A stretch of 36,371 nt of DNA, taken from assembly GCA_029959665.1 (NCBI GenBank), contig JASCOI010000019.1, forward strand, positions 1 to 36,371, given 5' to 3'. Positions within the stretch are counted from its first letter, which is position 1. Every line of letters begins with the position of its first letter. Source of the stretch: Microbacteriaceae bacterium PS02333 (GTDB lineage: Bacteria > Actinomycetota > Actinomycetes > Actinomycetales > Microbacteriaceae). Below the pieces are notes generated by a model, which was not told where the DNA came from, searched no databases, and worked only from the letters and a program-made list of their open reading frames with translations. Made by a program: the position numbers and the translations under genes. Positions 1-36,371 of the stretch are shown in pieces.

Positions 1-103
<103 letters not shown>

Positions 104-109
104 ACGGGA

Positions 110-574
110 CTACTGGGAGACGGTGCCGCCCGCAGCCACGATCTTGTCCTGGGCGGAGCCCGAGACCTTGTCGACCGTGACGGTGAGCTTCACGCTGATG
201 TCACCCTGACCGAGAACCTTGACCTTCTCGTTCTTGCGGACGGCGCCCTTGGCGACCAGGTCCGCAACGGTGACGTCGCCACCGTTCGGGTAGAGCTCCG
301 CGAGCTTGTCCAGGTTCACGACCTGGTACTCGACGCGGAACGGGTTCTTGAACCCGCGGAGCTTCGGGGTGCGCATGTGCAGCGGCATCTGCCCACCCTC
401 GAAGCCGACGCGGACCTGGTAACGGGCCTTCGTGCCCTTGGTACCGCGGCCCGCGGTCTTGCCCTTCGAGCCCTCACCGCGACCCACACGGGTGCGGTCC
501 TTCTTCGAGCCAGCGGCCGGACGAAGGTGGTGCACCTTCAGGATCTGGACGCGCTCGTTCTTCTCGTCGCTCAT
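110..574 (-). CDS. rplO: 50S ribosomal protein L15
   Basis: Large-subunit protein of 154 aa, close to the usual ~145-150, that stabilises 23S rRNA during assembly. The protein opens [19 protein letters not shown], followed by the basic glycine-rich N-terminal arm typical of L15 ([17 protein letters not shown]) and the [19 protein letters not shown] core. An in-frame extension upstream to 787 would read through rpmD and was rejected. The chosen ATG overlaps the rpmD stop (ATGA), implying translational coupling. It is the last gene before the contig end; the stop is TAG at 112-110. Confidence 0.96.
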
Positions 575-756
575 GCGTCGACCTCCTCGACCTTCACGAG
601 GTGCGCCACCGTCGCGATGTACCCGCGGTTCTGGGAGTTGTCCTCGCGCAGGACCGTACGGCCGATGCGCTTGAGACCCAGGCTGCGGAGCGTGTCGCGC
701 TGGTACTGCTTCTCGCTGATGACGGACTTCGTCTGCGTGATCTTCAGCATGGCCAT
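571..756 (-). CDS. rpmD: 50S ribosomal protein L30
   Basis: Small large-subunit protein of 61 aa (family ~60), opening [14 protein letters not shown] and containing the L30 stretch [21 protein letters not shown] longer open frame to 969 is a shadow of rpsE. The ATG overlaps the rpsE stop by one base (TGATG) and the stop overlaps the rplO start (ATGA), so it is tightly coupled on both sides. The order rpsE-rpmD-rplO is the standard end of the spc operon. Confidence 0.96.
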
Positions 757-1571
757 CAGGCACCTGCCTTCTCGGTCGCTGCGGCACGTGCTGCCGCCTC
801 GGCCTTCAGGAGGCGAGCCGGCACGACGTGGTCCACGTCGAGGCCACGACGTGCGGCGACGGCGCGGGGTTCCTCGAGCTGCTTGAGGGCCTCGACCGTG
901 GCGTGCACGATGTTGATGGTGTTCGACGACCCGAGCGACTTGCTCAGGACGTCGTGGATGCCGGCGCACTCGAGCACGGCGCGGACCGGACCACCGGCGA
1001 TGACACCGGTACCGGCAGCGGCCGGACGCAGGAGGACGACGCCAGCGGCGGCTTCACCCTGCACCGGGTGCGGGATCGTGTTGCCGACGCGGGGGACGCG
1101 GAAGAAGTTCTTCTTCGCCTCTTCGACACCCTTGGAGATCGCCGTGGGGACCTCCTTGGCCTTGCCGTAGCCGACGCCCACGAGGCCGTTGCCGTCACCC
1201 ACGACGACGAGCGCCGTGAAGCTGAAGCGACGACCACCCTTGACGACCTTCGAGACGCGGTTGATGGTCACCACGCGCTCGAGGAACTGGCTGTCGCCAC
1301 CGCGGTTGTTGCGGTCGCGGCCCTGCTGACGGTCACGACCGCCACCACGACGGCCACGGTTGTCGGCCGAGTCGCGGTTGTTGGACGCGGAGCCGGCAGC
1401 GGTCTCGACCGGACGCTCGGCGACGGGGGCAGCAGCCTCCGCCTTGGCGTCGGTGGACTTGGTCTCCTCGGCGCTGGTGGCCTCGGTGGTCTCCTCAGCG
1501 CTGGTGGCCTCGGTCGTCTCCTCGACGGCCGGGGTCTCCTCGGCGTTGCTGTTGTTCGCGATGTCGCTCAC
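756..1571 (-). CDS. rpsE: 30S ribosomal protein S5 with long N-terminal extension
   Basis: S5 sits at the mRNA entry channel and contributes to decoding accuracy. The S5 core (double-stranded RNA-binding fold, then the C-terminal domain) starts near residue 95 at [25 protein letters not shown] and ends in an Ala-rich tail. At 271 aa it is about 100 residues longer than E. coli S5 (167). The extra N-terminus has two parts: an acidic Glu/Thr/Ala segment (residues ~1-60) with a tandem TEATSAEET repeat, and a basic Arg/Gly/Asn segment (~70-93). The start is GTG, overlapping the rplR stop as GTGA. Extended S5 N-termini are known in Actinobacteria; their function is unknown to me. Confidence 0.96.
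1461..1514. repeat. 27-bp tandem duplication inside rpsE
   Basis: Two head-to-tail 27-bp units (1461-1487 and 1488-1514) differ at one base and encode two copies of a nine-residue Glu/Thr/Ala unit in the S5 N-terminal extension. A degenerate start of a third unit follows. The length keeps the reading frame, so copy number could vary without disrupting S5. Confidence 0.9.
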
Positions 1572-1945
1572 AGGTTCAGCCCTCCTTCACGGGCACCATC
1601 GGCGATCGCGGCGACGCGACCGGCGTACTTGCTACCACCGCGGTCGAACACGACGGCTTCGACACCGGCGGTCTTCGCACGCTCGGCGAGGAGCTCGCCG
1701 ACGCGACGCGCCTTGGCGGTCTTGTCGCCGTCGAACGAGCGGAGGTCGGCCTCCATCGTCGACGCGCTGGCAAGGGTGTGACCCTTGGAGTCGTCGATGA
1801 CCTGCACGAACACGTGACGTGCCGAGCGGGTGACGGCGAGACGCGGACGTGCCTCGGTGCCGGTGATCTTCTTGCGGAGGCGGTTGTGGCGACGGGCCTT
1901 GGCAGCCGCCTTGCTCTTGCCTCGGGTACGAGTTCCGATAGCCAT
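1568..1945 (-). CDS. rplR: 50S ribosomal protein L18
   Basis: 5S rRNA-binding protein of the central protuberance, working with L5. The protein is 125 aa from [27 protein letters not shown], with the L18 signature [19 protein letters not shown] and the terminal [23 protein letters not shown] two codons upstream (1951) overlaps the rplF stop and is an alternative start (GTG-ATC-ATG); I prefer the ATG by similarity to L18 N-termini. Its stop overlaps the rpsE GTG start. Confidence 0.95.
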
Positions 1946-1947
1946 GA

Positions 1948-2484
1948 TCACTTACCTGACTTTCCGGCCTTGCGGCGCACGTTCTCGCCCGCGTAACGGA
2001 CACCCTTGCCCTTGTAGGGCTCGGGCTTCCGCAGCTTGCGGATGTTCGCAGCGACCTCGCCGACGGCCTGCTTGTCGATGCCGTTGACGGTGACCTTGTT
2101 GTTGCCCTCGACGGCGAAGCTGATGCCCGCCGGCGGCTCGACCGTGATCGAGTGGGAGTAGCCGAGCGCGAACTCGAGGTTCGAGCCCTTCGCCTGGACG
2201 CGGTAACCGGTGCCGACGACCTCGAGGCCCTTGGAGTAGCCCTGGGTGACGCCGATGATCTGGTTCGCGATGAGCGTGCGGGTCAGGCCGTGGAGCGACC
2301 GGGACTCACGCTCGTCGTCCGGGCGGGTGACGAGGACCTGGTTCTCCTCGACGTTCGCCTGGATGGGCTCCGCGACGACGAGCGCGAGCTCGCCCTTCGG
2401 GCCCTTGACCGCGACGTTCTGACCGTCGATGGAGACGGTCACGCCAGCGGGGATGTCAATGGGAAGACGTCCGATTCGTGACAT
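1948..2484 (-). CDS. rplF: 50S ribosomal protein L6
   Basis: Large-subunit protein near the factor-binding site, 178 aa as usual. It opens [21 protein letters not shown] and ends with the conserved C-terminal L6 signature region ([26 protein letters not shown]). It lies between rpsH and rplR. The last two codons plus stop form part of a 16-nt junction sequence that recurs at rplC-rplD. Confidence 0.97.
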
Positions 2485-2490
2485 GTTCGA

Positions 2491-2889
2491 TCACCAAACG
2501 TAGGCGAGGACTTCCCCACCCACGCCCTTCTGCTCGGCTTCGCGGTCGGTCAGGAGACCCGACGAGGTGGACAGGATCGCCACGCCGAGGCCACCGAGGA
2601 CCTGGGGGATCTCCGTCGACTTCGCGTAGACCCGGAGACCGGGCTTCGACACGCGCTTGATGCCGGCGATCGAACGCTCGCGCTCGGGGCCGTACTTCAG
2701 CTCGATGGTGAGGGTCTTGCCCACGCGGGCGTCCTCGACCTTCCACTCGGTGATGTAACCCTCGCGCTTGAGGATGTCAGCGATGGTGGTCTTGAGCTTG
2801 CTGCTCGGAAGCGAGACGGCGTCGTGGTGCGCCGAGTTCGCGTTCCGCAATCTGGTCAGCATGTCTGCGACCGGATCGGTCATCGTCAT
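2491..2889 (-). CDS. rpsH: 30S ribosomal protein S8
   Basis: Primary 16S rRNA-binding protein of the central domain, 132 aa as usual. The start is ATG at 2889 ([18 protein letters not shown]), the conserved S8 N-terminus; a 14-codon in-frame extension upstream has no support. The protein ends at the typical [11 protein letters not shown]. In E. coli S8 represses the spc operon by binding near rplE; whether that holds here is unknown. Upstream lie 153 nt of non-coding DNA with a strong hairpin instead of the small S14 gene often found at this position in actinobacteria. Confidence 0.97.
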
Positions 2890-2993
2890 GATGTGATTCC
2901 GTTTCTCGCCTGGTTTCGACACCCGTTCCACGAATGCCGACCTGAGCGATCGAGTGACTCCAGGGCGATTCCCCGGAGTCTGTGTTCGTGCGT

Positions 2994-3027
2994 GCGGGCC
3001 GGAGGACTCGAGAGTCCTTCGGCCCGC
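2994..3027 (-). promoter_or_regulatory. Strong intercistronic hairpin between rplE and rpsH
   Basis: The two 16-base arms (2994-3009 and 3012-3027) are complementary except for one G-U type pair and enclose only GA. On the transcript the hairpin begins about 15 nt after the rplE stop and there is no following U-run. It sits inside an otherwise continuous ribosomal operon. It could be an attenuator, an RNA processing or stabilising structure, or a leader for rpsH. The surrounding 2890-3042 holds no credible ORF. Confidence 0.8.
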
Positions 3028-3042
3028 AGCGCCCGAAGTAGT

Positions 3043-3633
3043 TTAGACCGTCTGCTCGGCAGAGCGGAACGGGAAGCCGAGCTGCTTGAGCAGCGCGCGT
3101 CCCTCGTCGTCCGTCTTCGCGGTGGTCACGACGGTGATGTCGAAGCCGCGGACACGGTCGATGCGGTCCTGGTCGATCTCGTGGAACATGCTCTGCTCCG
3201 TGAGACCGAAGGTGTAGTTGCCGTTGCCGTCGAACTGGCGGTCGCTGAGACCACGGAAGTCGCGGATACGGGGAAGCGCCAGCGACAGCAGGCGGTCCAG
3301 GAACTCCCACGCACGGTCGCCACGGAGGGTGACGTGCGCGCCGATGGCCTGGCCCTCACGCAGCTTGAACTGCGCGATGGACTTGCGGGCCATCGTGACC
3401 TGCGGCTTCTGACCGGTGATCGCCGTGAGGTCCTTGATGGCCCCCTCGATGATCTTCGAGTCGCGAGCTGCCTCGCCGACACCGGTGTTCACGACGACCT
3501 TGACCAGGCCGGGGACCTGGTGGACGTTCGCGTAGCCGAACTGCTCGGTCAGCGCCGCCTTGATCTCGTTCTTGTACTTCTGCTTCAGGCGCGGCTGGAC
3601 CTTGTCAGCCGTCGCGGCAGTCGTGTCAGTCAT
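3043..3633 (-). CDS. rplE: 50S ribosomal protein L5
   Basis: 5S rRNA-binding protein of the central protuberance that also contacts P-site tRNA. The length is 196 aa, slightly longer than E. coli (179) because of the N-terminal [23 protein letters not shown]. Conserved stretches include [43 protein letters not shown] and the C-terminal [26 protein letters not shown]. The ATG overlaps the rplX stop (TGATG). Confidence 0.97.
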
Positions 3634-3992
3634 CAGAGCTTCTCACCAGACTTCTTGGCGTAGCGGACTCGGACGGTCTTCTTGACACCGTCCTTCTCCA
3701 CCTCTTCGGTGCGGAAGCCGACGCGGGTCGGCTTCTTCGTCTTGGGATCGACGATCGCGACGTTCGACACGTGGATCGGGGCCTCGTGCTGCTCGATGCC
3801 GCCGGTCTTCGAACCACGCTGCGTCTGACCGACGCGGACGTGCTTCGTGACGAAGTTCACGCCCTCGACGACGACGCGGTTCTTGTCCGTGAGGACCTCG
3901 ATGACCTTGCCCTGCTTGCCACGGTCGCCGCCACGCTCTTGCGTCGCGCCCGTGATGACCTGGACCAGGTCACCCTTCTTGATGTTCGCCAT
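3633..3992 (-). CDS. rplX: 50S ribosomal protein L24
   Basis: Assembly-initiator protein binding the 5' end of 23S rRNA. The length is 119 aa, about 15 longer than E. coli L24. The KOW motif is at the N-terminus ([18 protein letters not shown]...[10 protein letters not shown]), followed by [12 protein letters not shown] and [20 protein letters not shown]. The basic C-terminal part ([19 protein letters not shown]) is typical of actinobacterial forms. The gap to rplN is three bases. Confidence 0.97.
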
Positions 3993-3995
3993 GGC

Positions 3996-4364
3996 TTACA
4001 GCACCTCCGGCGCGAGCGAGATGATCTTCATGAACTTCTTGTCACGAAGCTCGCGACCGACCGGACCGAAGATGCGCGTGCCGCGCGGGTCGCCGTCAGC
4101 CTTGAGGATCACTGCCGCGTTCTCGTCGAACTTGATGTAGGAGCCGTCGTTGCGACGGGTCTCCTTCTTGGTGCGAACGATGACCGCCTTGACGACGTCA
4201 CCCTTCTTCACGTTGCCGCCGGGGATGGCGTCCTTCACCGTGGCGACGATGACGTCACCGAGACCGGCGTAGCGACGACCCGAGCCACCGAGCACGCGGA
4301 TGGTCAAGATCTCCTTGGCACCCGTGTTGTCGGCGACCTTCAGGCGGGATTCCTGCTGAATCAC
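3996..4364 (-). CDS. rplN: 50S ribosomal protein L14
   Basis: Large-subunit protein at the subunit interface (bridge B8 region), 122 aa, the invariant family length. It begins [27 protein letters not shown] and contains the L14 signature [23 protein letters not shown] and the terminal [18 protein letters not shown]. It is separated from rpsQ by 35 nt, the usual S10/spc boundary, but no clear promoter or terminator is visible there, so the operons appear fused. Confidence 0.98.
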
Positions 4365-4399
4365 TGCTGTCTCCTATTTCCGCAAGCGGGCCGCGAGGC

Positions 4400-4684
4400 C
4401 TACTTGGCCTTCTCGAGGATCTCGACCAGGCGCCAGCGCTTGGAGGCGCTGAGGGGACGGGTCTCGCTGATCACGACGAGGTCGCCGACACCGGCCGAGC
4501 CGGCCTCGTCGTGTGCCTTCACCTTGGAGGTGCGGCGGATGACCTTGCCGTAGAGGGCGTGCTTCACGCGGTCCTCGACCTCGACGACGATGGTCTTGTC
4601 CATCTTGTCGCTGGTCACGTAACCGCGGCGCGTCTTGCGGTAGCCGCGGGTGAGGGCGGCGGAGTCCTTCTCTTCGTTCGCCAT
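4400..4684 (-). CDS. rpsQ: 30S ribosomal protein S17
   Basis: 16S rRNA-binding OB-fold protein of 94 aa. After a short acidic N-terminus ([21 protein letters not shown]) come the S17 core [25 protein letters not shown] and the signature [24 protein letters not shown]. The ATG overlaps the rpmC stop by one base (TGATG). It is the last gene of the canonical S10 cluster. Confidence 0.97.
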
Positions 4685-5004
4685 CAGTTCTCCTCGGCGG
4701 TCTCGGCCTCGGTCGACTCGACCGGCTTGTCAGCCTTCTTCGTCGACTTCTTGGCCTTGGTTGCGGTCTCGACGGGCGCGGGGGTGGCACGGATGCCGAG
4801 CTCGCGCTCGCGGAGGACGGTGTAGATCCGGGCGATGTCGCGCTTGACGGCACGAAGACGACCGTGGCTCTCCAGCTGGCCGGTGGCCGACTGGAAGCGG
4901 AGGTTGAAGAGCTCCTCCTTGGCCTTCTTCAGCTCGTCAGCAAGACGCTCGTTCTCGAACGTGTCGAGCTCCGTCGGACGGAGCTCCTTGGAACCGATCG
5001 CCAT
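4684..5004 (-). CDS. rpmC: 50S ribosomal protein L29 with C-terminal tail
   Basis: L29 lies next to the polypeptide exit tunnel and helps dock the trigger factor and SRP. The helical hairpin core is residues ~8-72 ([24 protein letters not shown]...[21 protein letters not shown]). The protein is 106 aa, about 35-40 longer than the usual 65, because of a lysine/alanine/glutamate-rich tail ([26 protein letters not shown]). Similar tails occur in other Actinobacteria. The start overlaps the rplP stop (TAATG). Confidence 0.96.
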
Positions 5005-5423
5005 TATGCGTCGCCCTCCTCGCGCTTGATGATGCGTGCCTTGAGGGGCAGCTTGTGAATTGCACGGGTCAACGCCTCACGGGCGATGTCCTCGCTGACG
5101 CCGGAGAGCTCGAAGAGCACGCGGCCCGGCTTGACGTTCGCGATCCACCACTCGGGCGAACCCTTACCGGAACCCATGCGGGTCTCGGCAGGCTTCTTCG
5201 TGAGCGGACGGTCCGGGTAGATGTTGATCCACACCTTGCCGCCACGTTTGATGTGACGCGTCATGGCGATACGAGCGGACTCGATCTGACGGTTGGTCAC
5301 GTAAGCGGGGGTCAGGGCCTGGATGCCGTAGTCACCGAAGGAGACCTTGGTGCCACCGGTCGCCTGACCCGAACGCTTCGGGTGGTGCTGCTTGCGGTGC
5401 TTGACTCGACGGGGGATAAGCAT
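5004..5423 (-). CDS. rplP: 50S ribosomal protein L16
   Basis: Large-subunit protein contacting A-site tRNA and helping organise the peptidyl-transferase region, 139 aa as usual. It begins [19 protein letters not shown] and contains [29 protein letters not shown], the L16 signature region [25 protein letters not shown], and ends [16 protein letters not shown]. It starts two bases after the rpsC stop. Confidence 0.98.
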
Positions 5424-5425
5424 GG

Positions 5426-6241
5426 TTACGCCTCAACTCCTGCGCCGGCCGGCGCGTCCTGCGGGGCCTGCTGCTCGCGGCCGCCACGGTCGCCGCGGTC
5501 GCCGCCACGACGGTCACCGCGGTCGTTGCGGTCGCCACGCGGGCCTCCACGACGCTCGGGGCGCGACGAACGCTGGTTCGCCTGCTCGCGAGCGAGCTCC
5601 TTGTTCGTGATGTCGCCCTTGTAGATCCACACCTTCACGCCGATGCGACCGAACGTCGTCCGGGCCTCGTAGAAGCCGTAGTCGATGTTGGCGCGGAGCG
5701 TGTGCAGGGGCACGCGGCCCTCGCGGTAGAACTCCGAGCGCGACATCTCGGCGCCGCCGAGACGGCCGGCGACCTGGATGCGGACACCCTTGGCACCGGC
5801 GCGCTGTGCACCCTGGAGGCCCTTGCGCATGGCGCGACGGAACGCGACACGAGCGGAGAGCTGCTCCGCGATGCCCTGCGCGACGAGCTGGGCCTCGGTC
5901 TCGGGGTTCTTGACCTCGAGGATGTTGAGCTGGATCTGCTTCTTGGTGAGCTTCTCGAGCTCGCCACGGATGCGCTCCGCCTCGGCGCCGCGGCGGCCGA
6001 TGACGATGCCCGGACGCGCCGTGTGGATGTCCACGCGGACACGGTCACGGGTGCGCTCGAGCTCGATGCGGGCGACGCCGGCACGGTCGAGGGTCTTCTT
6101 CAGGTACTGACGCACCTTGATGTCCTCGGCGACGTAGTCGGCGTAGCGCTGACCCGGCTTCGTGCTGTCGGTGAACCAGTGCGAGACGTGGTCCGTCGTG
6201 ATCCCGAGGCGGAAGCCGTACGGGTTGACCTTCTGGCCCAT
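5426..6241 (-). CDS. rpsC: 30S ribosomal protein S3 with RG-rich C-terminal tail
   Basis: S3 lines the mRNA entry tunnel and takes part in mRNA unwinding. The N-terminal region begins [18 protein letters not shown]; the KH domain carries [13 protein letters not shown] (residues ~78-90) and the C-terminal S3 domain runs to about residue 218. The protein is 271 aa against 233 in E. coli: residues ~223-271 form an Arg/Gly/Asp-rich tail with repeated DRG/RGG units ending in an Ala/Pro/Gln stretch. The start overlaps the rplV stop (TAATG). Confidence 0.97.
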
Positions 6242-6636
6242 TACTTGCTCGCCTTCTTGCTCGTCGCGGCAGCAGCCTCGGCCTCGTCAGGGGTCGCGAG
6301 GACCACCGTGATGTGGCTGGTGCGCTTGTTGATCCGGAAGGCCCGGCCCTGAGCACGCGGCTGGAACCGCTTGAGGGTCGTGCCTTCGTCGACGAAGACG
6401 CGGCTCACGTAGAGGTCGCGCTCGTCGAGGAAGCTGTTCGTCGAGTCCGCCTTGACACGTGCGTTGGCGATCGCCGAGGCGACCAGCTTGTACACGGGCT
6501 CCGAAGCGCCCTGGGGGGCGAACTTCAGGATGGCGAGCGCCTCGTGGGCCTGCTTGCCGCGGATCAGCTCGATGACGCGACGGGCCTTCTGAGGCGTGAC
6601 GCGGATGTGTCGCACGCGTGCGATCGACTCCACCAT
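6241..6636 (-). CDS. rplV: 50S ribosomal protein L22
   Basis: L22 lines the exit tunnel with an extended beta-hairpin and is a site of macrolide-resistance mutations. The length is 131 aa, somewhat longer than the usual 110-120 because of an Ala/Lys tail ([15 protein letters not shown]). It contains [23 protein letters not shown] and the hairpin region [27 protein letters not shown] with no obvious deletion or insertion. Its start lies 25 nt after the rpsS stop. Confidence 0.97.
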
Positions 6637-6661
6637 TTCGTTCCTCCTCTGCGTCGCCGCC

Positions 6662-6943
6662 TTAGCGGCGACGGCCCTTCTTGTCGTCCTTCACGTGACC
6701 GCGGAAGGTACGGGTCGGCGCGAACTCGCCGAGCTTGTGACCGACCATCGATTCGGTGACGAACACCGGGATGTGCTTGCGTCCGTCGTGCACCGCGATG
6801 GTGTGCCCGAGCATGTTCGGGACGATCATCGAGCGGCGCGACCACGTACGGATCACGTTCTTCGTGTTGGCCTCGTTCTGCGTGACGACCTTGCGAAGCA
6901 GGTGCTCGTCGACGAAGGGGCCCTTCTTCAGACTGCGTGGCAT
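6662..6943 (-). CDS. rpsS: 30S ribosomal protein S19
   Basis: Small-subunit head protein that with S13 contacts A-site tRNA. The length is 93 aa, as in other bacteria. It opens [19 protein letters not shown] and includes the S19 signature [35 protein letters not shown]. It lies between rplB (11 nt upstream) and rplV, the standard order. Confidence 0.98.
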
Positions 6944-6954
6944 CTTCTGAACTC

Positions 6955-7794
<840 letters not shown>

Positions 7795-7813
7795 GATTTA
7801 TCCCTTAAGGTCC

Positions 7814-8113
7814 TCAGCCGACAGCCGTGAAGATGTCGATCGAACCGGACTTGAGCGTCACGATGGCGCGCTTGGTGTCCTTGCGCTTGCCGATGCCGAA
7901 ACGCGTGCGACGGGTCTTGCCAGGACGGTTCAGCGTGTTGATGCCGGCGACCTTGACCTCGAAGATCTTCTCGATGGCGAGCTTGATCTCGGTCTTGTTC
8001 GCGCGGGGGTCCACGAGGAACGTGTACTTGCCCTGGTCGATGAGGCTGTAGCTCTTCTCCGACACGACGGGCGCGATGATGATGTCGCGCGGGTCCTTGT
8101 TGAAGCCGCTCAT
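7814..8113 (-). CDS. rplW: 50S ribosomal protein L23
   Basis: Exit-tunnel protein that serves as docking site for trigger factor and SRP. The length is 99 aa, standard for bacteria. It opens [26 protein letters not shown] and has the L23 signature [29 protein letters not shown] and the basic [21 protein letters not shown]. The ATG overlaps the rplD stop (ATGA). Confidence 0.98.
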
Positions 8114-8769
8114 GCGGAGATCTCCTTCGCGGTCTTCGACGCGATGAAGGCGTCGAGGGCGCTCTTGCTGAAGACGATGGCGTCCGACACGAGGACGTCG
8201 TATGCGTTCAGCTGGCCGTACGAGAGCGCGTGGACGTTCGGCAGGTTGCGGATCGACTTGAGCGTGAGCTCGTCGTCCGACTCGAGCACGACGAGCACGT
8301 TCTTGACGGGCGCGACCTTCTCGAGGAGCGTGCGGGCGGTCTTGGTCGACGGCACCTCGGCCGCGACGAAGCCCTCCACAGCGGAGATACGGCCACCGCG
8401 GGCGCGGTCCGAGAGCGAGCCGAGCAGAGCAGCGGCGATCATCTTCTTCGGGGTGCGCTGCGAGTAGTCGCGCGGGGTCGGTCCGTGGACGACGCCACCG
8501 CCGGTGTGCTCGGGAGCACGCACCGAACCCTGACGGGCGCGGCCGGTGCCCTTCTGCTTGAACGGCTTGCGACCGGCACCGCGGACCTCGCCGCGGTTCT
8601 TGGTCTTGTGGGTGCCCTGACGCGAAGCGGCGCGCTGCGCGGTGACGACCTGGTGGATCAGCGGGACGTTGGTCTCGACGTCGAAGAGCTCGGCGGGGAG
8701 CTCGACGGAGCCGGACTTGACGCCAGAGACGTCGAGGACGTCGATCGTGGTTGCAGTCGTGGTGGCCAT
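8110..8769 (-). CDS. rplD: 50S ribosomal protein L4
   Basis: L4 binds 23S rRNA near the exit tunnel; in E. coli it also represses its own operon. The length is 219 aa. The long tunnel loop is visible ([53 protein letters not shown]). I chose the ATG at 8769 ([14 protein letters not shown]); a GTG two codons earlier (8775) overlaps the rplC stop and cannot be excluded. The same GTG-ATC-ATG arrangement is seen at rplR. Confidence 0.96.
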
Positions 8770-8771
8770 GA

Positions 8772-9428
8772 TCACTTACCCTTCACGGCGGTGCGGACGA
8801 AGACGGAGCGACCGCGAGCACCGGGGACGGCGCCCTTGACGAGCAGCAGACCCTTCTCGGCGTCGACGGCGTGCACCGTGAGGTTGAGGACGGTCACGCG
8901 CTCTCCACCCATGCGACCGGCCATGCGCATGCCCTTGAAGACACGCGACGGGGTCGAGGAAGCACCGATCGAGCCGGGCTTGCGGTGGTTGCGGTGGGCA
9001 CCGTGCGATGCGGAGACGCCGGCGAAGCCGTGGCGCTTCATGACACCCGCGAAGCCCTTGCCCTTGCTCGTGCCGACGACGTCGACCTTCGCGCCGGCTT
9101 CGAACGTGGCGTCGACGGTGAGCTCCTGGCCCAGCGTGTACTCGCCCGCGTCCGACGTGCGGATCTCGGTGAGGGTGCGGCGCGGGGTGACCCCGGCGGC
9201 CTCGAAGTGGCCAGCGGCCGGCTTGTTCACCTTGCGGGGGTCGATCTGGCCCGCGGCGATCTGGATCGCCTCGTAGCCGTCGCGCTCCACGTTGCGGATC
9301 TGGGTGACCACGTTCGGGCCGACCTCGATCACGGTGACGGGGATGAACTTGTTGTTCTCGTCCCACACCTGGGTCATCCCGAGCTTCTTGCCGAGGAGGC
9401 CCTTGACGGTCTTGGTTGTGTTCGCCAT
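8772..9428 (-). CDS. rplC: 50S ribosomal protein L3
   Basis: Early assembly protein whose central loop reaches towards the peptidyl-transferase centre. The length is 218 aa, as usual for actinobacteria. It begins [35 protein letters not shown] and contains the L3 signature [50 protein letters not shown]. It ends 2 nt upstream of the preferred rplD ATG, and 13 nt separate its start from the rpsJ stop. Confidence 0.98.
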
Positions 9429-9441
9429 CAGTTCAGCCCCC

Positions 9442-9750
9442 TTACAGCTTGATCTCGATGTTGACGTCGGCCGGGAGGTCGAGACGCATGAGCGAGTCGA
9501 CGGCCTTCGGCGTCGGGTCGACGATGTCGATGACCCGCTTGTGCGTGCGCTTCTCGAAGTGCTCGCGCGAGTCCTTGTACTTGTGGGGAGAACGGATCAC
9601 TGCGATCACGTTCTTCTCGGTGGGGAGCGGCACCGGGCCGACCACGGTCGCACCGGCACGGGTCACCGTGTCGACGATCTTCCGGGCCGACGTGTCGATG
9701 ACCTCGTGGTCGTACGACTTGAGCCGGATGCGGATCTTCTGTCCCGCCAT
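9442..9750 (-). CDS. rpsJ: 30S ribosomal protein S10 (NusE)
   Basis: Head-domain protein that also acts as NusE in transcription antitermination with NusB. The length is 102 aa, the standard size. The start is ATG at 9750 ([29 protein letters not shown]), preceded by an AGGAC-type ribosome-binding site; an in-frame extension to 9882 is unsupported. It contains the S10 signature region [24 protein letters not shown]. It is the first gene of the S10-spc operon. Confidence 0.98.
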
Positions 9751-10055
9751 GTGTTCTCTGTCCTCTCTGCGCCGCGCACCCTCGGGCCGCCTGACGCCGC
9801 CGGGTTCCGCCCTGTGCGGACCTGGCTGTTTGCGTGAATCACCGGACGCATCCGCTGGGGATGACCGCTGTTCTCCTGTCAACCGCGCGGACGGTCATGC
9901 CGTGTTGCACACGACGGCCCGCGTGGACGTATCGCCACCCCGGCGCCGGACACGGGTGTCCGTCACGTTGTGGGGCTTCGATGTGTTCTGCTGCCTGCGG
10001 CCCAACCCAGCCCTGCTGAACAGGGGGGTTGTGCACTGCCAGTGCAGTGATCCTT

Positions 10056-10073
10056 CGGGGCGCGAACGCCCCG
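10056..10073 (-). promoter_or_regulatory. UUCG-loop hairpin in the S10 upstream region
   Basis: On the minus-strand RNA a perfect 7-bp G/C stem (CGGGGCG / CGCCCCG) is closed by a UUCG tetraloop, an exceptionally stable combination. It lies ~306 nt upstream of the rpsJ start. No U-run follows on the minus strand; on the plus strand AATTT follows. It could be a leader structure or a weak terminator. Confidence 0.55.
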
Positions 10074-10121
10074 GGAATTTCGGAACCGGACAAGTCTCCC
10101 ATAGCCCGGGGTTCCGTGCAA

Positions 10122-10153
10122 CCCGGGCGTGTCGCGTTTCCCCGGGCGTGTCG
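10122..10153. repeat. 13-bp direct repeat upstream of the S10 operon
   Basis: CCCGGGCGTGTCG occurs at 10122-10134 and again at 10141-10153, 19 bp start to start, which is nearly two helical turns. Such phased repeats can be regulator binding sites, but the DNA is GC-rich and no function is shown. Confidence 0.6.
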
Positions 10154-10254
10154 AGACCAGCGTACTTCCCCGCTCTGCCGCGGATCCGCCGGCCTGGAGG
10201 CCCGGCTCGCGTCCGCCCCGCAGCGCACGTCCCGAGCCGCCTCGGACGACCCCG

Positions 10255-10318
10255 CCGAACCGCGAAACGGACACAGCACCACGCAGTCGCGCGGTGCTGT
10301 GTCCGTTCTGGGGTTCCG
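10255..10318. repeat. 64-bp palindromic element, copy 1 (probable terminator)
   Basis: Nested inverted repeat: a 7-base outer arm, 4-base interior loop, 18-base inner arm (AACGGACACAGCACCACG, 10266-10283), 6-base loop, 18-base complementary arm (10290-10307, one mismatch), 4 bases, 7-base outer arm. It ends 8 bp from the stop codon of the DarT-like gene, so on the minus strand it is placed like an intrinsic terminator, though only TTT follows the stem. A second copy with identical geometry lies at 28094-28157; hand alignment gives 52 of 64 identical bases. Confidence 0.85.
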
Positions 10319-10326
10319 TGTTCGGG

Positions 10327-11154
10327 TCAGTCCTCGTCGGGGACCACCGGCGGCACGAACCACGGCGGGAAGACCGCGACGCGCGGGACGTGCCCGCCGT
10401 GCTCGGAGAGGATGTCCTTCACGGCGTGGCGTGCACGGTCGTTCGGCACGCCGATGACCGCGACCGAGGAGAACGGCACGCTCGGCCCGGCGAGGACCTC
10501 CACGCCGTGCATCTCCGGGTCGGTGAGGTCCGTGCGGCGCAGCAGGTTCGCCGCGGCCTCCGGACCGACCGCGAACCGGACGTCCTCGGCGTCGGCGTCG
10601 GTGTCCGCCAGGATCACCGAGGCGCCGAAGGCCGCGGTGGGGACGACGAGCACGACGTAGTCGACGCCACGGGCGTGCCGGGCGGCGTCGGACCAGCGCT
10701 CGGTGTCGTGCGCCCCGCGTCGGACCTCGTCCCAGCGCGCGCCGTCGGGCGAGAGCGAGAACGGCACGTGGCTGGCGACGCTCGACCCGTCGGGCGCGGT
10801 CGCCGCCGCTCGGGCCTCGCGGGCAGCAGGGGCGCTGATGTCGTAGGACGGCGTGACGGCGTCGGACGCGAGGATCGCCCCGTCCGCGACGATCCCGTCG
10901 AAGTTGTCGATGTGGGTCACGTGGTGTGCGCGCAGGGCGCCGAAGACCCGGGCGGCCGGCATGACCGGCTCAGCGGTGCGCAGCGCGGTCGCCTTCGCGC
11001 GGGCGGGCGAACCGCCGGGGGTCGACCGCAGCGAGGTGCTGACGCGGGTGCGCCGCGGCGCAGGGGCCTTGGGGACGTCGGGCACCTCGCGCTGTCGAGG
11101 CGCGCAGATGTCGCAGAGTTCGGTGGGGAATCCGTGGATGCACTCGTCGGTCAC
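10327..11154 (-). CDS. DarT-like (DUF4433) protein with Cys/His N-terminal motif
   Basis: A 275-aa protein starting at GTG with an AAGGA site upstream. The N-terminus has a short putative metal-binding motif, CIHGFPTELCDIC (C5, H7, C14, C17), then a Pro/Arg/Ser-rich linker to about residue 65. Residues ~70-240 resemble DarT/DUF4433 DNA thymidine ADP-ribosyltransferases: an opening HVTHIDNFDGIVADGAIL, a SHVPFSLSPDG stretch (compare the VPFYF segment), and HGVEVLAGPSVPFSSVAVIGV, where E219 is placed like the catalytic glutamate. No DarG macrodomain antitoxin is adjacent; both flanking genes are accounted for. It may therefore be a DarT relative without toxin activity, or one whose partner lies elsewhere. 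The family call is from motif recall, not a search. Confidence 0.7.
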   Translation of the reverse strand: MTDECIHGFPTELCDICAPRQREVPDVPKAPAPRRTRVSTSLRSTPGGSPARAKATALRTAEPVMPAARVFGALRAHHVTHIDNFDGIVADGAILASDAVTPSYDISAPAAREARAAATAPDGSSVASHVPFSLSPDGARWDEVRRGAHDTERWSDAARHARGVDYVVLVVPTAAFGASVILADTDADAEDVRFAVGPEAAANLLRRTDLTDPEMHGVEVLAGPSVPFSSVAVIGVPNDRARHAVKDILSEHGGHVPRVAVFPPWFVPPVVPDED

Positions 11155-11246
11155 GACTGATGTGGGTCCTTCCGTGCCGCGTGGGGGTGGGACGGCACGA
11201 GGGTCAACGGTACGTCATCGCGGACGTGTCTCGGCACCGATGGAGG

Positions 11247-12236
11247 TCATTGGCGGTAGAGCAGTGCCCTGACCTCGGACTCCGCGGCGTGCTCGCGCTT
11301 CGGATCGATGGTCTCGCCGTGCTCGTACGCGTCGAGCAGACGGGGGTCGACGTAGCTCTGCCTGGCGACCGTCGGGGTGTTGCCGAGGACCTCGCTCGCC
11401 GCCTTGACCGCGTGTGACACCGCACGCTTCCGCTTCGTCTCGCTGGACTGCGGTCCGGTCTCCGCCAGGTCGATCGCCGCCGCGACCGTGCCGTGCAGCG
11501 TCCGGAAGTCCTTCGCGGTGAACTCGTCGCCTGCACGCTCCTTGACGTAGGCGTTGATGTCCTCGGCCGACAGCGGCTCCCAGTCGGCGCCCCTGGTCGG
11601 ACGGAAGGACAGCAGCCGCGCCGTGGGTCCGCGGCGCTTCATCCCGGCGATCACGCTCGACAGGTCGGCGTCGTGGATGGACGACGACCACTCCTGCCCG
11701 CTCTTGCCGGGGAAGGAGAGCTCGATGTCGTCACCGGACACGTGCGCGTGCGCACAGAGCAAGGTGGAGAGGCCCCGGCTGCCGTGCTCGGACGCGTACC
11801 GTTCCGACCCGACCCGCAGCGATCCCTGGTCGAGCATCCGGAACGCTGCAGCGAGCGCACGACGCCGATCCGGCTCGGGACGTCGCAGGTCGAGGGTGAC
11901 GCCGCGGCGTGCGCTCGGGAGCGACTCCGCGAGGGCGAGTGCCCGGTCGTACTTGATGCGGTCCATCCGCTCTCGCCAGGACGGGTGGTACATGTACTGC
12001 CGCCGTCCGACCGCGTCGATGCCGGTGGCGAGGACGTGGCCGTTGTCGTACGGCGAGATCCAGACGTCCTCCCACGCCGGCGGCACGACGAGGTCCTCGA
12101 GGCGCTTCCGGACGTCCGGGTCCGTGACGGTCTGCCCGTCGGGGTCACGGTACGAGAATCCCTTGCCCGAGCGGACGCGGTGGTAGCCACGACCGTTGGT
12201 CGCGGATCTGCGGAGGCGTGTCACCCCTCCGAGCAA
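11247..12236 (-). CDS. DNA topoisomerase IB
   Basis: Poxvirus-type bacterial topoisomerase IB of 329 aa, which relaxes supercoils through a 3'-phosphotyrosine intermediate. The N-terminal beta domain (residues ~15-95) contains VPPAWEDVWISPYDNGHVLATGIDAVGRRQYMYHP. The catalytic domain has all expected residues: R141 in LRVGSERY, K178 in FPGKSG, R245 in AKDFRTLHGT, and the nucleophile Y295 in ARQSYVDPRLL. It stands alone between a 20-bp terminator hairpin and the DarT-like gene (92 nt downstream). Bacterial IB enzymes are accessory to the type IA and gyrase enzymes and scattered among actinobacteria. Confidence 0.93.
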   Translation of the reverse strand: MLGGVTRLRRSATNGRGYHRVRSGKGFSYRDPDGQTVTDPDVRKRLEDLVVPPAWEDVWISPYDNGHVLATGIDAVGRRQYMYHPSWRERMDRIKYDRALALAESLPSARRGVTLDLRRPEPDRRRALAAAFRMLDQGSLRVGSERYASEHGSRGLSTLLCAHAHVSGDDIELSFPGKSGQEWSSSIHDADLSSVIAGMKRRGPTARLLSFRPTRGADWEPLSAEDINAYVKERAGDEFTAKDFRTLHGTVAAAIDLAETGPQSSETKRKRAVSHAVKAASEVLGNTPTVARQSYVDPRLLDAYEHGETIDPKREHAAESEVRALLYRQ

Positions 12237-12329
12237 ACACGTCCCGCCTCAGCGGGGCAGCAGGAAGCGACGGATCGCGCACCGCGACCCGGTGGAACCG
12301 ACCGGCCGACGGGGTGGTGCCGACCGACG

Positions 12330-12375
12330 ACGGACGGGAGGACCGGTGCGGGCGTGCACCGGTCCTCCCGTCCGT
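12330..12375 (-). terminator. 20-bp perfect hairpin terminator after the DUF11 gene
   Basis: Arms 12330-12349 and 12356-12375 are perfectly complementary over 20 bp with a 6-base loop. It begins 43 nt past the stop of the large surface-protein gene and lies before the topoisomerase start. No U-run is present, as is common in high-GC actinobacteria. Confidence 0.85.
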
Positions 12376-12380
12376 CAGGC

Positions 12381-12425
12381 GGTCACCGCAGGCCGCTCGG
12401 TCACCGCCCGCCGTTCGGTCACCGT
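12381..12425. repeat. Triple GGTCACCG motif at the 3' end of the DUF11 gene
   Basis: GGTCACCG occurs at 12381, 12399 and 12418 (18 and 19 bp apart), the last overlapping the stop codon of the DUF11 gene. The flanks are also similar. It may be a short tandem duplication just outside the coding region; no function is evident. Confidence 0.5.
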
Positions 12426-15400
12426 GCGTCGCGTCGGCGGCGGACCAGGAGCAGCAGCAGGCCGACCGAGAGCGCGAGCAACGCGAGCGCTCCCCCGAGA
12501 CCCAGTCCCGCCGCACCGGTGAACGCCAGCGCACGGGGCTGCGGGTCGGCGCGGACCGGAGCCGGGTCGCTCGCGCGGAGCGGATCCGTCGCGACCGCGC
12601 CGGCCACCTGCGTCGTCGCGGACCGGACGGTCGCGACGTTGGTGATGCGGTCGGGGGCGTCCGCGGCGACCCGGACGGTCAGCTGGATCGCGATCCGGCC
12701 ACCGCTGGCGAGCGGCTCGTCGAGCGTGCAGGACACCGTCGAGCCGGTCGTGCAGGTCGCGGCACGGTCGTCGACGCTCACGAACGACAGTCCCGTCGGC
12801 AACACGTCGGTGACCACGACGGGACCAGGGTCCTCGGTGGGTCCGGCGTTGCTGACCGTGATCGTGTACCCGACCGTGCTCCCGCGCACCAGCTCGCCGG
12901 TGTGCGACTTCGTCACGGACAGGCTCGAGAGCGGCTGGACCGCGAGCTCGTCGTCGGCGTCGTTGTCCGCCAGCGTCGTCTCGGTGGTGGTCGTCGCCAC
13001 CGTGGCCGTCGGCGTCACACCGGGGTAGGCCGCAGCGGTCGGCGTCTGGTGCACCGTGATCGCCGGCGCCAGCGTGCCGGCCGGCAGCGTGCCGCTCAGC
13101 GCGAACGACACCGTCGTGCTGCCGTCGGCGTTCGTGACGACCCCGGTGACCGTCCAGGCCGGGTCCGCCTCGGTCGAGACGTACGTCAGGCCCTTCGGCA
13201 ACGTGTAGGTCCCGGTGACGGCCGCCGCGTCGGAGAGACCGGCGTTCCGGACCTGCACCGTCTCGGGCAGGTCCTTCCCGATCACGGCCCTCCCGGTGTG
13301 CCCGATGCTGATCTGCACGTTCGCGACGGCGGCGACGGGCAGCGGGGCCGTTGCCGTCCCGCCGTTGGTGCCGACCGGCTCCGGGGTGCCCTGCGCCGTG
13401 ATCGCCGCGCGGTTCTCGATCGCACCGGCGGTGTAGCCCGACGCGATCGCCGTGGTCAGCCAGAGTCCCGGCGCATCCGTGCCCGCGACGACGGTCGATC
13501 CCAGCGTGCACGACACGACGCTGGCGTCCGTGGTGCCGTCGCAGGCCCACACCGCGCCGTCGGACTGCGCGGCGACGAACCGCATGCCGTCCGGCAGCTG
13601 GTCGGTGACGACGGTGTCCGGCTGCTCGTCGGACGGTCCCGCGTTGCGCACCTGCAGGTACCAGACCTGCTGGCCGCCGGCGGTGGTCGTCGTGGAACGG
13701 TCCGTCGACCCGGCCCGGTCGACCGGGGTCTTCGACAGCGTCAGCGCGGCGTGCGTGGTCACGTCGACGTCGGCACCCGCGGTGTCGTCCGAGGGATCCG
13801 GGTCGTCCGTCGCCGAGGAGACCGTCGCCGTGTTCCGGAGCGTGCCGGCCGGCGTCCCCGAGGCGATCGCCGCCCTCACGTGGAACGTGGCGGACGCACC
13901 GGACGCGAGCGTGCCGGTGGACCAGGTGGTCGGGTCGACGCCCTGTTCCCACGCGGCGTCGTCCGTGGTGACCGCGGTCACGGTCATCCCGGCCGGGGCG
14001 GTGTCGGTCCACGTGACGCGCTGGGCGTCCGAGGGGCCGGCGTTCGTCACGGTCACGTCGTAGGTCACGTCCGTCCCGGCGTCGGCCGAGGCCGCGCTGG
14101 TCCTGGTCTTCGTGATCGACAGGTCCGCGGAGGTGGTGACGCCGACGGTCGCGTCGTCGTGCGCCGTCTCCCCCTTCGCGGTGACCGGCGCGGCGGTCGC
14201 GGTGTTCACGATGGACGAGCCACGGAACGCGGCCGGGACGTGCACCACGACGCCGATGGTGTCCGGATCGGTGGCACCAGCGGCGATGCCGTCGGTGCTC
14301 ACGAGGGTCAGGACGCCGTCGACGTTCGACTCCACGGTCCAGTGCGCGGCGGTCCCGTCGGTCAGCCCGACGTACTCGACGCCGACCGGCAGCGTGTCCT
14401 GCACGCGGACGCTCGGGGTCGTCGCGTCGCCCGCCGGCAGGTCGGACGGCCCGTCCGGGTTCGCGACCTGGATCGTGTAGGTGACGTCCTTCCCCGCGTC
14501 GACCGACTGGACGTCCGCGGTCTTCGTGACCCGCAGTCCGACCGTCTGCGTCGCGGCACTCGAGGTGCTCGCCGTCTGCGTCGCCGCGTTGTCCGAGCGC
14601 ACCACGGCCGTGTTCGCGAGGGTGCCGGAGAGGTCGGCGGGCGTCGTCACCGTGATGGTGAACGACGACGTCGTCCCGGCACGCAGGGTGCCGTCGAGCA
14701 CGCAGGAGACCGTGTCGTCCGACGTGCACGTCCAGTCGCCGTCGGTCTGTGACCCGCCCTGGAGGCTCGTCCCCGACTCGAGCGCGTCGGTCACGACGAC
14801 CTTCCGCGCGTCGGCCGTGCCGGTGTTCCGGACCGTGATGGTCCAGTCCGCCGGCTCGCCCGCCACGAGGCGGTCGCTCGAGAACGCCTTCGCGATCGTC
14901 AGCGAGGTGGTGTCGTCGACCGGGGTGTTCGTGGTGCTGACGTCGTTCGACGCCTTCGGGTCGGTCGTCGACGGGTCGACGGCGACGCGAGCGGTGTTCG
15001 CGATCGTCTGCGACGCCGTCGTGTCCGGCTGCACCGTCGCCGTGACGGTGATCGGCGGTGCGGTCGTCCCGTTCGCCAGGCCGTCACGGGTGCAGGTCAG
15101 GGTGTTGCCGTCGGTGTCGCACGTCCACCCGCTGTCGTCCGCGACGGTCGCCTGCTCGAGCCGTACGGTGCTCGGCAGCGTGTCGGTCACGGTGACGGTG
15201 CCGCGGGCGTCGGAGTCGCTCTGCTCGGCAGGGTCACGGACGTTCTGCACCGAGAGGGTCCACGAAGCGGTCCCACCGGCGGTGAAGCGATCGGCTGCGG
15301 CCGTCTTCGTGATGGCGAGGTCCGCGATCGCGACCGGGGTGGTGCTCGCCGAGTCCGAGTCGTTCGCGTCGTTCGGGTCGAACGTCTGGCCGGTGCCCTG

Positions 15401-18400
15401 GTGGATCGTCGCGCTGTTGCGGATCGCGGTGAGCGGTGCGTCGGCGGGCAGCGTCAGTGCGACGTCGAGCTCCGGGAACGCCGAGCCCGACGCGACCACG
15501 GCACCGTTGACGCAGGTCTGCTCGTCCGTGCCCGTCGTCGTGCACGTCCAGCCCGACCCGGTGAACCGCAGCGTGGCGCCGTCCGGGAGCCCGGCGACGG
15601 TGTCCACCACGGTCGTGCCGTGTGCGGCGTCCCCGCGGGTGTTCGTGACCACGATCGTCCAGGCCTTCGCCGTGGTCGCGCCGGCCACCACGTCCGCGGT
15701 CGTCGCCTTCTTGGCGATCGACAGGTCGGCCGCGGCGATCGCGGCGGTCGCGGTCGCGTCGGTCCCCGCGGTGCCGTCCTGCTGCTTCGGGTAGGTGGTG
15801 AACGAGCCGGCGCCGCCGTCGTACCCGGTGCCGCCGGAGGCGTCCGTGATCGTCGCGGTGACGTGGTTCGTGTGCTTCGTCGCCGTGCCGGCCGCCGTGG
15901 CAGCGGCCGTCGTCGGGGTCGCGCGGTAGTGGAGCGTCAGGGTCTCGTTGGTCCCGAGCGTCCCGAGGTCGGCCCAGGTGAGCGTGGTCCCGGCCGCCGA
16001 CGGGTCGGGAGCGGCCGCGCTGGCGCCACCGTTCCTGGTGGTCGTCGAGCTGCCGCCGTCGTAGGTCCACCCGTCGGGCAGGACGTCCCGCGCGGCGACG
16101 GAGGTCGCGGCGCTGCCGGTGTTCGTGAACGTCACCGTGAAGTCGGACGGGACGCCGACGTAGGACAGCCCGCCGGCGGTGTCGTTGGACTTCGCCACGG
16201 CGACGGACGGGAACGACGGGGTCACCGACGCGCTCGCGGTGGTGGGGCCGTACGAGCCGCCGTCACCGTCCGGGAGCGACGTGTACGTGCCCGTCGAGGC
16301 GGTGTTCACGAGGGCGTCGCCGGTCAGCTTCGCGTCCTCGGCGAGCACGGCGTGGTACGTGTACGTGGTCGTGGAACCGGTGCCGGAGATCGTGCTGGGC
16401 CAGGTGATGACACCGCCGCCGCACTTCGCGTCGGTGCCCAGGGTGCCGCCACCGGAGATCCGCGCGGGGTCGACCACGATGCCGTCCGGCACGCAGTCGG
16501 TGACGCTCGTGCCGTACGCGGGCGAGCCGGAGCTCGAGACCGTCACCGCGTAGGTGATGTCCTGGCCCGGTTCCGCCTTCGCGGTCGTCGTGGTCTGCCC
16601 GGCGACCGTCGCCGACTTCGTGATCGCGAGCGACGGGGTCACCGCGGTGGCGTTCGCCTGGTTCGACGTCGTCGATGCGTCGGTCGGCTCGGCCCCCTTC
16701 GCCGTCCGGTCGTAGGCGAGTTTCGCGGTGTTCGAGTACGCGGTGCCCGACGCCTGACCTGCACCGACCCGCACCGGGACGTCGACCGTGATCGTCAGCG
16801 GCGCGCCGAGCCCCGTCGCGATGTCGGAGATCCGCACCGTGACGGTCCCGGAGGCGACCGAGGGGGTGACGGTGACCGAGGAGTCGCTCGCGGTCGCGGT
16901 CGGGGTCCCGACCGCGGACATGCCCTTCGGCAGGGTGTCCGTGATCCGGCCGTCGTACATCGCGACGTTCGCCGGGACGGTCGCGGTGATGCGGTAGGTC
17001 GCGGTGTCGCCGGCGCGGATCGGGAGCGCGTTCTTGTTCGCGGGGTTCGTCGTCGCGGTGCCCGTGCCGGCACCGGTCGTGGCGTTCCACGTCGGCGCCG
17101 TGAGCGTCTTCGCGATGGACGGCCCGGTCACGGTCACCGAGTTCGTCGCCGTCGCGACCTGCACGAAGGACGTGTTCGCCGTGGCGTAGTCGGTGTCGAG
17201 GCTGGACGCGAGGACCCTGGCGGTGTTCACGTACTGCCGTCCGGCGGGGGCGGCCGTCCCCACCGTCGCGGTGACGGTGATCGTCGCGGAGGCGCCGGCG
17301 GCCAGGGTGCCCACCGACCACGTGTGCAGCGTGGTGCCGGTCGGGCAGCTGCCCAGTGCGGTCTGCTGCGCGCTCGTCGGCGTGCTCTCGGCACGCGAGC
17401 TGCTCGTGAGGGTGAGTTCGTCGGGGAAGCAGTCCGCGATCACGGTCGACCGTGCGTCCGCGGTGGACGCGGTGTTCTTCGCCGTCAGCGTCCACGTCAC
17501 CGTGTCCCGACCGGCGACGGTCCGGCCGCCCAGGTTGTTGGTCTTCGTGATGCCGACCTGCGGGGGCTGGACCGCGATCGTCTTCGCCGCGGAGCTCGTC
17601 GACGGGGTCCCGTCGGCCGGCTTCGACGAGAACGTCGCCGTGTTCGTGACGGCGCCGGGTGCGGTGCCGGACGCGTCGTACTTCCCGACACCCTTCGTCA
17701 CCACGAGGCCGGATGCGGTGACGGAGAAGACCGCGGTCGAGTCCCCGGCGTTGTCGAAGGTCGTGGGGAAGACCACGGCGCCGGCGCCGAGCGTGTTCCC
17801 CGTCCCGGTCAGCGTGAAGGTCTGCCCGGCGTAGGTCCCGTCGACGTCGGTCGACCGGGCCGAAGCCGGCACGGTGATCGTGCTGCCGTCCGGGAAGGTC
17901 AGGGTCCAGCTGCTCGCGGACGTCGTCGAGACACCGGTCGGCAGCGGGTCGCTGAGCGTGGCGTTGCCGACGCTCGTGTGTGCCGGGACGGTGGCGGAGT
18001 AGGTGTACGTCACGCCCTGGCCGGGCGCCGCGGTGTCACCGGAGAGGTTCGTCGTGGAGCCGGCGACCGAGCCGCCGCGCTTCTCGACCGCCACGGCCGG
18101 GATCGACACGGATCGTGCAGCGTCGGCGTTCGGCGCCGTCCCCTGCCCCGGCGCCGGCGTCGCGGTGAAGGTGCTCCCAGCAGCCTTCGCCGGGATCCAG
18201 GTGGTCGTCGTGTCCGCGTTCGTCGTGGTCGTGAAGCTGGTGACCGACGCGGTGTTGGCGTACGCCGTGCCGACGTACCCGGGGGTCGGCACGGTCAGGT
18301 CGTACGCCAGCGCCTTCGTGGCAGCGGCGTCGATCGAGGGGATCGTCCAGCGGAGGTAGCGCGAGGACGCGTACTGCGACGCGGCGCCGGTCGGCGCAGG

Positions 18401-20935
18401 ACCGCAGGCACCGTCGTCCGAGATCGCCGAGACCGCAGCACACTCGACGCCGGCGGGGAGCGCATCCCACACCGTGACGTCACCGATGGCCGCGCTGGAG
18501 CCCGTCGCCGGTCGGTTGCCGACGGTCAGGCGGTAGTGCAGCGTCGCGCCCTCGGTCGTCGTCGGCGGGTTCGTGACCGAACCGCTGGCGTCGACGATGT
18601 CCTTCGCGAGGGTCGCGGTGGGCGTCCCGGCGACGGCGTAGCCGACCGAGGTGCGGAGACTCGTCACGGCGCCGGCGGTGTTCTGCTGGGCGACCTTCAT
18701 GAGGTTGTCGGCGAGGTCGACCTTCGTCGCGCTCGAGCCCTGCGAGGTGATGCGCGCGGCGACGTAGAGCACGACCCGTGCACCGTCGGCGTCACCGTCC
18801 ACGTACGTGCCGCTCGCGCCGGAGACCGTGTGCCCGATCGCGAACGCGCCCGTCGTCGACGACGAGGACGTCAGGGCGACGTCCGACTCCGGGACCGTGC
18901 TCTCCGTCCCGTAGGACCAGTCGGTGTCCTCGGCCCAGCTGCTGCCGGCCGTGGTGTGCACGGGGAGCATGTCGGTGATCGTCGCGTTGCGGCTCTGGAC
19001 GCCGGCCGGGAAGTCCACCTGCAGCTTGAAGCAGACCAGGTCCCCGAGCTCGAAGGCGTCGCTCGGGGTGGTCGTCACGTAGGAGCCGGGCCGGCCGTCC
19101 GCGGTGCAGTCGGCGGAGCTCGTCACGCCGTCGCTCGCGCTCCGCGGCAGGACGGACTTCGTGATCGTCGGGGCCTTCGACGTGATGGACGCCCGGGAGT
19201 CGTCGACCACCTTCGTGGCACCGCTGTCGCCGTGGACGCCGGTGGAGGTGCCCGTCATCGCGACCGTGTTGTCGAACGAGTCACCGGCGGACGTCGGCCC
19301 GCCGGAGCCCGTGACCGAGTAGGCGGTCCGCATGAGCGCCTGGTACCGGACGGTCGTCGCGCCGTCTGCTGCCAGGTCCGCGATGTGGAACGAGATCGTG
19401 AACTTCCCCGTCGCGGCGTCGTAGGCGACACGGTCCACGGTGGCGTTCGTCATCTGCTGGTCCAGCGACGCGTTCATCGCGAGCGTGCAGTCCGCGGGGA
19501 AGGTCCCCGTGGTGGGCGTGCCCGACGGGTACGCGGGGCAGAGTCCGTCGCCGAGCGTGTCGGTGAACGTGATGCCCGCCGACGACTCGTACTCGCTCGC
19601 CCGCACGTCCAACGAGTAGGTCGCGAACTTCCCGGCCGCGAACGAGCCGTCCGCCGGCGTGGTGACCGACTTCGCCACGGCGAGGTCCATCGCCTCGACG
19701 GTGAGTGCGGCGCTCGCGGACTGCGCCGAGGTCGCCGTCCCGCCGACCTTGCCCGTGTAGGTCCCGGCGGCGACGACGGTGTTCTCCTGTCCGCGGCCGT
19801 TCGAGGTGGTGTCGGCGGTGTCCTGGCGGGTCGAGGGGCCGTTGTTGTTGTCGAGGTTCGCCTCGTCGTGCAGCCCCGTGGCGGCCGGTGCCGACACGGC
19901 CCCGGCGGGCTTGTCCGTGCCCTGCCCGCTGAACGCCATGGTGTTCTCGAAGAGCGGCACCGCGGCGAGGTACTTGATGGTGACCGCGGTGTTCGTCAGC
20001 GTCGGGATCGACCAGACGACCTTCGTGAAGACCGCGCCGCCCTGTCCCGGGACGTCGTCCACCGTCGTGACGCTGTCCGGCGTCAGGCAGGCGCTCTGGT
20101 CCCACGAACCCGTGGCGCCGGCCGCCGTGGCGGACTGGAGCGACGGAGCGCCCGCGTACTCGGGTCCCGAGGTCGTGTTGTCGATCGCGCCGCAGCCGAG
20201 GAACTCCAGCCCCGCCGGCAGGAGGTCCGTCACCGTGACGTTCGTGCTCGGAGCCGTGGCGGTGTTCTGTACGGTCAGCGTGTACACCGTCGGGTGGTCG
20301 TGGACGCCGCGGACGAGCTCGTTCTCCGGGCTGCCCTCGGCCTTCGTGATCCGGATCGCGGAGATCGACGTCGGGTTCGACGTCGCCGTGGCCGAGTTCG
20401 ACGTGTTCGTCGCCGGAGCCCCGGTGGCGTCGAACGTCGGGATGTTGCGTGCGTCGTCGTTCACGGCGATCTGTGCCGTGCCGGTGAACGACGTGCCCAC
20501 CGGGAAGACGGCGTCGGACGCGGTGACCTGGAACGCGATCGACTTCTGGTCGCCCGAGACCAGGTCGGACACGTTCGAGAAGACGAGGAGCGTGCCACCG
20601 TCCGCGAGGGTCGTCGTGGTCGGATCGGGGAGCGCCGTTCCGTCCGCCGTCGCCTTGCCCGCGACGTAGCTCACGCCGGCCGGCAGCGTGTACGAGTACC
20701 CGAGGTTGAAGAGGTCCGTGCCTCCGGATGCATCCGCGGTGTTCTTCGCCGTGAGCGTCACCGTCGCCGGCGCCCCGCTCAGGACCGAGTCGTCGGCCTT
20801 CGCCGTGACGCTGACCGTCGAGGCCGCCGCCGCGGGCTGCGCGATCGCGAACACCGCGAGGAGGCCGGTCACGAGGGCGATCACCACCACCATCGCCACG
20901 GATCGGGGGCGTGCGGGCAGCAGGGACAGTCGCAT
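12419..20935 (-). CDS. Giant secreted DUF11-repeat surface protein with LAFTG anchor
   Basis: A 2838-aa secreted protein. Residues 1-~37 are a signal peptide (basic start, hydrophobic MVVVIALVTGLLAVFAIA, Ala-rich cleavage region). The body is about 18 DUF11-type beta-sandwich repeats of roughly 130-170 residues, recognisable by a recurring start (LSITKT, LAITKS, VAVEKR), a T-V-x-N-x-G strand and a D-x-LP-x-G motif (for example VTVTDLLPAGLEFLGC and VVVTDVLPTGLSFVSV). The C-terminus carries LAFTG (2803-2807), a hydrophobic helix and RRRRDAR, matching a class E sortase LAXTG signal. It is therefore likely anchored to peptidoglycan and displayed as a long stalk, perhaps as an adhesin; the ligand is unknown. 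No sortase gene is in the window. The frame is intact over 8.5 kb. The large plus-strand ORFs across it are antisense shadows. Confidence 0.95.
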   Translation of the reverse strand: MRLSLLPARPRSVAMVVVIALVTGLLAVFAIAQPAAAASTVSVTAKADDSVLSGAPATVTLTAKNTADASGGTDLFNLGYSYTLPAGVSYVAGKATADGTALPDPTTTTLADGGTLLVFSNVSDLVSGDQKSIAFQVTASDAVFPVGTSFTGTAQIAVNDDARNIPTFDATGAPATNTSNSATATSNPTSISAIRITKAEGSPENELVRGVHDHPTVYTLTVQNTATAPSTNVTVTDLLPAGLEFLGCGAIDNTTSGPEYAGAPSLQSATAAGATGSWDQSACLTPDSVTTVDDVPGQGGAVFTKVVWSIPTLTNTAVTIKYLAAVPLFENTMAFSGQGTDKPAGAVSAPAATGLHDEANLDNNNGPSTRQDTADTTSNGRGQENTVVAAGTYTGKVGGTATSAQSASAALTVEAMDLAVAKSVTTPADGSFAAGKFATYSLDVRASEYESSAGITFTDTLGDGLCPAYPSGTPTTGTFPADCTLAMNASLDQQMTNATVDRVAYDAATGKFTISFHIADLAADGATTVRYQALMRTAYSVTGSGGPTSAGDSFDNTVAMTGTSTGVHGDSGATKVVDDSRASITSKAPTITKSVLPRSASDGVTSSADCTADGRPGSYVTTTPSDAFELGDLVCFKLQVDFPAGVQSRNATITDMLPVHTTAGSSWAEDTDWSYGTESTVPESDVALTSSSSTTGAFAIGHTVSGASGTYVDGDADGARVVLYVAARITSQGSSATKVDLADNLMKVAQQNTAGAVTSLRTSVGYAVAGTPTATLAKDIVDASGSVTNPPTTTEGATLHYRLTVGNRPATGSSAAIGDVTVWDALPAGVECAAVSAISDDGACGPAPTGAASQYASSRYLRWTIPSIDAAATKALAYDLTVPTPGYVGTAYANTASVTSFTTTTNADTTTTWIPAKAAGSTFTATPAPGQGTAPNADAARSVSIPAVAVEKRGGSVAGSTTNLSGDTAAPGQGVTYTYSATVPAHTSVGNATLSDPLPTGVSTTSASSWTLTFPDGSTITVPASARSTDVDGTYAGQTFTLTGTGNTLGAGAVVFPTTFDNAGDSTAVFSVTASGLVVTKGVGKYDASGTAPGAVTNTATFSSKPADGTPSTSSAAKTIAVQPPQVGITKTNNLGGRTVAGRDTVTWTLTAKNTASTADARSTVIADCFPDELTLTSSSRAESTPTSAQQTALGSCPTGTTLHTWSVGTLAAGASATITVTATVGTAAPAGRQYVNTARVLASSLDTDYATANTSFVQVATATNSVTVTGPSIAKTLTAPTWNATTGAGTGTATTNPANKNALPIRAGDTATYRITATVPANVAMYDGRITDTLPKGMSAVGTPTATASDSSVTVTPSVASGTVTVRISDIATGLGAPLTITVDVPVRVGAGQASGTAYSNTAKLAYDRTAKGAEPTDASTTSNQANATAVTPSLAITKSATVAGQTTTTAKAEPGQDITYAVTVSSSGSPAYGTSVTDCVPDGIVVDPARISGGGTLGTDAKCGGGVITWPSTISGTGSTTTYTYHAVLAEDAKLTGDALVNTASTGTYTSLPDGDGGSYGPTTASASVTPSFPSVAVAKSNDTAGGLSYVGVPSDFTVTFTNTGSAATSVAARDVLPDGWTYDGGSSTTTRNGGASAAAPDPSAAGTTLTWADLGTLGTNETLTLHYRATPTTAAATAAGTATKHTNHVTATITDASGGTGYDGGAGSFTTYPKQQDGTAGTDATATAAIAAADLSIAKKATTADVVAGATTAKAWTIVVTNTRGDAAHGTTVVDTVAGLPDGATLRFTGSGWTCTTTGTDEQTCVNGAVVASGSAFPELDVALTLPADAPLTAIRNSATIHQGTGQTFDPNDANDSDSASTTPVAIADLAITKTAAADRFTAGGTASWTLSVQNVRDPAEQSDSDARGTVTVTDTLPSTVRLEQATVADDSGWTCDTDGNTLTCTRDGLANGTTAPPITVTATVQPDTTASQTIANTARVAVDPSTTDPKASNDVSTTNTPVDDTTSLTIAKAFSSDRLVAGEPADWTITVRNTGTADARKVVVTDALESGTSLQGGSQTDGDWTCTSDDTVSCVLDGTLRAGTTSSFTITVTTPADLSGTLANTAVVRSDNAATQTASTSSAATQTVGLRVTKTADVQSVDAGKDVTYTIQVANPDGPSDLPAGDATTPSVRVQDTLPVGVEYVGLTDGTAAHWTVESNVDGVLTLVSTDGIAAGATDPDTIGVVVHVPAAFRGSSIVNTATAAPVTAKGETAHDDATVGVTTSADLSITKTRTSAASADAGTDVTYDVTVTNAGPSDAQRVTWTDTAPAGMTVTAVTTDDAAWEQGVDPTTWSTGTLASGASATFHVRAAIASGTPAGTLRNTATVSSATDDPDPSDDTAGADVDVTTHAALTLSKTPVDRAGSTDRSTTTTAGGQQVWYLQVRNAGPSDEQPDTVVTDQLPDGMRFVAAQSDGAVWACDGTTDASVVSCTLGSTVVAGTDAPGLWLTTAIASGYTAGAIENRAAITAQGTPEPVGTNGGTATAPLPVAAVANVQISIGHTGRAVIGKDLPETVQVRNAGLSDAAAVTGTYTLPKGLTYVSTEADPAWTVTGVVTNADGSTTVSFALSGTLPAGTLAPAITVHQTPTAAAYPGVTPTATVATTTTETTLADNDADDELAVQPLSSLSVTKSHTGELVRGSTVGYTITVSNAGPTEDPGPVVVTDVLPTGLSFVSVDDRAATCTTGSTVSCTLDEPLASGGRIAIQLTVRVAADAPDRITNVATVRSATTQVAGAVATDPLRASDPAPVRADPQPRALAFTGAAGLGLGGALALLALSVGLLLLLVRRRRDAR

Positions 20936-21138
20936 CGGAGAGTGCTCTCGAGTCGTCGTCGGATGACGCGAGGCACAGCGGACCGCGCCGTCGACCGGGC
21001 AGGGTCGAGCAGCGAGGCGGGGGTGTTCGGGTCACCGCGGCACCCTGGGCGGTCCCGCGACTCCACGGTATCGAGCACGCCGACGCACCGATGCACCCAG
21101 ATCGGGGTACACCGTTGTCGGTCTTCCGAGGGACGCGA

Positions 21139-21168
21139 ACACCCGCCCGGCGCATGCCGGACGGGTGT
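21139..21168 (-). terminator. Hairpin terminator after the Rv0909-like gene
   Basis: The 13-base arms 21139-21151 and 21156-21168 pair with one wobble position and a 4-base loop, starting 24 nt after the stop codon. The remaining 20936-21138 upstream of the surface-protein gene should hold its promoter; I see only a weak TACCGT -10-like site with no matching -35. Confidence 0.75.
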
Positions 21169-21192
21169 GGGATCGCAGGAGTCGGAGCGGGG

Positions 21193-21444
21193 CTACTCGT
21201 TGCCGACGTGCTTGTCGACGTTCGCGGCGGCGTCGTCGATCTTGTCGTCGAACTTCCCGCCGGTGACCTTCTTGATGCCGTCGGCGAGCCCGTGGATGAT
21301 CTTGTCCGAGACCTCTTCCGCCTTCTCGCTCTTGACGGCCTCCTCGATCTTGTCCCTGTTCTCGTCGACGAAGGCCTTCGCCTTGTCGGTGACCTCCTGC
21401 GCCTTCGCGGAGACGTTCTTCTGGATGTCGTCGAAGCCGGCCAT
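21193..21444 (-). CDS. Small helical protein, Rv0909/MT0933-antitoxin-like
   Basis: An 83-aa, highly charged, Lys/Asp/Glu/Ala-rich protein that reads as two or three amphipathic helices (MAGFDDIQKNVSAKAQEVTDKAKAFVDENRDKIEEAVKSEK, then EEVSDKIIHGLADGIKKVTGGKFDDKIDDAAANVDKHV). The sequence type matches the actinobacterial family annotated as Rv0909 / MT0933 antitoxin, and also looks like stress-related CsbD/LEA-type proteins. No toxin gene is adjacent, so an antitoxin role is not supported by context. The start at 21444 follows an AGGGAGG ribosome-binding site; a longer frame to 21528 is unlikely. Its 5' region contains a 9-bp CCCGGCCAT inverted repeat (21468-21488). Confidence 0.8.
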   Translation of the reverse strand: MAGFDDIQKNVSAKAQEVTDKAKAFVDENRDKIEEAVKSEKAEEVSDKIIHGLADGIKKVTGGKFDDKIDDAAANVDKHVGNE

Positions 21445-21596
21445 GGTGCCTCCCTGTCGGCCGGGGTCCCGGCCATCCGATGGCCGGGTGGTCCGGCCGC
21501 TTGCGACACATGTTGCCCGACCGGCCACGGTCTGTCCGCAGAACGCAGCCGAGTCGCAGCCGCAGCCGCCGCGCCCGCCCCCACCGCAACGACGAA

Positions 21597-21628
21597 AGCG
21601 GGGCCGGACCCGAAGGTCCGACCCCGCT
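21597..21628 (-). terminator. tuf terminator with UUCG loop
   Basis: The 14-base arms 21597-21610 and 21615-21628 pair with one G-U and close on a UUCG tetraloop on the minus-strand RNA, followed by TTTCGTCGTT. It starts 17 nt after the tuf stop codon and ends the str operon. It is the most conventional terminator in the window. Confidence 0.9.
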
Positions 21629-21645
21629 GACGCAAGGAACGAGCG

Positions 21646-22833
21646 TTACTTGATGATCTTCTCGACCGTGCCGGCGCCGACCGTACGACCACCCTCACGG
21701 ATGGCGAAGCGGAGGCCCTCTTCCATGGCGATCGGCTGGATCAGCTCGACCGTCATCGCGACGGTGTCGCCCGGCATGACCATCTCGGTGCCCTCGGGCA
21801 GCGTGATGACGCCGGTGACGTCCGTGGTGCGGAAGTAGAACTGCGGACGGTAGTTCGCGTAGAACGGGTTGTGACGGCCGCCCTCTTCCTTGTTCAGGAT
21901 GTACGCGTTCGCGGTGAACTCGGTGTGCGGCGTGACCGAACCCGGCTTCACGACGACCTGGCCGCGCTCCACGTCCTCACGCTTGAGGCCACGGATGAGC
22001 AGACCGGTGTTGTCACCGGCGACTGCCTTGTCGAGCAGCTTGCGGAACATCTCGATGCCCGTGACCGTGGTCTTCTGGGTCGGCTTGATGCCGACGATCT
22101 CGACCTCGGAGTTGAGGTCCAGCTCGCCGCGCTCGACGCGACCGGTGACGACGGTGCCACGACCGGTGATCGTGAAGACGTCCTCGATCGGCATGAGGAA
22201 GGGCTGGTCGGTGGCGCGCACCGGGTCCGGCACGTGCTCGTCGACCTGGGCCATGAGGTCCTGGACGGACTTGACCCACTTCTCGTCACCCTCGAGCGCC
22301 TTAAGCGCCGAGACCTGCACGACGGGGGCGTCCTCGTCGAACTCCTGCGAGCCGAGGAGCTCACGGACCTCGAGCTCGACGAGCTCCAGGATCTCCTCGT
22401 CGTCGACCATGTCGGACTTGTTCAGCGCGACGACGATGTACGGCACGCCGACCTGGCGAGCGAGCAGCACGTGCTCACGCGTCTGGGGCATGGGACCGTC
22501 GGTGGCGGCGACCACGAGGATCGCGCCGTCCATCTGGGCCGCACCGGTGATCATGTTCTTCACGTAGTCGGCGTGACCAGGAGCGTCAACGTGCGCGTAG
22601 TGGCGCTTGTCGGTCTGGTACTCGACGTGCGAGATGTTGATCGTGATGCCGCGCTGGCGCTCTTCGGGAGCGTTGTCGATCTGAGCGAAGTCACGGGCCT
22701 CGTTGAGGTCCGGGTACTGGTCGTGCAGAACCTTGGTGATCGCCGCCGTGAGCGTGGTCTTGCCGTGGTCGACGTGACCGATGGTTCCGATGTTGACGTG
22801 CGGCTTGGTGCGCTCGAACTTGGCCTTGGCCAC
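21646..22833 (-). CDS. tuf: Elongation factor Tu
   Basis: GTPase of 395 aa that delivers aminoacyl-tRNA to the ribosome. G1 is GHVDHGKT (19-26), the switch I region includes [13 protein letters not shown]3 is DAPGH (83-87), and G4 is NKSD (138-141). Domains 2 and 3 follow with the usual [13 protein letters not shown] and the C-terminal [17 protein letters not shown]. The start is GTG after a GAGGAGGA ribosome-binding site. The 158 nt between fusA and tuf include an unusual AAGTAAAGTAAAG stretch (about 22926-22938, minus strand) that could be part of an internal tuf promoter, but no -35 is convincing. Confidence 0.98.
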
Positions 22834-22991
22834 TGTGGGTCCTCCTCAGGACTCGGATGCGAGACCCCCGGGAGCACCCCTGTCAGGGATGCCGAACCGT
22901 TGGCACGCGGTGTGTGTGTCTTTACTTTACTTGGTGGCGAGGGGCCCGTCGCCGGGCGCCCCCGCCTGTGGAGAGCACGCTCGGGAGAGCG

Positions 22992-25109
22992 TCACTCTCC
23001 CTTGGACTTCGCGACGATCTCCTCGGCGACGTTGGACGGGACCTGGTTGTAGGTCTCGAACGTCATCGAGTAGACGGCACGACCGGAGGTCTTCGAACGA
23101 AGGTCCCCGACGTAGCCGAACATCTCGGACAGCGGCACGCTCGCGCGGACCACCTTGACGCCGGAAGCGTCCTCCATCGCGGCGATGTTGCCACGACGCG
23201 AGCTCAGGTCACCGATGACGTCGCCCATGTACTCCTCGGGCGTACGGACCTCGACGGCCATGATCGGCTCGAGGATGACCGGACCGGCCTTGCGAGCCGC
23301 TTCCTTGTAGGCCATCGAGCCGGCGATCTTGAACGCCATCTCGGACGAGTCGACGTCGTGCGCCTGGCCGTCCTTGAGGATGGCCTTCACACCGACGGTC
23401 GGGTACCCGGCGAGGATACCGACCTGCATGGCGTCCTGGATACCGGCGTCGACCGACGGGATGTACTCACGAGGCACGCGACCACCGGTGACGGCGTTCT
23501 CGAACTCGTAGACCTTCTCCGCCGTGACCTCCATCGGCTCGAGCGCGATCTGCACCTTCGCGAACTGACCGGAACCACCGGTCTGCTTCTTGTGGGTGTA
23601 GTCGTAGCGCTCGACGGTCTTGGTGAGGGTCTCGCGGTAGGCCACCTGGGGCTTGCCGACGTTCGCCTCGACCTTGAACTCGCGCTTCATGCGGTCGACC
23701 AGGATGTCGAGGTGGAGCTCGCCCATGCCCTTGATCGTCGTCTGACCGGTCTCGGCGTTGAGCTCGACGCGGAACGTCGGGTCCTCTTCGGCGAGCTTCT
23801 GGATGGCCGTGGAGAGCTTCTCCTGGTCAGCCTTGGTCTTCGGCTCGATCGCCACCTCGATGACGGGCTCCGGGAAGGTCATCGACTCGAGGACGACCTG
23901 GTCCTGCGGGTCGCACAGGGTGTCACCGGTGGTGGTGTCCTTCAGGCCGATGACCGCGTAGATGTGACCGGCGGTGACCGCGTCGACCGGGTTCTCCTTG
24001 TTGGAGTGCATCTGGAAGATCTTCCCGATGCGCTCCTTCTTGCCCTTGGTCGAGTTGATGACCTGTGCACCGGACTCGATGTGGCCGGAGTACACGCGGA
24101 CGTAGGTGAGGCGACCGAAGAACGGGTGCACCGCGACCTTGAACGCGAGCGCCGAGAAGGGCTCGGAGGCATCCGGCTTGCGGATGATCTCCTTCTCCTC
24201 GTCCTTGACGTCGTGGCCGATCATCGGCGGGACGTCGAGCGGCGACGGCAGGTAGTCGATGACCGCGTCGAGCATCGGCTGGACGCCACGGTTCTTGAAC
24301 GCGGAACCGCAGAGCACCGGGTAGAGCTCGCTGTTGACGGTGAGCTTGCGGATCGCAGCCTTGATCTCGGCCACCGAGAAGTCGGTGTCGCCCTCGAGGT
24401 AGCGCTCCATGAGCTCGTCGTCCGCCTCGGCCACGCGCTCGATGAGCTTCTCGCGGTACTCGGCGGCGCGGTCGGCCAGGTCGGCCGGGATCTCTTCGAT
24501 CTCGTACTTGGCGCCCATCTGGACGTCACCCTTGGCGTCGCCGCGCCAGGTGAGGGCACGCATCTCGACCAGGTCGACGACGCCCTCGAAGGAGGACTCC
24601 GCACCGATCGGGAGCTGCAGCACGAGGGGCTCGGCGCCGAGGCGCTTCACGATCGTGTCGACGGTGAAGTAGAAGTCCGCACCGAGCTTGTCCATCTTGT
24701 TGACGAAGCAGATGCGCGGGACGTTGTACTTGTCCGCCTGACGCCACACGGTCTCGGACTGGGGCTCGACGCCCTCCTTGCCGTCGAAGACGGCGACAGC
24801 ACCGTCGAGGACGCGGAGCGAGCGCTCCACCTCGACCGTGAAGTCCACGTGACCGGGGGTGTCGATGATGTTGATCTGGTTGTTGTCCCAGAAGCAGGTC
24901 GTCGCGGCCGACGTGATCGTGATGCCGCGTTCCTGCTCCTGCGCCATCCAGTCCATCGTGGCGGCGCCGTCGTGGACCTCACCGATCTTGTGCGTGATGC
25001 CCGTGTAGAACAGGATGCGCTCGGTGGTCGTGGTCTTGCCGGCGTCGATGTGCGCCATGATGCCGATGTTGCGGACCTTGTTCAGGTCGGTGAGCACGTC
25101 CTGTGCCAC
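22992..25109 (-). CDS. fusA: Elongation factor G
   Basis: Translocation GTPase, 705 aa, five domains as usual. G1 is AHIDAGKT (19-26), G3 DTPGH (83-87), G4 NKMD (137-140). Domain IV begins around [25 protein letters not shown], and the C-terminal domain contains [17 protein letters not shown] and [25 protein letters not shown]. The start is GTG with a GGAGGAA site. It lies in the str operon 97 nt after rpsG. Single intact copy; nothing odd in the motifs. Confidence 0.98.
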
Positions 25110-25206
25110 AGGGTTCCTCCGGAAGAGTTGTAGGAGATGGTGGTCGGCCGGGTGCCGTGGGTCTTGCCCTGACGGCGCCCGAACCGATCAGCCAGGTACG
25201 CCGGGA

Positions 25207-25677
25207 TTACCAGCGGTAGTGCGCGAAGGCCTTGTTCGACTCGGCCATCTTGTGGGTGTCCTCGCGACGCTTGACAGCGGCGCCGAGACCGTTCGACGCG
25301 TCGAGGATCTCGTTCATGAGACGCTCGGTCATCGTCTTCTCGCGGCGAGCCTTGGCGTACGAGGTCAGCCAGCGCAGGGCCAGCGTGTTCGCACGGTGCG
25401 GCTTGACCTCGACCGGGACCTGGTAGGTCGAGCCACCGACGCGGCGGCTGCGGACCTCGAGGGTCGGACGGACGTTGTCGAGCGCCTTCTTCAGCGTGAC
25501 GACGGCGTCCTGGCCGTTCTTGGAAGAGACACCTTCGAGTGCGTCGTAGACGATGCGCTCGGCGAGGCCCTTCTTGCCGTCAAGCAGGATCTTGTTGACG
25601 AGCTGGCTGACGATCGGTGCGCCGTAGACCGGGTCTGCGACGACGGGACGCTTGGGGGCGGGACCCTTACGAGGCAT
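25207..25677 (-). CDS. rpsG: 30S ribosomal protein S7
   Basis: Primary 16S 3'-domain binder that nucleates assembly of the small-subunit head, 156 aa as in most bacteria. It begins [37 protein letters not shown] and contains the S7 signature [23 protein letters not shown] and the C-terminal [18 protein letters not shown]. The start lies 5 nt after the rpsL stop, so the two are coupled. Confidence 0.98.
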
Positions 25678-25682
25678 CTAAC

Positions 25683-26051
25683 TCAACCCTTCTTCGCGCC
25701 GTAGCGGCTACGCGCCTGCTTACGGTTCTTGACGGCCTGGGTGTCCAGTGCGCCACGGATGATCTTGTAGCGGACACCCGGGAGGTCCTTCACACGACCG
25801 CCGCGGACGAGCACCATCGAGTGCTCCTGCAGGTTGTGGCCCTCACCGGGGATGTAGGCCGTGACCTCGGTACCGTTCGAGAGCTTCACACGAGCGACCT
25901 TGCGCAGTGCCGAGTTCGGCTTCTTCGGGGTGGTGGTGTAGACGCGGGTGCACACACCACGCTGCTGGGGGTTCGCCTTGAGGGCCGGTGCCTTGGTCTT
26001 GACGACCTTGGGCGTACGACCCTTGCGAACCAGCTGCTGAATAGTAGGCAA
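25683..26051 (-). CDS. rpsL: 30S ribosomal protein S12 (TTG start)
   Basis: Decoding-centre protein, 122 aa. The conserved N-terminus [11 protein letters not shown] is reached only from a TTG codon at 26051, spaced correctly after AGGAG; an upstream in-frame ATG (26114) would add an unconserved extension. The streptomycin-determining lysines are wild type: TPKKPNS (K43, K44) and GGRVKDLPG (K88), with D89 as the usual modification site. It is the first gene of the str operon. Confidence 0.97.
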
Positions 26052-26220
26052 CTGTTCTCCTGGTTCTTCGCTCGTGTTCTCTGGCCGACGTGGTCCGTCG
26101 GCATCCTCGCCCACGCGAACGGCCGCCTGTCAGGCGGACGTGGTTTGGGGGCGGACTGTCCGGATCAGGTCGTGGACCTGCCGAACTTTTCGGGCGCGCC
26201 CGAGGGCGCACACCCGGAAG
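26052..26220 (-). promoter_or_regulatory. str operon 5' leader
   Basis: About 160 nt between the predicted promoter and rpsL. It contains a GCGCCC/GGGCGC hairpin, a CAGGTC-x4-GACCTG inverted repeat near 26166-26181 and a 7-bp CCGCCTG/CAGGCGG hairpin at 26123-26137. No leader peptide ORF with a good ribosome-binding site is evident. Such structure could serve S7- or S12-dependent control, but no match to a known site was recognised. Confidence 0.5.
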
Positions 26221-26249
26221 AGCCTACCTGCGTGACCTCGCGAAATCAA
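26221..26249 (-). promoter_or_regulatory. Predicted str operon promoter
   Basis: On the minus strand TTGATT (26249-26244) and TAGGCT (26226-26221) are separated by exactly 17 nt, a good match to housekeeping-sigma promoters (TTGACA-17-TANNNT). It lies ~170 nt upstream of the rpsL start and downstream of the terminator of the preceding gene, where the str promoter is expected. Confidence 0.75.
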
Positions 26250-26372
26250 TCCGGGCGCGTCGCCCTGGTGGCCCGTGGAATCGGCCGTCGGCGAACGCAC
26301 GTCCGCCGGCCGGTCGCGCCGGGCGCGGGGCGCGCCCTGGAGCCCGCCACGCGCTCCGGCGGGCCGCCGTCG

Positions 26373-26393
26373 GGGAGGCGGGCCGGGCCTCCC
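26373..26393 (-). terminator. Possible terminator after the membrane-anchored 380-aa gene
   Basis: GGGAGGC (26373-26379) pairs with GCCTCCC (26387-26393) around a 7-base loop, 27 nt beyond the stop codon, with no U-run. The stretch from here to the str promoter (26250-26372) is extremely GC-rich and holds no gene that I can support. Confidence 0.5.
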
Positions 26394-26420
26394 GTCCGGA
26401 ACGGAACTGACCACCCGCGA

Positions 26421-27563
26421 TCAGGAGCCGGTGTCCGACGACCCGTTGCCGATCGACGACTCGAACGTCGCGCTGGCGTCGGTGAAGCCGGTGATGTAGC
26501 CGGAGGCGTTCACGTTGATCGGGCCGGCCGTCGCCGTGCCGGAGCCGGCCGGCCCCGTGAAGTTCGCCGTGAAGGTCGCCGAGCCGTACGACGACGTGGT
26601 GACCATCCAGCCGTCCGCGAGCCAGCCGTCCACCTGCACGGTCGGGCGGGCGTCGAGCGTCCACTTCTGGTCCGTGTAGGTGTTCGCCGGGTTCTCGCCG
26701 TACGCGTAGAAGCTGCAGCCGTCAGGGGTGGTCGACGTCGAGGCGATGCAGCCGTCCACCCAGGCATTCACCGCGTCCGTCGCAGCCGCCCTGCCGTCGT
26801 CGGTGAGCGTCGTCGTGATCGACACCGGCGTCGACTCCGCTGCACTGAACCCGCGGACGTCCGCCGTCGTGGCATCGGCCGTGAACCACTTGCCGCCGTC
26901 GACCGCGACGTCGTACGAACCCGGGAGTGCACGCAGGGTGAGCCCGCCGGTCTTGTCCGTGGTCGCCTTCTGGCCGGCGACCGCGACCGTGGTGCCCGCC
27001 GGCGCCTGGACGACGACGTCCACCGATCCGAGGTCGGGTGCCCGGAGCTCCCACTTCGGGAAGACGCCCCAGTCGGTGCCCGTCTTGTCGAGGGTGAACG
27101 TGGCGGCGACCTGACGCCCGCTCTGCGTCAGGTACGCACCGACCGTCGCGGTGTCGCCGTCGGTCTTCGTGGCGGCGATGCGGTACCCCGTGACCCGGGA
27201 CTTCGCCTTGGCGTACGCGGCGTCGGTCAGCAGGACGTCGTCCTTCGAGTGCTTGATGCCGGCGTCGGTCAGGGCCGCGTCGACCTTGCCGGACCGCAGG
27301 TGGTCGAGGAACGCCTCGACCTGGCGTTCCGGCGCGTGGGTGTTCGAGCCGACCGAGTACCCGACCCCGCCCGCGACGGCCAGCAGCACCACGGCCGCTC
27401 CGCCCGCGATGATGCCGATGAGTGCGCCGCGGCGCATCCGCTTGCGCGGCCGCGGTGCCGGAGCCGCTGCCGCGCCCGCCGGCGCTTCGCGCGTGCCGCT
27501 GATGTCCGCGACCCGTGGGACGGATCCCCATCCGTCCTGCGGTGCGGTGTCGTCCGTGCTCAT
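26421..27563 (-). CDS. Single-pass membrane-anchored extracytoplasmic protein
   Basis: A 380-aa protein of unrecognised specific function. Residues 1-45 are a cytoplasmic Ala/Pro/Arg-rich segment ending in RPRKRMRRG, 46-70 form one transmembrane helix, and the rest should be outside. The first outer domain (80-160) looks like the NTF2-like/DUF4878-type module found in TcaA-like envelope proteins (RQVEAFLDHLRSGKVDAALTDAG). The middle (about 178-240) has a PEGA-like beta module (VVVQAPAGTTVAVAGQK...GLTLRALPGSYDVAVDGG). The C-terminal third has two cysteines (DGCIAS, DGCSFYAYG) that may form a disulfide. The family links are guesses from pattern; the topology is clear. It stands between a four-helix membrane gene and the str operon. 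Confidence 0.8.
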   Translation of the reverse strand: MSTDDTAPQDGWGSVPRVADISGTREAPAGAAAAPAPRPRKRMRRGALIGIIAGGAAVVLLAVAGGVGYSVGSNTHAPERQVEAFLDHLRSGKVDAALTDAGIKHSKDDVLLTDAAYAKAKSRVTGYRIAATKTDGDTATVGAYLTQSGRQVAATFTLDKTGTDWGVFPKWELRAPDLGSVDVVVQAPAGTTVAVAGQKATTDKTGGLTLRALPGSYDVAVDGGKWFTADATTADVRGFSAAESTPVSITTTLTDDGRAAATDAVNAWVDGCIASTSTTPDGCSFYAYGENPANTYTDQKWTLDARPTVQVDGWLADGWMVTTSSYGSATFTANFTGPAGSGTATAGPINVNASGYITGFTDASATFESSIGNGSSDTGS

Positions 27564-27627
27564 CGGTCCCCCGTGGTCTCGCTGCCGCGCTGTTCCGGCG
27601 GCACCGAGATCCTACCGGCGACCACCG

Positions 27628-28050
27628 TCAGTTCGACTGCTTGGTCTGGTGCCTCGCCATCGCGATCCCGCCGATCACGCAGAGCAGCGCTATCACGACC
27701 GAGCCGACCACGAACGGGCCGAGCGCGTAGCCCGCCGGGAACACCAGGAGCTCGGTGACGTCCCGGCGGATCAGCGCGTAGCCGACCGACCCGACGCCGA
27801 GCATCACGAGGTAGCTCGTCGCGGCTGCGACCAGGCCCGTGACGCCGGGGTTGCCGTCCGGGATGCCGAACGCCGTCGCGAGGAACACCACCACGGCGCC
27901 GCCGAGGACCATCGCCGGGCCGAGGTACGGCGTCGCGTCGGTCTGGGAGATGATCGCGATGTCGGCGAGGAGGGACTCGAACCCGCTCACGGCGATGACG
28001 AGCGCGATGAAGAGGATCGACGTCATCGTCGCCACCAACCACCGGGACAT
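27628..28050 (-). CDS. Small four-helix membrane protein (DUF6121-like?)
   Basis: A 140-aa integral membrane protein with about four hydrophobic helices (residues ~6-25, 42-62, 69-91, 104-133) and a short basic tail ending ARHQTKQSN. The start is ATG at 28050 (MSRWLVATMTSILF); the in-frame upstream extension to 28113 overlaps nothing conserved and approaches the palindromic element. It resembles small actinobacterial membrane proteins of the DUF6121 type, a tentative match. No catalytic motif is visible. It follows the second 64-bp palindromic element by 43 bp. Confidence 0.7.
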   Translation of the reverse strand: MSRWLVATMTSILFIALVIAVSGFESLLADIAIISQTDATPYLGPAMVLGGAVVVFLATAFGIPDGNPGVTGLVAAATSYLVMLGVGSVGYALIRRDVTELLVFPAGYALGPFVVGSVVIALLCVIGGIAMARHQTKQSN

Positions 28051-28093
28051 GGATCGATGGTAGCGCCGGTGGTGTGCGACGTGGGTTCCAGCA

Positions 28094-28157
28094 CCGGACC
28101 GCGGAACGGACACAGCACCACGACGATGCGTGGTGCCGTGTCCGTTGCGTGGTTCGG
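28094..28157. repeat. 64-bp palindromic element, copy 2 (probable terminator)
   Basis: Same nested architecture as at 10255-10318: outer 7-base arms, 4-base interior loops, 18-base inner arms (28105-28122 and 28129-28146, one mismatch), 6-base loop. The left inner arm is identical in both copies. It ends 5 bp from the stop of the CBU_0592-like gene, again in terminator position for a minus-strand gene, and stands upstream of the four-helix protein. Confidence 0.85.
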
Positions 28158-28162
28158 CGAGG

Positions 28163-28750
28163 TCAGCTCGCGTGCTGCTCCTGCTGCTCGCGGTCGTGCT
28201 GCTCGTTGCGCTCGGCGCGGCGCTGCTCTTGCGCGGCGTTCACGAGGGCGATGGCGATCGCGGCGGTGATGACCGGGACGCTCTCGGTCATGGGGGCGGC
28301 GGCGGCGCTGGTTGCCGCGGTCGTCGGTTCGGCCGGTTCGCCCGGTTCGGCCTGTTCGGCCGGGAGGCTCGGGGGCGCGTCCGCCGTGTCCGTCACGTCC
28401 GGCTCGTGGTGCCGGACGGCGGGGCCGATCACGGGCAGCACCGCGGTCGTGGCCGCCGGCTCCGTCGAGAGCTCGTGGTGCGTCTCGAGACCGGCCCGCT
28501 TCGCCGCGCGACGCGCGTTCGCCATGCGGACCAGGACGACTACCGCGACGACGGCCCAGATGCCGTTGACGATGGTCGAGGGGACGGCGTGGTGGGCGGC
28601 GACGTTGACCGCCACCGCGAGCCCGCCGACGAGGTTGAACAGCTGGTAGACCGGGCCGTTCGGGAGCTTGCCCGTTGAGAACAATATGTAACCAGCAAGG
28701 ACGGTTACAGCTCCGAACCATCCGAGGAATTCCACGATTCCAGACAACAC
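28163..28750 (-). CDS. CBU_0592-like membrane protein with charged tail
   Basis: A 195-aa membrane protein. Three helices (residues ~4-24, 33-52, 57-77) match the CBU_0592-like pattern: FLGWFGAVTVLAGYILFSTGKLPNG, then VYQLFNLVGGLAVAVNVAAHHAVPSTIVNGIWAVVAVVVLVRM. A cytoplasmic-looking tail follows, Pro/Glu/Ala-rich and then with a hydrophobic patch (VPVITAAIAIALVNAA) and a Gln/Glu/Arg/His-rich end. The start is GTG at 28750 after GGAG; longer frames upstream are shadows. The first ~30 codons use many A/T-ending codons (ATA, TTG, GCT, GGA), unlike neighbours. Function is unknown. Confidence 0.8.
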   Translation of the reverse strand: MLSGIVEFLGWFGAVTVLAGYILFSTGKLPNGPVYQLFNLVGGLAVAVNVAAHHAVPSTIVNGIWAVVAVVVLVRMANARRAAKRAGLETHHELSTEPAATTAVLPVIGPAVRHHEPDVTDTADAPPSLPAEQAEPGEPAEPTTAATSAAAAPMTESVPVITAAIAIALVNAAQEQRRAERNEQHDREQQEQHAS

Positions 28751-28852
28751 GCGCGACTCCGGGCACGACGAGGAACGGCCGGTTCGAGCCGACCGTTCGA
28801 GGGGGTGTGACGAGCCGCAGAACGCGGCATCGGGAGCATCGTACGCACAGCG

Positions 28853-28889
28853 GGAGCCGCCACGGAAGAGGCTTCGGCGTGGCGGCTCC
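28853..28889 (-). terminator. Terminator of the type IV pilus operon
   Basis: A 12-bp perfect stem (28853-28864 with 28878-28889) continues inward as GAAG/CTTC around a three-base loop with a GG bulge. It lies 24 nt after the pilO stop; a smaller CCCCC/GGGGG hairpin (28891-28907) precedes it on the transcript. This separates the pilus genes from the CBU_0592-like gene. Confidence 0.8.
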
Positions 28890-28913
28890 TCCCCCAGTTG
28901 GCGGGGGTGCTGG

Positions 28914-29639
28914 TCAGCCGTTCGCGGGGGCGCCGGAAGCCACGTTCGCGTCCTTCGAGAGGACGTAGACGTAGCCGCCGAACGTCCACGTCGTGCCGGA
29001 GGCGCCGTCCTCCGTCGAGGAGCTCGACGCCGCGGATGAGACGGCGTCGATGAGGAACAGACGCGCCCCGGACTGCACACCACGCGCGAACTCGAGTGCC
29101 TGGTCGAAAGACCCGTCGATCGACACCGCCACGGGGATGGCCGAGAAGTTCGACGCGGTGATCTGGCCGTTGGTCGTGACCCCAGGCGATGTGGCCTGCG
29201 CGCTGGGCGAGGCCGATGCCGACGCCGAGCTCGACGGCTCTGCGGTCGCCGTGGACCCCGCGGGGGCAGTCGTCTCCTCAGCGGCAGTCGGCGAGGTGTA
29301 CGCAAGGGCATCAGAGGTCGTGATCGACGAGATGGTGACACCGGTCGCGCCGGCGACCGCGTTGAGTTCGCCGTAGAAGGACGACATGTCGGCGTCCGAC
29401 GGAACGGAGGCCTCCAATGCCGCGAGTCGATCTCGCATCTCGGGCAGCTTGACGGCCTGTGCCTTCAGTCTCGCGAGCTCTTCGTTGTTCGACGCGTTGG
29501 CGGTCACGACACTCTGTCGTTGCGCATCGTCCGTGCTCGCCCTGGCGAGTTGCGGCTGGACGCCGACGAAGTACCCCGCCACAGCGACGACGAGCATGGC
29601 GGCGATCGCGGCGAACATGTACAGGCGATTCCGAGTCAT
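28914..29639 (-). CDS. pilO: Type IV pilus inner-platform protein PilO
   Basis: A 241-aa bitopic protein of the PilMNO assembly platform. It has a short cytoplasmic start, one transmembrane helix (residues ~7-26), a coiled coil (~33-78, with NEELARLKAQAVKLPEMRDRLAALEASVP) and a ferredoxin-like periplasm-equivalent domain (~85-110 and 158-235). The two halves are split by a Ser/Ala/Thr/Pro-rich low-complexity insert (~115-155). The start ATG is one base past the pilN stop. It is the last gene of the pilus operon; no pilP or pilQ follows, as expected without an outer membrane. Confidence 0.88.
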   Translation of the reverse strand: MTRNRLYMFAAIAAMLVVAVAGYFVGVQPQLARASTDDAQRQSVVTANASNNEELARLKAQAVKLPEMRDRLAALEASVPSDADMSSFYGELNAVAGATGVTISSITTSDALAYTSPTAAEETTAPAGSTATAEPSSSASASASPSAQATSPGVTTNGQITASNFSAIPVAVSIDGSFDQALEFARGVQSGARLFLIDAVSSAASSSSTEDGASGTTWTFGGYVYVLSKDANVASGAPANG

Positions 29640-29640
29640 G

Positions 29641-30438
29641 TCACTTCTCCCCGTCGAGGGCGTACTTGCCATCGAAGGCAGCTTCGTTGATGTGCAGCGT
29701 CATGTTGACCGTGTAGGCGCCGCTCGATGGATCGAGCGTGACCGCGTTCGCGACAGCGTCGACGAAACCCTTCGAGCCCTTGAGGGCGTCGAGCCAGTCC
29801 GGGACCGAGGGCAGGGTCGCACTCCGAGCATCGAACGTCAGTGTCGCGACCCGTGCGCCTTGGAGCGGCGCGTCGGCTTGGGAGTACTCCTCCATGGGTG
29901 ACGCCGAGTCGACTGCCACACCTGTGATCGCGACGCCGGCAGGAAGCGCCCGCTGCACATCGGCGAGATAGTCGCCCCACGCGATCTCGGTCGACCCACC
30001 GACGGCCTGTGCAGCCTCGAGCAGGTTCGAGGACGCCTCGGTCGTTCGTACCTCGCGGTACTGCTGTTGCTGCTGCAGGAGGGAGACTGTCTCAGCTTGA
30101 GCCGAAGCAAGCGAGTTCGCTGCCGTGTTCGCGTGGAGCCCAGCGGCGGCACTGCCCAGGACGGCGATCACGGCAACCGCGCCGACCCCGAGCCACAACC
30201 GTCGTACGATCGATCGCTCCCGGCGGTGGACGAGTACCTCGGTGGGGAGGAGGTCGACGCTCGGACGGCCCCCGATCACGATCGAACTCGCGGACGGGCG
30301 CAGAGGTCCCTTGACGCGGTCCGTGCTCGCGGTCGCGGTCTGAGCGTCGGGTGTCGCCCCCGTCCGCACACGCAATCCGGACTTCGTCTTCCGGGACGCG
30401 GACTTCGGCTTGGACGGAGTCCTGACGAGGTCGGTCAT
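29641..30438 (-). CDS. pilN: Type IV pilus platform protein PilN
   Basis: A 265-aa bitopic protein. The N-terminal cytoplasmic segment is longer and more basic than in Gram-negative PilN and carries the PilM-binding type motif VDLLPTEV (residues ~61-68; compare INLLP). A transmembrane helix spans ~81-101, a coiled coil with a QQQQQ run follows (~104-140), and a C-terminal ferredoxin-like domain (~150-260) ends the protein. ATG overlaps the pilM stop (ATGA). It would bind PilM inside the cell and PilO outside. Confidence 0.87.
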   Translation of the reverse strand: MTDLVRTPSKPKSASRKTKSGLRVRTGATPDAQTATASTDRVKGPLRPSASSIVIGGRPSVDLLPTEVLVHRRERSIVRRLWLGVGAVAVIAVLGSAAAGLHANTAANSLASAQAETVSLLQQQQQYREVRTTEASSNLLEAAQAVGGSTEIAWGDYLADVQRALPAGVAITGVAVDSASPMEEYSQADAPLQGARVATLTFDARSATLPSVPDWLDALKGSKGFVDAVANAVTLDPSSGAYTVNMTLHINEAAFDGKYALDGEK

Positions 30439-31487
30439 GCTGCCTTCCCTCCCACTGCGAGGCCCCACGCGACGGAGATCGACGACTCGTGTGCCGCCAC
30501 CTGGTCGAGCGAGATCGATCGAGCGGTCTTGATCCCCGAGAGGGGTGAGCCACGTCGAACCGGGACACGCGCGAACTCGCTGAGCGCCTCGGGGAAACCG
30601 GTCAACGCGGCGCCTCCTCCGATGAGCACGACCTCGGCGACCGGCTCGGCCGGTCGGGTGTTCACGAAGTAGCTGATGGTGTTCCTGAGGCTCGCGAGGA
30701 GCTCACCGATCACCTCACGGAGGACGAGGACGGCCTTGGCGTCGTCGGTGGTCTTCGCCGCCGTCGGAGCCATCCCGAGGTAGCGTTTGACGGCCTCGGC
30801 CTCGGCCTCGGAGATCCCGAGCCGGGACGCCAACGACCTCGTGACGTCGTCGCCACCCGTGGGTACGATGCGGACGAATTTCGGTGCCCCATCGGTGACG
30901 ATCACGACCGTCGTGGTGTTCGCCCCGCATTCGATGATCGCCGACGTGCCTCGATGCGCGTCGGATGCGACGATCCGGGACAGCGCGAAGGGGATGAGAT
31001 CGACTCCGACCGGGTTCAGGCCCGCGTGCTGCACGGCGCGGACGTTGGCCAGGACCGCGTCCTTCACCGCTGCGATGAGGAGCCCGGAGACAACGGGGCC
31101 GTTCTCGCTGACGGTCTCCGCGGTCGGGTAGAAGTCGAGGATCGCATCTCCCACCGGCACCGGCAGCATGTCCTGCACCTGGAACGGCAACGACTCGCGG
31201 ATCTGTGCGAGCGGCGCGCGGGGGACCGTGAGATCACGCGAGAGCACCCGCTGGTTACCCATGCCCAACACGACGTCCTTCGAGCGGAACCGGCCGATCG
31301 ACCACAGCCGACGGATGGCCTCCGCGACGGTGTTCGGCTCGAGCACCTCGCCCTGCTTCGTCGCGCCCTCGGGGACGGGGACCTCAGCGAAACGGAGGAG
31401 GACCGGTTGCGGACGGTCCCAGTCCTGGACCTCGACGGCCCGGATCGCGGCGGCGCCGATGTCCACGCCGACGATGCTCTTGCTCAT
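30435..31487 (-). CDS. pilM: Type IV pilus actin-like ATPase PilM
   Basis: A 350-aa cytoplasmic actin/FtsA-fold protein linking the pilus motor to PilN. Nucleotide-binding elements are VGVDIGAAAIRAVEV (6-20, phosphate 1), AIIECGANTTTVVIV (183-197, phosphate 2) and EVVLIGGGAALTGFPEAL (285-302, adenosine). The middle contains SLPFQVQDMLPVPVGDAILDF, typical of PilM. The start is ATG at 31487 after AAGGACG; a longer frame to 31733 is a shadow of pilD. It is separated from pilD by 47 nt and overlaps pilN by 4 nt. Confidence 0.94.
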   Translation of the reverse strand: MSKSIVGVDIGAAAIRAVEVQDWDRPQPVLLRFAEVPVPEGATKQGEVLEPNTVAEAIRRLWSIGRFRSKDVVLGMGNQRVLSRDLTVPRAPLAQIRESLPFQVQDMLPVPVGDAILDFYPTAETVSENGPVVSGLLIAAVKDAVLANVRAVQHAGLNPVGVDLIPFALSRIVASDAHRGTSAIIECGANTTTVVIVTDGAPKFVRIVPTGGDDVTRSLASRLGISEAEAEAVKRYLGMAPTAAKTTDDAKAVLVLREVIGELLASLRNTISYFVNTRPAEPVAEVVLIGGGAALTGFPEALSEFARVPVRRGSPLSGIKTARSISLDQVAAHESSISVAWGLAVGGKAA

Positions 31488-31534
31488 GGTCGTCCTTCGT
31501 TCTCGGGTAGGTCGTGCTGTGGTTCGGGCGTGCG

Positions 31535-32386
31535 TCAGCCGACGCCGAGCAGGTGGAGGTAGCCGTGCCAGATGACGGGACCCGAAACGATGCCGAACCA
31601 GGTGCCCACGAGCATCCACGGCCCGAACGGGATCCCCTTCCGATGGCCGGTGCGGTGCAGCAGAACCAGGATGAACGCGAAGATACCGCCGAACGCGAAG
31701 CCGCTGAAAGAACCCACTGCGAGGGGTCCCCATCCGAGGTACGCCAGTGTGAAGCCGAGGACACCGGCGAGTTTCACGTCACCGAGACCCATCCCACCAG
31801 GCACGGCGACGGCGAGGAGCAGGTAGGCACCGCCGAGGATCGCCAGGCCGATGAGCGCGCGGAGGAGTGCCTCCCAGTCACCGGATCCCCACGATGCGCC
31901 CGTGAGCAGCAGCGGCAGCACGACGTAGGCGGGCAGGACGATCTTGTTCGGCAGCTTGTGGGTCTCGAGGTCGATCAGCGCCAGGGGGATGCTGACTCCC
32001 ATGAGGTAGAGGTAGGCCGCGAGGAGCGCGAGGCCACCGAGCGTCGCGGCGCCCTGGGGGCCCGTGGTGGGTTCCTGGCCGCCCGCGGTGAACCGCAGGG
32101 CGACCAACACGAAGGCGATCCCACTGCCGAGCTCGACGAGGGGGTACCGCGCGGAGATCGGGGTGGCGCAGTCGCGGCAACGGCCTCCGAGCATCAACCA
32201 CGAGACGACCGGGATGTTGTCGACCCGACGGATCTGGTGCGAGCAGTCCGGACACGAGCTCGGCGGACTGACGACCGACAACCCGGCCGGGACGCGGTAC
32301 ACCACCACGTTCAGGAACGAACCGATGAGCACACCGAGCAGTCCGGCGAGGACCGTCACCGGGACCGCGAGCTCCTGGCCGATCAT
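31535..32386 (-). CDS. pilD: Prepilin peptidase / N-methyltransferase
   Basis: A 283-aa polytopic aspartic protease that removes type III signal peptides from prepilins and N-methylates the new N-terminus. The N-terminal GSFLNVVVYRVP motif (22-33) and two zinc-type CxxC pairs (C45/C48, C70/C73) belong to the methyltransferase part. The catalytic aspartates are D139 (IDLETHKLPN) and D203 (GMGLGDVKL). About eight membrane helices. The ATG overlaps the stop of the PilX-like gene (ATGA), which places it with its probable substrates. Confidence 0.95.
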   Translation of the reverse strand: MIGQELAVPVTVLAGLLGVLIGSFLNVVVYRVPAGLSVVSPPSSCPDCSHQIRRVDNIPVVSWLMLGGRCRDCATPISARYPLVELGSGIAFVLVALRFTAGGQEPTTGPQGAATLGGLALLAAYLYLMGVSIPLALIDLETHKLPNKIVLPAYVVLPLLLTGASWGSGDWEALLRALIGLAILGGAYLLLAVAVPGGMGLGDVKLAGVLGFTLAYLGWGPLAVGSFSGFAFGGIFAFILVLLHRTGHRKGIPFGPWMLVGTWFGIVSGPVIWHGYLHLLGVG

Positions 32387-34206
32387 AGCCGTGCTCCGAA
32401 CGCGCTGTACGCGGTCTTCGACTCGACCTGGGACGCCACGGTGTAGGTGGTGATGGTCGGTTGTGGGAACTTCGGAGGTGTGTAGATCCGGAGGCTGGAG
32501 TCGTACCGGTAGTCCTTGACGTAGCCGGTGCCGCTGGCCAACCCGACGGCGCCGCGCCAGTTCTGCGCGATCGATCCCTTCACCAGGAGCGATCCCTGGC
32601 CGCGCGTCGAACCCTGCGTCCAGTTCTGCACCGCGAAGGTCCCCTGGTTCGACAGGATCGATCCGTCGATCTCACGCCCGGCGGAGAGGAGTGTGCTCCC
32701 GGAGGCGTTGATCGGGTTCCACACCCACACGGCTTGCTGCCCGATCAGACCGAGCACCGTCGACGCCGCCCGATCCGCCGGGTAGGTGATGTCGCCGGTG
32801 ACGTAGAGGTAGTTCTCCGCGGCGATCGTGACGGCACGGTCGACGGTGCCCTGCACGAACACGTCGCCCCGGTCGCACCCGTAGGGATTCGACACGCGAG
32901 CCCCACCACCCGCAGTCGGGTTCGCCTCGGAGTTGCTCGCTCGACTTCCGACGTAGGGGAAACCGACGCCGTTCGACTGCAGGGTCGTGGCAGTGCTCGC
33001 GGGATCCGAGTTGAGGCAAGCGGTCCGACCGCTCGGGGCCGTGTAGTTCGGGTCCTGCGTCGCGCCCGAGCGCACCGCAGGCTCGTTCTGCACGTACACG
33101 ACGTTGTTCGTCGGGACCGGGACGCGGGCGCCCGAACCGCGGAGGTCGCTCACCCGCCCGCACTTCGTCGGGGTCGATCCGTCGGTCAGCGTCGCACCAG
33201 ATGTCGCGGTCGCGCCGACGACGTTCGTCTTGACCGTCAGCGGTGACAGGACGGTCATGGTGCCGTCCCCGTTGAAGGTGATCTTCGTCGGGCCGGTGTA
33301 CAGGCATCCGGTTCCCTCGGCCGTGTCCGTCGTCGACGACAGATCGGTACGAGCGTAGTCCCGCATGTTGCCGATCGTGGCCGGCGGGGTCAGTGTCGAG
33401 ACGGTCGTCGGCGGGGACGCGAAGGTCGCCCGCTGCGACGTCGAGCACCCGGAAGTCGTGTACCCGTAGACGCTCTGCACCGAACTCCGGAACGTCGAGC
33501 CGCAGATCTGCAACTGATCGTTCGTCCGGACCGGTCCCTCGAGCGTGTCGTTCGGCCCGAACTGGATCTGCTGACACGTCGACGCCACTGCATCGGGCCG
33601 GTACTCGCTCGTGCACGGCAGGTCCGTCCGGCCGGAACGGTACGTCTCGTTGGTGACGCTCTGCCTGCCGGACTCGTAGTTCGTGTAGTAGAGGTAGTTC
33701 GAGAAACCGTCGGGTCGCACGTTGGCGATGAACGTCCGAGTCGTCGAACCGGCCCGTCCGGTCACCTGGAGCCGGATGAGCCCCTGCGGACCGAGTTTCG
33801 AGTTGTCCACCGCGTACCGGTACGACTCGTCACTCGCCGCGCCCGTCGCGTTCGGGACGGACACCCAACCGCCGGCTGCTGTGCTCGCGAACGCCGGGTT
33901 CGCCGGGCTCCCCACGCCGTTGGGGAAGGTGCTGTGACTCTGGTCGCTGAAGGGCGCGCTCTCGTCGCCGTAGGTCCCGTAGGAGTTGTCGGCGTTGAGC
34001 CGCGCCTGGTAGTCAGCGATCCCGGCCTGTGCGGCGGCGGCGGCACGCTGCCAAGCGCTGTCCGAGGAGGTCACCCTGGACCCGCTCGTCGCGGTCGCGA
34101 CCATCGTCGCCACGAGTGCCATCACGACCAGGGCGATGCCGATCACCGCTGGCAGCGCGAACCCGCGCTCGTCGTCATCGCGGAGCACTCGGAGCAACCG
34201 GAGCAT
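32383..34206 (-). CDS. Large PilX-like minor prepilin
   Basis: A 607-aa protein with a class III signal sequence: MLRLLRVLRDDDERG, then FALPAVIGIALVVMALVATMVATA. Position +5 after the predicted cleavage (G15) is Ala, not the Glu usual in major pilins, as in GspK/tip-type minor pilins. The ectodomain is large, with paired cysteines (such as PCTSEY, TCQQI, ICGST, GCSTS, GCLYT, KCGRVS) and Asn/Gly/Thr-rich beta-type sequence. It resembles PilX N-terminal domain proteins, and I recognise no further domain. The ATG at 34206 follows GGAGG and overlaps the PilW-like stop (TGATG). It probably forms part of a tip complex with the two genes upstream. Confidence 0.82.
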   Translation of the reverse strand: MLRLLRVLRDDDERGFALPAVIGIALVVMALVATMVATATSGSRVTSSDSAWQRAAAAAQAGIADYQARLNADNSYGTYGDESAPFSDQSHSTFPNGVGSPANPAFASTAAGGWVSVPNATGAASDESYRYAVDNSKLGPQGLIRLQVTGRAGSTTRTFIANVRPDGFSNYLYYTNYESGRQSVTNETYRSGRTDLPCTSEYRPDAVASTCQQIQFGPNDTLEGPVRTNDQLQICGSTFRSSVQSVYGYTTSGCSTSQRATFASPPTTVSTLTPPATIGNMRDYARTDLSSTTDTAEGTGCLYTGPTKITFNGDGTMTVLSPLTVKTNVVGATATSGATLTDGSTPTKCGRVSDLRGSGARVPVPTNNVVYVQNEPAVRSGATQDPNYTAPSGRTACLNSDPASTATTLQSNGVGFPYVGSRASNSEANPTAGGGARVSNPYGCDRGDVFVQGTVDRAVTIAAENYLYVTGDITYPADRAASTVLGLIGQQAVWVWNPINASGSTLLSAGREIDGSILSNQGTFAVQNWTQGSTRGQGSLLVKGSIAQNWRGAVGLASGTGYVKDYRYDSSLRIYTPPKFPQPTITTYTVASQVESKTAYSAFGARL

Positions 34207-34913
34207 CACGACCCTCCCAGGGTGATGTTGACGAGCGAGACGTCGTTCTGTAGGACGACGGCGTTCTTGTCGGAAGCGTTGGCACCGACCGTCAGCGTCA
34301 CGGTGACCCGGGCAACGGAGGAGAGCTCGGCCTGTGTGAGCTGTGTCGCGCCGGCGCCGAGGGGATTGCCGTCCTTGTCCCAGTAGGTGAACGACGTCCC
34401 CGCCGACTGGACGCTCGCGGCAAGCGTGCGTGTGGAGGCTGGCGTCGCTGCGAGCGCCGCATTCGTGCTCGTCACGAACGTGGAGTACGGAGCCTGGGTG
34501 GTCCAGCCGCTCCCGGTCCATGTCGTCTCGGTGAACTTGCCGGTCGACGGATCGAGCGTGAGTTGCACCTGTTGCGTCTTCGAGTCGGTCGAGACGAGAT
34601 TGACGAACGTGAAGAACCGGACGCTCGTCGCACTCGCGTACTGGAAGGCCGGCTGCGGTGTGGTCCCCGTCGGGACCGGGTTCTGCGACGCCGACTGGAG
34701 CATCCTGACGGATTCGTTCATCGCGTTCGAGGCCTCCCTTGTGTAGGTGTTCACGGCTCGCGCAGTCGACGCCGATCGCTGCGTGGCGATGAAGAACGAC
34801 GTGGCGACCGTGAGCACGAGGAGCCCGAGGGCCATCGAGACGATGAGCTCGACCAGGGAGAGACCCCGCTCATCCGCGAGTTCGCGCGTGAACCGTGCGC
34901 GGAGGGCCCTCAC
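34206..34913 (-). CDS. PilW-like minor prepilin
   Basis: A 235-aa prepilin. The leader ends DERG (G17) and is followed by LSLVELIVSMALGLLVLTVATSFF, with Glu at +5 (E22), so it is a canonical PilD substrate. The ectodomain is beta-rich with YASATSVRFFTFVNLV and a C-terminal SSVARVTVTLTVGANASDKNAVVLQNDVSLVN, a pattern seen in PilW-like and pseudopilin-J-like proteins. The start is GTG, overlapping the upstream stop as GTGA; the long frame to 35666 is a shadow of the upstream gene. Confidence 0.85.
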   Translation of the reverse strand: MRALRARFTRELADERGLSLVELIVSMALGLLVLTVATSFFIATQRSASTARAVNTYTREASNAMNESVRMLQSASQNPVPTGTTPQPAFQYASATSVRFFTFVNLVSTDSKTQQVQLTLDPSTGKFTETTWTGSGWTTQAPYSTFVTSTNAALAATPASTRTLAASVQSAGTSFTYWDKDGNPLGAGATQLTQAELSSVARVTVTLTVGANASDKNAVVLQNDVSLVNITLGGS

Positions 34914-36262
34914 GGCGTCACCGGGGTCGTGCGGGGATCGAGCGTCACGACGTTCCCCGACATCCCGACGGTGACATCGGTCGCGGTGGGGACTGCGGAC
35001 ACACCGGTGGCTCCGGTGCGCGCGTTGGTCGTGGTCGTGCCCTCGAGCAGGGTCCACGTGCCGTAGGGCAGCGCGACGTTCTTGACGGTCGTCGACGACA
35101 GCCCCGTGAAGGTGTAGGTGACCGACGGTGAACAGCCTGGATCGCCACCGGCCTGCGTCGAGGTGTTCTTGACGGTCGCCGTCAACACGGTGTTCGATCC
35201 CTGCAGCTTGATGCCGAAGACGCCCATGGCTACCCGCGCCGTGTCCGTCTGCCCGGGGGTTCCCCCAACCGCGCCACCCAGGATCTCGGGGCGCGTCGCC
35301 AGTGAGTTCGCAGCCGGCCAGGTCGTGGGATCGACGGCCCTGCACGTGTCGGAGTACGCACCGCCCAGCACCGTCCAGCCGTCGGTGTAGGGGAACACCG
35401 ATGTGGAGGCGGACGTGATCGTCTGCGTCGTGGAACCGCGGCGGAGTACACCAGCGAAGCCGGTCGGCAGCGCGGCTGTCGTACCTGCGTTGGTCGCGTA
35501 CTGGGCGACGATCGTCGCGGGCTGGTCGTACAGGAAGCTCTTGCTCGCGATCGACCCGGCTGCGGCCGAGACCACGACGCTGGTCCGGCCGTCGGGAGTG
35601 ATGTTCCCGGATTTTGCGATGCTCACCGTGTACGCCCCTGGCGTCACGTTGAGGGCGTAGGTGCACCCGTCAGCGTCGGTCACCGGAGGTTGTGCGCTCA
35701 GCGCGGCGCCCCCACCGCCCGAGTTCGGGGTGATCGTGACGCTGACGCCGCTGTTCGGACCGCCGTTCGCGGTCTGCGTTCCGACCACGATGGTGGAGTA
35801 GTTGCCGGTGGTCACGGACGCGGGCGGAGCGACCAGGGTGTCGAGCTGCACGCTCCGCGTCGTCGCGGCCCTCGACGCCCAGCTCACCTCGACGTTCACC
35901 CGCTTGTAGGCCAACTGCCCGGACCCGGCACCGCAGGTGTTGTCAGTCCCCGTCGAGTTGATCCAACTGCTGACCCGCTTGACCGTGAAGTCGCGCTTCC
36001 CGACGCGCTTCGTCGTCGTGGAGCCGGTCACGTCGAAGATGTTGTCGTCGCTCCGCACCGCGGAGATCTCCGCGGATGCGAGGTTGAGAGCCGCCTGCCT
36101 GGCCCTGTTGTCCTGGCTCAGGTACAGCGTCGACACGATCCCCGCCGCCGCGCCGGCAGCGATCATCGCGAAGATCGTCATCGCGACCATGACCTCGACG
36201 ATCGAGAGCCCACGCTCGTCCTCGACGAGCCGACGTCGGAGAGTCCGCATGAACGTCAGCAC
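34910..36262 (-). CDS. PilV-like minor prepilin with Cna-type beta domains
   Basis: A 450-aa prepilin. The leader MLTFMRTLRRRLVEDERG is followed by LSIVEVMVAMTIFAMIAAGAAAGIV, with Glu at +5 (E23). The early ectodomain contains ALNLASAEISAVRSDDNIFDV, as in PilV-like proteins. The remainder looks like carboxypeptidase-regulatory or Cna-B-type beta modules: VSVTITPNSGG... with CTYALNVTPGAYTVSIAKSG, and later YTFTGLSSTTVKNVALPYGTWTLLEG. Such modules are common in adhesive surface proteins. The start is GTG with AGGAGGA five bases upstream. It is the first pilus gene visible; the promoter and any earlier genes lie beyond the contig end. Confidence 0.85.
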   Translation of the reverse strand: MLTFMRTLRRRLVEDERGLSIVEVMVAMTIFAMIAAGAAAGIVSTLYLSQDNRARQAALNLASAEISAVRSDDNIFDVTGSTTTKRVGKRDFTVKRVSSWINSTGTDNTCGAGSGQLAYKRVNVEVSWASRAATTRSVQLDTLVAPPASVTTGNYSTIVVGTQTANGGPNSGVSVTITPNSGGGGAALSAQPPVTDADGCTYALNVTPGAYTVSIAKSGNITPDGRTSVVVSAAAGSIASKSFLYDQPATIVAQYATNAGTTAALPTGFAGVLRRGSTTQTITSASTSVFPYTDGWTVLGGAYSDTCRAVDPTTWPAANSLATRPEILGGAVGGTPGQTDTARVAMGVFGIKLQGSNTVLTATVKNTSTQAGGDPGCSPSVTYTFTGLSSTTVKNVALPYGTWTLLEGTTTTNARTGATGVSAVPTATDVTVGMSGNVVTLDPRTTPVTP

Positions 36263-36303
36263 GGCGGTCCTCCTCGGTCGATGTGGTCCTCGCGGATGGG
36301 GTC

Positions 36304-36371
36304 GCCCCCCCGGCCCCCCCGCGGGGGGGCCCGGGGGGGGGGGGGGGGGGGTTTGGGGGGGGGGCCGGCGG
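36304..36371. other. C/G homopolymer contig end, probable artefact
   Basis: The last ~68 bases are runs of C and then G with no coding pattern, mirroring the left end. The true sequence probably stops near 36303, about 40 nt upstream of the PilV-like start, so any promoter for the pilus operon is not visible. Confidence 0.85.

Follow-up and report, generated by a model that had tools for sequence, protein, structure and literature searches.

The window analysed here is the whole stretch of 36,371 nucleotides that makes up positions 1 to 36,371 of contig JASCOI010000019.1 (assembly GCA_029959665.1, Microbacteriaceae bacterium PS02333). It contains two palindromes of 64 bp, both of a type designated A, that lie next to the 3′ ends of unrelated genes. 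The palindromes, the motifs within them and the neighbouring genes are as follows.

10255..10318, no strand assigned: palindrome copy 1, type A, 64 bp, lying upstream of rpsJ, 8 bp beyond the stop codon of the DarT-like gene
10257..10264, plus strand: outer left 8-bp motif of copy 1, GAACCGCG (motif register taken from the family alignment)
10276..10283, plus strand: inner left motif of copy 1, GCACCACG
10290..10297, minus strand: inner right motif of copy 1, reading GCACCGCG on the minus strand
10309..10316, minus strand: outer right motif of copy 1, reading GAACCCCA on the minus strand, degenerate
9442..9750, minus strand: rpsJ (ribosomal protein S10), the next gene downstream of copy 1
10327..11154, minus strand: DarT-domain (PF14487) gene, 275 aa, whose 3′ end adjoins copy 1
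28094..28157, no strand assigned: palindrome copy 2, type A, 64 bp, 5 bp beyond the stop codon of the gene whose 3′ end is at 28163
28096..28103, plus strand: outer left motif of copy 2, GGACCGCG
28115..28122, plus strand: inner left motif of copy 2, GCACCACG
28129..28136, minus strand: inner right motif of copy 2, reading GCACCACG on the minus strand
28148..28155, minus strand: outer right motif of copy 2, reading GAACCACG on the minus strand
27628..28035, minus strand: DUF6121 gene, the next gene downstream of copy 2
28163..28684, minus strand: gene that has no Pfam match, with its 3′ end next to copy 2 (the open frame continues to 29341 and the start is uncertain)

The earlier note, made from the letters of this DNA, had singled out these two elements, and its figures hold on measurement: 52 of 64 bases are identical between the copies (18 of 18 in the left arm, 16 of 18 in the right), and the minus-strand stop codons at 10327 and 28163 lie 8 bp and 5 bp from copy 1 and copy 2, the ends of the 5 to 8 bp range that it gave. 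Each copy has Watson-Crick bases at 25 of its 32 paired positions, and RNA folds of either strand of either copy reach −45.6 to −52.5 kcal/mol (z −7.2 to −8.6), a stability attained by 0 of 200 shuffled controls. Rfam families gave no match in the window at gathering scores. The DarT-domain (ssDNA ADP-ribosyltransferase) gene sits directly upstream of the S10 operon and has homologues in 59 of 60 Curtobacterium genomes. Elsewhere in the window, the minus strand between the ribosomal operon and tuf (12419-20899) encodes a protein of roughly 2,830 aa that contains 12 stretches of DUF11. Both contig ends (1-103 and 36305-36371) carry long poly-C/poly-G runs; similar runs occur within contig C222 of the same draft genome, and they are probably assembly or sequencing artefacts.

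The palindromes are members of a large family. In the draft genome from which the window comes (G000, 322 contigs), a 15-mer from the arm gives 22 + 22 matches at up to 2 mismatches, against 8 + 4 for the reversed pattern, so that repetition of the arm exceeds chance. A covariance model built from 14 hand-picked copies, which also picks up types other than A, finds 34 places in this genome at E ≤ 1 (64 strand matches). Two of these (on contigs C268 and C166) are weak palindromes inside called genes, and the other 32 comprise 16 A or A-like copies and 16 copies of type B (CCGCACAACCGAAAGCA..CCGCACCACG) in a common 64-bp register, the type letters here and below being assigned by eye; a search by pattern yields further B copies missing from the model's list. 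The model matches all 60 sampled Curtobacterium genomes at E ≤ 0.01, with 2 to 76 strand matches each. At E ≤ 0.001, a survey of the bacterial family gave matches in 17 of 249 genomes, spread over 7 of 85 genera; four of these genomes are Curtobacterium, and another Curtobacterium genome (G040) had no match in that survey. The suggestion in the earlier note of a dispersed palindromic family with terminator-like placement is thereby borne out, with many copies beyond the two in the window, both in the same genome and in relatives. Viral contigs held 0 exact pattern matches and plasmids none to the model at E ≤ 0.01, which gives no sign of a phage or plasmid origin.

A common design, GNACCNCG-N11-GNACCNCG-N6-CGNGGTNC-N11-CGNGGTNC, is found in 80 named A copies and in other types, with departures from the motif such as GCACAACG in type B. 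Type C reads GCGCCCCG..ACGGACATC-GCGCCCCG. The window's two copies and the A, B and C copies seen elsewhere all measure 64 bp; types E, G and H measure about 53-70 bp. The pattern used to collect A copies itself fixed columns 14-20 and 22-26 with their partner columns; motif columns outside it (A5, C6, C7, G29, C36, G58, G59 and T60) are nevertheless kept in 74-79 of the 80 copies. Among 91 A copies, covariation at pairs 9/56, 11/54, 12/53, 13/52, 21/44, 27/38, 28/37 and 30/35 exceeds that of shuffled columns, and pairs 4/61 and 8/57 preserve base classes only. From this column conservation and covariation it follows that both pairing and base identity are kept in the family. A separate, stereotyped class of hairpins (D-type, CGGACGGGAGGC..GCCTCCCGTCCG, 44-48 bp) also occurs at gene ends, at 12329-12376 of the window and on contigs C222 and C111 of the same genome. 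Tandem clusters of elements were seen in four other genomes (G029 L353:1867-2280, G058 L357:1530-1932, G042 L356:33-373 and G019 L358:1249-1624); two of the four alternate B-C-B-C with near-identical units, in a BIME-like manner.

The placement of the copies is strongly biased towards gene ends. With genes called by a home-made codon model, 41 of the 80 named A copies lie between convergent genes, 30 between tandem genes and none between divergent genes; a further 6 adjoin a contig edge, and 3 fall within a called gene. The 188 background gaps of the same loci (80 bp or longer) are convergent in 30 cases, tandem in 102 and divergent in 56. The divergent deficit (0 of 71 placed copies versus 56 of 188 background gaps) has a Fisher p of 1.3e-9. 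The median distance of an A copy to a stop is 19 nt, most, although not all, copies being within 50 bp of one, and the nearest start codon is at least 33 nt away. Solitary copies stand beside assorted housekeeping genes, and no neighbouring gene common to them was seen. The logo of the 80 A copies has no U tract. Position and shape are those of two-way terminators, and the hairpins probably end transcription.

Such placement past stop codons and between convergent genes is also what would be expected if the palindromes were terminators and nothing else, a sequence-specific factor needing this shape so that unrelated hairpins converge upon it. U-less terminators are indeed described for mycobacteria (PMC12288462, as far as that account goes), and these I-shaped hairpins resemble the present ones in being strong and GC-rich, in having no U tract and in lying mostly within 50 bp past a stop. 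They differ from what is found here, as far as the same source describes them, in that the present sequence is common to dozens of unrelated genes, has a fixed 64-bp geometry, varies strongly in copy number and comes with a matched gene (see below). Convergence on a shape does not account for an interior sequence conserved far beyond pairing, nor for types that are abundant in some lineages and absent from close ones.

This unevenness between close relatives is considerable. Counted by pattern with up to 3 mismatches, at which control patterns all gave 0, A, C and B copies number 14, 6 and 12 in G000 and 3, 41 and 7 in its sister G043; the corresponding figures are 30, 0 and 0 in G046, 0, 47 and 2 in G047, and 0, 32 and 0 in G038. 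Over the 60 Curtobacterium genomes, type A is present in 35, C in 43 and B in 10. The 32 sites of G000 (the weak palindromes on C268 and C166 left aside) were mapped onto G043, whose flanking sequence farther than 40 bp away is for the most part 0.9-1.0 identical. Judged by eye, the sister has the same type at 9 sites, type C instead at 7, another hairpin or a remnant at 6 and none at 6; three further rows (L032, L038 and L204) are uninformative and one (L041) is unclear. The site of copy 1 in the window is among those with a C palindrome in the sister. Copy 2 is present in G000, G043 and G024, and no copy lies within 150 nt of the stop in the other 27 of 30 orthologous loci, of which the one in G026 says little, as the stop found there lay 196 codons further on. 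At locus L203, the remnant in the sister resembles the loss of an A copy through recombination of its GGTT-containing arms, leaving CGAAACCAGGTTCCG as a scar.

Element-bearing gaps have a median identity between G000 and G043 of 0.65 (17 convergent) and 0.725 (10 tandem), as against 0.935-0.96 in 23 element-free gaps (p 1e-7), with the reservation that sites were chosen for the presence of an element in G000 and that only 1 of the 23 control gaps is convergent. Over 244 kb of G000, from which 30 gaps could not be mapped, convergent gaps have medians of 0.67 without a hairpin (4 gaps), 0.88 with another hairpin (5) and 0.38 with an A-C element (2), and tandem gaps 0.91 (40), 0.82 (8) and 0.74 (3), respectively. 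Part of the fast turnover may therefore belong to convergent gaps in general, since those four gaps without a hairpin are also diverged, a point in favour of the reading of the palindromes as terminators only. D-type hairpins are 0.88-0.99 identical between the two genomes at four sites, and 0.63, 0.76 and 0.07 at others.

Copies are more alike within a genome than between genomes (0.58 versus 0.516 at variable columns; 0 of 300 permutations), which fits proliferation and also gene conversion, the second origin that the earlier note had entertained. Homologous recombination and conversion, together with the exchange of whole intergenic pieces and without a dedicated enzyme, would explain this likeness and the replacement of whole gaps between species. 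On that account the gene described below is a passenger in an allele cassette, and the alleles of the cassette do switch independently of the adjoining pgm. Conversion needs a prior copy, yet sites of presence and absence exist: a C copy in G043 lies in a 96-bp stretch that is absent from G000 at C111:2244-2411, beside a D hairpin common to both, by a gain in the one genome or a loss in the other. Nor are 6 versus 41 C copies in sister genomes easily explained in this way, and recombination without a dedicated enzyme is regarded as a rather improbable source of the family.

Several known ways of moving short palindromes were considered. The REP-associated transposase that the earlier note had suggested looking for did not turn up: Y1 transposases (PF01797, E ≤ 0.001) are found in 0 of 60 Curtobacterium genomes and in 5 of 14 control genomes, and a RAYT as mobilizer is rejected on this result. 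The logo ends of the 80 A copies, C[CG]G[AC]ACC and GGT[TG]C[CG]G, show by eye no GTAG/GTGG foot; GTGG occurs inside the arm of many A copies, not at the foot. The REP/MITE-like label of the earlier note thus stands for a dispersed family, but literal membership of either class is not supported: target duplications, a Y1 enzyme and the foot were not found, the length is 64 bp, and the associated gene is of another kind (see below). MITEs of a DDE transposon, the 64 bp representing fused terminal repeats, would be short, palindromic and multi-copy with very different copy numbers, as these elements are, and the framed gene with its matching outer arms (see below) resembles an insertion sequence of 1.14-1.28 kb. 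Set against this, 91 A and 16 B copies have no excess of duplication at their edges for k = 2, 3, 4, 5, 6, 8 or 9, so that MITEs with a target duplication are rejected; lone half elements are absent from G000 at 0-1 mismatch, all such matches lying within palindromic copies; and the sole recurrently framed gene found at the loci examined encodes no DDE transposase. A MITE origin is accordingly very improbable. Uptake sequences are rejected on the same absence of lone half-sites in this genome.

Several closely paired palindromes frame members of one fast-evolving gene family, and it was through these pairs only that the family came to light, its members scoring below the Pfam DUF559 model (which itself has 0 matches in G000). 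A tblastn search over the collected loci gave 12 matches, 11 of them between two palindromes and the twelfth (L281) a generic DUF559-like gene. The palindromes lie 70-126 bp before the start and −22 to +19 bp from the stop of the framed genes, and the framed unit measures 1.14-1.28 kb. Of the first 10 framing pairs, 7 agree better in their outer arms than in their inner ones, 2 agree equally well in both and 1 agrees less well in the outer arms, a tendency expected of terminal inverted repeats. The 11 loci (L169 and L350 being the same locus in one genome) include nine Curtobacterium genomes with a single site between pgm and accC; L079 is from another genus and another site, and its two flanking copies differ by one base. 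A palindrome was accepted at 21 of 31 pairs, and L195 counts as framed only at 20. Loci L075 and L079 were obtained with the covariance model, L114-L195 through an A copy, and L349, L350 and L352 through paired copies. Among 1505 called genes in the same loci, 301 have one element and 11 have two, 8 of these 11 being other genes, in a set of gene calls that missed the framed gene at several loci.

A test independent of the palindromes gave the same picture. The pgm/accC site was sought by synteny in 13 genomes and located in all except G036; all 12 located sites carry the gene (G031, G034, G033, G007, G006, G039, G017, G010, G015, G001, G043 and G012), and 11 of the 12 genes have a palindrome (type F, B, H, C or A) on each side, G012 having the downstream palindrome only. 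In total, 20 of 21 genomes are two-sided at pgm/accC, 12 of the 21 having been found without use of palindromes. Inverted flank scores of the framed genes (flank windows of 260 or 320 bp) are 22-62, with 10 for G012, and G039 scores 11 with the stop found by script and 39 after the gene end was set by hand; control genes score at least 16 in 3 of 496 cases, two of which are orthologues and none a palindrome pair. A forecast written before retrieval, of a C cassette in the C-rich G043 and A cassettes in G015 and G010, came true in all three genomes. The framing type is not always the commonest type, as G034, with 18 C copies by pattern, has a B-like pair around the gene. Broken framed genes occur in copy-rich genomes (for example G026, with 26 A copies). 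The contig of G000 that carries pgm breaks off 16 bases into an apparent B palindrome, and in this draft genome the framed gene was not seen, nor anything that would account for the 14 A copies.

Paralogues at other sites provide further, less certain examples of gene/palindrome pairs. Beside rplJ/rplL in G043 lies a paralogue whose framing inverted repeats begin with CCTTCCGCGAAAGCGACAG and are not full palindromes; ends of this kind also form solitary hairpins in G000 (L199) and G043 (L295, L361), and in another strain (L095) two of them stand close together in inverted orientation. A paralogue in G015 is framed by palindromes of 60-68 bp with the core CTCAGCGACA/CTGAGCGACA, resembling a solitary hairpin on contig C222 of G000. 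Eight loci of generic DUF559 genes showed no such palindromes. Near two generic DUF559-like genes, L281 (G043) and L283 (G045), a GAGGGA(A/G)CAGAA palindrome (type E) lies about 850 bp off, with an upstream one too in L281; this is possibly another gene/palindrome pair, with cargo.

The framed protein, of about 312 aa, has an AbiEi-like N-terminus and a predicted DUF559/restriction-endonuclease-fold C-terminus. Its relatives (the best 120 of 340 matches, from 8000 candidates scored) occur in several actinobacterial genera. Of 36 relatives, 32 are matched by the best PADLOC AbiEi model and 11 by Pfam AbiEi_4. The C-terminus gave no Pfam match in the two members tested, and solved structures gave no convincing match to the protein; alignment with hhalign to five AbiEi_4 + DUF559/REase_MTES_1575-like proteins reached 98.7% (E 3.6e-16) across the D..ExDG core. 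The core D-x(n)-ExDG-xxK is present in 15 of 17 proteins, both misses being broken genes. AbiEi antitoxins bind inverted repeats in their own promoters, as reported in the part of the literature consulted (PMC7319586), so that the framed protein could plausibly bind the palindromes.

The protein variant also matches the palindrome type. When types are grouped by letter, the 16 intact genes give 25 pairs that share a palindrome type, all with protein identities of 0.57 or more, and 95 pairs of differing type, none with an identity above 0.54; the nearest protein has the same type in 15 of 15 cases. The partial correlation between protein and palindrome identity given pgm is 0.53 (Mantel 0/5000), and 0.51 (Mantel 2/5000) over all 19 genomes with a pgm piece, including the three with broken genes (G026, G039 and G023); G011 and G006 have no pgm piece. 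A smaller set of 14 genomes gave Mantel 23/2000. The pgm piece is short (about 285 bp) and a weak stand-in for the species tree, and in 9 of 15 cases its closest counterpart comes from a genome with a different palindrome type. The match of protein variant to palindrome type thus goes beyond what the neighbouring pgm explains.

The most serious rival reading has the gene simply situated between two terminator sites and moving with them as a cassette. The layout of pgm, the gene and a convergent accC would alone invite terminators in the gaps on both sides of the gene, which is the form that the reading of the palindromes as terminators only takes at this site. It is disfavoured because the framing pair is matched in type, and to the protein variant, in many genomes, and because a practically identical pair surrounds a homologue in a second genus (L079); paralogues elsewhere are framed by other matched palindromes and, in one case, by other matched inverted repeats. 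Terminators without a cognate enzyme are, in view of this, considered unlikely.

The reading that we prefer, at a rough probability of 0.6, is that the palindromes are non-autonomous copies of a REP-like family, that the framed protein is the cognate factor that spreads its own palindrome type, and that the hairpins serve as two-way U-less terminators. The AbiEi-like part would recognize the palindromes and the nuclease part would cut them, as duplex or as extruded hairpin; cutting could then allow copies to spread to other gene ends, or such ends to be converted, much as RAYT does with REP but through a different enzyme. As the hairpins would terminate transcription in both directions at their sites, copies past genes might be tolerated or favoured and the palindrome kept intact. 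Against this reading stand the facts that movement of copies was not observed and that no target duplication was found. The B-like pair in the C-rich G034, the framed gene unseen in G000, the broken genes of copy-rich genomes, the missing upstream copy in G012, the C-terminus without a Pfam match and the generic DUF559 loci lacking such palindromes also count against it.

The closest likeness is to REP/REPIN sequences with their RAYT (TnpA-REP) enzymes, including REPtrons and TIRtrons, as far as two accounts describe them (PMC3733652, PMC3686654): in both systems, extragenic palindromes are dispersed in many copies, with several families per genome, variable copy numbers and some tandem clusters, and a single gene is framed by inverted copies, gene and repeat types being cognate (PMC3733652). 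The Curtobacterium palindromes differ in their 64 bp, against 20-40 bp given for REPs (PMC3733652), in having no GTAG or CGTC end tag, in the absence of an HUH Y1 enzyme from the genus sample and in a framed gene of AbiEi-like plus DUF559/REase-type fold; since enzyme, tag and size fail, they are not members of that system, and a REP/RAYT-like arrangement working with another enzyme is suggested. CGTC-tagged REPs are likewise extragenic palindromes without a Y1 partner, with another sequence, size and hosts, and with no associated gene reported in the sections of PMC3733652 that concern them. The protein resembles, in its N-terminal part, the inverted-repeat-binding antitoxins of the type IV toxin-antitoxin system AbiE, as outlined in PMC7319586; unlike that system, the loci examined have pgm and accC as neighbours and no adjacent AbiEii nucleotidyltransferase gene, the protein has an extra nuclease-like C-terminus, and inverted repeats lie on both sides of the gene and are scattered genome-wide. 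DUS/USS terminators of Neisseria and Haemophilus, in the descriptions drawn upon here (PMC5217627, PMC2267715), share with the present hairpins a common sequence and a terminator-like position past stops, and differ in that single half-sites are not abundant in G000. The openly accessible literature, as far as it was searched, yielded no description of such a palindrome/gene family; the spreading of short hairpins that the framing and the type matching suggest would then be undescribed.

More broadly, and at somewhat less than even odds, AbiEi-fused proteins of restriction-endonuclease fold may constitute a new class of mobilizing enzymes, each variant spreading or converting its own palindrome into gene ends, with many actinobacteria holding several such pairs. 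If so, types A, B, C, F and H, and probably G and I, would each represent a gene/palindrome pair by which terminators are kept rewritten, and short palindromic repeats would have a further route of mobilization in addition to HUH enzymes and DDE transposases. Extragenic palindromes for which no enzyme is known pose a continuing puzzle, the CGTC class having no dedicated transposase according to the relevant part of PMC3733652. A common, mostly unnamed protein family would gain a concrete and testable partner, whose natural variants allow specificity to be compared across types. Such a system would offer a reason for the fast change of hairpins at gene ends between close actinobacteria, and it bears on terminator prediction and on the evolution of gene ends.
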